53,127 bases of DNA, taken from assembly GCA_017427485.1 (NCBI GenBank), contig JAFRSR010000203.1, positions 1 to 53,127 on the forward strand, in the 5' to 3' direction. Made by a program: the position numbers and the translations under genes. Of this stretch, positions 1 through 53,127 are shown in pieces. Position 1 is the first letter of the stretch; the number at the start of each line of letters is the position of its first letter. The notes beneath the pieces were generated by a model. It had not been told where the DNA came from. It did no database searches and was given only the letters and a program-made list of their open reading frames with translations. This DNA comes from Kiritimatiellia bacterium. GTDB taxonomy: Bacteria; Verrucomicrobiota; Kiritimatiellia; RFP12; UBA1067.

Positions 1-153
1 AAACGGGAATGAATCAAGGCTCAAAGCCATTGTTTGCAGGGGTCCATGGGCTTGCAAGGTGTCCCGTTTTGCTCGCCCGAAGTATTCCCATTTTGCTCAC
101 CCCGCAACAGCGTGCTTCCCCGCGCCCAAACGAACGGGAAACGATTATTCTCA

Positions 154-182
154 TGGCAACGCGCGCGGATATCTGCTATACT
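154..182 (+). promoter_or_regulatory. possible sigma70-type promoter for the SDR gene
   Basis: A good -10 box TATACT lies at 177-182. A poor -35 candidate, TGGCAA at 154-159, sits 17 bp upstream. The stretch 1-153 before it has no supported gene. It does hold two copies of CCC(G/A)TTTTGCTC(G/A)CC at 63-77 and 87-101, 24 bp apart, which could be regulator half-sites. The placement is inferred from the box sequences alone. Confidence 0.35.
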
Positions 183-246
183 TTCCACCGTTGTCTCCGA
201 AAGGCATTCGATGCCTGAACCGGCCCCGAGCAGAAAAGAAGATTAC

Positions 247-1434
247 ATGACAGACTCGACCCGCGCGCCCGAGCGCATTTTGCTGACAGGCCTCACCGGA
301 CTGGTGGGGAGTTCCGTCGTCGTCGCCCTCGCACGGGCGCGGCGCGACTGTTCGTTCGTGTGCCTTGTGCGCGGCGCGGGCGGGCTCTCGGCCGAGCAGC
401 GGGCGCAAGCCGTCATCCGCGACGAATGCGCGTTCGAGGGCTGCCCGAGAATCTGCGACGAGGTGCTGGACCGCGTCACCGCGGTCGAGGGTGACGTCAC
501 CTCGATCGACGTCGAACAGCTCGCCGCGAATCCCCTCTTGAAGGGCGTGCAGAAGGTGCTGCACTGCGCGGCCGACGTGAATCTCGGCAAGGATCCGACG
601 GGACGCGTCTTCACGGTGAACTACGAAGGCACCCGGCGCATGGTCGAGCTCGCCCGGCGTCTCGGCGTGAGCGAGTTCCACTACGTCGCCACCGCCTACG
701 TCGCCGGCAAGCAGGCGGGCGTGATATACGAGCAGGAACAGCACCCGCCCGCCTTCAACAATCCATACGAGGAGAGCAAGTGCAAGGCCGAAATCCTCGT
801 CCGGGAATCCGGCATCCCCTTCACGATCTACCGTCCGGGAATCATCGTCGGGCGGAAGAGCGACGGACGCATCCGCAAGCCGCTCGCCTTCTACCGGATC
901 CTCGAATTCCTCCAGAAGCTCAAGGAACGCGCCGCGCGGCGGAAAGGCGTGTCACCCGACGGATGGGTCGACATGGACATGAACTGCCGCACGGTGGCCT
1001 CCGACCACATCTACTTCGTCCCGATCGACTACGTCCAGGCGGCCATCGCGGACCTCTTCCAGCGGGGCACCGCGGGCGTGACCTACCACGTGACGGGCGA
1101 CCATCCCGTCTCCGCCGACCAGATCCTGCGCGCCGTGTGCCGCGTGTTCCGGATCGACGGCCTCACGATCGGCATGGACCGCGCGTGCAAATCCGCCGAG
1201 GAGACGATGTTCTCGAAGTTCGTCGGCGACCTGTTCCCCTACTTCTCAAGCGACCTGGTCTTCGACCAGCAGAACATCCGCCGCGACTTCGCCGGACTCG
1301 CGCAGTACGACTACGGCAGCGCCGACCTGGAGGTCCTCACGCACGCCTACCTCTCGGACCACTACCGCTCGGTCGGTTGGGTGCGCGACATGCTCAGCCG
1401 CGCACCGGACCGCGATCCCCGCGTGTCCGCTTAG
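247..1434 (+). CDS. thioester-reductase-like extended SDR (NAD(P)-dependent)
   Basis: The 395-residue protein begins with a Rossmann nucleotide-binding motif TGLTGLVG (residues 14-21). It carries the YxxxK pair of short-chain dehydrogenases at Tyr174 and Lys178. The pattern FHYVATAYVAG before it is typical of the 'male sterility'/thioester-reductase branch, which reduces acyl-thioesters or modifies acyl chains. No carrier or adenylation domain is present, so it is a stand-alone reductase or epimerase and the substrate is unknown. The ATG at 247 follows AGAAAAGAAG; an in-frame ATG at 211, preceded by GAAAGG, is an equally possible start. The gene converges on the next one: TTAG at 1431-1434 carries TAG on this strand and TAA on the other. 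No signal peptide is seen, so it is probably cytoplasmic. Confidence 0.75.
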   Translation: MTDSTRAPERILLTGLTGLVGSSVVVALARARRDCSFVCLVRGAGGLSAEQRAQAVIRDECAFEGCPRICDEVLDRVTAVEGDVTSIDVEQLAANPLLKGVQKVLHCAADVNLGKDPTGRVFTVNYEGTRRMVELARRLGVSEFHYVATAYVAGKQAGVIYEQEQHPPAFNNPYEESKCKAEILVRESGIPFTIYRPGIIVGRKSDGRIRKPLAFYRILEFLQKLKERAARRKGVSPDGWVDMDMNCRTVASDHIYFVPIDYVQAAIADLFQRGTAGVTYHVTGDHPVSADQILRAVCRVFRIDGLTIGMDRACKSAEETMFSKFVGDLFPYFSSDLVFDQQNIRRDFAGLAQYDYGSADLEVLTHAYLSDHYRSVGWVRDMLSRAPDRDPRVSA

Positions 1435-4079
1435 GGCTGAACCAAACGCAGTTCGCGCGGCTGCATCGTGGTGCGCGTCCAGACGCCCTTCCAGCGATAG
1501 GCGATCTTCTGCTCGTAGGGCGTCGCGTTCACGAACATGAGCGCGCGCGTGCCGTCCGCCGCCTCCCACGCCGTGCCGAAGACCGTCGGCTTCACGTTGT
1601 CGATCTCCGTGCCGCGGAAGTTCTCGTGGTAGGCAACCGATTCGCAGTCGATCTTCGGCGGGTGGAGTTCCCGTCCGTGGGCGAGCCACTTGCGCCCCTC
1701 GCCGCGGTAAAGCCGGATCCAGCGCTCCACGAAGGCGAGCATCTCCTTCTTGTCGTCGGAATTGGTACGGGCCACCGGACGGAAGGTTCCATCCGGCAGC
1801 TTCTCCTCAAATGCGATGCCGTCGGCCAAGAACGACGTGCCGCCATAGGCGTCGAGCATGAAGCGGAGGTTCTGCGCGCCCTTGCCGATCGTGAATTCGC
1901 GTGAAACCCGCTTCCAGCCCTCGCGCGCGGGCGGCACCTTGAGCGAACAGCCGCCGAACGACTTGTACTTCCCTTTGACGGGCGTGATGGCGCTGACGGT
2001 CAGCCCGTTGTTCCGGTTGTCCGTCTCGCCCTTCAGCCAAGCCGAAACGCGGTAGGTCGTGCCTTCCTTCCAGAACGTGTCGATCGCGATGCTCCGCGCC
2101 ACCTGCTTCCGCGCGCCATCCGTCGCCACGCGGAGCGCCTGCTTCCCCTCGGGCGCGCCGCCCGCCACGATCTCGTGCGTCTCCGGCTTCTCCCAGAAGC
2201 GCGCGCCCTGTCCACCCAGGCACAGTTCCTCGAATCCGCCGTTCGCGAAGAGGCTGCCCGGATCCTTCTCGTAGTAGTCCGTGGTCGTGGGCAGACGCGG
2301 CATCTGTCCGTCGGCCGCGCAGAACGCCATCCAGAACCAGCGCGAATACTGTTCGGAACCGCTCTGGAACGGCGGCACGTACTCGTGGTAGAGGTAGTTC
2401 CACACGCTCGCCCACTCGGGACCGGGCCAGCGGCAGTTGCGGTAGTCGGCGAAGGCGTAGATGTCGTTGAAGTACTCGTGCATCTCCTCGAAGGAGAACA
2501 TCGCGCCGGGGTTGATCTTGCGCATCTCCGCGAGCATCGTCTCGAACTGGTGGCGCTGGGCGTGCATGTGCCAGCGGCCGGGGCCGGGCTTGTGCCCGTG
2601 CTTCATGGACCAGCAGGTGCGCACGCGCGCGCCGACGTCCTGGTCGGCCTGCACGAGGTCCGCGCCGCGCTTCACGAGCGCGCAGGCGATGTCCTTGTTC
2701 CACCAGTCGACGGTCCACGGGTCGCCGGGGCACATCGTGGCCGAGTTGCCGCCGCCCAGCCAGCCAAGCTTGTCGAGGCGCACCTTGCCGTCGGGATCGA
2801 GGACGGCGTGCGGCGCGGCGCGCTCCCAGAAGTCCTTCGAGAAGTCGAGGCGGAAGGTGCCGTCGTCCTTCTTCCCCACCTGCACGTTCCAGTGGTGTCC
2901 GCCCGGCCACGGCCAGAAATGGCCGCCCGCCGCCTTCACCCAGCCCATCATCTCCGCGAACTTCTCCTCGCTTGGATAGATGGGAAAATACTCGGTGGTG
3001 ATCCAGTCGCCGTGGTGTTCCCAGCCGATCAGGATGCTCAGCAACGGCGCGTCCGGGAAATTCTTCTTCCAGTAGTTCTCGAGCCAGTTCTTCATGAACG
3101 CGGGCTGGTCGAACCATGCACGGTTGAATTCCATGACGACGGGCGCGTCGCGCGTCCACTGCGGCAGGAATTCGGTTTTCTCAAGGAAGGTCTTCTTGCA
3201 CCAGAACTGCTTCTTCGCCCACGCCTTGTAGAGGTCGGCGGCATCGTACCAGGTGGTCTCCTCGCCGTCGGGGTTCGCGAAGCTGCGCAGGAGGATGTCG
3301 TAGGGCTGCGCGTCGGCCGTCTCGGAATACTCGAACCGGCTCCAGCGGAAGAGGAAGTCGCCGCCGTAGTAGGTGCCGTCCGGACGGTCCTTCCGCCACC
3401 AGCGGTCCATCAGCAGCTCCTTCTCGTTGCCGTCGGCGTCCTCCGCCATCGTGTAGAGACCGCCGCCGTCGTCGTAGAAGCAGCCAAACTGCGCCACGAG
3501 GTTGCCGGGCGAATGCCCCACGTGGCGGCTGCGCCAGTATTCGCGGTTCGGGTTCATCGGATAGCGCACGAGGCCGCCGTGGCCCGTGCCCATCACGATC
3601 GCGTCGTCCGTGGGCGTGGTGCCGAGGCACTCGTTCATCGCGAAACGGGGGAACTGCGTCTCCACGAGCGCCCAGTCCTTCTTCGGCGTCACGGTGATCC
3701 GGCAGCGGATCGCGGGATCGCCCGGCTTCGCGAGGAAGGTGGCCACGGCCTTCTCGACGGCCCCGCCTGCGTCCTCCCACGTGAGCTCGATGCCGTCCGC
3801 CACCGCGCGCGCCGCGTACCGTTTCGACTGGTTGGCGCGGATGATCGCCGTCTCCGTGAACGCGCCCGTCTTGCACGCCTCCACTTGCCAGAGCGGGGAA
3901 TCCACGTTGCGCGGCGAAACGAATTCCTGCCCCCGCCGATCCACAAGGTGCGCGAAACGCCCCTTCTCGGCGTCGCTGAAGACCGCCGTGAGCGTGGTCG
4001 ACGAAATTTCCGCCGCGTACGAACAGACTGCCGCGCCCAGAGCCACGGACGCGATGATGCCTTTGCAACGTGATTGCAT
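1431..4079 (-). CDS. exported DUF6259-like glycoside-hydrolase-type protein
   Basis: This 882-residue protein has a Sec signal peptide (MQSRCKGIIASVALGAAVCSYA). An N-terminal beta-sandwich region is followed by a large Trp- and His-rich segment (about residues 250-600, with motifs such as ILIGWEHHGDW and DLVQADQDVG) that looks like a TIM-barrel hydrolase. I associate it with the DUF6259 family from memory. A carbohydrate-binding-like beta-sandwich (NGGFEEL to FLADGIAFEEK, about residues 615-755) is inserted before a short C-terminal sandwich. The start is firm: AAGGAG lies 7 nt before the ATG. It begins 14 nt after the GH99-like gene and is the last gene of the 8446-1431 operon. It probably acts on glycans outside the cytoplasm; the substrate is unknown. 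Confidence 0.7.
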   Translation of the reverse strand: MQSRCKGIIASVALGAAVCSYAAEISSTTLTAVFSDAEKGRFAHLVDRRGQEFVSPRNVDSPLWQVEACKTGAFTETAIIRANQSKRYAARAVADGIELTWEDAGGAVEKAVATFLAKPGDPAIRCRITVTPKKDWALVETQFPRFAMNECLGTTPTDDAIVMGTGHGGLVRYPMNPNREYWRSRHVGHSPGNLVAQFGCFYDDGGGLYTMAEDADGNEKELLMDRWWRKDRPDGTYYGGDFLFRWSRFEYSETADAQPYDILLRSFANPDGEETTWYDAADLYKAWAKKQFWCKKTFLEKTEFLPQWTRDAPVVMEFNRAWFDQPAFMKNWLENYWKKNFPDAPLLSILIGWEHHGDWITTEYFPIYPSEEKFAEMMGWVKAAGGHFWPWPGGHHWNVQVGKKDDGTFRLDFSKDFWERAAPHAVLDPDGKVRLDKLGWLGGGNSATMCPGDPWTVDWWNKDIACALVKRGADLVQADQDVGARVRTCWSMKHGHKPGPGRWHMHAQRHQFETMLAEMRKINPGAMFSFEEMHEYFNDIYAFADYRNCRWPGPEWASVWNYLYHEYVPPFQSGSEQYSRWFWMAFCAADGQMPRLPTTTDYYEKDPGSLFANGGFEELCLGGQGARFWEKPETHEIVAGGAPEGKQALRVATDGARKQVARSIAIDTFWKEGTTYRVSAWLKGETDNRNNGLTVSAITPVKGKYKSFGGCSLKVPPAREGWKRVSREFTIGKGAQNLRFMLDAYGGTSFLADGIAFEEKLPDGTFRPVARTNSDDKKEMLAFVERWIRLYRGEGRKWLAHGRELHPPKIDCESVAYHENFRGTEIDNVKPTVFGTAWEAADGTRALMFVNATPYEQKIAYRWKGVWTRTTMQPRELRLVQP

Positions 4080-4093
4080 GTGATTTCTCCTTG

Positions 4094-5797
4094 TCAGTCC
4101 ACAAGAGCCTTGATGAGCGCTTCGCGGGCGTGAGGCGACGAGCAGGTGCCCGCGCTACCGTCCGTCAGTTCCATGCGCGTCACGTCGATCTTCCATTCAT
4201 CCGCGTGCGCCTGGATGAACCGGATGGCGGCAACGGCGTCGTCCAGCGGCGCGCGCACGGGCGGCGACAGATGTTCGTCTCGGCCGTCCTGGATGAAGCG
4301 GTAGCCCACGGAGATGAGCGCGATCCCCTCCTTGCGGCAGATCGGTTCCCATTCGCTCGCGGCGGGGATGCGGTCGCCGGCACTCCAGCCGCCGCCATGG
4401 ATCACGACAAGCGCGGGAATCTTCGCCGCATTCGCCGCCGGCCGCGCCTTTCCGGGGAACCACACGTCCATTCCCTGACGCGGATGCGGCCCGTACTTCG
4501 CGTTTTCGATGTCGGGCGCGCGCATGGTCTTCGCCGGCTGGTTGACCGGCTTCTTCTCCCACGAGCGGTAGGCAGACGTGAACACGTACTCGTCGGCGGG
4601 ACGCCGCCCGAACACGCGGGCGATCGCGCGAAGGCGCAGGTCGCCCCGGCGGTTGTCCGGCAGCAGCCAGCATCCCTCGGTGTATTCGTTCCACGCGTTG
4701 ATGTAGACGACCCCCGGATTCTTCGGATCGGCCAGCGCGTGTTCCTTCGCCGCACGCAGGTACTTCTCGAAGAGCGCGTCCGTCGCGTTGGTGAATATGC
4801 CGCAGTAGGGATAGTCCACCTCCGGACCGGGCCACGGGAACTTCGCGTCCTTGGCGCACCGCAACGATGAGTCCCACCCCGTCGGCACGATCGGATAGTA
4901 GGGCAGCTTGGAGATTGACGACATCGTCTTCCACTTCGCGTCAAGGACCTGCTCCGCCTCGGCGAAGTCGAACAGCCGCTCGCCGGCGGCGTAGCGCTGC
5001 CGGTGGTTGGGCAGGCTGTAGGTGTTGCAGCCGTAGGACGTGAGCGAATCGAATCCGCAGCGCTCGGCCGTCTCGGTCATCGTCCGGCTCCAGAGGTTCT
5101 GGGCGTTGAACTCCATTTCGCCGAGGCCGGCGGCCCGGACCCGGCGGCGCGCCTCCAGCAACGCGGACTTCGTCCCCTCCTCGCCGTAGTCCTTGATCAT
5201 GTCCCACGCATTGTAGATGGAGAAGAATATCTTGCCGTTGTGCCGCCAGTGCTCGGGCTGGTTGAAGTAATGCGCGATCGAGTAGTCGATGAGCCCCAGG
5301 AACTCCTCCGGCTTGCGCGCGAGCCGCATGCAATACGTCGACTCGCCTCCGAACTTCTTGCGCCAGGAGGATTTCCTCCGGTCATGGTAGCACCACATGA
5401 GCGCGAACTTCATCTTGTCGCGGTTCTTCGCCTTGAGGAAGCCCTGCTCGATCGCCTCCTCCTGGGTCTTCTCGCCGTCGTACCAGTAGTAGTCGTAGAG
5501 GAAAACGTCGATGCCGGCGTTGGAGGCGAGCGCGATCTCCGTCTCCACGTCCTTCGGGTCGCTGCCGGAATAGTAGCCGCCGAAGGGCTTGAAGTTGATC
5601 TGGCCCGGGAAGCGGACAACCGGATCCTTCACGAACGCCCATTCGGCCTCCGACCAGTCCCACTTCTCGCCGAACCACTCCATCCCCTTCGGGTACTTGT
5701 GCCAATGCGGGTAATAGACCGCCATCACCTCAATGTCCTTGGCGGGCAGGGCGATTCCCAGCAGCGCCACCAGCGCGAGTCCGATCAATTTCTTCAT
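4094..5797 (-). CDS. exported GH99/WbsX-like protein with truncated alpha/beta-hydrolase tail
   Basis: A short signal peptide (MKKLIGLALVALLGIALPA) is followed by the family start VMAVYYPHWHKYPKG. The body, about 400 residues, includes GIDVFLYDYYWYDG and VVYINAWNEYTEGCWLLPD, typical of GH99-like/WbsX glycan-active proteins. From about residue 440 a carboxylesterase-type domain starts, with the oxyanion motif HGGGW near 470. It stops about 19 residues after the nucleophile region, which reads DGSAG instead of the GGSAG of the paralogue at 10810-12905. The acid and His parts of the triad are absent. The glycan-active part looks intact; the esterase part should be dead. No good ribosome-binding site precedes the ATG, which lies 13 nt after the upstream stop, so coupling is likely. 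Confidence 0.75.
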   Translation of the reverse strand: MKKLIGLALVALLGIALPAKDIEVMAVYYPHWHKYPKGMEWFGEKWDWSEAEWAFVKDPVVRFPGQINFKPFGGYYSGSDPKDVETEIALASNAGIDVFLYDYYWYDGEKTQEEAIEQGFLKAKNRDKMKFALMWCYHDRRKSSWRKKFGGESTYCMRLARKPEEFLGLIDYSIAHYFNQPEHWRHNGKIFFSIYNAWDMIKDYGEEGTKSALLEARRRVRAAGLGEMEFNAQNLWSRTMTETAERCGFDSLTSYGCNTYSLPNHRQRYAAGERLFDFAEAEQVLDAKWKTMSSISKLPYYPIVPTGWDSSLRCAKDAKFPWPGPEVDYPYCGIFTNATDALFEKYLRAAKEHALADPKNPGVVYINAWNEYTEGCWLLPDNRRGDLRLRAIARVFGRRPADEYVFTSAYRSWEKKPVNQPAKTMRAPDIENAKYGPHPRQGMDVWFPGKARPAANAAKIPALVVIHGGGWSAGDRIPAASEWEPICRKEGIALISVGYRFIQDGRDEHLSPPVRAPLDDAVAAIRFIQAHADEWKIDVTRMELTDGSAGTCSSPHAREALIKALVD

Positions 5798-5810
5798 TGC
5801 CGCGTGCCCA

Positions 5811-8114
5811 CTATCGGAAGATCACCGTCGTGCCGACGGGCGGCAGGTTGCACTCGTAGCAGCCGATGTCGACAGTGCCGTCAAGGATGCGGTCGACGCC
5901 CGCGAGGTCCTTCGCGCCCGTCATCCAGCCCATGTTGAGGCCGCGTCCGCGCGCCGCCGAGGCGTACTTGAGCGTGTAGGGATGTTCCGGGGCGAGCCGC
6001 GCCCCCGCAAAATGCGGGTTGCCCTGAAACACGTCCACAAGCTCGATTTCGGCGCCGCCCTGCGTAACCGGATTCGCGGCCGACTCGTGCAGGCAGTTCG
6101 AGAGATGGCACGTGGTCGTGCCGATGCTGGTGTTGTCGTCACGCACGAGAAACGCCAGGTCTGCCGCCGCGCCGCCCGCCCGCACGTTGCCCGCGAAGAG
6201 ACAGTTGACGAATTCCCCGCGCGCCGGCACCCTGTACTCCTCGGAGATCACACCGCCGACGTTCTTGTAATGCGGCCCCGAGGCCATCCGCGCGAGCCAC
6301 TTGTCCGAGAGAAGCGTATTCCCCGCGAACGTGCAGTTCACCACCGTGCTCGTGCTGCCTCCGTTGTTGACGAGACATTCGAACCCGCTGCACCCCGTGA
6401 TCAGGCAGTTCGTCGCGCCGAAAGTCCCGCCTCCGTTGTGGAGGCAGTCAAACACGCCGAACTGAGCCTCCATGCTATTGGCCGGCCTCAAGCCCGTAAA
6501 CGTGCAGTCGCGGCACCAGCCGCAGCTCACTGTGCCTATGCCTGAAAACGCACAGCCGGTAAACATGGTCTTCGTCCCCGCGCCGCCACGCGTGAGCGGC
6601 GAGTAGTTGTTGGAAATCACGGAATCGAACACCTCCGACTCGCTGAACGCGCCGCCGCGGTTCTTGAGCGACCTGTTCCCCGTGACGACGCACCCGGAAA
6701 TCTGGTAGCCAAGGTGGCAGGCGCCGCCCTGGTTCGTGCTTTGGTTGTACGCAAAGAGGCAGTTCGTCGCCGCCCAGAGCTTGTAGGCCGCACCGCCGAG
6801 ATTGCTCGCGTGGTTTCCGACAAACTCGCAGCCGATGGCGACGGCGGCTGGAGTGCTGTCAATGTTGCCGGCGATCGCGCCGCCGTTCAGGCAGACGTTG
6901 TTCGTGAACCAGCAGCCGAGCACGGTTCCGCCCCACAGCGCGCCGCCCTTGGAGGTCGTCGTATTCGTCGCCGCGTTCGCCGTGAAGACGCACCCCGTCA
7001 CCACGTCTGACGCCTTGTAGACGGCGCCGCCGTCATGCATGGCCTCGTTCCCCTCGAACGTACACCCCGCGAGGGGCTTATCGGCGTTGGACACCGCCCC
7101 GCCCCAATATGCCACGTTCGCGCGAAACACGCATCCCGTCACGCCGCCCTGCGCCTTGTAGAGAGCCCCGCCATAGTTGTTGGAGTAGCTATTGCCGATG
7201 AAGGTGCAATTCACGGTCGGACCGGGCTGCCACACCGCCCCGCCGCCGTAGTCGCTGCCAACGCTGGAGGAAGATCCGAAGTTGCCCTCGAACAGGCAGT
7301 TCGTTGTGAGCGCAAAGCTGAGATCGAACGTACCATTAGGAGCGTTGTTGGCATGCATGGCGCCGCCGGCCGTCGTGGCGCAATTCGTGCGGAACGTGCA
7401 TCCGGCCGTCACGCCCTGACCAGACCATCGAACCGCGCCGCCATACGACGCGCGGTTCCCGCGGAACTCGCAATTCCTGATCTCGTTGACGGACTTCGTG
7501 TCGTTGTAGGTTGAAATCCCGCAGAACGCCGCGCCGCCCATGTGGGACGCCTCGTTGTTTTCAAAAAGGCAGTCGCGCAAAGTGACATACGTCGTCGCGC
7601 CCCCGTCGTATGCCCGGCAGTTGCGAAACACGCAGTTGGACGCCCAGCCGTTGAAACGGCAATCAATAAAGTAGATCGCCCCGCCGTTCTTGCCGCTCGG
7701 CGCAACGCCGCCATCGAAGGTGATGTGGCGAAAGGTGGATCCGCGTCCCGAACCCGCATACCCGTACACAATGCGCGCCGTGTTCGTGCCTTTCAGGATC
7801 ACGCCCGTGGTGTTGTCGGCCTTCTCGCGCCAGGAGGTCGTGTCCTCGCCCACGAAATGCAAGGTCTTGCTTTCCACGAAGATGCTGGCTATGCCATTGC
7901 TGTCTTTGGGGTTTTGCGGCTCGACGAGCGAGAGGTCGTACGTGCCCGACTTCAGGAGAATCGTGTCCTTGCCCGCGGCGGCGGCGACAGCCGCCACCAG
8001 CTCGGCCTCCGTGCTTACAGTATGCGTGGCCGCCATGCTCTCCAGGACCACGAGGGCCGCGCCGAACGCCAGCCAGCACGTGCCTGTTCCAAGGGTATTT
8101 GATTTCGTTTTCAT
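5811..8114 (-). CDS. exported right-handed beta-helix protein with C-terminal Ile/Phe/Arg tail
   Basis: The 767 residues begin with a signal peptide ending near LESMAA, then a short domain typical of beta-helix caps (ELVAAVAAAAGKDTILLKSGTYDL). Most of the protein is a repeated pattern of the type GGA-x-C-x-F-x-x-N, as in polymorphic outer-membrane proteins and parallel beta-helices: for example CEFRGNRASYGGAV and CVFRANVAYWGGAV. No autotransporter barrel is present. The last residues are GTTVIFR, a tail shared with four other exported proteins in the window. The ATG has GAGGAG 7 nt upstream. It is third from the end of the 8446-1431 operon. It could be a surface glycan-binding or adhesion protein; no catalytic motif was recognised. 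Confidence 0.75.
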   Translation of the reverse strand: MKTKSNTLGTGTCWLAFGAALVVLESMAATHTVSTEAELVAAVAAAAGKDTILLKSGTYDLSLVEPQNPKDSNGIASIFVESKTLHFVGEDTTSWREKADNTTGVILKGTNTARIVYGYAGSGRGSTFRHITFDGGVAPSGKNGGAIYFIDCRFNGWASNCVFRNCRAYDGGATTYVTLRDCLFENNEASHMGGAAFCGISTYNDTKSVNEIRNCEFRGNRASYGGAVRWSGQGVTAGCTFRTNCATTAGGAMHANNAPNGTFDLSFALTTNCLFEGNFGSSSSVGSDYGGGAVWQPGPTVNCTFIGNSYSNNYGGALYKAQGGVTGCVFRANVAYWGGAVSNADKPLAGCTFEGNEAMHDGGAVYKASDVVTGCVFTANAATNTTTSKGGALWGGTVLGCWFTNNVCLNGGAIAGNIDSTPAAVAIGCEFVGNHASNLGGAAYKLWAATNCLFAYNQSTNQGGACHLGYQISGCVVTGNRSLKNRGGAFSESEVFDSVISNNYSPLTRGGAGTKTMFTGCAFSGIGTVSCGWCRDCTFTGLRPANSMEAQFGVFDCLHNGGGTFGATNCLITGCSGFECLVNNGGSTSTVVNCTFAGNTLLSDKWLARMASGPHYKNVGGVISEEYRVPARGEFVNCLFAGNVRAGGAAADLAFLVRDDNTSIGTTTCHLSNCLHESAANPVTQGGAEIELVDVFQGNPHFAGARLAPEHPYTLKYASAARGRGLNMGWMTGAKDLAGVDRILDGTVDIGCYECNLPPVGTTVIFR

Positions 8115-8134
8115 CGTCTTGCTCCTCTTTGCCG

Positions 8135-8446
8135 TTACGGTTCAAAGCGCATCCAGTCGATCTCCACGTTCGCGGGATCGCCCTCGTCGTACCAGCCCAG
8201 CAAGGGGCGGGCCTGTGGGACCACCTGCTTCACCATGTCCCATTCCGGCATGTGCTCCGTGCCGGGATAGTAGAGCGCCGTGATCTCGACGGAACTCTTC
8301 ACGGGCTGCGGCTCGGGCACTCCGGCCGCCGCGCCGGAAGCGAGCACCTGATCCACTGCCCACAAAGCGGCAGAACAGAGCATGGCAATGAATGTCACGG
8401 CACGTCGCATGCGATTCTTCATTATTTGCGTGTCTAATTTCCGCAT
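8135..8446 (-). pseudogene. remnant of an exported GH99/WbsX-like gene
   Basis: The reading frame encodes 103 residues. A signal peptide (RRAVTFIAMLCSAALWA) is followed by the family start VEITALYYPGTEHMPEWDMV and GWYDEGDP. It then jumps to ANVEIDWMRFEP and a stop, which looks like the extreme C-terminus of a carbohydrate-binding domain. Intact relatives nearby are more than 550 residues, so an internal in-frame deletion is the simplest explanation. The frame is open and it heads the operon. The ATG at 8446 lies about 3 nt from the predicted transcription start; an internal ATG at 8422 (MKNRMRR) is the alternative. It could still be made as a short secreted peptide. Confidence 0.6.
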
Positions 8447-8455
8447 TTGGCGTGA

Positions 8456-8485
8456 ATTATATCACAGAAAACGAGCGCACGGCAA
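8456..8485 (-). promoter_or_regulatory. promoter of the 8446-1431 operon
   Basis: On the minus strand, TTGCCG (8485-8480) and a perfect TATAAT (8461-8456) are separated by 18 bp. The predicted start of transcription falls within a few bases of the ATG at 8446. The -35 lies 3 bp from the first of two direct repeats (8488-8520) in the divergent intergenic region. Confidence 0.5.
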
Positions 8486-8487
8486 CA

Positions 8488-8520
8488 GCATATTTTGGCA
8501 ACACTTGCGCATTTTGGCAA
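8488..8520 (+). promoter_or_regulatory. direct repeats, candidate AraC-family operator
   Basis: ATTTTGGCAA occurs at 8492-8501 and again at 8511-8520, 19 bp apart (about two helical turns), in the same orientation and each preceded by GC or GCAT. Paired half-sites of this spacing are typical of AraC-family regulators. They lie between the regulator gene and the operon it faces and overlap the regulator's own -35 to -10 spacer, so both repression of itself and control of the operon are possible. Confidence 0.5.
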
Positions 8521-8533
8521 ATGATGGTATCAT
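8505..8533 (+). promoter_or_regulatory. promoter of the AraC-type regulator gene
   Basis: TTGCGC (8505-8510) and TATCAT (8528-8533) are 17 bp apart, with GATGG directly before the -10. The expected transcription start is at about 8540, the base before the ATG, so the message looks leaderless. Confidence 0.6.
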
Positions 8534-8540
8534 TTCAAAC

Positions 8541-9425
8541 ATGAAATCAACACACAGATACCTGTCGGTGAACGACGCGCAGCGCGCATGGGGGCTTTAT
8601 GCCACGTGCGCCGGACACAGCCAGACGAGACCGGGAGACGAATTTCCCTCCTCCGCTCACCCTGACGAATACTTCTTCACATGGAAGAAAGGACGCATCC
8701 TGCATGAATGGCAGTTCAGCCTTGTCGAGCACGGTTGCGGCATCGTGGAGTTTCCGGGCAAACGACTTTCCGCCAACGAGAACGCCCTGATCATCTTGCC
8801 GCCAGAATGCTGGCACCGCTATCGCCCCGACAAGTCGACCGGATGGACCACGCTTTGGATCGGGCTCGGCGGACAGCTTGCCGAAAGACTGGTGGGGGGC
8901 CTCGGCGTCAAGATGGACGGGGATGTGCGAGACATATCCCGGTCTTCCGAACTGCCCCGTGTCTTTGCCGAGACTGTCGGCGACATCATCGCGCATGGCG
9001 TTGAGCGTCCGTATTTCACGGCGGCCCGCGTCCTGTCGCTTGTCGCCGCGCTCGCGGAGGAATCATCGTCCGCCGCCAACGGAGCGTCAACTGCCGGACT
9101 GGTCAGCCGTGCGCAGAGCCACATACTGGAGCACGCGACGGAACAGGTGGACTTTGCCGCGCTCGCCGAGTCGCTCGGAGTGCCCTATCGCACCCTGCGG
9201 TACATGTTCGCAAAAGAGACCGGCACGTCGTTGCTCCAGTACCAGCTGGAGACACGCCTCGTCCGCGCCAAGAACCTCCTTCGCTCCACTGACATGCCGA
9301 TCGGCGAAATCGCCAGCCGGCTCGGCTTCAACTCGACATGGTATTTCGCGCACTTCTTCCAGAAGCGAGTCCGCTCTTCGCCCGCCGCCTACCGCAAAAG
9401 GCAGAAGTCGCGTACGGACTTCTAG
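8541..9425 (+). CDS. AraC-family transcriptional regulator
   Basis: This 294-residue protein has an N-terminal cupin-like sensing domain (about 1-170, with EFPGKRLSANENALIILPPECWHRY) and a C-terminal AraC DNA-binding domain (about 195-290). The latter has two helix-turn-helix units, including GVPYRTLRYMFAKETG and MPIGEIASRLGFNSTWYFAHFFQKRVRSSPAAYR. That arrangement is usual for sugar-responsive activators. It faces the 8446-1431 glycan operon across a 95-bp intergenic region with two direct repeats, so it is the likely regulator of that operon. The ATG at 8541 has no ribosome-binding site and sits at the predicted transcript start. Its stop overlaps that of the convergent transposase gene (CTAG at 9422-9425). 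Confidence 0.88.
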   Translation: MKSTHRYLSVNDAQRAWGLYATCAGHSQTRPGDEFPSSAHPDEYFFTWKKGRILHEWQFSLVEHGCGIVEFPGKRLSANENALIILPPECWHRYRPDKSTGWTTLWIGLGGQLAERLVGGLGVKMDGDVRDISRSSELPRVFAETVGDIIAHGVERPYFTAARVLSLVAALAEESSSAANGASTAGLVSRAQSHILEHATEQVDFAALAESLGVPYRTLRYMFAKETGTSLLQYQLETRLVRAKNLLRSTDMPIGEIASRLGFNSTWYFAHFFQKRVRSSPAAYRKRQKSRTDF

Positions 9426-10768
9426 TTGGTTGCCGCGTGCGCTACGCCGGGAATCCTGCACGCCTCCACCTGCGCGGCAACCTTGGCGAGTTGGTCGATG
9501 TTGGCGGGCTTCATGCCGTGGTAGTTGATCTCAAGCGCATCCTCGCCCACCAGCCACTGGCAGAGGCGGTTCAAGGCGGTGGCGTCGAAGCGCGTCATGG
9601 GCTTTTCCTGCGGCGTGTAGGGCCATGCGGCCGGCGCCATCATGAGAAGGCGTCCTTCGGCGCAGGCGTCGAAGTAGCGGCCGACCGGCTTCTGCAGAAG
9701 CGCGAAGCCCTTGTTCTGCAAGGTGACGAGTGGCAAGTTTCGCTTCAATGCCTCGCGGGCGATCTGCCGCTCGCCATCGGAAATGCACGGACTGATGATC
9801 ACGGCACCGTGTGCAGCGGCGGCGAGGGCATCGGCAAGCCGCTCTCCGTATTCGGGCGAAGTGCTGTCGGCGATCGGCTCGCTGGCGGCATCGCGGGCGA
9901 TCTTCAACCCGCCGCCGGCCTTTGGGATGCGGCGGTAGGCGAAAAATCGGCGCGAGCATTGCACCTGGTGGAGCGGGCGAGCCAGCAGATGGCGGTTGCC
10001 AATGGCCTCGAAATGGCCAATCATCCGCCCGCCGTCGAGCGGCAAGGCGATGCGGGCCACGCGGCGGAAAAGATCGGGCTCCGCGCGCTTTTCCGCAAGG
10101 CGGCGGGGATTATCGCGGAGATAGGCGATCATGGCCTTCAGCTGCCCATCGCGGAAAAGGATGGTATCCTGAAAGCCATCGGCCCAGGCGGGGGATGCGG
10201 AAGATGCGGCGCAAGAATGCGCCGCCACGGCACCATTGCTTCGCGCAGCGCCATCGCTGGCGAGGTAGTGCTGTGCCTCGCCATTCTTGGTGAGGATTTT
10301 CCACCGCTTCACCGCACCGGCCTTGAAGCCGCGAATGAGCGCGCCCAAAGGCTTGGGCAAGGGCTCGCGCACAAAAATGATGAAATGGAAATGCTCGGGC
10401 ATCAGCTGCTTCTCGATGATTTCCACCTGCGGGAAAAGGCGCGGCATTTCCATCAGCGCCTCGATCACCGCCTCGCCGAAAGGCGTGGGCTTGATGCAGG
10501 CTCCGCCACTGGTGTCGGGAATTGCGGCGCAAGAATGCGCCACCACGGCACCGCGGTTTCGTGCCTCGCCATTTTGGGCGAGGGGGTTCTGTGCCTCGCC
10601 ATTCTTGGCGAGGTAGTTCCGTGCCTCGCCGTTTTCGGTGAGGATCAGCTTCCCTAGCCATTCCCGCGTGCGATCAGCCAAGGTGATGGTGATCATGTAA
10701 ATCGCCCGCTGGCAGTAATCCCAGCCGTTCAATCGCCGGGTCATGCGGTGTTTGATTTCATCTTTCAT
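9422..10768 (-). CDS. RAYT-like HUH/Y1 transposase with extra C-terminal domain
   Basis: The 448-residue protein carries the HUH motif PEHFHFIIF (His126, His128) and a downstream catalytic Tyr216 in AYLRDNPRRL. This arrangement fits REP-associated tyrosine transposases (IS200/IS605-like Y1 superfamily). Two stretches, about residues 44-82 and 159-190, are encoded by palindromic DNA repeats and read as repeated NGEA-x-N-x-LA and GAV-x-AHSCAA. They separate the conserved parts without breaking the frame. Residues about 240-448 form an extra Rossmann-like domain (GAVIISPCISDGERQIAREAL, LVTLQNKG) that recalls DprA-type folds, a loose comparison. The ATG at 10768 is 41 nt downstream of the frameshifted GH99-like gene; no strong ribosome-binding site precedes it. 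Such proteins usually act on nearby REP palindromes. Confidence 0.7.
   Translation of the reverse strand: MKDEIKHRMTRRLNGWDYCQRAIYMITITLADRTREWLGKLILTENGEARNYLAKNGEAQNPLAQNGEARNRGAVVAHSCAAIPDTSGGACIKPTPFGEAVIEALMEMPRLFPQVEIIEKQLMPEHFHFIIFVREPLPKPLGALIRGFKAGAVKRWKILTKNGEAQHYLASDGAARSNGAVAAHSCAASSASPAWADGFQDTILFRDGQLKAMIAYLRDNPRRLAEKRAEPDLFRRVARIALPLDGGRMIGHFEAIGNRHLLARPLHQVQCSRRFFAYRRIPKAGGGLKIARDAASEPIADSTSPEYGERLADALAAAAHGAVIISPCISDGERQIAREALKRNLPLVTLQNKGFALLQKPVGRYFDACAEGRLLMMAPAAWPYTPQEKPMTRFDATALNRLCQWLVGEDALEINYHGMKPANIDQLAKVAAQVEACRIPGVAHAATN
10208..10302. repeat. palindromic repeat block 1 inside the transposase gene
   Basis: A perfect hairpin GGCGCA-AGAA-TGCGCC (10208-10223) is followed by CCACGGCACC and then two 30-bp units (10243-10272 and 10273-10302) built on the hairpin CTCGCCA/TGGCGAG. 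The same composite recurs at 10526-10650. Confidence 0.75.
10526..10650. repeat. palindromic repeat block 2 inside the transposase gene
   Basis: The same GGCGCAAGAATGCGCC hairpin (10526-10541) is followed by three 30-bp tandem units starting at 10561, 10591 and 10621. The middle unit has a perfect 8-bp stem, CCTCGCCA (10594-10601) with TGGCGAGG (10606-10613), and a TTCT loop. REP elements recognised by RAYTs have this type of structure. Confidence 0.78.
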
Positions 10769-10809
10769 GGCTCTTGGAAAGAGAAATGCTTGCCGGCTGC
10801 GCGCTTTTT

Positions 10810-12905
10810 TCAGCGCAACAGCTCGCCCGCCAGCCATGTAAAAGCATCGCCGAAATACGCCTTGCCGCCGTAGTTGACCTTGCACGGGATGCCGCGTTCC
10901 GCGCAGAGTTCCTTGAACCGCTCGCCGAACACCGGCGAGTGAGTGGGATCCTTCGCGATTTCGCCCGGCTTGAGCGGCGAGCCGTACTGCAGGAAGATCT
11001 GCGGCGCGCGGGCGGGGTCGATCTTCCGCGCAAGCGCGGCGGGCGAGATGCGCTCGATGTCGGCGAGGCACTCTGCGCGGTGCGCGAGCCATTCGTTGAA
11101 GTTGCGGTAACCGAACGCGTGCGCGCCGTACTTCGAATTGGGAATCCACGCCTTCATCTCCTGCGGGTCCATCGAGGTCTGAGCGATGATGGGCGCGACG
11201 GCACGGATGCCGTGCATGTTGCCATCCTTGAGCGCGAGGTACAGCGCGGTGCAGGCGCCGGCGCTGCCGCCCGCGAGACCGATGCGCGACGTGTCGAGGT
11301 TCCATTCGGCGGCGTGCGCCTTGACGAACTTCAGCGCGTTCTCACAGTCGTCGAGGCAACCCTGCACGGGCGGCTTGACGCCGTCGGCGCGCGTGTCGCG
11401 GATGTAGCGGTAACCCGTGCCGACCACCGCGATGCCGCGGTCAAGCAGCATGCGGATGGACGAGCCGAGGATGTGGTCCTCCATCGCGCCGCCCGACCAG
11501 CCGCCACCGTGGAGATAGATGACCACCGGCGCGCGCGCCCCACTGCGGGAGGGCCGCGCTCCTGCGCGGCCGCCGGGGAGAAACACGTCGATCTTCTGCT
11601 TCGGGTGCGGACCATAGGGGATGTTTTCGTATGTCGCGGACGGAATGGTGAAGAGCTGTTTCGTGGAGGGGTTGACGTAGGTGTATTCGCTTGCCGGCTT
11701 GCGACCGAACACCGCCGCCACGGCGCGGAGCGCGCCGTCGGCATCGAAGTTGTTTGGCGCGATGTAGCCGCCTTCGGTATATTCGTTCCATCCATAGATC
11801 AAGATGGCGCGGGGTGCGTTGGGATCGGCCTCCACGTGCTTCTTCGCGGCCTCAAGGAGCGACTGGAACTTGTCCGGGGTGTTGCCCAGGCAAATATAGC
11901 CGTAGGGGTAGCGTACCGTCTGCCAGGGGAACGGCTCCTCGTTCCGGCAGCGCATGGTCACGTCGCGTCCGGCGGTGACGGCCGGGATGTACGGCACCGT
12001 GGCGCCCGCGGAATACTTCTTCCAGCATTCCTGGTGCCACGGAAGCATCTCGGAGTAGTCGAAGGTGAACGTGCCGTTCTTCTCGCATGCGAACGCCGCC
12101 GGACAGGTGGCCAGGTTGTAGCTGCCAATGCAGTCGAAGCCCGCATCCGAGAGCATCTTCGCATCCTTTGCATTCTGGGGGTTCATGCCCTGGAAATAAA
12201 TTCCCGCAAGGCCGTCTGCGATTGCGATCTTCCGCGCCTCGTCGAGAAGCTGCCGCGTCTTCTCCGGCCCGCCCTTGTCCTGGACGAAGCGCGGGGCGCT
12301 GTAGATCGAGAAGAACGGCTTGCCGTCGCGCATCCAGTGGTTGGGCTCGTGGAAGAACTTCTTCGCGTAGCGGATGTTGTTCAAGAAATCCTCCGGGGTG
12401 CGGGGCAGCTTCATCAGCATGCGCTTCGGCGCGCGCGCGGATCGTCGCGGAAGGAGTCCACGCGGTCGTGGTAGCACCACATGAGGCAGAACTTCATCTT
12501 CATGCGGTTCGGCGCGCGGAGGAAGCCCTGCTCGAGCGACTCCTGCATCGTCATCCCGCCGCCGTACCAGTACCAGTCGAACAGGAATACGTCGATGCCC
12601 GCGTTTGAGGCGAGGTCGATCTCCTTGGCCACGTCGGCGGGATCCTTGCCGTCGAGGAATCCGTAGAGCGGACGGAGCGGAACCTTCTGCCCCGGCACGC
12701 GCGGTTTGGCGTCCTTCACGAACTCCCATTCGTTGAAGCCCTTGTGGAACCACTCGTTGCCCTTCGGGTACTCGTGCCAGTGCGGATAGTAGACGCACGC
12801 CACCTCGATCTTCTTTTCACCGCTCGCCCACGCGGCGAGGAAGGAAAACGACAAGGCGAATGAAAGTATGATTCTGGGAATGAGTATGTTTCTTGACATG
12901 AACAC
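10810..12905 (-). pseudogene. frameshifted exported GH99/WbsX-like protein with C-terminal esterase
   Basis: The first frame encodes a signal peptide, VACVYYPHWHEYPKG and GIDVFLFDWYWYGGG, and breaks after DSFRDDPRA. The second frame continues exactly where the paralogue at 4094-5797 does (PKRMLMKLPRTPEDFL), through the family core to a complete carboxylesterase domain with HGGGW and nucleophile motif GGSAG. The break lies in a CG-dinucleotide run (about 12431-12441). The total length, 2096 nt, is two more than a multiple of three, so one extra CG unit explains it. Repaired, the protein would be about 697 residues. A GTG at 12905 has AGGAG 8 nt upstream; an ATG at 12899 is the alternative. A REP-like element (11545-11574) adds an in-frame Gly/Arg/Ala insert just before the esterase motif. 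It could be phase-variable, a recent pseudogene or an assembly error. Confidence 0.75.
11545..11574. repeat. REP-like palindrome inside the GH99-like gene
   Basis: GCGGGAGGGCCGCGCTCC is followed by TGCGCGGCCGCC, so GGCCGCG pairs with CGCGGCC around a short loop. Near-identical elements with compensating stem changes occur at 29822-29851, 31578-31607 and 31651-31680. The paralogue at 4094-5797 lacks the corresponding sequence. Confidence 0.6.
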
Positions 12906-12956
12906 TTTGATGGCTCCTATTGAAGATGAAGATATTTCGTTTCCTTTCATTATTCA

Positions 12957-15900
12957 TTATTCCACGACGATGCGGAAGCCGACGTCGTAGACGGGCGCGT
13001 AGGGACGATAGGCGCGGCGGAAGGACGCCGTGGCGAGCTTCGGACGCGAATACCACGAGCCGCCGCGCACCACGCGCCGTTCGTCGCCGCCGGGCGCGTT
13101 GCGTCCGTCGTCCGCCACGTAGGGATAGGGCTGGTACTTGGACTGCGTCCACTCCCACACGTTCCCGTGCATGTCGAAGAGCCCCCACGGGTTCGGCTTC
13201 CACTTCCCGCTCTTCTCCTCCAGGAACGCGCCGTCGTTCACGCCGTGCGCCTGCGGCACCCAGTTGTCGAAGAGATTCTCCGCATTGCCATAGCGCGCCT
13301 TCTCGCGGTCCTGCACGTACGGGTTGCCCGAATAGTCGGAGAGCGAGACGTCCGCGAGGTTCGCGTAGGCGGCGAAGTCGTCGTCCACGCCGCCCCACCA
13401 GAACGGCTTGCCGGAACCGGCGCGCGCGGCCCACTCCCACTCCGCCTCGGTGGGGAGGCGCACGGTGCGCCCCGTCTTCTTCGAAAGCCAGTCGCAGAAC
13501 GCGACCGCCTTCCACCAGCTCACGCGCACCACGGGCAGGTTGTCGCCGTTCACGTCGTAGCCCGTCACGCCGAACTGGTAGCCGTGGCGCGATTCGCAGC
13601 GGCTGTCGTGCGTCGGGTCGAACTGACGGAACTCGCGGTTCGTCACCTCACGCGCGCCCATGAAAAACGGCTTCACCTCCACCTTCGCGGCAGGCCGTTC
13701 GTCACACGGCGCCTCCGCGTCGTCCGTCCCCATCACGAACGCGCCGCCGGGAATCGCCACAAGCGGGATCTCCACGCCAGGGGCAAGGGAGATGGAGTTT
13801 GTGGAATTGCCGAAACATGAAAGCGTGGAAATATGGAAGTTTCCAGTAGTCAGTTGTTTATTGGCCATTTTCACATTTTCACATTTGCACACTTTCACAT
13901 TTTCATCCTTCAACACCGGCACGGGCACATCAACCTTCTCATGGTTCGCCCGCACCCCCAGATACTTGGCCCGACGCTCCTCGCGCAGTTTCTCGCGCTC
14001 CAGCGCCTGCTCGCCCACGATCGTCTGCCAGCGCCCATGGTAGGGCGCGTTGAAGTCGATCCACGTCACGAGACGGTCGCGCGCTTCCTCCGAGAGCTTC
14101 ACGCCGTGGTGCCCCTTGTCGAGCATCATCATCAGCTCGGTGGTGTCGGCATGCCACTCCATCGGCTCGAAGAGGTGGATGTCGCTCTCGATGCCGGGAT
14201 GGCGCACGAAACGGACGAGGTTGAAGTATGGCACGGAGAACTTGCCGCCCCACTTCGGCCCGACGCGTCCGTGCATGCGCGTGTTCCAGTTCGTCAGCAT
14301 GCTTGTGCCGCGCAAATCGGGCTTCCATCTCCTGTCGCCGAACATCTCGGCGTGCGGCGGGTCGGGCTCGTTGTGGCAGCGCACGCAGAAGGCGTCAAGG
14401 ACCGGCTGCACCTCGCGCGCGAACTCGAAGTTGCGCTCCGGCCCGCGCCACGGACGGATCGTCTCCAGCGGCCGGTTCGCGGCGACGCGCGGGGCGCGCG
14501 CCACGAAGCTCTGCTTCTCGTGGCATCCGGCGCACGAGAGGTATTCGCCGCTGCGGGCGGTGAACCAGCTGCGCATCACCTGCAGGGCCTTGCCCTCCGC
14601 GTCGAGCGGCTGCACCGCGATGGGCGTGTTCGCCGGCACCTTGAAGTACGCGCTGCCATCCGCGTTCACGGGCACCGTGCCGAGCGTGCGGCGCATGTCC
14701 CAGGGGCCGTCGAGGCCGATCGAGCCGTAGAGTCCGCCTTCGTTCTTGAAGCCGAAGGTGTAGGTGTAGAGACGCAGGTTCTTCACCGTGCCGACGGGGA
14801 TGCCCTTGAGTCCCGGCCCCTCGTAGACGTTGGCGACGTAGACCTGCGCCGTGGTGGCGCCGGGCACGATGCGGTCGGGCTGCGCGGGCGGCACGGGTGT
14901 CTTCATGAGCGGCACCGGCTCGCAGAGATCGTGTCCGGTCTCGCGCAGAAGACACAGCTCGTTGTCGAAGCGGTCGATGAGGTAGATGGAGAAGTTCCGC
15001 TCGTCCCTGTTCCGTCGTGCCACGAGGAAGGTGGTGTCGTCCAGCGGGTAGGGATGGAGGTTCATCGGCCATGTGTGGTTGTAGAGCTGGTCGCGCACGA
15101 TGGGGTCCACGGGCTTGCCGTATCCGGGCAGGAGCTGCACCGCGCCCGCCCCCTCCTCGGTGCCCTTCGCGACGTCGAAGAGGCCGAGCTGGCCCATGCG
15201 CCTGAGACCGTGGTGTCCCGTGAGCACGGCCACGAACTGCGTGGGGCGTCCCGGAATCGGGCGCGCGTAGAACATGCTGTTGGGCCAGAAGGAGTTGCTG
15301 CCGTAGAGGGCGCGCTGGTTCGTGCCGTCGGGATTGCACGTGAAGAGGATGCGCGAATTGGCGTGCGGGATGTCGGTATACTCCCAGCGCAGGTACATCA
15401 CGCGGCCGTCTGGCATCACCTCGGGACACCACGCGTGCTCCTGGTCGTTCGCGAGAAGCTCCATGCCGGAGCCGTCGGCGTTGCAGCGGAAGAGGTTCGC
15501 GACGGGCGTGTTGCCCCACACGCACGGCACGGCGTACGTGAGCGCCGTGCAGGTGAAGATGATGCGTCCGTCCGGCACGTAGCAGGGATCGTAGTGGTTG
15601 ACGTCCGCCGCGTTGTCGCGCGTGACCTGGCGCACTTTGCGCGTGGCGAGGTCCAGCTCCATCACGTGCCAGGCGTTGGACGCCCCGATGCCCGAGAAGA
15701 GCAACCGGTCCGCGTTCCAGTGCAGCTCCACGTCGAGGATCGGGCGCCCCCCTTCTGGCTTGTACACGACCTCCGTCGCACCGCCACGTCCCCCTGGTAG
15801 GGCGCGGCCTCCGGACGCGCCGCGACGTCCCCCTGGTAGGGCGCGGCCTCCGGACGCGCCGCGACGTCCCCCTGGTAGGGCGCGGCCTCCGGACGCGCCG

Positions 15901-16763
15901 CGGACATCCAGCATGCACAGCTCGTTGTCGTGTCCGTCGCGCGGGAGCATCGAGTTGCTCTGCCAGTTGCACGGGAGATGCTGTCGGCCGTTGCGGCGGC
16001 GGATGAAGAGCAGCCGGTCGAACTTCACCGCCGGGTTGAGATTGACCAATAGCTCGCGCTTGATGCCGTCAAGGCGCTTCAGCGCCTGTTCGGCGGAGGC
16101 GACATCTCCGGCAACGGCCGACAACGCCCCCTTCACATCCGAGAACCGCGCCTCCACCTCGCCGACCTGCGAGGCGAGTTCGGGATTCCTCTCCTTGCGG
16201 TACGCGATGAGCCGCTCGATCGCCGGGAGGGCTGCACTTGCCACGGCCGAAAGTTCCGCGAGCTTCTCGCGACGCGAGAACGCGCCCGCCTCCACGCGGA
16301 ACGTGCAGCTGCCCTTCCCCTTCGGCGCCGTGAGGCCGCCGCGCGCCTCGAAGCGCACCGCGCCCTTCGGCACGGGGAGGATGATGCAGGACGGCGCATG
16401 GGCGGAGATGAAGCGGCGGAACGCCTCGCCGCCCACCTTCGCTGTCGTCGACCGGTTCCAGTTCACGCGGTTGCGCTCCACCTTGCCCCATCCCGCCTCG
16501 CTCCGGAGCATCTCAAGGGCCGTGGCGTCCACGCGCGAACCGTCCGCCATCACGAACACGGGCTCGCACCAGATGGCCTGGTCAAAGTCGTACGTGTCGA
16601 GACCGACCGTCGCCGTGAGCTTCACCTCCTCGGCGCCCGCCACGTTCTCGGAGACGGGCACGGCCTTTTCAGCGCCCCTGACGACGGGCGTCTCGGCCGC
16701 GCGCGCCAAGACGGCCGTCAGCACGGCCGCGCCGCACACGATCTTTCTGAACAAGCCGCTCAT
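12957..16763 (-). CDS. exported HzsA-like dihaem protein fused to an FGE-sulfatase domain
   Basis: The 1268-residue protein begins with a signal peptide (MSGLFRKIVCGAAVLTAVLARA). A coiled region precedes a beta-propeller-like part (WHVMELDLATRKVRQVTRDN, NLFRCNADGSGMELLANDQEHAWCPEVMPDG) as in proteins related to the hydrazine synthase alpha subunit. Two CxxCH motifs, CAGCH near residue 744 and CVRCH near 795, should bind c-type haem. From about residue 995 a formylglycine-generating-enzyme-type domain follows (PGGAFVMGTDDAE, LPTEAEWEWAARAG, GLFDMHGNVWEW, RVVRGGSWY). A linker made from 8-bp repeats joins the two halves. Residues about 287-326 are three 13-residue repeats encoded by a REP-like tandem. 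The ATG overlaps the GH36 stop (ATGA), so translation is coupled. Hydrazine synthesis itself is not implied; redox or binding roles are open. Confidence 0.78.
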   Translation of the reverse strand: MSGLFRKIVCGAAVLTAVLARAAETPVVRGAEKAVPVSENVAGAEEVKLTATVGLDTYDFDQAIWCEPVFVMADGSRVDATALEMLRSEAGWGKVERNRVNWNRSTTAKVGGEAFRRFISAHAPSCIILPVPKGAVRFEARGGLTAPKGKGSCTFRVEAGAFSRREKLAELSAVASAALPAIERLIAYRKERNPELASQVGEVEARFSDVKGALSAVAGDVASAEQALKRLDGIKRELLVNLNPAVKFDRLLFIRRRNGRQHLPCNWQSNSMLPRDGHDNELCMLDVRGASGGRALPGGRRGASGGRALPGGRRGASGGRALPGGRGGATEVVYKPEGGRPILDVELHWNADRLLFSGIGASNAWHVMELDLATRKVRQVTRDNAADVNHYDPCYVPDGRIIFTCTALTYAVPCVWGNTPVANLFRCNADGSGMELLANDQEHAWCPEVMPDGRVMYLRWEYTDIPHANSRILFTCNPDGTNQRALYGSNSFWPNSMFYARPIPGRPTQFVAVLTGHHGLRRMGQLGLFDVAKGTEEGAGAVQLLPGYGKPVDPIVRDQLYNHTWPMNLHPYPLDDTTFLVARRNRDERNFSIYLIDRFDNELCLLRETGHDLCEPVPLMKTPVPPAQPDRIVPGATTAQVYVANVYEGPGLKGIPVGTVKNLRLYTYTFGFKNEGGLYGSIGLDGPWDMRRTLGTVPVNADGSAYFKVPANTPIAVQPLDAEGKALQVMRSWFTARSGEYLSCAGCHEKQSFVARAPRVAANRPLETIRPWRGPERNFEFAREVQPVLDAFCVRCHNEPDPPHAEMFGDRRWKPDLRGTSMLTNWNTRMHGRVGPKWGGKFSVPYFNLVRFVRHPGIESDIHLFEPMEWHADTTELMMMLDKGHHGVKLSEEARDRLVTWIDFNAPYHGRWQTIVGEQALEREKLREERRAKYLGVRANHEKVDVPVPVLKDENVKVCKCENVKMANKQLTTGNFHISTLSCFGNSTNSISLAPGVEIPLVAIPGGAFVMGTDDAEAPCDERPAAKVEVKPFFMGAREVTNREFRQFDPTHDSRCESRHGYQFGVTGYDVNGDNLPVVRVSWWKAVAFCDWLSKKTGRTVRLPTEAEWEWAARAGSGKPFWWGGVDDDFAAYANLADVSLSDYSGNPYVQDREKARYGNAENLFDNWVPQAHGVNDGAFLEEKSGKWKPNPWGLFDMHGNVWEWTQSKYQPYPYVADDGRNAPGGDERRVVRGGSWYSRPKLATASFRRAYRPYAPVYDVGFRIVVE
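13865..13904. repeat. five 8-bp tandem repeats in a protein linker
   Basis: On the minus strand the units read GAAAATGT, GAAAGTGT, GCAAATGT, GAAAATGT and GAAAATGG. They lie in AT-richer DNA that encodes the linker between the HzsA-like and FGE parts. Confidence 0.7.
15786..15902. repeat. three perfect 39-bp in-frame tandem repeats
   Basis: Units start at 15786, 15825 and 15864. Each contains GGCGCG and CGCGCC arms around a GC-rich loop and resembles the REP-like family at 29822, 31578 and 11545. Because 39 is divisible by three, each unit adds 13 residues (RGASGGRALPGGR type) to the HzsA-like protein, with copy number free to vary. Confidence 0.85.
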
Positions 16764-18619
16764 CGCCACACGATCTTTGCATAACCCGACGCCGGGACGG
16801 CAAGATGGACAAGTCCCGCCGCCACGTTCACCTCTCCGGCCTTCTCGCCGAACACGTTGAAGTATTCGACCTTTGCGGGCTTCGCCGCCAGCTCGGCAAG
16901 CATACCCGCCTTGCCCGTCGCGTTCACGAGGAAGACCGGACGGTCCGCCGCGCCGGCCTTGACGCACACGTCGTCCGCATAGGCGGCGATGACGCGCTCG
17001 TCCGCGCTCTCGCCCTCGATCCAGGTGTAGCCGAGTTCGGGGTGGTGCGGACGGAACGCGCCCTTCAGGAGCGCCGCGCGGTGCTCCTGCGAGAAGCGGA
17101 GCCAGGACGCGATCACCTTGCGGTGTTCGGGCGAGACCTTCGCGAGGACCATCGAGTACTGGATCGTCGAGAAGAGCACGTTCAGGATCGGCAGGGCCGC
17201 GCCCTCGGGCGTCTCCCCCGCGCTCCAGACGAGCATGTCGGAATGGACGGCGATCGTGTCGGACGTCAGCCGGAGGTCGCAGATGCGGCGGCGGTTCGCC
17301 GTCGGGTCGGCCGGGCAGTCGGCCGCGCGGATCATGTTGCCGTACTGGAGGATCGCCGGACCGCTGTAGTGCTGGCGGAACTCGAGCAGTACGTCGGGGT
17401 TGATCTTCATGAGACGCGCGCGCACGTCCTTCATGAGCTGGTTGAGCGCCTCCGGCACCGACCGGAAGTCACGTCCCGCGAAGTTGTCCTTGAGCGCCGG
17501 ATCCTTCGCCGGCAGCCCGAACGAGTCGATGAAGTCGAGCTTGAGGCCGTCGAACCCCCACTCGCCGACCGCGCGCTCGTACGTCTGGATGAGGTATTCG
17601 CGCACTTCGGGGAAGCGCGGGTCGAGCGTGCCGGTGTCGCCGTCGCGCAGGAGCATCTTCTTGAAGCGCGGATAGTTTTTCGCCTCGCAGCCCATGAATG
17701 GCACGGACAGCCACAGCATGTACTTGAGTCCGGCGGCGTGGACCTTGGCCACGTGCGCCTTCATGTCGGGGAAGCGGCTCTTGACCGGCATCCAGTCGCC
17801 CGTCGCGGTGTAGAACCCCTTGGACTCCACCTTCTGCCAGCCGTCGTCGAGGATCATCGTCTTCATGCCGATCTCGGCCGCCAGCTTCGCCTCCGTCTCC
17901 AGCTCGTCCGCGTGCACGTCCTGCAGGAACGCGTACCACGTCGAGTAGAGCGGATCGAACGCCGACTCGGGGGCGTGCGCCGTCTTGAAGCCGTTCTCCT
18001 TCGCCACCCACCGCGAACAGGACGTGACCGTCTCGGCCCAGTTCCGCCCGCGACGGTCGAGCATGACCTTTACGACGTACTCTTTCCGCGCGACGGTTGG
18101 CCGCGTGAAGAACTCGCAGCGGCCGATCACGTCGCACGAGCGCTCCTCTGCGTAGAGTCCGAAGACCACGTGCTCCATCGCCTCGCTGCAGGCGATGGCG
18201 ACGGGCGAGACGCCCGCCGAGTTGAAGCCGACGACGAGCGGCGTCTCGTGTGCGAGCTCGGAGTGGTACGGCGTCTTCCAGCCCCACCACAGCCGCGGCC
18301 AGAGATGGGTGCCGTCCGCCTCGTAATTGCCCGTCCAGACGTTCTGCACGCCCGCGCCGGACACGCGGAAGAACACGCCGAACTTCGGCGGCGCGGCGTC
18401 GTCCGCCCGCGAGAGGCGCACCGTCACCACGTCGCGTCCGTCGTCCACCGACGCGGAGACGCCGAAGGTCCAGCCCTTCGTGTCGTCGCAGGTGACCTCG
18501 GCCGTCCCCGCGAAGTCTGTCTCGACCGTCTTGATCACGGCCGCCTTCTTGTCCATCACGTCCGCGAACAGCGGCGACAGCCCTGCCAGGGCAAACGCAA
18601 CCAGAGTCAGTTTCTTCAT
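16760..18619 (-). CDS. exported GH36 alpha-galactosidase
   Basis: The 619-residue protein has a signal peptide (MKKLTLVAFALAGLSPLFA), an N-terminal beta-sandwich and a TIM barrel typical of clan GH-D. The nucleophile motif GLKLDFID places Asp near residue 362. The general acid/base is probably in RAADCPAD, near residue 434. MKTMILDDGWQ is the usual substrate-binding Asp-Asp-Gly-Trp. It should release alpha-linked galactose from oligosaccharides outside the cytoplasm. GGAGG lies 10 nt before the ATG. It is first in the 18619-9422 operon and overlaps the HzsA-like start by ATGA. The family call is firm; specificity within GH36 is not. Confidence 0.88.
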   Translation of the reverse strand: MKKLTLVAFALAGLSPLFADVMDKKAAVIKTVETDFAGTAEVTCDDTKGWTFGVSASVDDGRDVVTVRLSRADDAAPPKFGVFFRVSGAGVQNVWTGNYEADGTHLWPRLWWGWKTPYHSELAHETPLVVGFNSAGVSPVAIACSEAMEHVVFGLYAEERSCDVIGRCEFFTRPTVARKEYVVKVMLDRRGRNWAETVTSCSRWVAKENGFKTAHAPESAFDPLYSTWYAFLQDVHADELETEAKLAAEIGMKTMILDDGWQKVESKGFYTATGDWMPVKSRFPDMKAHVAKVHAAGLKYMLWLSVPFMGCEAKNYPRFKKMLLRDGDTGTLDPRFPEVREYLIQTYERAVGEWGFDGLKLDFIDSFGLPAKDPALKDNFAGRDFRSVPEALNQLMKDVRARLMKINPDVLLEFRQHYSGPAILQYGNMIRAADCPADPTANRRRICDLRLTSDTIAVHSDMLVWSAGETPEGAALPILNVLFSTIQYSMVLAKVSPEHRKVIASWLRFSQEHRAALLKGAFRPHHPELGYTWIEGESADERVIAAYADDVCVKAGAADRPVFLVNATGKAGMLAELAAKPAKVEYFNVFGEKAGEVNVAAGLVHLAVPASGYAKIVWR

Positions 18620-18665
18620 TTCAGTTTTACCTCCATGTTGGATCGCTTTCGATTTCTCGGCCGTT

Positions 18666-18694
18666 ATAATACCATATCATCGGATAAGTCTCAA
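18666..18694 (-). promoter_or_regulatory. promoter of the GH36-HzsA operon
   Basis: On the minus strand TTGAGA (18694-18689) and TATTAT (18671-18666) are 17 bp apart, with GATATGG immediately before the -10, a context shared with other promoters here. Confidence 0.6.
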
Positions 18695-18713
18695 TAGATA
18701 CGCGTGTTGACGC

Positions 18714-19532
18714 TCATGTCGCAGGTTCCTTGTCTAGCCCCTTCATTTCAAGATCCGCGTTGTACCATTGCTCAAGCATCCCGTTGAACCCGGCTCTTGG
18801 CAACTTGCTCCATTCGACGACCTTGGCCGTCATGTTCTCGGCATATATCGAAACGCTGCGCCGACGCCTGAAGATAGAGAACGGCCATATCAGAATGGAC
18901 TTCATCAATGTCTTCACAAAATGTGGCGGCGGGCTGCCTCCGGCCCGACTCCACATGCTGCCAAACAATCCACGCATGCGCACGCCGATGACCTCGACGC
19001 CTTTGGGCAACTGCGAGATCACATTGAACGCAAGTTGCCGGTTCTCCAGGCTTTCACGCCCGTCCGCGGTTATATGTCCCGAGGGATACAGCAAAACGTT
19101 TTCCCCCGCGGTCAAAAGCGCAAGCACCGAATAGCTGAGGGCCTTCGCCCTTTTCAATGATGCCTTGTACTTGGGCCTAACCTTCAGAAATGGCCTGAAG
19201 TTCGCTCTCCGAAAGTCCGGGACCCGAACAGCATTGAATAGAGCAAGAACATGACGAACAAATCCATTCGAGAAGAATGACTCATCCACCAGGGGGCATA
19301 GACTCAATCCCCTTCGATGCAATTCGGAGACAAGAATGGCCGGATCAACAATCGCCGGATGATTTGGCATGATCAGATAGTTCTTGTTCTGCCCAAAAAC
19401 AAGATCTCCAGAACTTTCGATCTGATATCGGCGCGACAGAAACCATCTCCCCACGCACAACAGGACATTCTTGCTGGTATAAAGTATCCATGCCATTACG
19501 ATGAAAGGGAAGGTTATGAAGAAGTACGTCAT
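18714..19532 (-). CDS. PlsC-type 1-acyl-glycerophosphate acyltransferase-like protein
   Basis: This 272-residue protein has a hydrophobic N-terminus (MTYFFITFPFIVMAWILYTS) that should anchor it in the inner membrane. It has the acyltransferase motif NHPAIVDP (His58-x4-Asp63) and a later YPSGHITADGR that corresponds to the phosphate-binding block. It probably moves an acyl group to a lysophospholipid or related acceptor. Its base composition is visibly more AT-rich than its neighbours, and no lipid genes lie next to it except the distant SDR at 247-1434, so acquisition by transfer is plausible. No clear ribosome-binding site or promoter of the common local type was found upstream in 19533-19622. 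Confidence 0.75.
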   Translation of the reverse strand: MTYFFITFPFIVMAWILYTSKNVLLCVGRWFLSRRYQIESSGDLVFGQNKNYLIMPNHPAIVDPAILVSELHRRGLSLCPLVDESFFSNGFVRHVLALFNAVRVPDFRRANFRPFLKVRPKYKASLKRAKALSYSVLALLTAGENVLLYPSGHITADGRESLENRQLAFNVISQLPKGVEVIGVRMRGLFGSMWSRAGGSPPPHFVKTLMKSILIWPFSIFRRRRSVSIYAENMTAKVVEWSKLPRAGFNGMLEQWYNADLEMKGLDKEPAT

Positions 19533-19622
19533 AATTCAGCCTGATTCTTTTTGCTAGTCTTGTTCCAGTTTCGTCATTGAACGATTTTCACACACGATTT
19601 GCCGCAGCTCTGGTAAATTGAG

Positions 19623-22600
19623 TCAATGGTAGATGACGAGTGAGAGGGGCGGGAGGATGTCCGTGCTCGGCAGCGGGAAGTCGGAAACGGCTTCCTTCAG
19701 CGCCTCCGGCTCGAACGGCGAGTTGTGCGCGTCGCGGTGCGGGCCCGTGAACACGGTGCGGCGGACCTTGCCGAACAGCCCGCGCACCTCCACGCGCTTC
19801 GGCGCCTCGGCGCAGTTGACGAGCTTCAACACGATGCCGCCGTCGGCCGTGCGCATCGCACTCGCCTGCACGCAGTCGATCACATTCGTCTGCACGCGGT
19901 TCTCCCAGGCGCGGAAGCGCGTCAGCTCGATTGCGTCGGTCTTGACGCCGACCTTCAGCACCTCCGTTCCGCGGTTCTCGCTGAAGAGCTTCTGCACGGT
20001 CCAGCTGGGACTCACGAACGAGCCGTCGGTCGTGGGGTAGATCATGTTGGGCGTCCAGACGATGTGCTGGGCGTTCGCGAAGAGCGGCGCGTACGCGGCG
20101 AGCTTCACCTGGTCCTGGTTGCGCTCCAGCCCCAGCATGAACGCCGCCTCGCCGATGGCCGCCCGCAACGAACCGTAGCGCGTCGTCCCCCGCGTGACGG
20201 CGTACTCGCCCACGAAGATCCCGAAGTCGCCCTTCGGCGAGTCGTACTCGTGCGCGAGGTTGCTCATGAAGTCGTGCGGCATCCGGTAGAAGTGGTCGTC
20301 GCGCAGATCCTTCGGATCGTCCACGCGCTTCGTCTCGCGCCAGTTGTCGAAGATGAGCGTGACCTCGGGATATTTCGCCAGGACGGCCTTCGCCATGAGC
20401 GCATACCGTTCCTCGTACGCCTTGCCGCCGTTCTCGTTGCCGATCTCAAGGTACTTGAGCCCGAACGGCTCGGGATGCCCCGCCGCCGCGCGGCACGCGC
20501 CCCACTTCGAGCTCACCGGTCCGTTGGCGTACTCAATGCAGTCGAGCGCGTCCTGCACGAACTCGCCCATCTTGTCCATCGGCACGGTCTCGCGGTGCGA
20601 CATGCCGCAGTTGATGCAGAAGAGCGGCTTCGCCTTGAGCGCCTCGCAGAGGAGCAGGTACTCGTGGAAACCCACGCCGTTCGCAGACCAGTAGCGCCAG
20701 ATGTTCCACTGCGTGCGCCGCTCCCACTTCGAGCCGAGCGTGTCCTTCCAGCGGTAGGCGTCCTTCATCGTGTCGCCCTCCACCCAGCAGCCGCCGGGGA
20801 AACGCACGAAGCTCGGCTTCAGCGCGGCGAGCCGATCCATGAGGTCGCGACGGAAGAGCCCGCACACAGCGTCCTCCGGCATGAGGCTCACGCAGTCGAC
20901 GCAGACGTCGCCGCCGCCGGATAGGCGGATCGCAAGGCGCGCCTGCGGATCCGTCCCGTTCGCCTCCAGCGTCGCGGAGAACGTGCGCCAATCCTCCGTG
21001 ACGCCTTCGATGCGCGTGCGTGCGATCGTGGGCTTGCCGTAGGCCTCCAGAGAGATTTCCACCGGTCCCTCCACCTTGCCCCGCAGCGCGATTTCCAGAA
21101 GGTACATCATCCCCTTCTTCACGCCCATGCCGAAGTAGCCCTCGTTCGCGATTCCCGCGCCGGACGGGCCGCGCACACGGACGCAGTGGGCGTTCCGGCC
21201 CGTGCAACGGGCAAGATGCCTGTTGTCCCAGTAGTCTGTGTCGGCGCGTTTGCAGGGCGTCAGCTCCGCGTTTCCGAGCGGAGACCAGTAGCGTAGCGTC
21301 TGCTCGCGCTTCTCCCCGTTGCCGTCCTCGAACGAGCGGTTGCGCACCATCTCCGCGTACACGCCGCCGTCGAGCGAGAGGTCGATGTCCTCGAAGAAGA
21401 TGCCCCAGAGGTCGGGCGCGGCGGCGCATTTCACCGCGGCGGGATCCACCGTCACGACGGCCGGTGCGGCGGCGTCCGCCGGCTCGACGATCGCCGCGAA
21501 GCCGCCGTTGGCGGCGGCGGACGCCGTGAGCGAATCGGACGCGTCGCAGAGGAACGTGTCGCACGTCACGTCCGCGCACGGCTTCGTGTTGTCGGAATCG
21601 GTGTCGCGGAAGAGCCGCACCTTCAGCCCGCCCGTCCCCGCGAACTCGAGCGGCACGGTGAAGAGGCGCTTCTCGTTGGCGTTCAGCCCGCCGACGTACC
21701 AGCGCCGGCCGACGCGGCGCGCGACGACGGCGTACTCGCCGATCTTCCCCTGGAGGAAACGCGTCTCGTCGAACGCCGTCGGGATCTCGCGCCAGAAGTC
21801 AAGCGCGGGATCCTTCTCCTTGATCTGTCCGGGCTGCTGGTACCAGAAGAGGAACTGGAATCCGCTCGAATAGACGCACGGCATCGCCAGCTGATGGGCG
21901 AGCGTGTTCTTGATGCGGTTGACGTTCCAGCAGGGGGTGTAGTCGCCGGGGCCGTCGAGGAAGCGCGTGAACGGCAGCGCGGCGTTGTGCGCGGCCGAGG
22001 GCATTTCCTCGTTGCCGTAGATGCCCTCCACGGTCAGCACGTTGGGGTACGTCTTCTGGATGCCCGTGAGGCGGTACTCGTCGTGGATGTCCACGAGCAG
22101 ACGACGGTCCGCCGCCGCCTTGATGAGGTCCAGCACCCACTTCCGCTCGGTCTGTCCGCCCACCTTCACGAAACCGTACTTCACGCCCTTCACGCCCCAC
22201 GAGACGAGACGGTCGAGGATGGCGTCGCGGTTCTTGTGGAGCGGGATGTCGTTCACGTAGAGGATCACACCCACGCCCTTGGAAGCGGCATAGTCGATCA
22301 CGGGCTTCACGTAGTCGTTCGGCTTCAGCGGATCGCCCGTCCGCTCCGGACCATACCAGCCCGCGTCGAGCTCGATATACTGGAAGTTGTTGCGCAAGAC
22401 GAAGTCCACGCACGCCTTGCCGCTCTCCTCGCCGAGCTTGGCGACGCGCAACACCTTGCCCGGCTTGATCCACGAGGTGTCGGCGATCCGCGAGGGCGCG
22501 TTCAGCGCGTCCATGAACGCGGGCTGTCCGTTCGCGAGCTCCACGCAGTCTTTCGCCACACGGACGTACCGCCACGGCGTGACGTACGGCGGTTCAACCG

Positions 22601-23060
22601 TGGCCGCGCCCTCCAGGACGCTCTTCACCTGGCCCTTTCGCACGCCGCTCGCGAAGCGGATGCGCGAATAGTCCAAGTTGCCCGCTTCGCCGAGCGCGGC
22701 CACCCAGCTGTCCCCCTCCACGACGAGCGGTCCCTCGCACGAGCCGGGACACGTACGGGAGTAGTTGGGGTGCCGCTCGTGGGCGATCGTCGAAAGCGTC
22801 AGCGGGATGTACTCGCCCTGCGCGTGGCTCACGGGCCAGCATTTGAAGTCGCCCCCGAAGTCGAACGTCCATTCCTCGTTCGCGACCGTGCGTGGCGCCG
22901 TACCGCCGTAGCGGATGCGCCACGCGACGCCGCCGGTCAGGTTCGTGGCCTCGATCACCGCGTCCGCCGGCAGGCTCGGCGGCGTCACGCGGCAGACGGT
23001 TTCGCCGCTCGGCGTCGTGACCGAGAGCGCGGCGGCAAGAATGGAGCAGGGTATCGTCAT
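19623..23060 (-). CDS. exported GH97-GH51 fusion enzyme
   Basis: The 1145-residue protein joins two glycosidases. Residues about 10-530 are a GH97 enzyme: an N-terminal super-sandwich, then YIELDAGWYGPERTGD and PNVLTVEGIYGNEE, which are family signatures (alpha-glucosidase or alpha-galactosidase). From about residue 540 a GH51-type alpha-L-arabinofuranosidase begins (LWGIFFEDIDLSLDGGVYAEM). It includes a carbohydrate-binding insert, acid/base Glu in YLEIGNENGG (near 875) and nucleophile Glu in FVGEYAV (near 951). The short N-terminus (MTIPCSILAAALS) is a marginal signal peptide. The ATG at 23060 has GAGG 8 nt upstream, inside the last codons of the ATPase gene, whose stop is only 5 nt before; a GTG at 23069 is less likely. 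It probably degrades arabinose-decorated alpha-glycans. Confidence 0.85.
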   Translation of the reverse strand: MTIPCSILAAALSVTTPSGETVCRVTPPSLPADAVIEATNLTGGVAWRIRYGGTAPRTVANEEWTFDFGGDFKCWPVSHAQGEYIPLTLSTIAHERHPNYSRTCPGSCEGPLVVEGDSWVAALGEAGNLDYSRIRFASGVRKGQVKSVLEGAATVEPPYVTPWRYVRVAKDCVELANGQPAFMDALNAPSRIADTSWIKPGKVLRVAKLGEESGKACVDFVLRNNFQYIELDAGWYGPERTGDPLKPNDYVKPVIDYAASKGVGVILYVNDIPLHKNRDAILDRLVSWGVKGVKYGFVKVGGQTERKWVLDLIKAAADRRLLVDIHDEYRLTGIQKTYPNVLTVEGIYGNEEMPSAAHNAALPFTRFLDGPGDYTPCWNVNRIKNTLAHQLAMPCVYSSGFQFLFWYQQPGQIKEKDPALDFWREIPTAFDETRFLQGKIGEYAVVARRVGRRWYVGGLNANEKRLFTVPLEFAGTGGLKVRLFRDTDSDNTKPCADVTCDTFLCDASDSLTASAAANGGFAAIVEPADAAAPAVVTVDPAAVKCAAAPDLWGIFFEDIDLSLDGGVYAEMVRNRSFEDGNGEKREQTLRYWSPLGNAELTPCKRADTDYWDNRHLARCTGRNAHCVRVRGPSGAGIANEGYFGMGVKKGMMYLLEIALRGKVEGPVEISLEAYGKPTIARTRIEGVTEDWRTFSATLEANGTDPQARLAIRLSGGGDVCVDCVSLMPEDAVCGLFRRDLMDRLAALKPSFVRFPGGCWVEGDTMKDAYRWKDTLGSKWERRTQWNIWRYWSANGVGFHEYLLLCEALKAKPLFCINCGMSHRETVPMDKMGEFVQDALDCIEYANGPVSSKWGACRAAAGHPEPFGLKYLEIGNENGGKAYEERYALMAKAVLAKYPEVTLIFDNWRETKRVDDPKDLRDDHFYRMPHDFMSNLAHEYDSPKGDFGIFVGEYAVTRGTTRYGSLRAAIGEAAFMLGLERNQDQVKLAAYAPLFANAQHIVWTPNMIYPTTDGSFVSPSWTVQKLFSENRGTEVLKVGVKTDAIELTRFRAWENRVQTNVIDCVQASAMRTADGGIVLKLVNCAEAPKRVEVRGLFGKVRRTVFTGPHRDAHNSPFEPEALKEAVSDFPLPSTDILPPLSLVIYH

Positions 23061-23065
23061 TGGAT

Positions 23066-24499
23066 TCACCTCGTTTCGAAGAACTTGTCGGCGGGGATGA
23101 GAAAGTCGAAGTAGTGGTCGGCGGCGACCGCCGGAGACAGCCTGCCGTCGTAGACGAGCGCGGTGCGCACTGACAGGTTTCCTCCATGTTTCAGTTTCTT
23201 GACCTTTGCGTCAACCTCGTCGATGATCTCACGCCCGATTTCGCGGCGCCGCTTAATCTCCACCACCATCAGCATCCTCTGCGTCTGGATCATCAAGTCT
23301 ACCTGGCACCCTTCCCGTTCCGCCGTCGCACGCTGGCAGTAGGGCGCGGCGGACAGCACAAGCGACGTCTCGAGCCCCAGCAACGGCAGAAGCGTCTGGA
23401 GATTGTTCAGCACCAGATTCTCGAACTGGATCCCGAACATCGCCTCCAGTCCCCTGAGCTGCTCAAGCGACGAGAATTCAAAGAGGTCCTTCTCCACCAT
23501 CTTGCGCCTCGGCTCGATGTAATGGAGATAGAATCGGGCGTAGTTGTCGGAAATCCTGAACCGCTCTTCCCGGATCGGCTCCCCCGTGCACGGGTTCAGT
23601 CCGCCGTCCCCCGAAACGTATCCCGCCATCCGCAGGTCTTTCAGGGTCTTTGCGTAGCTTCCGTTGGGCGTCTTTCCGTCGGCTTCGGCCAGTTCCACCG
23701 CCGATTTCGGACCCGCCATCAGCATCCGCAGGATCCGCCCGCGCGTCTTTGCGCGGCGTCCGAACACGCCGTTGAACGTTTCATCGAACTCACGGAACAG
23801 GATTCCCCTCGGCATGAAGCACATGCGACGAATGTTCTCGTCAACCGACAGCTCCGGACGGACGTCCTCCAGATACTTCGGGACGCCCCCCGTGACGGAC
23901 AACAGGTCGATCTTCTCCCTAACCGACATCCTCTCCCCAGCCGGACCGAGCATCTGCTGGCACTGCGAAGGCGTCAGCTCCTTCAGTTCGATGTCAAGCG
24001 AGTCGCGTCCGACGAATCCCGTGGAGTCCAAGATGTTCTCCGCGATCCAGGCCGACACGGAGCCGCAGAGGACGAATACGAGATTCGGATGTTTACGGAA
24101 CTTGCGGTCCCACGCCTCCTTCAGGTATCCGGCGAAATCCGGGTTGTAGCCGCCGAGCCACGATATCTCGTCCAGCAGCACAACCGTCCTGCGTCCGGAA
24201 CCCAGTAGCTCGTCGAGCTGGGCGAAGGCGAGCGACCATGTCGCGGCCGGCATGGCCTCGCGTCCGGCGTACTCGGCCACCTTCTCGCAGAACCTGGCAC
24301 GCTGGATCGCGTCGGTCATGCCCTTTCTCGGAGGCAACCCTTCGATACAGATAAACCTGTCCGCGCTTCTGGCCGCGAACTCATCAATCAACGTCGATTT
24401 GCCGATACGCCGCCGTCCTCGGCACGTCACCAGCACGCCGTGGTCTCGCCCCCACAGCGCCTGCAAGTCTTTCAAGTCGCGCTCTCTGCCTATGAACAT
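23066..24499 (-). CDS. archaeal-type AAA ATPase with PD-(D/E)XK-like C-terminal domain (copy 1)
   Basis: This 477-residue protein starts MFIGRERDL, carries Walker A CRGRRRIGKST and Walker B VVLLDEISW, then FVLCGSVSAWI (sensor region) and a winged-helix segment. The C-terminal part contains GCQVDLMIQTQRMLMVVEIKRR, which fits the Asp...Glu-x-Lys core of restriction-like nucleases (the DUF234 arrangement). Known relatives are abundant in archaea and some gut bacteria, and their function is unsettled. The ATG has GGAGG 4 nt upstream, as does copy 2 at 29883-31346. Its 3' end supplies the ribosome-binding site of the GH97-GH51 gene, so the two are probably co-translated. An upstream CGGGCACACTTT motif (24681-24692) is shared with copy 2. 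Confidence 0.85.
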   Translation of the reverse strand: MFIGRERDLKDLQALWGRDHGVLVTCRGRRRIGKSTLIDEFAARSADRFICIEGLPPRKGMTDAIQRARFCEKVAEYAGREAMPAATWSLAFAQLDELLGSGRRTVVLLDEISWLGGYNPDFAGYLKEAWDRKFRKHPNLVFVLCGSVSAWIAENILDSTGFVGRDSLDIELKELTPSQCQQMLGPAGERMSVREKIDLLSVTGGVPKYLEDVRPELSVDENIRRMCFMPRGILFREFDETFNGVFGRRAKTRGRILRMLMAGPKSAVELAEADGKTPNGSYAKTLKDLRMAGYVSGDGGLNPCTGEPIREERFRISDNYARFYLHYIEPRRKMVEKDLFEFSSLEQLRGLEAMFGIQFENLVLNNLQTLLPLLGLETSLVLSAAPYCQRATAEREGCQVDLMIQTQRMLMVVEIKRRREIGREIIDEVDAKVKKLKHGGNLSVRTALVYDGRLSPAVAADHYFDFLIPADKFFETR

Positions 24500-24526
24500 A
24501 CAGCCTCCGTGTCCTTGTCCGCGCAC

Positions 24527-24555
24527 ATTATCTCACATTTCCGCCCAAATATCAA
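24527..24555 (-). promoter_or_regulatory. promoter of ATPase copy 1
   Basis: On the minus strand TTGATA (24555-24550) and GATAAT (24532-24527) are 17 bp apart. The other ATPase copy also uses GATAAT with a 17-bp spacer. Confidence 0.5.
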
Positions 24556-24680
24556 TCGCAATCTTTCTTCTATTTCTATTTACTCGAAATAGGAGAAAAG
24601 TTTCACATGGAAATCCAAGCAAAATATTTCTTCTATCGTGACATTTAAAAGATTGAAGAAAGATTCAACATGGTATCGTC

Positions 24681-24693
24681 CGGGCACACTTTA
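24681..24693. repeat. CGGGCACACTTTA motif upstream of ATPase copy 1
   Basis: A single copy of CGGGCACACTTTA occurs about 180 bp upstream of ATPase copy 1. Several copies, arranged as palindromes, lie directly upstream of ATPase copy 2 (31411-31534). Confidence 0.6.
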
Positions 24694-24713
24694 ATGTTGC
24701 CAGTGTGGAAGTA

Positions 24714-24756
24714 TTGCCAATGTTGCCAATTGTCAATTGGGAATTGGCATTGGCAA
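24714..24756. repeat. imperfect inverted repeat after the LamG gene
   Basis: TTGCCAATGTTGCCAATT (24714-24731) pairs with AATTGGCATTGGCAA (24742-24756) with one bulge. It lies 13 bp beyond the stop of the 24770-26623 gene, where a terminator would be, but no T-run follows on the minus strand, so it may instead be a REP-type element. The rest of 24556-24713 shows nothing beyond the CGGGCACACTTTA motif. Confidence 0.5.
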
Positions 24757-24769
24757 CATTCTCATGCCC

Positions 24770-26623
24770 TCAGCGCACGATCATCATCGTGCCAGTTGGA
24801 ATCGGCTCGAATTCAAACTTGAAGAAATCCCAGCACATCCAGCACGAGGCACCCTCCACGTCGTTGCGGTGCGTGATGACGTTCCATCCCGACTTCAGTT
24901 CACCGAGAGCGACGGCAAAGGAATAGGGCGTTCCCATCTTCATGCCGCCCGTCGAGTATTTCCTCTCACCGTTGAGGTACACGGAGAACGGCCACTGGTC
25001 TTTCACGTAGCCCAGCTGGTTGGTCAACACGGAATAGTCGTTGGCCCCCTCGGCCACGACGCGTCCGGAAAGCGTGAACGCATGCCGCGCGGCGATCCGC
25101 TCCGGCATCCAGAAGCGCAGATGGACCTCCCTGGCGCCCGTGGGACACCCCCGCTGCACGCCGGCGAAGTTCCAGTCTCCGACGTAGAACGTGGGCGTCA
25201 CCGCCCCCTCGCGCGAAAATTCCGAGTTGCTCTTGTTGTCAGTGCCGAGCTGCCAGGAACCGGTCATCTCGATCACGTCGAACGCGAGCGACGATGCCGT
25301 GCTGGACGCAAGGCGCGTGAACGCGATGACGTTGCCCGTCGCCAACAGGTTCTTGGGCGCCACGTAGCAGGAGTCCTCCTCGCCGGCCGCGAGGGAGAGC
25401 GTGTCCACGGGCGTCCCGTTCACCGTCACGCGCAGCGACGTCCGTCCCGCGTCGCCGGGCGCCGCCTTCACGCGCAGCATCCAGCCAACCATGTTGATGT
25501 TCTTGAGCGGCGAGGAGACGCCCAGCCGCAGTTCGGGATGCGCCGACGAGACGGCGCGCATCATGTCATGCCACGGCGCCGTTTCGACGGCATAGTCGGC
25601 CGACGCCTCGTCCACGAGCCCGAACTCGCCCGCCGAACCATCCTCGAGGCCGAGGCGGAAGAGCGGCATGTTCTGCAATGACGCCTCGATCAGCTCGTTC
25701 GTGGTGAGGGCGCGGTTCCACATGACGACCTGCTGGATGTCGCCGCCGAAGCACTTGCGCTGGTTGCCCGTGCCCTTGCCGAACTGCTCGCCGCTGAACA
25801 CGATGCGCGCTTGATGCTTGGCCTCGTTCATGAACGCGCCGCTGCCGGCCGCCAGCGTCTTCTTCTCGAAACGGAAGCCGTAGGAGACGACGCTCGAGGA
25901 TTCCGTGGGGGCGGGAGGATCGACGTCGCGCAGCATGAACAGACCCTCGGCGCCGCCGTTGCCCGTGTCCTTCAGCGAATAGCCGATGTCGTACCAGCGG
26001 TTCGTGGCGGCTGTCATGCTTGTCGTAAACGACTTCTGCCCGAACATCATGCAGAGCGGCGACGAGGGACGGCCGACGGTCCCCGACGGCTTGAACCCGA
26101 ACGACGACCCCGCCAGATTCCCCCAATGCTCGCCGTTGTTCACCACCCATGAATAGTCGCCGTTGCCGAGAAAGGCGTTGAACGTGTCGGCCCGCAGGCG
26201 GATGAGCACCGTGACGCTGCCGGTGATCGAGCCGCTGTTGAACTCGACGCCCGTCGGCCAAGAGTTGGACGTGACGACGCCCGACGTCGCGTTGGTTGTC
26301 AGGACGTTCTGGATGGGAAAATGCAGGTAGGGCCGCCGTGTGGAAATGCCGCGCGCGGGTTGGGGAACCGTGTCCGTCACCCAGTAGGGCCCGTTCGTGA
26401 GGCCGTTGCCGTAGATAGTGGCCGACACAGGCGTGCCCGCGTAGCCGTTCACGTTCGTCGACCCCCAGTGGCGCACGTCGCGGAGCTCGGTGGTCTGAAG
26501 CGAGCCGTCGCCGTTGACGTCGCGGTCGAAACGCCAGAAATACGTGGCCTCGTCGAGGACGTGCGCCCCCGCCGTTTCCGCTAGCGCGATGAATGCGCAG
26601 AGTGTGATTTTGCTCGTTGCCAT
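24770..26623 (-). CDS. exported LamG/jelly-roll protein with C-terminal Ile/Val/Arg tail
   Basis: The 617-residue protein has a short signal peptide ending near AETAGA. EATYFWRFDRDVNGDG may bind calcium. A LamG/concanavalin-like domain (about residues 90-340) has its hallmark end VVMWNRALTTNELIEASL. The second half (about 370-600) looks like a beta-sandwich of polysaccharide-lyase type, with FAVALGELKSGWNVITHRNDV near the end. No catalytic site was recognised, so a carbohydrate-binding surface or secreted protein is most likely. The sequence ends GTMMIVR, the tail shared by five proteins here. The gene starts 10 nt after the PATR gene's stop; AGAGA precedes the ATG. It closes that two-gene operon. 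Confidence 0.7.
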   Translation of the reverse strand: MATSKITLCAFIALAETAGAHVLDEATYFWRFDRDVNGDGSLQTTELRDVRHWGSTNVNGYAGTPVSATIYGNGLTNGPYWVTDTVPQPARGISTRRPYLHFPIQNVLTTNATSGVVTSNSWPTGVEFNSGSITGSVTVLIRLRADTFNAFLGNGDYSWVVNNGEHWGNLAGSSFGFKPSGTVGRPSSPLCMMFGQKSFTTSMTAATNRWYDIGYSLKDTGNGGAEGLFMLRDVDPPAPTESSSVVSYGFRFEKKTLAAGSGAFMNEAKHQARIVFSGEQFGKGTGNQRKCFGGDIQQVVMWNRALTTNELIEASLQNMPLFRLGLEDGSAGEFGLVDEASADYAVETAPWHDMMRAVSSAHPELRLGVSSPLKNINMVGWMLRVKAAPGDAGRTSLRVTVNGTPVDTLSLAAGEEDSCYVAPKNLLATGNVIAFTRLASSTASSLAFDVIEMTGSWQLGTDNKSNSEFSREGAVTPTFYVGDWNFAGVQRGCPTGAREVHLRFWMPERIAARHAFTLSGRVVAEGANDYSVLTNQLGYVKDQWPFSVYLNGERKYSTGGMKMGTPYSFAVALGELKSGWNVITHRNDVEGASCWMCWDFFKFEFEPIPTGTMMIVR

Positions 26624-26633
26624 TTCTCTTAGC

Positions 26634-29339
26634 TTACTTGAAGATGATCGTCATGCCGATGCCGTCGCCGAGGACGGCCAGCTGGCCCGTGCCCGTGTCG
26701 CCAAAGCAGGCGAGTTTCCTGGGGGCGCCCGACGCCGTGCCGCCGTAGACGCCAAGAGGCTGCTTCTGCCCGTCGATGTAGAGTCCGTACACCTTCATGC
26801 TGCCGGAGTAGTCCAGGAGCATCCGCGCGTCCGCGCCGTCGATGTGGACGACCGCCTGCCGGCCGAACGCCTCCTTGTTCTGCACCTTCAGGACGCCTGC
26901 GCACGACGCCGTCACGTTCGAGGCGTTCGCCCACGAGGCCGCGGGCATCACCGTGAGCGTGCCGTTCGTCACCGAGAGGTCGCCGTACGTGGGGCTGACG
27001 GCCTTCAGCCAGTAGTTCAGCCGGCCCTCCTTCGCGAAGCTCACGCACCCCTTGAACGGCACGCTGTTCGTCTGACGGCTGCCGCTGCCAAACTGCGGCT
27101 CGGCGTTCTCGTAGTCGTCGACCAAGTGGAACGTGGCCGGCGCGGCGCTCGTGATCGAACCGCTGGCACAGCCCAGGATGCCGATGGACTGGTCGTTGCC
27201 GCACAGATCGATCGTCGCGCCGGCAAGCAGGATGCGCTGGTATTGGGTTGTCGAAAGGACCTTATGGCTGAGCGCGTAGGGAACGCCCGTCTTGATCGTT
27301 CCCAAGCTCCAGCTGCCGACGTTGCCGTTGATCCTGTTCGACGCCACGTTCAGCTCGATCGTCGGGCCATACAAGTAGAATCGGTCGCCCATGGACAGCG
27401 GCTCGGTGTCGATTACGACCGTGCCGCTGCCGCTGAACCGGAAGCACCGGTCCGCGGAGAGGCCGCCGTGGAATCGCGCCACGGCCCCCTCCTGCACGAT
27501 GATCGACCGCTGCCTGCTCTGGAAGTAGACCTTCCGGTTGAAGTCCACCGTCGCGTTCGCGTCCACGTAGGTGGGCTTGTAGTCGTCGTCCGCGTCAACG
27601 ACCGCGGTGAACGGACGGTCCAGCGCAATCGTTCCGCCGAAGTGCAGTTGGCCGAATCCCGGCGTGAACTTGAGCGTGCCGCCCGGGCCGCCGCAGGCGT
27701 TCGTGGCCGTGACGTAGAACGTCCCGTTCGTGAGCAGCACGTCGCCCGCGTAGGAGGAGGGCGTACTGAAGTTGACGCACCCCTTGCCGTTCACCGTCAG
27801 TCCGCCTGCGCCGACAAGCGGCGCGTGGATGTGCAGCGTGTTGTTCTGCCCCAGCGTCCAGGTCTGCGCGCCGTGGAGCACGAGCGGCCAGCCGAGCGTG
27901 TAGGGGGTGGGCGCCGCCGCGTCCGCCGCAGTCATGCCGCCCGCCTCCAGCTCCACGTAGCCCGCGCCTTCCGCCACCGCGAACGTGAAGCCGCCCGAAA
28001 GATTCCAGCCCGCGAAGTCGAGGTGCTGGCCCGCACCGAGCAGGGCCGTGGAGCCGCCGCCCGCGAAAGTGGCCGTGAGCGAACCGTCGTCCAGCGCCGG
28101 CAGCGTCTCGGCGCCCCAGTTGGCCGGGTCGTTCACGGACGCCGTCTCGCCGCCGCCCGTCCAGACGGCAGAGGACGCGGCGGGCGGACTCGCACGCACC
28201 ACGAGAACGCCGTTCCCCGTAATGCCCACACCGTCCGCCGACGTGTACGTGCCGTCCGCCAGCGCGTTGCCCGCGTAGGTGGCGGACTCCGCGAGGATCT
28301 TCACGCCGTCGCCCAGCGCGAGCGTCGCGCCGCTCGCCAGCGTCATCGTCCCCGCACGGAATCCCATTCCGCTGCCGGCGTCCACGGCGAACGTGCCGTT
28401 CGCCGCCACCTCCAGCGCCCCCAGCTGGACGAACGTCGCGCCGTCCGAAAGGCGCACCGTACCCTCCATCACGGCCAGCGTCCCTTCGGTGCCGGACGTG
28501 GCCTTGGAGAACACGAACGAATAGTCCGCGCTGCCCGGCGACCAGGTGACCCCCGCCTTTCGATCCAGACGGCCCGTGAACGTCGTCGCCTGCCGCGCGG
28601 GCGTTCCGGTGAAGATGAGCTGGTAGGCCGCGCTGGCGTCGATGCTGTGCGACCCCGGCACCACGCCGTCCGCCTCGTGGAAGTTCGCGTTCACGAGCGT
28701 CTGGTTCGAGTAGAGGAGCGCCCGCGCGGTGGGGCCGGCGAACACAAACTCGTGATTCGTCAGTTCCATGTCGCAGGCGCCCATCCCGAACGTTCCGGCC
28801 TCGATCACCGTGCCGCCCCACTTGAATCGGGTCGCCCCGCCGGTCTTGGAGCCCAGCTTGAACTCGCCAAGCCCTTGCTTGAGGAATCGTCCCGAACCGC
28901 TGTAGGACTCCGAGCCGCCCAAGGAGCCGCCTTCGCACACGTAGATCGGCAGGTCGTAGTTGGCCGGCGCGGTGATGCCCATCCAGTAGGCAAGACTTTT
29001 GGCCGTCTCCAGGCGGATGCCGGGCGAGCCGGCGGCAAACGTCACGGCGGCGCCGCTGAGGCCGTAGCCATTCCCTGTCGGGCGCAGGATGAACGCATGC
29101 AATCGCGTACCCTGAATGCCCCACACGTTCGAACTGTTCGTCATCACCACCGTGTCGCCCGTCACGGGAACGCCCGTGTTGCCGGAATCGTCCAGCCAGT
29201 TGTTGGCGTTGTTCCAGTAGTACTTGCCGTCGCTCGCCAGTGCCGTGGGACTCCAGTAGCGCGTGGAAGCATGGACGGTAAATGCCGCCGTCAGCAGGGC
29301 CGCAGCGCCCAGCATTCCAATCTTTGCACCCTGTCTCAT
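26634..29339 (-). CDS. exported PATR (autotransporter-associated beta-strand) repeat protein
   Basis: The 901-residue protein starts MRQGAKIGMLGAAALLTAAFTVHA, a clear signal peptide, with AGGAG 6 nt before the ATG; an upstream in-frame start at 29396 is less likely. YWSPTALASDGKYYWNNANNW opens a typical beta-solenoid. Repeats of the autotransporter-associated type follow, for example LVGAGGLTVNGKGCVNF and NGTFYVTATNACGGPGGTL. There is no C-terminal barrel domain, so it cannot be a classical autotransporter; instead it ends GIGMTIIFK. It probably lies at the cell surface or is secreted and may bind glycans. It has its own strong promoter at 29404-29432 and leads the operon with the LamG gene. 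Confidence 0.78.
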   Translation of the reverse strand: MRQGAKIGMLGAAALLTAAFTVHASTRYWSPTALASDGKYYWNNANNWLDDSGNTGVPVTGDTVVMTNSSNVWGIQGTRLHAFILRPTGNGYGLSGAAVTFAAGSPGIRLETAKSLAYWMGITAPANYDLPIYVCEGGSLGGSESYSGSGRFLKQGLGEFKLGSKTGGATRFKWGGTVIEAGTFGMGACDMELTNHEFVFAGPTARALLYSNQTLVNANFHEADGVVPGSHSIDASAAYQLIFTGTPARQATTFTGRLDRKAGVTWSPGSADYSFVFSKATSGTEGTLAVMEGTVRLSDGATFVQLGALEVAANGTFAVDAGSGMGFRAGTMTLASGATLALGDGVKILAESATYAGNALADGTYTSADGVGITGNGVLVVRASPPAASSAVWTGGGETASVNDPANWGAETLPALDDGSLTATFAGGGSTALLGAGQHLDFAGWNLSGGFTFAVAEGAGYVELEAGGMTAADAAAPTPYTLGWPLVLHGAQTWTLGQNNTLHIHAPLVGAGGLTVNGKGCVNFSTPSSYAGDVLLTNGTFYVTATNACGGPGGTLKFTPGFGQLHFGGTIALDRPFTAVVDADDDYKPTYVDANATVDFNRKVYFQSRQRSIIVQEGAVARFHGGLSADRCFRFSGSGTVVIDTEPLSMGDRFYLYGPTIELNVASNRINGNVGSWSLGTIKTGVPYALSHKVLSTTQYQRILLAGATIDLCGNDQSIGILGCASGSITSAAPATFHLVDDYENAEPQFGSGSRQTNSVPFKGCVSFAKEGRLNYWLKAVSPTYGDLSVTNGTLTVMPAASWANASNVTASCAGVLKVQNKEAFGRQAVVHIDGADARMLLDYSGSMKVYGLYIDGQKQPLGVYGGTASGAPRKLACFGDTGTGQLAVLGDGIGMTIIFK

Positions 29340-29403
29340 TCTGCACTCCTTTTCGCGTGATACACCGCCTCGCCTGTCCTTTGCGATAGGTTTCATGGCT
29401 CAC

Positions 29404-29432
29404 AGTATACCCTATCGCCGCCCCAGCGTCAA
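29404..29432 (-). promoter_or_regulatory. strong promoter of the PATR-LamG operon
   Basis: On the minus strand TTGACG (29432-29427) and TATACT (29409-29404) are 17 bp apart, with GATAGGG before the -10. The -35 overlaps the stop codon of a possible 23-codon ORF (29500-29429). Confidence 0.65.
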
Positions 29433-29500
29433 TTACGGAAAGCGGCGGAAACATCACCCGCGCCGGTAACCGTGCCGTTCTGGGAGTTGCTTTTTGCCAT
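29429..29500 (-). CDS. possible 23-residue leaderless mini-ORF
   Basis: The ORF starts MAKSNSQNGTVTG and ends SAAFRN. It begins about 7 nt after a promoter-like pair (TTGCAC, 17 bp, TAGAAT), and its stop codon overlaps the -35 box of the PATR promoter. It may be a leader ORF, a truncated gene start or chance. No similarity was recognised. The surrounding gap 29340-29882 also holds a GCCAAGATGGC palindrome near 29552 and a REP-like element at 29811-29851; I see no RNA gene. Confidence 0.3.
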   Translation of the reverse strand: MAKSNSQNGTVTGAGDVSAAFRN

Positions 29501-29506
29501 GCCGGT

Positions 29507-29535
29507 ATTCTACCACATCGCCGCGAGTGGTGCAA
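29507..29535 (-). promoter_or_regulatory. promoter-like pair before the mini-ORF
   Basis: On the minus strand TTGCAC (29535-29530) and TAGAAT (29512-29507) are separated by 17 bp, with GATGTGG directly before the -10, matching the local promoter style. Confidence 0.45.
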
Positions 29536-29810
29536 TTGCAAACCGCCCGCCGCCAAGATGGCGGGCGCATCTCCGTTTTTCACCGAGCCCCCTTTGTAAT
29601 GAAAACAACTTGAACAAGCGAAAAAACAACTTTTCATTGGCGCGCGGGCTAACTCGCCCGCGCCCATTTGTCGATCCTTAGGCTATAACGATTCCGAGAG
29701 TGCGAACGTTCAAGGTATGCCCGTAGGACAAAGTTGTTTTTGAAAGTTGTTCTGGTTGTTTCCAAAACTCAATACGCATGGGTGAATTACGGAGATGCGC
29801 CCCAAGATGG

Positions 29811-29851
29811 CGGCTCCCCATGCGGGAGGGTCGCGCTCCGTCGCGACCGCC
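29811..29851. repeat. REP-like composite palindrome downstream of ATPase copy 2
   Basis: AAGATGGCGGCTCCCCAT is followed by GCGGGAGGGTCGCGCTCC and GTCGCGACCGCC, so GGTCGCG pairs with CGCGACC. The same two modules recur at 31556-31680 on the other side of the ATPase gene. On the minus strand it lies just after the ATPase stop and could act as a terminator-like structure. Confidence 0.65.
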
Positions 29852-29882
29852 GCGCGAGAAGCGCCGGTGTGCCCCCGTCGCT

Positions 29883-31346
29883 TCAAGACAGCATAAGAAG
29901 CTCTTCGGAAGGTATGAGGAAATCGTATGCGCGCGTTGCCTTGACGCACGGCTCGAGCGTGCCGTCGTAGACGAGCGCGGTACGAACCGATGTCGTTTTC
30001 TCCCGCGGCAGCGCGGCAACTTTCGCCGCGATTTCGTCAATCGACTTCTGCCCGATCGACTTCTGCCGCTTGACCTCGACGATGAACGCATACCGCTCCG
30101 TCTGGATCAGCAGGTCGATCTGGCATCCCGGATGGCCCTTGCCTGCGGCGCGGCGGTACGGTTCCGCCGAAAGGATCTCGACGTTCTCCAGACCGAGACG
30201 CGGCAGGAGCGACTTGAAGTTGTTGACGACGAGATTCTCGAACTGAAGGCCCATCACGGCGTCCCACCCCGCGAGCCCTTCGAGCGAGACGAATTCAAAC
30301 AACCCCTTCTCGATCCGGTCCCTTGCCGGCAGCATGTACTTGAGGTAGAACCGCGCATAGTTGTCTTTCAGCCGGTAGCGCGTGGAGAGCGCGAGTTCGC
30401 CCGTCTTGGGATTCCGTCCCTGGTCGCCTGCCAGAAAGCCGGAAAGCTTCAGTTCCTCAAGGTCGTCGGAAAGATGCCCGTTTCTCTTTTTCCCGAGAGC
30501 CGACGCGATGTCCGCCAGGGACTTCGGACCGTCCGCCAGCGCCACAAGGATCGCGCGCTTGCGTTCGGCGCGTTCCCCGAACACGCGGTTGAATATCTGC
30601 TCGAAGTCGCGAAACAGGTATCCGTCCGGCGAGAAGCACGTCCGGCGCAGATTCTCCTCGACCGTCTGCGACGGGTTCATCTCCTCCAGATATCGCGGAA
30701 CGCCACCCGTGACTGACAGAATGTCGACAATGTCGCGCGTCGCGAATCGTGAAGGGTCTTCGCCCCAGAAACGGACACAGTCCCGAAGACGAAGCTCGGG
30801 CAGAATGAAATCGACGGATGGGCGTCCGACAAATCCAGCATTGTCGAGGATGTTTTTCGTAATCCAGGCGGACACCGAGCCGCACAGCACGAGGATGAGC
30901 TTGTCATGCCGCTTGAACTTGTTGTCCCACGCCACTTTCAAATCTCCGGGGAAATCGGGAGATTTCTCCCCCATCCAAGAAATTTCATCGAGAAGCACAA
31001 CCGTCCATACGTCATCCGTAATCACGCTGTCAAGGAAAGCAAACGCCTGCGTCCAGCTCGACGGCACCACCTCTGGCAACCTCGTCTGATCCGCCAGTTG
31101 ACGTCCGAATGCCGCCCGCTGGTCCTCGTCCGTGATTTCCTTCTTTTTCCCATTTGCTTCTTCTTCCCCAGAACGCGGCGCAATGCCCTCAAGCTTGATG
31201 AAGCGACACCCGTTCAATGTGGCAAAATGCTCAAACAACGTGCTCTTTCCAATACGACGACGGCCTCGGCAGGTGACGAGCGAGGCTGTCGGCTTGTCCA
31301 AAAGCTCCTTCAGACGCCGCAATTCATATTCTCTTCCAAAAAACAT
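29883..31346 (-). CDS. archaeal-type AAA ATPase with PD-(D/E)XK-like C-terminal domain (copy 2)
   Basis: This 487-residue paralogue of the 23066-24499 protein shares MFFGREYEL, Walker A CRGRRRIGKST, Walker B VVLLDEISWMG and LVLCGSVSAWI. It also shares the winged-helix region with VTGGVPRYLEEM and a C-terminal restriction-like core, CQIDLLIQTERYAFIVEVKRQ. It differs by a charged insert after Walker A (SGEEEANGKKKEITDEDQ). GGAGG lies 4 nt before the ATG. Unlike copy 1 it has no downstream partner gene and is bracketed by REP-like composites (29811-29851 and 31556-31680). Palindromic CGGGCACACTTTT repeats lie directly upstream of its -35. Possible roles are DNA processing, defence or repeat-associated mobility; none is shown. 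Confidence 0.85.
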   Translation of the reverse strand: MFFGREYELRRLKELLDKPTASLVTCRGRRRIGKSTLFEHFATLNGCRFIKLEGIAPRSGEEEANGKKKEITDEDQRAAFGRQLADQTRLPEVVPSSWTQAFAFLDSVITDDVWTVVLLDEISWMGEKSPDFPGDLKVAWDNKFKRHDKLILVLCGSVSAWITKNILDNAGFVGRPSVDFILPELRLRDCVRFWGEDPSRFATRDIVDILSVTGGVPRYLEEMNPSQTVEENLRRTCFSPDGYLFRDFEQIFNRVFGERAERKRAILVALADGPKSLADIASALGKKRNGHLSDDLEELKLSGFLAGDQGRNPKTGELALSTRYRLKDNYARFYLKYMLPARDRIEKGLFEFVSLEGLAGWDAVMGLQFENLVVNNFKSLLPRLGLENVEILSAEPYRRAAGKGHPGCQIDLLIQTERYAFIVEVKRQKSIGQKSIDEIAAKVAALPREKTTSVRTALVYDGTLEPCVKATRAYDFLIPSEELLMLS

Positions 31347-31375
31347 AATGCCTCCAATTTGGCTTGTGCAAGCGA

Positions 31376-31404
31376 ATTATCGCATATTTCTAATAAGGCG
31401 TCAA
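31376..31404 (-). promoter_or_regulatory. promoter of ATPase copy 2
   Basis: On the minus strand TTGACG (31404-31399) and GATAAT (31381-31376) are 17 bp apart. The palindromic repeats begin 7 bp upstream of the -35, a position suited to an operator or activator site. Confidence 0.55.
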
Positions 31405-31410
31405 TACTTT

Positions 31411-31534
31411 CGGGCACACTTTTACAAGAAAGATGAAAAGTGTGCCCGAATAAAACGCTTGCAATTGGGCACACTATTGCTTGAAACGTGAAAAGTGTGC
31501 CCGCGTATTGGGCGGCAGTTCGGGCACACTTTTT
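31411..31534. repeat. cluster of CGGGCACACTTTT palindromes
   Basis: CGGGCACACTTTT (31411-31423) and AAAAGTGTGCCCG (31436-31448) form a perfect 13-bp inverted repeat with a 12-base loop. A second pair follows (GGGCACACT at 31467-31475, AAAAGTGTGCCCG at 31491-31503), then a lone CGGGCACACTTTTT (31521-31534). The period is about 55 bp. Confidence 0.85.
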
Positions 31535-31555
31535 GTTCGGCGCCAACGGCAACGC

Positions 31556-31680
31556 TGCCAAGATGGCAGCTCCCCATACGGCCGCGACGGAGCGCGGCCC
31601 TCCCGTGCAGGGGTGGGGCGGGCGGCTCGGCGGGACGCCTCGCCCCACCATGGGAGGGTCGCGCTGCCGCGTGACCGCCG
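31556..31680. repeat. REP-like palindromes between ATPase copy 2 and the giant gene
   Basis: GCCAAGATGGCAGCTCCCCAT (about 31556-31576, from its second base) is followed by an inverted REP-like element (31578-31607) with GGCCGCG and CGCGGCC arms. A further direct element lies at 31651-31680 (GGGAGGGTCGCGCTGCC). This is most of the 31347-31710 intergenic region. Confidence 0.65.
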
Positions 31681-31710
31681 CCAGCCGCGGGCGGCGGTGG
31701 AACGTCGCCC

Positions 31711-34700
31711 CTACCTGATGATGATCACTGCACGGATGGCGCTGGGGTTGGCAAGGCGGAGCTTGCCGTCTTCCACCGTCAGCGAGATGATGTCCGCGTA
31801 GTCGTTCCCGGCGGCGTCGGTGACCGTCAGCGCCACGTCGCCCACCGTCTCCGCCGTGAGGCCGAGCGCGTCCGAAAGCTCGTAGCGGCCCTTCGTGGGC
31901 TTGGCGTCGAACGTCACTTCCAGCTTTTTCAGGCCGGCAAGCGCGTTCGAATCCGCGTCGGCGAACGTCACAGCGTTGAGGGAGATGTCTCTGCTGGCGC
32001 CTGTCACCTCCCAGCAGTTGTCCTCGCCCGTGAAGCGGAACGGACCCGAGAGCGTGCCGGTGCCCTTCAGCGTACCGTAGATCGGGCACCAGCCGCCTTT
32101 TTGCGGCGCGTTCGTGAGGGACGATCCGGCGGCGAGCTCGATCTCGCCGCTGAGGCCGGGCCGCTCGAACTTCTGCGCGACGCCCGTCGTGTACGCGATC
32201 GGCAGGTACCGCTCGTCGAACGAATGGTTCGCGCCGTCGCCCACGCGGAACATGAGCGCGCAGGTGTTGTTGTCGGCGTCGGTGAGCATTCCGCCCGAAG
32301 TGGCGGTCGTGTTGGTCGCGTTGTTGCCCACGCGGACGTCGAACTTGTGCCAGCCCTCGGTCAGCGTCATGCGGGCGCTGACCTGCGCGTCGTTGGCGGT
32401 CGCGGCGAAGAGCCGGCGGCCGTCGACGTCGAGCGCGATCTGGTTGCCGTACTTGCCGGTGAACGTCCACTGCCCCTCGTTCTCCTTCTCCACCTTGAAG
32501 TAGCCGTCGAAGCGGCCCACGCCGCCGCCGTTCGGCGCGTTGACGCCGGTCGCGTAGCTGGCGTGGAGCGCCGCCAGGGTGTTCGTGATCGTGTCGCGGG
32601 CGGCGAACTTGCTCTCGTCGCACGTGGCGTACACGCCGAGGTTGTCGCCCGGGTGGTCGTACTTGCGCCACCGCACGCTCGTGCGCGCGCCGAGGTGCTG
32701 GCGCATGCGCATCGGGACGGTGGTGGAGTCGAACACGGTGTAGGCGGTGTCGCCGGGCGCCTTGTACCTGATCGCGTCGGCGCCGCTGTAGGGTCCGATC
32801 TGGGGATTGTTCCCGCCCGTGTAGACGGAGACCATGAACTTGTGCCATCCCGCAGTCAGCGCCTTGGTCACGGTCGTGTCTTTGTTCGCCCCGGGATTGG
32901 AAAGCTCGGTGTCGTCGATCATGATGCCGAAGTGCGTCTTGGCATAGTGGTTGAAGGTCCACGTTCCCGCCTGCGCCTCGCTCACGTAGAACTCGCCGAA
33001 GTAGTTGAAGCCGGAGCCGTTTCCGTCTTTCCTGTCCCTGATCGCCGACGCCGTGCGGTTGAAGAACGTGAGCGACGTCGCGACGTGCGACGACATCGGC
33101 ACGTCTGCGGCGAAGCGCGGGCGCATGATGTTCCAGGCGTTGTCGTGCCACGTCCAGGCGACGAACTCGACCAGGCTCGTTCCGGCGATGTCGAGCGTGG
33201 CCGCCGCGTTCTCCCCGAGCGAAAGCCCGCCCGCGAAGCCCGCCGCGTTGCTGAGGTCGACCCCGCCCGTCGCGTTCACCGTCCACTTGCCGGTCGGAAC
33301 GCCCTGGATGCCGGGACGGTCCGGCGAGAACGACCCCGCGCCCGTGAGCGTCACGTCGCTCGCGCCGTTGAGGCCCGTGCCCCACGTCACCGTCTTGCCG
33401 TTCAGGTCGAACGTCACGCGGCCGCCCTTCTTCGGGCTGCCGAAGGACGCCGTCATGCCGGCCTTGCCGATGTAGAAGCTGTCGGTCGCGCGCAGCGTGC
33501 CGCTCTCCATGTTGAACACGGTGCGCATCGGGTCGATCCACTCCTCGCTGATGCCGTTCGAGCCCACTTCGAGGAGACCGTCCCTGAAGGTCAGCGCGCC
33601 CGCGTAGTAGTTCGTCGACACCCAGTTGGCGAAGAGTCCCTTGGTGGCGATGTGCGTGTTCTCGCCCGTGACGGTCAGCTCGCCGCGTCCGTTGACGGTG
33701 CCGACCTGGAAGGTGGTCGCGGAGACCACGAGGTCGTTCATGTGGACGTCCACGATCGGGCCGCCGTGCTTGGACTTGACGTTCTGCCCCTGCGAGCAGA
33801 AGTTGGCGAGCGGCCCGGAAACCGTCATTCCGTCGATGGAGCCCGACGCCGCCGAATGCAAGTAGAGGGTACCGGTATGTCCGCTCGCCACCGTGACGGA
33901 CAGCTTGTTCTTCCCGAACTTCGGCATTCCGTATCCGTCGTTGTTGGCGCCGACCACGAGCGAGCCGCCGCCGGTGAGCGTCACCGCAAGCGCAGCGTTG
34001 CCCCAGTCGGAGCGACCGGAGAGCCAAAGCTGCCCGCCCGTCACCTCGGCGCGCGAATCGCCCGTCACGGTCCACGGATACCAGTAGAGGTTGCCGTTCG
34101 ACTTGAGGAGCGGATTGCCCACGTTCACCGCGTCTCCGTGCAGATAGTGGTTGCCGTTGGAGCGGTTGATCGTTCCGGCGTTCACCACGCCGTTGCTGTA
34201 GACCGTCGTGCCGCCGCCAAGCAGCGTGAGCGTCGCGCCGGCGGACACGTTGAGCGGCGCCTTGATGTACGCGGTCGTGGAGCTGTGGTCGTTGCCCAAC
34301 TGCGCGTTCGAGCCGTACGCGGTGATGGCGTTCACGTTCCACGTGCCGTTTCCGCCGTAGAACTTCAGAACGCCGTAGAGGTCGAAGCCGTGCGGGACGT
34401 CAATTGTCAGCGAGGTTCCCTCGAACTTCATCTTGCCCTCATCAGGGATGATGACCTTTCCGACGGAGATTGCGGTGTTGACGCCGAAACCGTAGCCACG
34501 ATTCATCTTCACGGTGAGCGCGACGTTGGTCGGCCCCGTGACGGCGTTTTTCCGTATCTCAAGCCGGCCAGGTCCGCCAATCGACGCGTCGCCCGTCAGC
34601 TCGACGCCGCCGCTCAGGGCGTTGTTCCAGGCCGTGGCGGTGGAGGACGAGATGAGCGCGCCCTGCCCGTCGGGGCCGTCGCCCTCGATGACGAACTTCT

Positions 34701-37700
34701 TCTTGCTGGTGATCAGGGCGCGCGGACGGTCCGAGCCGCCGGTCGTGTCGGTGTAGTTCACGTCGAACTGCGCGCCGTTCTTGACGGTGATCGTGCCGTT
34801 GTCCATGCCCGCCGCACCCGTGACGGCGTCGTCGCCGATCTTCACCGTGCCGCCCTCGACGTCGATATTGGGCGTCTCGGCGAGCACGCCCGCCTCGAGC
34901 GTGAGCGTGCCCGTGCCCTGCTTCACGAGCCGCTTGGACGCGATCGAGCCCGTGCCGCCGAGCGTGTAGTCCTCGGCCGCGTCGAACCTCACCTGCTCCG
35001 TCGCGACGCTCTCCGGCACCTGCACGGACGCGACCTTCGTCGCCTCATGTCCGTCGAAGAGGGCCGACCATGCGGGATTGAACGCGACGGGCGAGCCCGC
35101 GCCGTTCTGCAGCCACGCGACGGACGTCCAGACGTCGCCCGACGTCTGCGGACGCCACACGCCCTCGCTGTAGGCGAACGGGTCGCTCACGCCGCCCGCC
35201 GCGCTCACGTTCTCGCTGTTCACGCTCGAGAAGCGGAAGTACCACGTCTCGCCAGTCGTGATGCCCGTCGCCGTGGCCGTCAGCGCGCCGGTCTCCGCGA
35301 CGACGCCCAGGTTCGTGGAGCCCGCCACCGTCGCGAACGCGGGGTCGGTGGACCATTCAAGCGTGACGGTCGCCGAATCCGCGCCCACGCCGAAGTTCAC
35401 GACCTCGCCCGTCACCCTCGCCGCGCCGCCGCCTTCCGCCGCGACGCCGTCGACGCGCACGAACGCCGCGTCCGCCGGCACGTCCGCCGCCGTCCAGATC
35501 TCGATCCTCGCCACCTCGTAGGCGAGGCTCGACATCCTCTCGCGCGTGTTCGCGTCGCCCATCCACGTGTAGTCGATGGACTTGCCTTGATGCGAGAAGT
35601 TGCCGATGCCGATTTCGTAACAGTCCGAACCGGTCCAGCGGTTGAACGCGAACATGACCATCGCTGGATTCGCCGCGCCGGGCGTGAAGCGGTGCACCTG
35701 CATGGTGCCATAGCCGCTCATGTTGTTCGAGCGCTTGTCGTTCCAGTCGCACCGGAACGTCTTGGCCGGCGCGTCGATAAGTCCGCTTGGATCGGTGCCG
35801 TACGTACTCGGCCAGAACTCGATCCAGCCGCGCACGTCGTTCGCGTCGGCGGAAGTCGACTCGACGCCGGGCATGTTCGTCTTCACGCGCAGGCGGCTCA
35901 CGACGCGCTGGTTGACGGTCGTGAGCGGGATGCCCACGTCGTCGAGCGTGCAGCTGCCGAACGCGTCCATCGACACCCAGATCCAGCGCGTCAGCCCGTG
36001 GTAGGCGTCGAGCGCGGTGTCCCTGCGCTTCAGCTCGATGTAGTAGCCGACGCGGGAGATGTTCGCCGTGGGCGCCGCGTCGTTCACGACGGAGTACGGC
36101 ACGTGGCCGAGCGTCGCCAGGCTGGTGCCGCCGTTCGCCGCGATGTCGAACACGCGGGCGCGCGTCATGCCCGCGAGGTACTCGGCGGGGACGTTGTTCT
36201 CGCAGCCGCTCGTCGTCTCGGTGACGGTCTCCTGCGCGCCGAGCTCGAATCCGGGATCGTCCGCGATCGCGCCGAGGATGGCGGCGCAGTAGACGTCCGC
36301 CATCTTGTCCTCGCCCGGCCAGTCGGGATGGAGGTTCGTCTCGGCGAGGAAGCTGCCGACGATGTAGTTGCCGCCCGCGTCGTAGCGGTAGCACGGCGTG
36401 TAGAGGTCGGCGAAGTACGTGCGCTTCGCGGGGAACATCGCGCTCGCGATGGCGTTGCTGATCGCCGCGTTGAACGCAACCACCTGCGCGTTCTTCGCCT
36501 CGCTGTACGCGATGTCCACCACCGCGCCCGCGATGAACTTCACGTGCGGCTTCTGGTTCAGCGCCTTCCACACGAGGTTCGTCCACACGGGGAACAGCTC
36601 CTCGGCGGTGGAGCCGTTGGCGTTGATGTCGTTCGTGCAGATCTTGGCGAGGATGAAATCGACGTCGCCCGCGCAGTCGAGCATCGTCTCGATCGCGTCG
36701 ATCGTGCCGCCGCCGTTCTTCGTGACGAGGCGCTGCCCGCTGATGCCGGAGTGCCACACCCACTCGTCGGGCATCACCGCGCCGCAGATGTCGGCGCTGT
36801 GGACGTTCCAGTGGCCCTTCGCGACGGGCGCGTACCCGGCGGCGGCGAGCTTCTTCATGAGGCCGGTGCGCCAGTTGCCGTAGGACGTGTCGCTGCCCTG
36901 CGTGATGGAGTCGCCCGTGCAGAGGATGTTGATGCGCTGCTTCGGCGCGGCGTAGTCGAGGTCGAGCCAGAGGCGTCCGCCGCCCGCCTCGAGGTTCTCG
37001 GCCCACACCTTCACGTCCGCGCCCTGCGCGCTCGACGCGTCGAAGATCGCGTTGAGCGCGGCGGCGTCCATGTCGAGCGCGCCGTGGTCCCACGTCATCA
37101 GCAGGAAGCGCCCCTTCGTGTTCGCCGCGTACTTGGGCGCGAGCGCGATCTTCGCGCCCGAGGCGAACGTGGGCGGCGCGACGAGCCGGAAGGTGAACTT
37201 CGTGGGATCGTAGACGAGCTTACCGGTGGCGCCCATGTCAAGCGTGGAGAGGTAGAAGCCGCCCACCTCCGGGAAGGTGGCCGTGCCGTCCATGAGAAGC
37301 GTCGTGGTGGGGAGCGAGACGGGATCGTAGCCGACGTACGTGAACGTCGGGGTCGCGCCGTCGGGGACGAGGATCGTGCTGCCGGCGAGCGACGCGGCGG
37401 GCGTCCCGTCCTTCGCCCAGTTGCCGACGGCGGCGAACGCCGCGTCCGTCGCGCCCGTCCAGGCGTAGTCCGCCATGCCGGCGCGCGTGGGCGTTGCCGC
37501 GTACTTCACCCAGAAGTCGATGCGGATGAAGGAGTAGGCGTGGCCGGAGATGTTGGCCGCGTCGCTGGTGGTGCTGCCGTAGACGAACGTCCAGTCGAGC
37601 GACTTGGACGTCGTATAGCCGCCCGCGCCGTAGTTGGCGAGCGTCCCCATGCCGATCGCGTTGTTGGCCCCCGAGGTGTTGCCCCAGTTGCTGTAGCCGA

Positions 37701-40700
37701 AGAGCGTTTCATACGCCGGGAATGCGTTGGCGTCCGCGAACTTGCGGAAGACCTGGAAGCTGCCGTGGCCGTTCGCGCCGGAGGTGTTCAGCGTGTCGTT
37801 GATGCCATACGCGTTTTTCCACGGCTCAGACGCCACGTCATCCCCCGTTCTGTCGCTGCCGTTGTAACTGCCCGGCCCCCACTCGATGTAGCCCTCCACC
37901 GTATCGTCGTCCGCCGCCACCTGCGAGATGCCGCCGAAGTTGCTCCACACGTGGAGCTTCGTGACGGACTGCTGCTTGCGCTGCGCGTACGTGACGGGGA
38001 ACGCGACGTCCGCCCACGTGGGGCCGGGCGCGTCCATGTCCACCCACAGCGCCTGCAGCGCGCCCGTGTCCCTGCGCACGAGCTCGATGTAGTAGCCCGC
38101 CCTCTCGATGCCGGTCTCCTGCATCGCCGGGGCATAGGCGTAGGGAATCGCGTAGAGGTCCTGCGCGTATCCCTGCGAGGACGTCGGCTCGATGGACCTG
38201 ACGCGCGTGAACCCGGCCAAGTAGGCGGCCGGGACGTTGTTCTCCGCGCCGAGCGTGACCGTCGGACGCGTCCAGGACGAAGGATTGTTCTTGCCGTTCG
38301 CCGTCGCGAGCGTCACCAGCTTCGCCTTGATCGCCGCCGCCACCGCGTCGCACTGTGCCTGCGTCTGCGACGAGGTGATGAGTCCGGCGACGTCGACCGC
38401 CTCCACGTCCGCCTCCGTGCCGCACCACGCCGCGATGTCCGCGTTGAGCGCCGCCGACCCGCCGGGGATCGTGCAGGCGAGGACGGTCGTCATCGGGAGC
38501 GCCGCCTTGATGCGCGTCACGGCGTTGGTGTAGTTCGCGAAAATCCTGTCGTCCGCCACGCCGTCGGCCGCGTCTCTGTCGCCGCACAGGAGCACGGTGA
38601 AGTCAGGCTCGCCCGCGGCGGCGCAGTACGTCTCGAGTCCTTCGAGAAGACCGGCGCGGGTGGCGGAGGTCTTGAGCGCAAGGTCGGCCACCCCCGCGTG
38701 GCGCTTCCACGCCTCGTTGGCGGTACAGAGCCCGCTCGCGTTCGCCGTGCGCCAGCCGGTCATCGTGACGTTCCACCCCTCCTGCGCGAGGAGCGCGCCG
38801 AGCGAAGAACGGTAGCAGTTTCCGTTCGCGCCATACACGAGCGTGCCGCCCACATTCCAGATCTTGATCGGATTCAGCTCCGTGACCGCCGGCGGCACCG
38901 TGTGCAGCGTCACGGTGCCGGACTCGAACGTCACGTAGCTGTCGTAGGGGCATCCCGTCACGGCTACGCCGCCCGCGCCCGTGTGCGTGATCGCGCCGGC
39001 GGAGAGGAGCGTCACGTCCGTGCCCGCGGCAGGGGCGGACGCGCCCGAGTAGAGATCGGTCAGGTCGAACGTCAGCGTCGCCGCGATGTCGAGCGTTCCG
39101 GCCATCGTGCCGAACGGAAGCGGCTTCGTATAGGTCGATGCGGCCGTGACGCTCAACTTGCTCTTCGCGCTGTCGAGAAGAGTGCCGCCCTCGTCGATCG
39201 TCAACTTCGTCACCTTGAACGGCGTGGCGTTCGTGCACCTGGTCATGTCGAGCGTCCCGCCCGCGTGGATCGTCACGGGGACGGATTGCGACGAGATCGC
39301 CTTCTCCGGTACGGCACCCGAACTGCGCGACGAGCTCATCACCACGGTACCGCCGAAGATCTCCGCGCCGCCGTCCATGCGCTGGTCGGTGTGGTTGTTC
39401 GCGATCGTGAGCGTGCCCGCGCCCATCTTGACGAGTTTGGGATACGTGCCGTTGCTGGTGATCGGCGGATAGATGAAGACGTTCCCCGTCTCGTTGGAGA
39501 CCAGCACCGTATCCGCCACGTAGACCCACCTGACGTCGTTTATCCGCCCCACTTCGCCGGAGCCGAGGATGCTGAGATCCTGCATCCGCGTGCACTGGTA
39601 TCCCTCTTCGAAATAGCCGCCGTTCGTGAGGGTGATCGACTTCACGTTGGTCGCATTTGCCGGACTGTTGCCGTTGGTAGACTGGCGGAAACGGGAATTG
39701 GCGCCGTCAATGAGGAAATCCACGTCCGTGAGGTTCACGGCGTTCCTGTGGAAGTGGACGACGCCGCTCGTGACGTGGACCGTTCCGGGCGTGCTGCCGG
39801 ACGTGTTGCAGATCCAGAAGGACTTGCCGGAGTTCAAGGCGAGCGTGAGCGTGTGGCCGTTCAGCTGCAGCGTGGTCGCAGGGTAGTTGGGCGCGATGAG
39901 GCCCTGGCTGCCGCCGGTGACCTTCGCGTCCGCCGTCAGCTCGAGGCCGTACATCTGCGAGACGTTGTTGCCCACGTCGCCGCCCGTGTTGCGCAGCGCG
40001 CCGTTGCCGTCGGGGCCTGTTCCGGCGATCTTGTAGCGGACGGCGTTCCCGCTCCCGCGGCCGGACACGTCAAGCGCCGCTCCGTCCTTCACCTCCACCG
40101 TCATGCCGTTGTTCCCAAAGACCGTCGTCGTGCCATACTGCACGAGGCCCTCCGCCACCGTGGCGCCGGCCAGGCTCGACAGCACGCACGACAGGACGAG
40201 CGTGCCGGGGCCGTCCTTGACGAGGTGCGCTGCGGCGCTGAACGGGGCAGAGAGGTTAAGGACGCTGGTCGCGTTCGCCGAAACGGTGACGCGGAACGTG
40301 CCCGAATCGCCCGTCACCGAGATGTTCCGCGCGGCGAAGTCGGCACAGTCCGCCACGTGCAGGGCGTGTCCGTTGAGGTTCACCGTGCCGCCTTCGGCGA
40401 TGCCGTCCTTCAGGTCGGCCCACTCGGTGTCGGCGGAAAGCGCCACGTACTGCGGCAGGCCCGCGCCGGCGGGCGCGCCGGACGACGAGCCGACGAGTTG
40501 CGGCGACACGGAGACGACCCACGCCTGACGTGCAGCCGCCGCGCCCATCGTGAAGTTGGTCGTTGTCACGTTCTCGTACACCACGCCGTTCGCGCGGTCG
40601 AAGAGCGCGCCCTTCCCCGCGGCGGTCTGCACCGGCACGAGGTCGCGCACCACAAGGCCGCCGTCCTTCACCAGCATCGAGTCGAAGCGGAACTTCGCGT

Positions 40701-42267
40701 TGTTCGAGTCCCCTCGGTGAGCGCCGAACACGCAGAGGTCGATGAGCGGAAAGGCCGTGAGGTTTTCCGTGTTGACGGCCGTGACGCCGCCGCCTTCAAG
40801 CGAGACCTTGCCGCCGGCTATGATGCGGCAGCGGTAGTCGGTTCCAGCCGCAGGGGGGATTCCGGCGAACGTGGCACCGCTGCCGTGGAAGCGGAAGGTG
40901 TCTGACTGCATGTTGAAGAGGTAGGCGTTGCCGCTCCAGTGCTGGCCGAAAAATACCTTTGAATGCTCGTATGTGACGTCGCCGAAGCGGAGATCCGTCG
41001 TCGTGTCGGTGCCGGGCACGTAGTCGAGGCGAACCATCTGCGTGCCGACGGACGTGATGGAAACGAGTTCCGAGGCGTAGGGCAGCTCGCCCGTCTTCGC
41101 GAGGAAGAAGCGGAAATAGACGCCGTCCGCCTTCAGCGCGGCGGGGAGCGTGTAGACGTAGGACGTCGCATCGGCGGCGATCGTCGCGACTTCCGCGAAG
41201 TTGTCCCAGGCGTTCTTCCGGTCCTCGCAGTCGGTTGCGCCGTACGCGACATAGAGCTTGTGCGGTTCGGCGCCGAGGTTGGCGAAGGAGAGCGTCACCG
41301 CGTCGGCCGTCGCGGGAGCGACGGAGATGGCGGGACGGAAGCGGAACGTGGGCGTCTCGTCCATCACGCGGCCGAACCGGCCCTGCGGTAGCTCGTCGCC
41401 CGTCTGGAACGGCGTCGCCGTCTGGTTCGGGTAAAAGACGTCATGCACCTGGTCGTAGAGGCCGACGTCCCCCGCCGCATTCGCCGCCGGCACGAAGTCG
41501 AAGAGCGGCGTGTAGCTGGCGGCGATCTTCATGCGGTAGAACGTGTAGGCGCCGGCATGTCCGCCAGAGTAGTCGGAGAAGATCGCGAAACTGTTGCCGA
41601 CGGACCCCTGCCGGCTGATGTTCTTGCGCGCCTCCGATCCGCCGCCCGTGAGCGTCAGGTAGTTAGACGGATCGATCACCAGCCGGTAGTCCGTGTTCGC
41701 GGCAGGCGTGATGCCGGAGACGGCCTGGGGCGAGCTGCCGTAGAACCTGAACTCGCCGCCCTGCAGGATGAACAGGTATTGGCTGCCACCCCACTTCTGC
41801 CCGAAGAACGTCTTGTCGTTCGCGATGGCTCCGGTCTTGAAACGGAAATCCATGATCCAGATGTTTGTGGCCGCCATGCCGGTGCTGATCCACTGCGCGC
41901 CGGTCGACGTGATGGACGAGAACTCCCTCGCCATGTGGACGCCGACAGTCTGCATCAGGAAGAAGCGCATCGGCCGTCCGTCGCGCAGCGCGGCCGGGAC
42001 TTCATACGTGAACGAAGTCTGGTCGCAGGCGATGTCGGCGATCTTCTCGAAGGAGTCCCACTTCGCCTTGTCGTCGCCGCCGTCCGTCGCGCCGTGTGCG
42101 AGGAACAGCTCGTAGTCGAGCTCGTCGACGCCGCCGAACGCGAGCGTGACCGCGTTGTCGGTCTGCTCCGACACGCACACCGTGCGCGCGGCGTGCGCGC
42201 CACAGGCAATTCCCACCGCAAACGCCAGCGCGGCGGCGGCCTTGACCGTCGATTTAATCATGGACAT
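31711..42267 (-). CDS. giant exported protein: PATR repeats, two SGNH-like domains, PA14-like modules
   Basis: The 3518-residue protein has a signal peptide (SMIKSTVKAAAALAFAVGIACGAHA). Two copies of a beta-sandwich module follow (about 28-305 and 306-590; compare VTLAFGGVDELDYELFLAHG with VTLSFANLGAEPHKLYVAYG). PATR-type beta-solenoid follows, then a degenerate SGNH domain near 1132-1330 where GDS reads GGT. After a sandwich domain comes an intact SGNH hydrolase near 1775-2010, with CTGDSITQG, ICTNDIN and NLHPDWPG. A second copy of the sandwich (NNVPAEYLAGMTRARV) and a long beta-solenoid follow. Two PA14-like modules (about 3030-3360) precede the end RAVIIIR. It probably deacetylates or binds glycans at the surface. 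AAGGA lies 6 nt before the ATG. Confidence 0.8.
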   Translation of the reverse strand: MSMIKSTVKAAAALAFAVGIACGAHAARTVCVSEQTDNAVTLAFGGVDELDYELFLAHGATDGGDDKAKWDSFEKIADIACDQTSFTYEVPAALRDGRPMRFFLMQTVGVHMAREFSSITSTGAQWISTGMAATNIWIMDFRFKTGAIANDKTFFGQKWGGSQYLFILQGGEFRFYGSSPQAVSGITPAANTDYRLVIDPSNYLTLTGGGSEARKNISRQGSVGNSFAIFSDYSGGHAGAYTFYRMKIAASYTPLFDFVPAANAAGDVGLYDQVHDVFYPNQTATPFQTGDELPQGRFGRVMDETPTFRFRPAISVAPATADAVTLSFANLGAEPHKLYVAYGATDCEDRKNAWDNFAEVATIAADATSYVYTLPAALKADGVYFRFFLAKTGELPYASELVSITSVGTQMVRLDYVPGTDTTTDLRFGDVTYEHSKVFFGQHWSGNAYLFNMQSDTFRFHGSGATFAGIPPAAGTDYRCRIIAGGKVSLEGGGVTAVNTENLTAFPLIDLCVFGAHRGDSNNAKFRFDSMLVKDGGLVVRDLVPVQTAAGKGALFDRANGVVYENVTTTNFTMGAAAARQAWVVSVSPQLVGSSSGAPAGAGLPQYVALSADTEWADLKDGIAEGGTVNLNGHALHVADCADFAARNISVTGDSGTFRVTVSANATSVLNLSAPFSAAAHLVKDGPGTLVLSCVLSSLAGATVAEGLVQYGTTTVFGNNGMTVEVKDGAALDVSGRGSGNAVRYKIAGTGPDGNGALRNTGGDVGNNVSQMYGLELTADAKVTGGSQGLIAPNYPATTLQLNGHTLTLALNSGKSFWICNTSGSTPGTVHVTSGVVHFHRNAVNLTDVDFLIDGANSRFRQSTNGNSPANATNVKSITLTNGGYFEEGYQCTRMQDLSILGSGEVGRINDVRWVYVADTVLVSNETGNVFIYPPITSNGTYPKLVKMGAGTLTIANNHTDQRMDGGAEIFGGTVVMSSSRSSGAVPEKAISSQSVPVTIHAGGTLDMTRCTNATPFKVTKLTIDEGGTLLDSAKSKLSVTAASTYTKPLPFGTMAGTLDIAATLTFDLTDLYSGASAPAAGTDVTLLSAGAITHTGAGGVAVTGCPYDSYVTFESGTVTLHTVPPAVTELNPIKIWNVGGTLVYGANGNCYRSSLGALLAQEGWNVTMTGWRTANASGLCTANEAWKRHAGVADLALKTSATRAGLLEGLETYCAAAGEPDFTVLLCGDRDAADGVADDRIFANYTNAVTRIKAALPMTTVLACTIPGGSAALNADIAAWCGTEADVEAVDVAGLITSSQTQAQCDAVAAAIKAKLVTLATANGKNNPSSWTRPTVTLGAENNVPAAYLAGFTRVRSIEPTSSQGYAQDLYAIPYAYAPAMQETGIERAGYYIELVRRDTGALQALWVDMDAPGPTWADVAFPVTYAQRKQQSVTKLHVWSNFGGISQVAADDDTVEGYIEWGPGSYNGSDRTGDDVASEPWKNAYGINDTLNTSGANGHGSFQVFRKFADANAFPAYETLFGYSNWGNTSGANNAIGMGTLANYGAGGYTTSKSLDWTFVYGSTTSDAANISGHAYSFIRIDFWVKYAATPTRAGMADYAWTGATDAAFAAVGNWAKDGTPAASLAGSTILVPDGATPTFTYVGYDPVSLPTTTLLMDGTATFPEVGGFYLSTLDMGATGKLVYDPTKFTFRLVAPPTFASGAKIALAPKYAANTKGRFLLMTWDHGALDMDAAALNAIFDASSAQGADVKVWAENLEAGGGRLWLDLDYAAPKQRINILCTGDSITQGSDTSYGNWRTGLMKKLAAAGYAPVAKGHWNVHSADICGAVMPDEWVWHSGISGQRLVTKNGGGTIDAIETMLDCAGDVDFILAKICTNDINANGSTAEELFPVWTNLVWKALNQKPHVKFIAGAVVDIAYSEAKNAQVVAFNAAISNAIASAMFPAKRTYFADLYTPCYRYDAGGNYIVGSFLAETNLHPDWPGEDKMADVYCAAILGAIADDPGFELGAQETVTETTSGCENNVPAEYLAGMTRARVFDIAANGGTSLATLGHVPYSVVNDAAPTANISRVGYYIELKRRDTALDAYHGLTRWIWVSMDAFGSCTLDDVGIPLTTVNQRVVSRLRVKTNMPGVESTSADANDVRGWIEFWPSTYGTDPSGLIDAPAKTFRCDWNDKRSNNMSGYGTMQVHRFTPGAANPAMVMFAFNRWTGSDCYEIGIGNFSHQGKSIDYTWMGDANTRERMSSLAYEVARIEIWTAADVPADAAFVRVDGVAAEGGGAARVTGEVVNFGVGADSATVTLEWSTDPAFATVAGSTNLGVVAETGALTATATGITTGETWYFRFSSVNSENVSAAGGVSDPFAYSEGVWRPQTSGDVWTSVAWLQNGAGSPVAFNPAWSALFDGHEATKVASVQVPESVATEQVRFDAAEDYTLGGTGSIASKRLVKQGTGTLTLEAGVLAETPNIDVEGGTVKIGDDAVTGAAGMDNGTITVKNGAQFDVNYTDTTGGSDRPRALITSKKKFVIEGDGPDGQGALISSSTATAWNNALSGGVELTGDASIGGPGRLEIRKNAVTGPTNVALTVKMNRGYGFGVNTAISVGKVIIPDEGKMKFEGTSLTIDVPHGFDLYGVLKFYGGNGTWNVNAITAYGSNAQLGNDHSSTTAYIKAPLNVSAGATLTLLGGGTTVYSNGVVNAGTINRSNGNHYLHGDAVNVGNPLLKSNGNLYWYPWTVTGDSRAEVTGGQLWLSGRSDWGNAALAVTLTGGGSLVVGANNDGYGMPKFGKNKLSVTVASGHTGTLYLHSAASGSIDGMTVSGPLANFCSQGQNVKSKHGGPIVDVHMNDLVVSATTFQVGTVNGRGELTVTGENTHIATKGLFANWVSTNYYAGALTFRDGLLEVGSNGISEEWIDPMRTVFNMESGTLRATDSFYIGKAGMTASFGSPKKGGRVTFDLNGKTVTWGTGLNGASDVTLTGAGSFSPDRPGIQGVPTGKWTVNATGGVDLSNAAGFAGGLSLGENAAATLDIAGTSLVEFVAWTWHDNAWNIMRPRFAADVPMSSHVATSLTFFNRTASAIRDRKDGNGSGFNYFGEFYVSEAQAGTWTFNHYAKTHFGIMIDDTELSNPGANKDTTVTKALTAGWHKFMVSVYTGGNNPQIGPYSGADAIRYKAPGDTAYTVFDSTTVPMRMRQHLGARTSVRWRKYDHPGDNLGVYATCDESKFAARDTITNTLAALHASYATGVNAPNGGGVGRFDGYFKVEKENEGQWTFTGKYGNQIALDVDGRRLFAATANDAQVSARMTLTEGWHKFDVRVGNNATNTTATSGGMLTDADNNTCALMFRVGDGANHSFDERYLPIAYTTGVAQKFERPGLSGEIELAAGSSLTNAPQKGGWCPIYGTLKGTGTLSGPFRFTGEDNCWEVTGASRDISLNAVTFADADSNALAGLKKLEVTFDAKPTKGRYELSDALGLTAETVGDVALTVTDAAGNDYADIISLTVEDGKLRLANPSAIRAVIIIR

Positions 42268-42328
42268 AAGGCATCCTTTCTTGAAAACGGTTACTTAATT
42301 ATTGCAAAGCATGATCCAAGATGGCGTA

Positions 42329-42357
42329 ATCATACCATATCCCGGCCTCCCCCGCAA
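42329..42357 (-). promoter_or_regulatory. promoter of the giant protein gene
   Basis: On the minus strand TTGCGG (42357-42352) and TATGAT (42334-42329) are 17 bp apart with GATATGG before the -10. The sequence from the -10 onward, TATGATTACG, matches the core of the 16-bp repeats in the same intergenic region. Confidence 0.6.
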
Positions 42358-42461
42358 GCCGAATGTGACATTCCGGTGACATTCGGCACCGGCAACAACA
42401 ACTGTACGACATAGGGACGATAAAGACCCATCTGCAGTTCGCCCGCAAGTACACACATCCC

Positions 42462-42635
42462 GTTCCGCACCGTAATCTTGCCAATCGAAATCCCGCAATC
42501 TGTTCCGCACCGTAATCTTATCTCGGCCTCACTATCCCACGGCCCGCACCATAATTGTACGCCCACTCCCGCCATGTTCCGCATCGTAATATTATTGCTC
42601 CGTAATCCATGTCATGCTCCGCTCCGTAATCCTAC
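42462..42635. repeat. left array of GTTCCGCACCGTAATC repeats
   Basis: Clear copies start at 42462 and 42502. Degenerate copies lie at about 42541, 42576 and 42616, mostly 35-40 bp apart, with a partial copy near 42595. All read in the same direction on the plus strand. The rest of the 42268-42763 gap carries the giant gene's promoter and no supported gene. Confidence 0.75.
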
Positions 42636-42763
42636 CGATTATTCAAGTCTTCACCAGAAAACACCCATGCCAGATGGCAAGGGAACCCTCGCTCTTTCTG
42701 TTTAAGTACATGGCACCTACACGCCAAGGCCAGGTCGTGCGTTTCACTCAAGCAGGAAAGGCG

Positions 42764-43855
42764 TCAGGCTACGCGGCGACGAAGCAGCCAACAGATGACG
42801 TTCTTTGGAATACGCGGACAGCCGGGCTTACGCACGTAGCCTTCCCCGTTCACGGGAATGCAGTCGGGGTCGAGTCGTAGCGCGAGCGAGGCCTCAAGCG
42901 AAATGAGCGTCCCCTCGCATTGCCCCAGTATCTCCTGCGCGGTTTTGCGGGCACGGACCAGATTCGCCTGCAGACCGTCCGAAGCGACGACGGGAACCGC
43001 CGCCCGGGACGGGGCCGCATCGGCGGGGGCGGCATCGGCAGGCGTTTCCGCAGACGATGGTGCTGAAGCGACGGACATGGACCCGGGCGGCGGGTCGGGC
43101 GTGACGACTGCCGCCTCCGGCGCAGGCAGGAGCATCGCGGGCGGTACGGGCTCGCCCGAGCCACACGCCTGGCGGAACCGCTTCGCCAACGCCTTGTAGC
43201 GCATGATGGTTGAGTACTTCTCAAAGAGGTCGGGCGCCTCGCGTTGGAACAGGCGCTTGATGCCGCCCTTGCGCCCCACAATCCGCCCCTGTCCGTCGAA
43301 CCGGAGGGTATTGTCGACGAAGCACTCAAGGTCCTCCAGGAGCGAACCGAGCCGAAGCGCCGCCTCGGGCGAACCGCGCGCGGTATGAAGCGCCGCACGG
43401 ATCGCGTCAAAAGTCGGGCGCGGGTTCAGCGTGTGGTGCCTGCGTACCTCGCGCCGTGCGTCGGCGAGCTTCCGGCGCCGCTCGCGCTCCTTCTCGTAGT
43501 ACGTCGGACGTCGTAGTCTCTTGACAAAAAGCGAGAGCCGCCGATAGAGGAACGTCGCCAGCGTGTACACGCCGAAAAGTGCGGCTAGGGCCAAAAACAG
43601 GGACACCTTCTGTTCAAACGTGCGCGCGTTACGCCTGAAAAAACCCTCCAGCGTGCGCGGGACGTGCCCGATGGTGTGGCCGTTCTTGTACGCCTCGTAC
43701 CAGAACGTCCGCCGATAGCTCTCCGAGTCAAGACGCAGCACGTGCACGAGAAAGCCGTCTATGAGGCTCTCGAACGTGATCGGCGTGGGATCGGCAGGCG
43801 GCCGCATGACGCGGCAGCCCTTGCTTTCCAGATACTCTTCTACGGCTTTTCGCAT
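42764..43855 (-). CDS. unrecognised membrane protein flanked by inverted repeat arrays
   Basis: I do not recognise this 363-residue protein. Residues 84-104 (VSLFLALAALFGVYTLATFLY) form one membrane segment, followed by a basic coiled region (YYEKERERRRKLADARREVRRHH). A well-ordered block at about 177-230 includes CFVDNTLRFDGQGRIVGRKGG, IKRLF and YSTIMRYKALAKRFRQ. It looks like a conserved, possibly nucleic-acid-binding domain. An Ala/Pro-rich linker (about 233-290) leads to a C-terminal helix and basic end (WLLRRRVA). The N-terminal 80 residues carry no signal peptide. The gene stands alone between two arrays of one 16-bp repeat in opposite orientation (42462-42635 and 44010-44103). A repeat-like copy with a -10-type TAAGAT (43891-43886) precedes the start. 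Function unknown. Confidence 0.6.
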   Translation of the reverse strand: MRKAVEEYLESKGCRVMRPPADPTPITFESLIDGFLVHVLRLDSESYRRTFWYEAYKNGHTIGHVPRTLEGFFRRNARTFEQKVSLFLALAALFGVYTLATFLYRRLSLFVKRLRRPTYYEKERERRRKLADARREVRRHHTLNPRPTFDAIRAALHTARGSPEAALRLGSLLEDLECFVDNTLRFDGQGRIVGRKGGIKRLFQREAPDLFEKYSTIMRYKALAKRFRQACGSGEPVPPAMLLPAPEAAVVTPDPPPGSMSVASAPSSAETPADAAPADAAPSRAAVPVVASDGLQANLVRARKTAQEILGQCEGTLISLEASLALRLDPDCIPVNGEGYVRKPGCPRIPKNVICWLLRRRVA

Positions 43856-43885
43856 GTTGTGGCCCTTCTTTGTCCCGACGCCGTA

Positions 43886-43914
43886 ATCTTACCATGTTCG
43901 CCGCCAGGGGAATA
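43886..43914 (-). promoter_or_regulatory. weak promoter-like site of the membrane protein gene
   Basis: On the minus strand TAAGAT (43891-43886) is preceded by ATGG and followed by TACGGCG, as in the giant gene's promoter. The -35 candidate TATTCC is poor. Confidence 0.3.
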
Positions 43915-44009
43915 GAGGGTAAACTGTCAAAAGAATTCAACAGAAATGTAGCGAAATGGATACAAATGCGGCATGGCCGCGATCTTCTGTCGAAGGTGGC
44001 CATCTATGC

Positions 44010-44103
44010 GATTACGGTGCGGAACACCGAAGTGTAGTTGGGAATATGATTACGGTGCGGAACGGGAGAAGGGGCAAGACCCCGTAAGATTACGGTGCGG
44101 AAC
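44010..44103. repeat. right array of GATTACGGTGCGGAAC repeats
   Basis: Three exact copies of GATTACGGTGCGGAAC lie at 44010-44025, 44048-44063 and 44088-44103, 38 and 40 bp apart. They are the reverse complement of the left array, so the two arrays point away from the gene between them. Confidence 0.85.
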
Positions 44104-44143
44104 GGGGGAATGACCGGTCATCGGCCATTACTTGAAATCCCCC

Positions 44144-44226
44144 ATTAAATGCTACCGATCAGGTTAAATGTTGATGTTGCCGATCAAGTTAAATGTTACA
44201 AAGCAAGTTAAATGCTACCGATTAGG
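44144..44226. repeat. four-unit TTAAATG/CCGAT tandem repeat
   Basis: Units of 19-25 bp carry TTAAATG(C/T)T followed, in three of four, by (A/G)CCGAT. They begin at about 44144, 44163, 44188 and 44207. The last unit overlaps the 3' end of the small hydrophobic ORF. Confidence 0.7.
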
Positions 44227-44339
44227 AATAGCAAGGCAATAAACAGTCCGATCATCAGCAATCTGGCCAGAAAAGCCAGAATGCCGATGAGACCATCGAG
44301 GCTTGTGCCTTGAGATTCCGTGATGTCGGTATTTTTCAC
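44208..44339 (-). CDS. possible 43-residue hydrophobic peptide
   Basis: A GTG start 1 nt after the stop of carboxynorspermidine dehydrogenase opens a frame of 43 codons. It reads a short polar head (KNTDITESQGTSLDG) followed by one long hydrophobic stretch (LIGILAFLARLLMIGLFIAL and on), ending FLIGSI. That is the layout of a single-span small membrane protein. Translation could restart from the upstream stop; no ribosome-binding site is seen. Its last codons are made by the TTAAATG repeat. It could be chance, but such a long uninterrupted hydrophobic run in this GC context is unusual. Confidence 0.35.
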   Translation of the reverse strand: MKNTDITESQGTSLDGLIGILAFLARLLMIGLFIALLFLIGSI

Positions 44340-44340
44340 A

Positions 44341-45660
44341 TCAGTCCACCATCACGGGATCGAAGGACTCCTTCCACGGGAGGCCCTGCTTGTTCAGCTC
44401 CGCCATGAACGGGTCAGGGTCGAACTCCTCGCACGTGTGGACGCCCTTCTCGGTCCACTTCCCCTCAAGGAACATCTTCGCGCCGATCATCGCCGGCACG
44501 CCCGTCGTGTAGCTGATCGCCTGCGAGCCCACCTCGGCGTAGCACTCCTGGTGGTCGCACACGTTGTACACGTAGTAGCGCACGGGCTTGCCGTCCTTGA
44601 CGCCCTCGAAGATGCAGCCGATGTTCGTCTTGCCCTTCGTGCGCGGGCCCAGCGTGGCGGGGTCGGGCAGGAGCGCCTTCAGGAACTCGATCGGGACGAT
44701 CTTCTGTCCCTTGAAGTCGACCGGGTCGATGCGCGTCATGCCCACGTTCTCGAGGCACTTGAGGTGCGTGAGGTAGCTCTGCCCGAACGTCATGAAGAAG
44801 CGGATGCGCTTGATGCCCTTCAGGTTGCAGCCGAGCGACTCCAGCTCCTCGTGGTGGAGGAGGTACATGTCCTTCTCGCCCACCTGGTCGAAGTCGTACA
44901 CGCGCTTGATCGCCATCGGCGCGGTCTCCACCCACCAGCCCTTGTCAAAGGCCTTCTTGTACTCCACCGGCACGCCGTGGGAATCGATTGCTTTGGGACA
45001 TGCGACATGCGACATGCGACATGCGGGATTTTGATCGGCTACCCAATAACTGCCTTTTGCCGAGACTTCGCGGATGTTGATCTCGGGGTTGAAGTTGGTG
45101 GCGAAGGGATAGCCGTGGTCGCCGCCGTTGCAGTCGAGGATGTCGAGCGTGTGGATCTCGTCGAAGTAGTGCTTCTGCGCGTAGGCGGAGAACACCTGCG
45201 TCACGCCGGGGTCGAAGCCGCAGCCGAGGATGGCCGTGAGGCCGGCCTTCTCGAACCTCTCGCGGTACGCCCACTGCCAGGAGTACTCGAAGTGCGCCTC
45301 CTCCGGCGGCTCGTAGTTCGCCGTGTCGAGGTAGCTCACGCCGGCGGCGAGGCAGGCGTCCATGATCGCGAGGTCCTGGTACGGGAGCGCAATGTTCATC
45401 ACGAGATCGGGCTTGTACTCCTGGATGAGCGCGGTGAGGCGCGGCACGTCCATCGCGTCGATCTGCGCGGTCGTGATCTTCGTCGTCGCGCCCTTCGCGG
45501 CGTACCACGGGCGCGACTCGATGTCCGCCTTGATCGCCTTGCACCGCGCCTCGGTGCGGGACGCGATCAGCAGTTCGCCAAACGTTTCGGGGTTCTGGGC
45601 CATCTTCGCGGCCGCCACGCCGGCAACGCCGCCGGCACCTATCAGCATAACTCTGCTCAT
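44341..45660 (-). CDS. carboxynorspermidine/carboxyspermidine dehydrogenase (saccharopine dehydrogenase family)
   Basis: The 439-residue protein begins MSRVMLIGAGGVAGV, a Rossmann fold. It contains DLVMNIALPYQDLAIMDACL, YLDTANYEPPEEAHFEYSWQWAY, GCGFDPGVTQVFSAYA, FATNFNPEINIREV and SYTTGVPAMIGAKMFLEG. All are typical of the Bacteroides-type enzyme that joins aspartate semialdehyde to diaminopropane or putrescine in alternative spermidine synthesis. Relatives of about 397 residues lack the stretch after SAKGSYW. Here roughly 35-40 extra residues, partly encoded by four ACATGCG heptamers (44998-45025), sit in that loop without breaking the frame. AAAGGA lies 8 nt before the ATG, and a good promoter lies at 45741-45769. 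No decarboxylase partner is in the window. Confidence 0.85.
   Translation of the reverse strand: MSRVMLIGAGGVAGVAAAKMAQNPETFGELLIASRTEARCKAIKADIESRPWYAAKGATTKITTAQIDAMDVPRLTALIQEYKPDLVMNIALPYQDLAIMDACLAAGVSYLDTANYEPPEEAHFEYSWQWAYRERFEKAGLTAILGCGFDPGVTQVFSAYAQKHYFDEIHTLDILDCNGGDHGYPFATNFNPEINIREVSAKGSYWVADQNPACRMSHVACPKAIDSHGVPVEYKKAFDKGWWVETAPMAIKRVYDFDQVGEKDMYLLHHEELESLGCNLKGIKRIRFFMTFGQSYLTHLKCLENVGMTRIDPVDFKGQKIVPIEFLKALLPDPATLGPRTKGKTNIGCIFEGVKDGKPVRYYVYNVCDHQECYAEVGSQAISYTTGVPAMIGAKMFLEGKWTEKGVHTCEEFDPDPFMAELNKQGLPWKESFDPVMVD
44998..45025. repeat. four ACATGCG heptamers inside a coding sequence
   Basis: Four perfect tandem ACATGCG units lie in the dehydrogenase gene and encode part of PACRMSHVACPK. 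The 28 bp alone would shift the frame, so flanking bases compensate. Confidence 0.85.
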
Positions 45661-45740
45661 GGAGAGGATCCTTTCAGTCGCATTCTGTTCATGTCGACCC
45701 GAATTCCATGCTCCACCCGGAGCAGTTCAAGGGCATGCAC

Positions 45741-45769
45741 AGTATACCACATCGGCCTCCCGCCCGCAA
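45741..45769 (-). promoter_or_regulatory. promoter of carboxynorspermidine dehydrogenase
   Basis: On the minus strand TTGCGG (45769-45764) and TATACT (45746-45741) are 17 bp apart with GATGTGG before the -10. The -35 lies in a small hairpin, CCCGC-AAT-GCGGG (45763-45775). Confidence 0.65.
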
Positions 45770-45812
45770 TGCGGGATTCTTTGTAGACGCGCGCGAGAAA
45801 CGGGCGTTTCCG

Positions 45813-48626
45813 CTACCGGACGATCAGCATCGTGCCGCCGAGCACGGTCTTAACGGAAAGGTTGTCGACGAAGGCGACGTTCGGGTCGTCAAGGCCGCCG
45901 CCGCGCGCACCGGCGAAGCCGGCGGCGGCGAGGCCGAGCGTGGTCATACCGGGTTCGGGGAAGGACGGCAGCGCGAGATTCTCAAACGTCGTGACGAGCG
46001 CGCCGTCCGCGTCGGAAGCCGCCGGTTTCGCCGTCCCCTGGTCGTACACGTTGACGGTGAATTTCCCGCCGGCGGACGCAGGCTTCGCCTTGACGCGGAA
46101 ACGGTACCAGTGCGCCGCGTCGACGACGACGGCCGCGTTCGTCGTGGCCGTCGCCGCCGCGTCGCGGGACTGGACGGAGATGAGGACGTTTGTGTAATGC
46201 CCCACGGCGTCCTTGCCCGCGCCGACGGCGAAGCCGAAGCCGATGCGCGGCGCCGCGCGCCAGTTGTCGCCGCTGGCGGGACGGTAGACGCCCTGGGCGT
46301 AGCCGTCGCCGCCGACTTCGACGTAGGTGTAGCAGGAACTGTCGCGGGCGAAGCGCTCCGGCGGGCGGATGTCCGCCGCGAAATGGACCGTGGCGCCATT
46401 CTTCGACACGGCGCCGAACGGCTGCACGGCGTAGCCCGCGCGGGTGACGTTCCCGATCCAGCCGACGCCGTCGAGGACGACCACGTTGTCGCCGCCGCCG
46501 GCATCGACGACGTTGAAGGTACCGAAATCGTTCCCGCGCCGGATCCAGCGGTCCGCGCCTTCGCGGTTGGAACGTCCCGCCAGGGACGCCGCGTCCCGCA
46601 CCGTCGTGCGGTAACCGTATTCGAAGGTGCAGGAGTAGAGCTCCGCGCCGTCCGTTCCGTCAGCGTTCACGCGGCAGACGCGCACGTTGTCGAAGAGCGG
46701 GAAGCGTCCGAGGGCCTTGTTGTTGAAAGTGGTGGTTTTGCCGTTGGCCTTGTCCTGCCCCTCGGAGAAGAGCACCACCGAATCGACGTTGCGGACAGCC
46801 GCCGCCGCGAGGCTGAGGTTGTTCGTCGCGATGAGCAGCGTCGAAGACGAGTGGTCGTAGTCCATCGGCTGCCCGACGTATCCGAGGTTGTAGATGGCGA
46901 TATCGTATTTGCCCGCGTCGAGATCCAACGTCACGACATAGCGTCCCCACCTGCCGCAGTTGAAGAACACGTTGCTGTTGTTCGGATCCTTCAGGGTCGA
47001 GTACGACGAGCCATTGAACCGATAGAGGCGCGTATTGGTATGATACGCCCCGGCCGTCCTGTCCGAGTAGCACGTGCCGGCGCCGCAGACGCCCTTGCTC
47101 CGCAGCGCCGTCGTGATGTCCGCCACCCTGATTCGCGTCGAGCTGTAGCAGGCATTCGTGTAGGCGCGGTCCCCCGCGAGGAAGGCGGCGGCGCTGATGT
47201 CGCGCGTCTGCGACGTCGAGTTGGTGAGTGCGCCCATCAGGATGTCGCAGGAGAGGCGTACCTTGCCCGACGAGACGGTCGTGCCGATCGGAACGGCGAT
47301 CATGCCCGTCTGGCCGCTCCCGGTCGCGCGGAGGACGGAGGCGTTCTCCCAGCCGTAGCCGCCCGAGTCCTTGTTCGGATCGACCATCGTGAAGGGGGCG
47401 TTGCCGCCGATGCGGCGCCAGCCGTCCTGACCTGCGTAGGGGGCGCCGTCGGGGACGAGGCGGCGGGAGTTGCTTTCGTTTACGCCGTAATCGTTGTTGA
47501 TGTTGGCCCGCTCGTAGAAGGAGGACTGGACGGTGTTCGTCACCGGGGCGAGGGCGTAGGCGCCGGAGGTCGTGCCGGCGGGTTCAACCTGGCGGTAGCG
47601 GCGCGTGGAGAAATCGTTCTCATAGACGGAGACGAAGTCCGTCGTGCCGGGGGCCTTCCACGAGACGGCGATGTTGTCGAACATCGGCGCGTCGGCCGCG
47701 TCCGTTGCCTGCTTGATTCCCTGCACGTAAAACGCGAGTCCGGCGATGCCGCCCGTTCCTTCAGTAAGCGGATTCACAAACGAGAACGTCGTCGGGACGT
47801 TTCCCGTGCCCTCCCATCGGCGGAAATCCACAGCCGAACCGCCGGCCGTCGCCGGCGTCGGATGCGCCGTGCCGAAGTTGGCGAAGGTCGCCGTGTAGGT
47901 GCCGGCGTCGAGGTCGATGACGGCCTCGTAGCGCACCCACGAGCCGGCCGCGATGTCGTTGCAGCTGTCATATTGCCCGTAATAGGCGGCGCTCGCATCC
48001 GCCGAGTTTCTTCCGCGCGAGACGGCGCGGAGGAACCATCCGAGGGGCTTGCCTTCCCCTCCTTCCTTGCCTCCTCGGTCGTCATAGAGACTTGCTGGGC
48101 CGAAATACATCGGAGAGGAGAAGGTCGAGGCGGCCACGTCGAGAGTCGACCTGTAGACCGGCCCGCACAGCGCAAAGGCGTTGCCTCCGGGATTGAGGGA
48201 GGCCGTCTGCGCCGGGGTGCGGATATCGACGGAAATCTTGAGAACGCCATCAGTAAACTCGTTGTAGAATGGCTGCATCACGACGGTGGTGCTCTGGTAG
48301 CTCGACGAGTTGGCGTTGACGAGGGCGGCTTGGTTGCCGCCGTCGTCCGCGACCGTGAAGAGGACGCTTGAGCGGCAGTAGCCGGTCTTCATCGCCCAAC
48401 CGTCCTGATAGGCGGTGGCGGAGTTGTACGGTTCCCGACCCTCCGAGGCTATGCCGCTGACGGAGCGCACGAGCGCGCCGGGGATGTAGGACGTCTCCAT
48501 CCAGCGGTCGGACGGCGTCGCGCCCGACGTGCGCGTCGTGAAGTCGTTGGCGTAGGGGACCGGCTCCTCGGCGGCGGCGATGCCGCAGGCGAACAGAACT
48601 GTCAGCAGAACGATTTTCGTTTTCAT
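45813..48626 (-). CDS. exported three-module protein with C-terminal Ile/Val/Arg tail
   Basis: The 937-residue protein has a signal peptide (MKTKIVLLTVLFACGIAAA). Three modules of about 300 residues each follow and begin alike: YANDFTTR, YENDFSTR and YSCTFEYGYRT. Each contains a DGW- or RW-type core and ends with a 'FDN' motif (APMFDNIAVSW, PLFDNVRV, VAFVDNLSV), as in LamG-like beta-sandwiches. I found no catalytic residues and recognise no family. It ends GGTMLIVR, the shared tail. It is divergent from the histidine kinase gene and has its own TATAAT promoter; AGGAG lies 6 nt before the ATG. The AACTACCC palindrome (48686-48705) between the two suggests control by the neighbouring two-component system. 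Confidence 0.7.
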   Translation of the reverse strand: MKTKIVLLTVLFACGIAAAEEPVPYANDFTTRTSGATPSDRWMETSYIPGALVRSVSGIASEGREPYNSATAYQDGWAMKTGYCRSSVLFTVADDGGNQAALVNANSSSYQSTTVVMQPFYNEFTDGVLKISVDIRTPAQTASLNPGGNAFALCGPVYRSTLDVAASTFSSPMYFGPASLYDDRGGKEGGEGKPLGWFLRAVSRGRNSADASAAYYGQYDSCNDIAAGSWVRYEAVIDLDAGTYTATFANFGTAHPTPATAGGSAVDFRRWEGTGNVPTTFSFVNPLTEGTGGIAGLAFYVQGIKQATDAADAPMFDNIAVSWKAPGTTDFVSVYENDFSTRRYRQVEPAGTTSGAYALAPVTNTVQSSFYERANINNDYGVNESNSRRLVPDGAPYAGQDGWRRIGGNAPFTMVDPNKDSGGYGWENASVLRATGSGQTGMIAVPIGTTVSSGKVRLSCDILMGALTNSTSQTRDISAAAFLAGDRAYTNACYSSTRIRVADITTALRSKGVCGAGTCYSDRTAGAYHTNTRLYRFNGSSYSTLKDPNNSNVFFNCGRWGRYVVTLDLDAGKYDIAIYNLGYVGQPMDYDHSSSTLLIATNNLSLAAAAVRNVDSVVLFSEGQDKANGKTTTFNNKALGRFPLFDNVRVCRVNADGTDGAELYSCTFEYGYRTTVRDAASLAGRSNREGADRWIRRGNDFGTFNVVDAGGGDNVVVLDGVGWIGNVTRAGYAVQPFGAVSKNGATVHFAADIRPPERFARDSSCYTYVEVGGDGYAQGVYRPASGDNWRAAPRIGFGFAVGAGKDAVGHYTNVLISVQSRDAAATATTNAAVVVDAAHWYRFRVKAKPASAGGKFTVNVYDQGTAKPAASDADGALVTTFENLALPSFPEPGMTTLGLAAAGFAGARGGGLDDPNVAFVDNLSVKTVLGGTMLIVR

Positions 48627-48657
48627 TGCTGTCTCCTATTTTCCGCAAGTCGCCCAA

Positions 48658-48687
48658 ATTATAACCGACTCCTCCCCTTTCCTTCAA
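48658..48687 (-). promoter_or_regulatory. promoter of the three-module protein gene
   Basis: On the minus strand TTGAAG (48687-48682) and TATAAT (48663-48658) are 18 bp apart. The -35 overlaps the first bases of the AACTACCC palindrome. Confidence 0.5.
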
Positions 48688-48705
48688 CTACCCGCCTGGG
48701 TAGTT
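48686..48705. promoter_or_regulatory. palindromic operator candidate between divergent genes
   Basis: AACTACCCGCCTGGGTAGTT is a perfect 8-bp inverted repeat with a 4-bp centre. It overlaps the -35 of the leftward promoter and reaches the -35 position of the rightward kinase promoter, so one bound dimer could control both. Confidence 0.55.
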
Positions 48706-48733
48706 CGGGCAGCCTTGCCGGATGTGCTATAAT
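48704..48733 (+). promoter_or_regulatory. promoter of the two-component operon
   Basis: A perfect TATAAT (48728-48733) follows GATGTGC. The -35 is weak (TTCGGG at 48704-48709, 18 bp away). The predicted transcript starts at or next to the GTG at 48741. Confidence 0.5.
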
Positions 48734-48740
48734 TTCCGCC

Positions 48741-50360
48741 GTGAAACGAGCCCTTGCCATCCTCCTCCTGGCCAATTCCCTGTTCGCCGACACCCGCGCG
48801 TTCGACGTGACGGGGCAGGTGCTCGGCATCAACCGGAGTGCGCAAAGGTGGATTCTGCTCGCCGGCCAAGCAAGGCCAAACAACTTCTCCATTTCCGACC
48901 AGACGCTCTCCGACTTCCGCAGCGGCGACATCATCCGGGCGTGCGGGGTCACGCAGACAAACAAGCATGGCGAGGCCTATTCATTCGCGACGAACATCGT
49001 CCGCGTCGGGAAACGCCCGCTGCCGGAAACCGTCGAGATCGACGGCGGGCGGATCAACGATCCCGACATGCCCCACAGATGCGTGCGCATACGCGGCATC
49101 GTCTCCGCCGTGAAACGCGACGACACGAACATGGCCTGGAACCAGATCACGCTGCGCACGCCGACCGGGAATATCTGCGCCGTCGTGCAGGACGACGCCC
49201 AGCCGATTGCCGGGCTCGCGTCCCTGGTCGACGCCGAGGTGACGCTCTCCGGCTACGTCACCCGATTCGGCTCGATGCTCCGCTTTCTCGGCAACGAGCT
49301 GATGCTGTTCGACGAAGGCTGCGTCACGGTGAACCGGAAAGCGCCGGACGATCCGTTCGCGGCACCGCCCTACGCGAGTTCGCGCGTCCTGCACCGGCAG
49401 CGCATCGAAGGCGTCGTGGTGGCCGTGGACCGTCACCGCATCTATCTCGACAGCGGCCGCGTCGACTTTCTCCCCGTCCTCTCCGAAATGGACGCGCCGC
49501 CGCCCGTCGGCGCGCGCGTGACCGCCGTCGGCTATGCCGAACCGGACCTGTACGGCCTGCAGCTGGCCGATGCGCGCGTAAGGGTCGAGCGTGGCACGCC
49601 CGCCGCCCAACCGGACGCCAAGGTCCCGAGCATCGACGCCGAAGCGCTCTTCACGGACGCGCACGGCAACGCGGTCGCCAATTCGAAGTACTACGGCAAG
49701 CCCATCCGGCTGCAAGGCAAGGTAGTCAACACATCCGACAACATCCGCCACACGCGCGAGCTCCAGCTCGCCTGCGGACGGCGCGTGGTCGCCGTGGACG
49801 TGTCCCGGATCGGAGACCTGCGCGCCCCGGAGTCCCTCGCCGGCTGCGAGGTGTCCGTCGCCGGATACTGCCTTCCGCGCTTCGAGCGCGACGCGGCGTC
49901 GTCCTGGATTCCCCGCTTCGAGGGCTTCGCGCTCGTCCCGCGCACGAGCGACGACATCACCGTCCTCGCGCGTCCGTCCTGGTGGACGCCCACGAAGCTC
50001 CTCTGCGTGATCGGCGCGCTGCTCGTGCTGATCGCCGCCATCCTCGTGTGGAACCAGACGCTCCGCGTGATGTCGGAACGGCGCGGCGCGCGCCTCGCGC
50101 GCGAGCGGATCAAGCACGCCAAGAGCGAGCTGAAGGTCGAGGAACGCACGCGCCTCGCCGTGGAGCTGCACGACTCGATCTCCCAGACGCTCACCGGCGT
50201 CGCCCTGCAGGTCGACGCCGCCGTCACCGCGAACGCGGGCGCGAACCCGGCGGTGGAGCGTCCCCTCGCCATTTCCCGCCAGATGCTCGCCTCCTGCCGC
50301 AGGAACTCCAGTGCTGTCTCTGGGACCTCCGGAGCCGCACGTTCGAGGAGAAGGACATGA
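48741..50360 (+). CDS. sensor histidine kinase, N-terminal part (sensor, membrane span, HisKA_3)
   Basis: This 539-residue frame holds a signal-like start (KRALAILLLANSLFA) and several repeated OB-fold-like periplasmic segments (VRIRGIVSAVKRD, RIEGVVVAVDRHRIYL, IRLQGKVVNTSDN). A membrane span (about 420-440, LLCVIGALLVLIAAILVW) and the HisKA_3 phospho-acceptor ELHDSISQ (His477) follow, as in NarL-partner kinases. The frame is lost at about 50299-50302. The conserved continuation ELQCCLWDLRSRTFEEKDM is found in the next frame, so one base is missing (48741-50755 is 2015 nt, one short of a multiple of three). The frame then ends in TGA inside ATGA at 50357-50360. The GTG start has no ribosome-binding site and seems leaderless. 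Confidence 0.75.
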   Translation: MKRALAILLLANSLFADTRAFDVTGQVLGINRSAQRWILLAGQARPNNFSISDQTLSDFRSGDIIRACGVTQTNKHGEAYSFATNIVRVGKRPLPETVEIDGGRINDPDMPHRCVRIRGIVSAVKRDDTNMAWNQITLRTPTGNICAVVQDDAQPIAGLASLVDAEVTLSGYVTRFGSMLRFLGNELMLFDEGCVTVNRKAPDDPFAAPPYASSRVLHRQRIEGVVVAVDRHRIYLDSGRVDFLPVLSEMDAPPPVGARVTAVGYAEPDLYGLQLADARVRVERGTPAAQPDAKVPSIDAEALFTDAHGNAVANSKYYGKPIRLQGKVVNTSDNIRHTRELQLACGRRVVAVDVSRIGDLRAPESLAGCEVSVAGYCLPRFERDAASSWIPRFEGFALVPRTSDDITVLARPSWWTPTKLLCVIGALLVLIAAILVWNQTLRVMSERRGARLARERIKHAKSELKVEERTRLAVELHDSISQTLTGVALQVDAAVTANAGANPAVERPLAISRQMLASCRRNSSAVSGTSGAARSRRRT

Positions 50361-50755
50361 ACGAGGCGATCCACCGGTCCATCGGCCCGCAGGCGGGGAA
50401 CGCCAAAGTCGCAGTGCGCTTCAACGTGTCCCGCGACAGGCTCTCGGAGACGGCGGTGCAGGCCATCCTGCGGATCGTCTGCGAGCTGGTCGCGAACGCC
50501 GTCCGCCACGGAGGCGCCACGGAGATCCGCGTCGCCGGCGAAAGCCACGACAACACCATCCGCCTGTCCGTGCGCGACAACGGCTCCGGCTTCGACCCGG
50601 CGCGCGCGCCCGGCCCGGCCCAGGGGCACTTCGGCCTGCGCGGAATCCACGAGCGGCTCTCGGGCTTCGGCGGCACGCTTGAAATCGACAGCCGACCCGG
50701 CGCGGGCACCGCTGTCACGGTCACGCTTCAGATGAACAAGGAACAGACGGCATGA
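50357..50755 (+). CDS. HATPase_c part of the split histidine kinase
   Basis: This 132-residue piece contains the N box ELVANAVRHGG, G1 box DNGSGFDP and G2 box GHFGLRGIHERL, so it is the ATP-binding domain that belongs to the upstream kinase. Its ATG overlaps the upstream stop as ATGA, with GAGGAG a few bases before, so it could be made separately by coupled translation. However, conserved kinase sequence is encoded in this frame upstream of the ATG, which argues for a recent frameshift or sequencing error in one original gene. Its own stop overlaps the response regulator start (ATGA, 50752-50755). Confidence 0.7.
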   Translation: MNEAIHRSIGPQAGNAKVAVRFNVSRDRLSETAVQAILRIVCELVANAVRHGGATEIRVAGESHDNTIRLSVRDNGSGFDPARAPGPAQGHFGLRGIHERLSGFGGTLEIDSRPGAGTAVTVTLQMNKEQTA

Positions 50756-51384
50756 GCGCAAACGGCGGCAAGACGCGGATTCTCCTCGCGGACGACCATC
50801 TCGTCGTCCGGATGGGCATCGCGTCCATCATCTCCTTCGAGCCCGACCTCGAGGTGGTCGCGGAGGCCGACACCGGAGAGGAGGCCGTCGCCCTCGCGCG
50901 CACGCACAAGCCGGATGTCGTGGTGATGGACCTGATGATGCCGAAGCTGAACGGCGCGAACGCCACGGTCGCGATCCTGCAGGAGAACCCCGCGATCCGC
51001 GTGCTGATCCTCACGACCTTCGGCACGTCGGAGGACATGCGCCGCGCGCTCGACGCGGGCGCGGCAGGCGGTCTCGTGAAGTCGTCGTCGCAGGCGGAGA
51101 TCATCGCCGCGATCCGCGCGGTCGCCGCCGGACGGCGCGTCCTCTCGCCCGAGATCGAGCACAGCCTCGGCACCGCCGCCGACCCGCCCCCTCTCTCCAT
51201 CCGCCAGCTCGAGGTGCTCAACCTCGCGGCGAAGGGCTTCACCAACCGGGAGATCGGCGACATCCTCGGCATCGGCGTGAACGGCGTGAAGGCGCACCTC
51301 AAGCTCATCTACACGCGCCTCGGCGTCGCCTCCCGCACGGAAGCAACGTCCATCGCCATCAACCTGCGCCTGATCTCCGTCTAG
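50752..51384 (+). CDS. NarL/LuxR-type response regulator
   Basis: The 210-residue protein has a receiver domain with acidic pair Asp14/Asp15, phospho-acceptor Asp60 (VVMDLMMP), Thr88 and Lys110. A C-terminal LuxR helix-turn-helix follows (SIRQLEVLNLAAKGFTNREI and GVNGVKAHLKLIYTRLGV). The ATG overlaps the kinase stop (ATGA) and AAGGA lies upstream, so it is the cognate partner. A plausible target is the palindrome at 48686-48705 between the operon and the divergent exported-protein gene. Confidence 0.88.
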   Translation: MSANGGKTRILLADDHLVVRMGIASIISFEPDLEVVAEADTGEEAVALARTHKPDVVVMDLMMPKLNGANATVAILQENPAIRVLILTTFGTSEDMRRALDAGAAGGLVKSSSQAEIIAAIRAVAAGRRVLSPEIEHSLGTAADPPPLSIRQLEVLNLAAKGFTNREIGDILGIGVNGVKAHLKLIYTRLGVASRTEATSIAINLRLISV

Positions 51385-51395
51385 CGCTTTCGTCA

Positions 51396-51424
51396 TTGCC
51401 CGCGGCGCGGGAATTTGGTATCAT
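51396..51424 (+). promoter_or_regulatory. promoter of the sugar kinase gene
   Basis: TTGCCC (51396-51401) and TATCAT (51419-51424) are 17 bp apart, with AATTTGG before the -10. Confidence 0.6.
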
Positions 51425-51462
51425 GGGTGGGTTTTCCCCACACAACCAATAGGCGGTAAATC

Positions 51463-52536
51463 GTGAAAAACAAAAACAAGAAGAAATACGCGGTCGCGTG
51501 CGTGACCTCCATGGGCCTGCGCATCACCCCCGAAAACCGCATGGCGGTGCACAACTCCAACCGCTTCCTCCTCCAGGCGACGAGCGCCGAGTCGAACGTG
51601 CTGAACGTGACGAGCTCGCTCGGGCGCGAGTGCCTCGCCCTCACGCGCTTCGTCGAGGGCAGCCCGATGGCGGCCTTCATCAAGGCGCAGCTGCGCGCGC
51701 GCAACATCGCGTACGAGGCGAAGGAAGTGCCGCAGGGCGGTCCCTGGGGCTACCGCCACCAGTTCAACATCGCGGACTCCGGCTTCGGCCTCCGCGCGCC
51801 GCGCGTGTGGAACGACCGCGCCGGCGAAGTCGGCCGCACGCTCGACCCGAAGGACTACGACGTCAAGCGCATCTTCGGCGAGGAAGGCGTGGAGATCCTC
51901 CACCTCTCCGGCCTCATCGCCGCCATGAGCCCCGAGACCACCAAGTGCTGCCTCGCGATCGCCAAGGCCGCCAAGAAGTACGGCACGCTCGTCTCCTTCG
52001 ACCTCAACTACCGCGCCACCTTCTGGAAGGGACGCGAGGCCGAGCTCCGCAAGGCGTTCCACCAGATCGCCCGCGTGGCCGACATCCTCGTCGGCAACGA
52101 GGAAGACTTCCAGCTCTGCCTCGGCTTCAAGGGTCCCGAGGCCGGCGGCAAGGACCTCGCGGCCAAGATCGAGTCCTTCAAGGCGATGATCACCCAGGTC
52201 GTGAAGAAGTACCCGAACGCGAAGATGTGCGGCACCACCCTCCGCCAGGTCATCACCGCCAACGAACACCTCTGGGGCGCGATCGTCTACTCCGGCGGCA
52301 AGTGGTTCGTCGAGGAGCCGCGTCCGATCGTGGTGATGGACCGCATCGGCGGCGGCGACGGCTTCACGGGCGGCCTCCTCTACGGCGTGCTCAACGGCTG
52401 GGACGGCGAGAAGTGCCTCCAGTTCGGCTGGGCGAGCGGCGTCCTCGCGGCGTCCTCCCTCAACGACTACGCCGAACCCGCCGACGAGAAGCAGGTCTGG
52501 GACATCTACAAGGGCAACGCGCGGGTGCAGAGATAA
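51463..52536 (+). CDS. kdgK: PfkB-family sugar kinase, probably 2-keto-3-deoxygluconate kinase
   Basis: The 357-residue protein has ribokinase-family features: LVSFDLNYRATFWKG, ILVGNEEDFQLCLG and the anion-hole/catalytic motif DRIGGGDGFTGGLLYG (Asp299). These motifs are typical of KDG kinases, which phosphorylate 2-keto-3-deoxygluconate from pectin or alginate breakdown; other sugar substrates are possible. An N-terminal Lys/Asn-rich stretch precedes YAVACVTSMG. The start is GTG at 51463 with AGGCGG 6 nt upstream. It precedes gnd across 84 bp filled mostly by heptamer repeats. Confidence 0.75.
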   Translation: MKNKNKKKYAVACVTSMGLRITPENRMAVHNSNRFLLQATSAESNVLNVTSSLGRECLALTRFVEGSPMAAFIKAQLRARNIAYEAKEVPQGGPWGYRHQFNIADSGFGLRAPRVWNDRAGEVGRTLDPKDYDVKRIFGEEGVEILHLSGLIAAMSPETTKCCLAIAKAAKKYGTLVSFDLNYRATFWKGREAELRKAFHQIARVADILVGNEEDFQLCLGFKGPEAGGKDLAAKIESFKAMITQVVKKYPNAKMCGTTLRQVITANEHLWGAIVYSGGKWFVEEPRPIVVMDRIGGGDGFTGGLLYGVLNGWDGEKCLQFGWASGVLAASSLNDYAEPADEKQVWDIYKGNARVQR

Positions 52537-52537
52537 T

Positions 52538-52597
52538 AATGACGAATGACGAATGACAAATGACAGACGAATGACAAATGACGAATGAAAATGACAA
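52538..52597. repeat. AATGAC(A/G) heptamer array
   Basis: About seven units of AATGACG, AATGACA or AATGAAA lie in the gap between the sugar kinase and gnd, broken once by GACG. Such short tandem heptamers are known from other bacteria, for example cyanobacteria. Confidence 0.8.
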
Positions 52598-52620
52598 GTG
52601 GCTAGAAAAAGGAATTAAAA

Positions 52621-53127
52621 ATGAAGAAAGCTGACATCGGTTTGATCGGGCTCGCCGTGATGGGCGAGAACCTCATCATGAACATGGAGTCGAAGGGCTT
52701 CACCGTGGCGTGCTATAACCGCACCGTCGAGAAAGTGGACGCCTTCGTCAACGGCCGCGCGAAAGGCAAGAACATCATCGGCTGCCACTCGATCCAGGAA
52801 CTCGCCGACAACCTCGAGAAGCCCCGCAAGGTCTTCTGCATGGTCAAGGCCGGCGCGGCGGTGGACGCGATGATCGAGCAGCTGCTCGGCGTGCTCGAGC
52901 CGGGCGACATCATCATCGACGGCGGCAACTCGCACTTCCCGGACACGATCCGCCGCACGCAGTACGTCGAGTCGAAGGGCCTTCTCTACGTCGGCACGGG
53001 CGTCTCCGGCGGCGAAGAGGGCGCGCTCAAGGGTCCGTCCATGATGCCGGGCGGATCGCCCGCCGCGTGGCCGTACGTGAAGCCCATCTTCCAGGGCATT
53101 TGCGCGAAGGTCGAGGACGGCTCGCCC
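52621..53127 (+). CDS. gnd: 6-phosphogluconate dehydrogenase, partial
   Basis: The 169 visible residues begin KKADIGLIGLAVMGENLIMN, the NADP-binding start of this enzyme, and include IIDGGNSHFPDT and GTGVSGGEEGALKGPSMMPGG, its substrate-binding signature. It oxidises 6-phosphogluconate to ribulose 5-phosphate in the cytosol. AAGGA lies 7 nt before the ATG. The gene runs off the window edge. Confidence 0.93.
   Translation, partial: MKKADIGLIGLAVMGENLIMNMESKGFTVACYNRTVEKVDAFVNGRAKGKNIIGCHSIQELADNLEKPRKVFCMVKAGAAVDAMIEQLLGVLEPGDIIIDGGNSHFPDTIRRTQYVESKGLLYVGTGVSGGEEGALKGPSMMPGGSPAAWPYVKPIFQGICAKVEDGSP

Follow-up and report, generated by a model that had tools for sequence, protein, structure and literature searches.

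What ties a single gene to two inverted arrays of a short repeat is the question raised by a stretch of DNA of 53,127 nucleotides (the window; contig 144 of a 446-contig, 6.3-Mb rumen Kiritimatiellae genome). A sequence-only reading had described a 16-bp repeat to the left of the gene and three exact reverse complements of it to the right. In agreement with this description, the 16-mer GTTCCGCACCGTAATC occurs exactly at 42462 and 42502 on the forward strand and at 44010, 44048 and 44088 on the reverse strand, with copies carrying two mismatches at 42576 and 42616. Allowing up to three mismatches, the window contains eight matches against 0.58 expected, and the maximum in 100 shuffles was two. 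A weight matrix located a fifth left copy at 42541, which gives arrays of five copies on the left and three on the right. The conserved word is about 20 bp long (GTTCCGCACC[GA]TAATC[GT][CT]A[CT]), and its two outermost copies are perfect inverted repeats of each other over 21 bp, with the left arm at 42459..42479 (+) and the right arm at 44086..44106 (-).

The enclosed gene (42764..43855, -) encodes a protein of 363 aa, P0001. The three exact copies on the right (44010..44103, -) have the same sense as the gene and form its upstream (5') array, ~155-250 bp 5' of the start codon; the five left copies (42462..42631, +) have the opposite sense and form the downstream (3') array. Read 5' to 3', the array copies point inwards to the enclosed gene, and the earlier description of the arrays as outward-facing was wrong. 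A weak, degenerate site with the core CCGTAATCTTACC lies just upstream of the start codon (43873..43888, +); its score in the window is under the matrix threshold, and it is present at the same position in the close homologues L035, L037 and L049 with four mismatches. The start-to-start pitch is 35-40 bp in the left array and 38-40 bp in the right one, and the 84 spacings measured across all related arrays have a median of 38 bp. The spacers are mutually unrelated (mean identity 0.326 vs 0.317 for shuffled sequences), which bears out the spacing of about 40 bp and the unrelated spacers noted before; in related arrays they are C-rich on the motif strand. The 20-bp word is non-palindromic, its folding energy of -0.3 kcal/mol is no better than that of shuffles, and there is no match in Rfam.

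The surroundings of the unit contain further repeats and a large reading frame. Just outside the right array, a second, AT-rich repeat resembling TTAAATGCTACCGATCAGG is present in 3-4 copies (44145-44226), other short repeats were seen outside the arrays in L086, L078 and L049, and a 24-nt word in the right flank of the unit in L086 (10700-10724) recurs at dozens of scattered positions in the genus. To the left, an open reading frame of 3518 aa (31711-42267, -) starts ~190 bp from the left array. The orthologue in genome G005 has a completely different left flank from about window position 42384 on, 75 bp beyond the outermost site.

P0001 comprises a hydrophobic segment, a long helix following it, a DNA-binding-like core and a C-terminal region. 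The membrane span given in the sequence-only reading is also predicted here, at residues ~84-103 (VSLFLALAALFGVYTLATFL; 43547..43606, -), with a hydropathy of 2.06 over 19 residues and a helix in the model; 56 of 91 homologues have a hydrophobic segment ahead of the core. The conserved core, residues 141-247 in the alignment of homologues (43115..43435, -), was modelled by AlphaFold2 as a small helical domain with one beta hairpin (pLDDT 90.5, pTM 0.81). Comparison of this model with solved structures (PDB; Foldseek/VIA) gave no significant match (best Foldseek E 1.6, best Z 4.1), which by itself does not prove a new fold. The family could not be placed in the sequence-only reading, and it likewise has no match in Pfam, NCBIfam, PHROGs, PADLOC or the PDB sequences. 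Neither sequence nor fold searches found a recombinase, a nuclease or a known DNA-binding domain, and a DUF3102-like helix-turn-helix, suspected by eye, is supported by neither Pfam nor the fold searches. Five charged residues of the core, D175, E177, D181, R195 and K221, are strictly conserved. For P0001, dN/dS is 0.20-0.22 against its orthologue and paralogues; values of 0.11-0.24 were obtained at three loci orthologous between genomes G223 and G235, and 0.15-0.35 between other copies. The family copies are intact and, judged by these ratios, under purifying selection.

Inverted arrays were found around all seven close homologues for which both flanks are available (the window, L031, L032, L033, L034, L035 and L040), with 3-9 same-sense copies upstream and 2-8 opposite-sense copies downstream. 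Several partial close homologues have an array on the one side covered, and a partial homologue, G013 C59, has none in its available downstream sequence; some family loci are cut by contig ends. The expectation that homologues carry flanking repeats thus holds at 7/7 loci with both flanks and fails at this partial one. Pattern searches of whole genomes, allowing one mismatch to the 16-mer, returned 25-72 sites per genome in six genomes of the same genus with a close homologue, as compared to 0-9 in ten without; the reversed 16-mer gave 0 in all sixteen. Together with the seven pairs of arrays, these counts uphold the proposed link between repeat and protein family. Between orthologues in two genomes the spacers are conserved, contrary to the idea that they vary between strains, and the visible change is one 40-bp repeat-plus-spacer unit missing in G005.

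More distant homologues (30-45% identity) have single sites and no arrays. The 5' site abuts the -35 element of a near-leaderless promoter, and an inverted copy is located either within the 3' end of the coding region or beyond it; some lineages have this second site ~200 nt inside the coding region. A simple k-mer search had left these homologues without sites, a result overturned by the matrix and by an own-pair test, in which the 5' region of each gene was matched without gaps to the reverse-complemented 3' region of the same gene and the best match scored. An inverted score of at least 13 was reached by 39 of the 72 genes, compared to 30 of the 424 mismatched pairs, and in direct orientation by 11 of 72 against 3 of 424; as the tested genes are related, neither these counts nor the G223 and codon counts given below are independent events. 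The words differ by lineage and are matched at both ends (e.g. GAGAATTAGTCCGAACCATATTCTC; GATTTCGTACGCACCGTAATCTCATT; GCGATATCAAGG). In G223, a genome-wide search with the word of that genome (CGCGATATCAAGGAA) listed 100 sites, 24 of them near a family core, and all 24 share one geometry: 13 same-sense sites lie 305-323 nt before the core, and 11 opposite-sense sites 527-545 nt after the core start. One 3' site sits in Glu-Ile-Thr codons, with the Ile encoded by ATT in 14 of 15 (related) genes, compared to 34 of 134 elsewhere; this site within coding sequence is conserved at the DNA level. Going by these comparisons, the arrays of the window's clade are the multi-site form of an ancient site pair of the family. 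The two sites are unlikely to pair in the mRNA because the 5' site of the distant homologues precedes the predicted transcription start; an RNA element was rejected on the same ground and for the missing Rfam match.

In an even sample of the phylum the family is present in 19 of 388 genomes, all of them in the window's class, Kiritimatiellae. There are 4 copies in the window genome, 19 in G112, 44 in G235 and 68 in G223, and few copies of the gene are decayed. A 98%-identical homologue was found in a Kiritimatiellae bacterium from goat omasum, and other homologues in rumen genomes labelled Lentisphaerae. Viral contigs, phages and plasmids contained no relative, so that a phage or plasmid origin was dismissed, and since no neighbour gene recurs around the family loci, a paired partner gene was ruled out.

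What paralogues within a genome have in common begins at the 5' site and ends near the stop codon or at the last 3' site, between flanks that are unrelated (identities of 87-93% for L104/L105/L107, 93% for L092/L093, 95% for L132/L133 and 82% for L145/L146). The sharp 5' end at a site is informative because a longer duplicated flank would still be alignable at 95% identity. Occupancy differs between genomes: a unit is present at G006 C219, whereas the same flanks are 82 bp apart in G005 C157, and the latter also lacks ~240 bp that adjoin the 5' array in the former. At G006 C346 two sites remain as a relic of a locus that carries the whole unit in G000 C445, and at G011 C183 the homology of the host gene to four other genomes stops exactly at the outermost site. 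No target duplication was seen at the few junctions inspected by eye, and no clean empty site defines the ends; no locus comparison yields a clean insertion footprint because the flanks are also rearranged. At the window locus no footprint can be read, since a different neighbour lies 3' of the saccharopine dehydrogenase gene in each related genome.

Many sites, both in the window genus and in G223, are solo, i.e. have no family gene nearby; in G223 this applies to 76 of the 100 listed sites. The proposal that every occurrence neighbours a homologue is therefore not tenable. A repeat scattered without link to the family, named in the sequence-only reading as evidence against it, is found in part, as the solo sites are many. 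Most of the G223 solo sites (e.g. L232-L251) are followed by CCATGAA at a constant distance of 57 nt; the interior is variable, and no conserved open reading frame comes after this motif. This fixed distance despite variable DNA in between points to a function at these sites, as far as their sequences can tell. In the window genus, some solo sites lie upstream of promoter-like (TATAAT-like) boxes and others within coding sequence; the inspected loci did not reveal a coherent set of target genes. Several solo sites cluster upstream of promoter-like boxes in L072 (6219-9499) and L082 (4834, 6699), where the surrounding genes resemble, by eye, an AbiE-type toxin-antitoxin pair. Site-like words also lie over the start codons of secreted-protein genes (MRLRFGT...) in L077 (4722, 5435), L028 and L030, perhaps a coding coincidence.

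A comparable layout is known from REPtrons (TnpA-REP/RAYT with REP), in which one gene is bordered by inverted recognition sequences and cognate repeats are also scattered, with repeat abundance tied to the gene and the gene conserved like a housekeeping gene (PMC8266576). TnpA-REP is a HuH enzyme, mostly in single copy, that acts on palindromic REPs with a GTAG tag (PMC8266576). The window family is similar in that its gene is bordered by cognate repeats, which are scattered genome-wide with an abundance tied to the gene, and in that the gene is conserved like a housekeeping gene. In contrast to TnpA-REP, the protein and its relatives have no HuH (Y1) match in Pfam, NCBIfam or PHROGs, the word is non-palindromic with no stable fold and no GTAG in its consensus, and the gene reaches 68 copies. 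Membership in the REP/RAYT group was rejected for the missing HuH domain and the missing palindromic, GTAG-tagged REP.

Insertion sequences are resembled as well, and also Tn7 and Mu, which have several end-binding sites: a single gene has inverted, lineage-matched ends, is multi-copy with differing occupancy and carries several sites per end. The terminal inverted repeats and the sharp-ended copies at unrelated loci, whose flanks are partly rearranged, are features of insertion sequences. Unlike these, the family has no match to DDE, DEDD, HuH, serine or tyrosine transposase profiles, no target duplication was seen at the few junctions inspected, the copies are kept by purifying selection and the 3' site is often intragenic. 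The lac and gal systems are looping autoregulators with an operator at the promoter and an intragenic one, and the family is like them in that one site adjoins the promoter and a second lies within the gene or downstream of it; in distant homologues a cognate site is present at the own promoter, as in autoregulatory DNA-binding regulators. Operators are not known, however, to delimit a dispersing unit or to occur as inverted arrays with up to nine copies. Judged from profile searches, the unit resembles a REPtron or an insertion sequence in layout and lacks the known enzymes of both.

With about even confidence, we favor a dispersing single-gene unit whose new DNA-binding protein recognizes inverted sites around its own gene and probably regulates itself by bridging them. 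The unit would disperse in genomes of the class Kiritimatiellae and encode a new DNA-binding protein family, in which a hydrophobic segment often precedes the core. Such a protein would recognize a ~20-bp site that is inverted on both sides of its own gene, with the 5' copy beside the promoter and the other either inside the 3' end of the coding region or just behind it; in the clade of the window, the two sides would each have expanded into arrays of 2-9 sites, one per ~38-40 bp. Most likely, the protein would bind and bridge both sides and in this way control its own promoter, and the same sites would delimit the unit whenever it is copied to a new place. Binding of the sites by the protein is predicted from their co-variation and geometry, and we infer bridging, autoregulation and membrane anchoring along with DNA binding. 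The inverted sites, their co-variation with the protein lineage, the DNA-level conservation of one intragenic 3' site, the unit-wise duplication and the differing locus occupancy were all obtained by computation. The dispersing unit is favored by the 7/7 inverted arrays together with a site abundance that tracks the close homologue, by the lineage-matched words (39/72 vs 30/424) and the single geometry in G223, by the 5' site abutting the -35 element and the ATT bias in the 3' site, and by sharp-ended paralogues, differing occupancy, 68, 44 and 19 copies and non-recurrent neighbors. Counting against it are the absence of a recombinase, nuclease or known DNA-binding domain among the matches, of a target duplication at the few junctions inspected and of a clean insertion footprint; intact copies with dN/dS of 0.11-0.24, closer to kept genes than to ordinary insertion sequences; a 3' site ~200 nt inside the gene, which suits an operator better than a terminus; and the many solo sites, the missing downstream array of G013 C59 and the cuts at contig ends. 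Of the three possibilities raised in the sequence-only reading, a mobile and a self-regulating unit are supported by the lineage-matched sites, the unit-like paralogues and their occupancy, and the recognition system, taken as CRISPR-like, is not.

A new insertion sequence is a possible but doubtful alternative: the protein would be a transposase of an unseen catalytic type, the inverted sites and arrays its ends, and the solo sites relics or miniature derivatives. The perfect 21-bp outermost inverted repeat, the lineage-matched unit ends that are sharp at a site, the up to 68 copies, the occupied, empty and relic loci, and the strictly conserved D175, E177, D181, R195 and K221 would all suit such an element, while the absent transposase family or fold match, the lack of a target duplication at the inspected junctions, the strong purifying selection at fixed loci with few decayed copies, and the 3' site often lying within the gene argue against it. 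Equally tentative is a new class of mobile element, in which a mobility protein of unseen fold and chemistry would recognize inverted arrays at both ends of the gene that encodes it, with tens of conserved copies and seeded solo sites in one bacterial class.

Rather unlikely, in our estimate, is an immobile family of DNA-binding autoregulators that may be anchored in the membrane. The promoter operator and a second operator within or behind the gene would form a repression loop, the solo sites would be regulon promoters and the copies would have arisen by ordinary duplication. The position of the 5' site directly upstream of the -35 element, the second site kept at the DNA level within coding sequence and the purifying selection agree with this, as do several solo sites upstream of TATAAT-like boxes and the fixed 57 nt to CCATGAA in G223. 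Unit-wise duplication with abrupt ends and unrelated flanks, up to 68 copies and differing occupancy go beyond ordinary paralogy, however, and the inspected loci show no coherent target genes. The hydrophobic segment in 56/91 homologues and the sites scattered on both strands in genomes with the gene could also fit a protein of chromosome organization or segregation that tethers both the arrays and the scattered sites to the membrane, comparable to Noc/ParB-type systems, which use scattered sites. We regard this as very improbable: the gene is multi-copy and absent from most relatives and hence not housekeeping, a ParB/Noc domain is missing, and the sites, few in number, are concentrated at the gene. 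A CRISPR-like recognition array, suggested by repeats whose unrelated spacers are similarly long, is in our view next to impossible. It is refuted by the spacers shared between orthologues in two genomes; in addition, the repeats are degenerate and inverted around one gene, neither the protein nor its nearest annotated neighbors match Cas-like or defence families, and Rfam gave no match.

If the dispersing unit is real, an undescribed family, its core predicted with confidence and unmatched among solved folds, would join the few proteins that spread together with the sites they recognize around their own gene. Dozens of co-varied protein/site pairs would then offer a readable recognition code, and the family would allow a test of how a unit multiplies to 68 copies with nearly all of them intact and under selection. 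Such a unit may also explain why rumen Kiritimatiellae genomes show repeated breaks in assembly and rearrangements.
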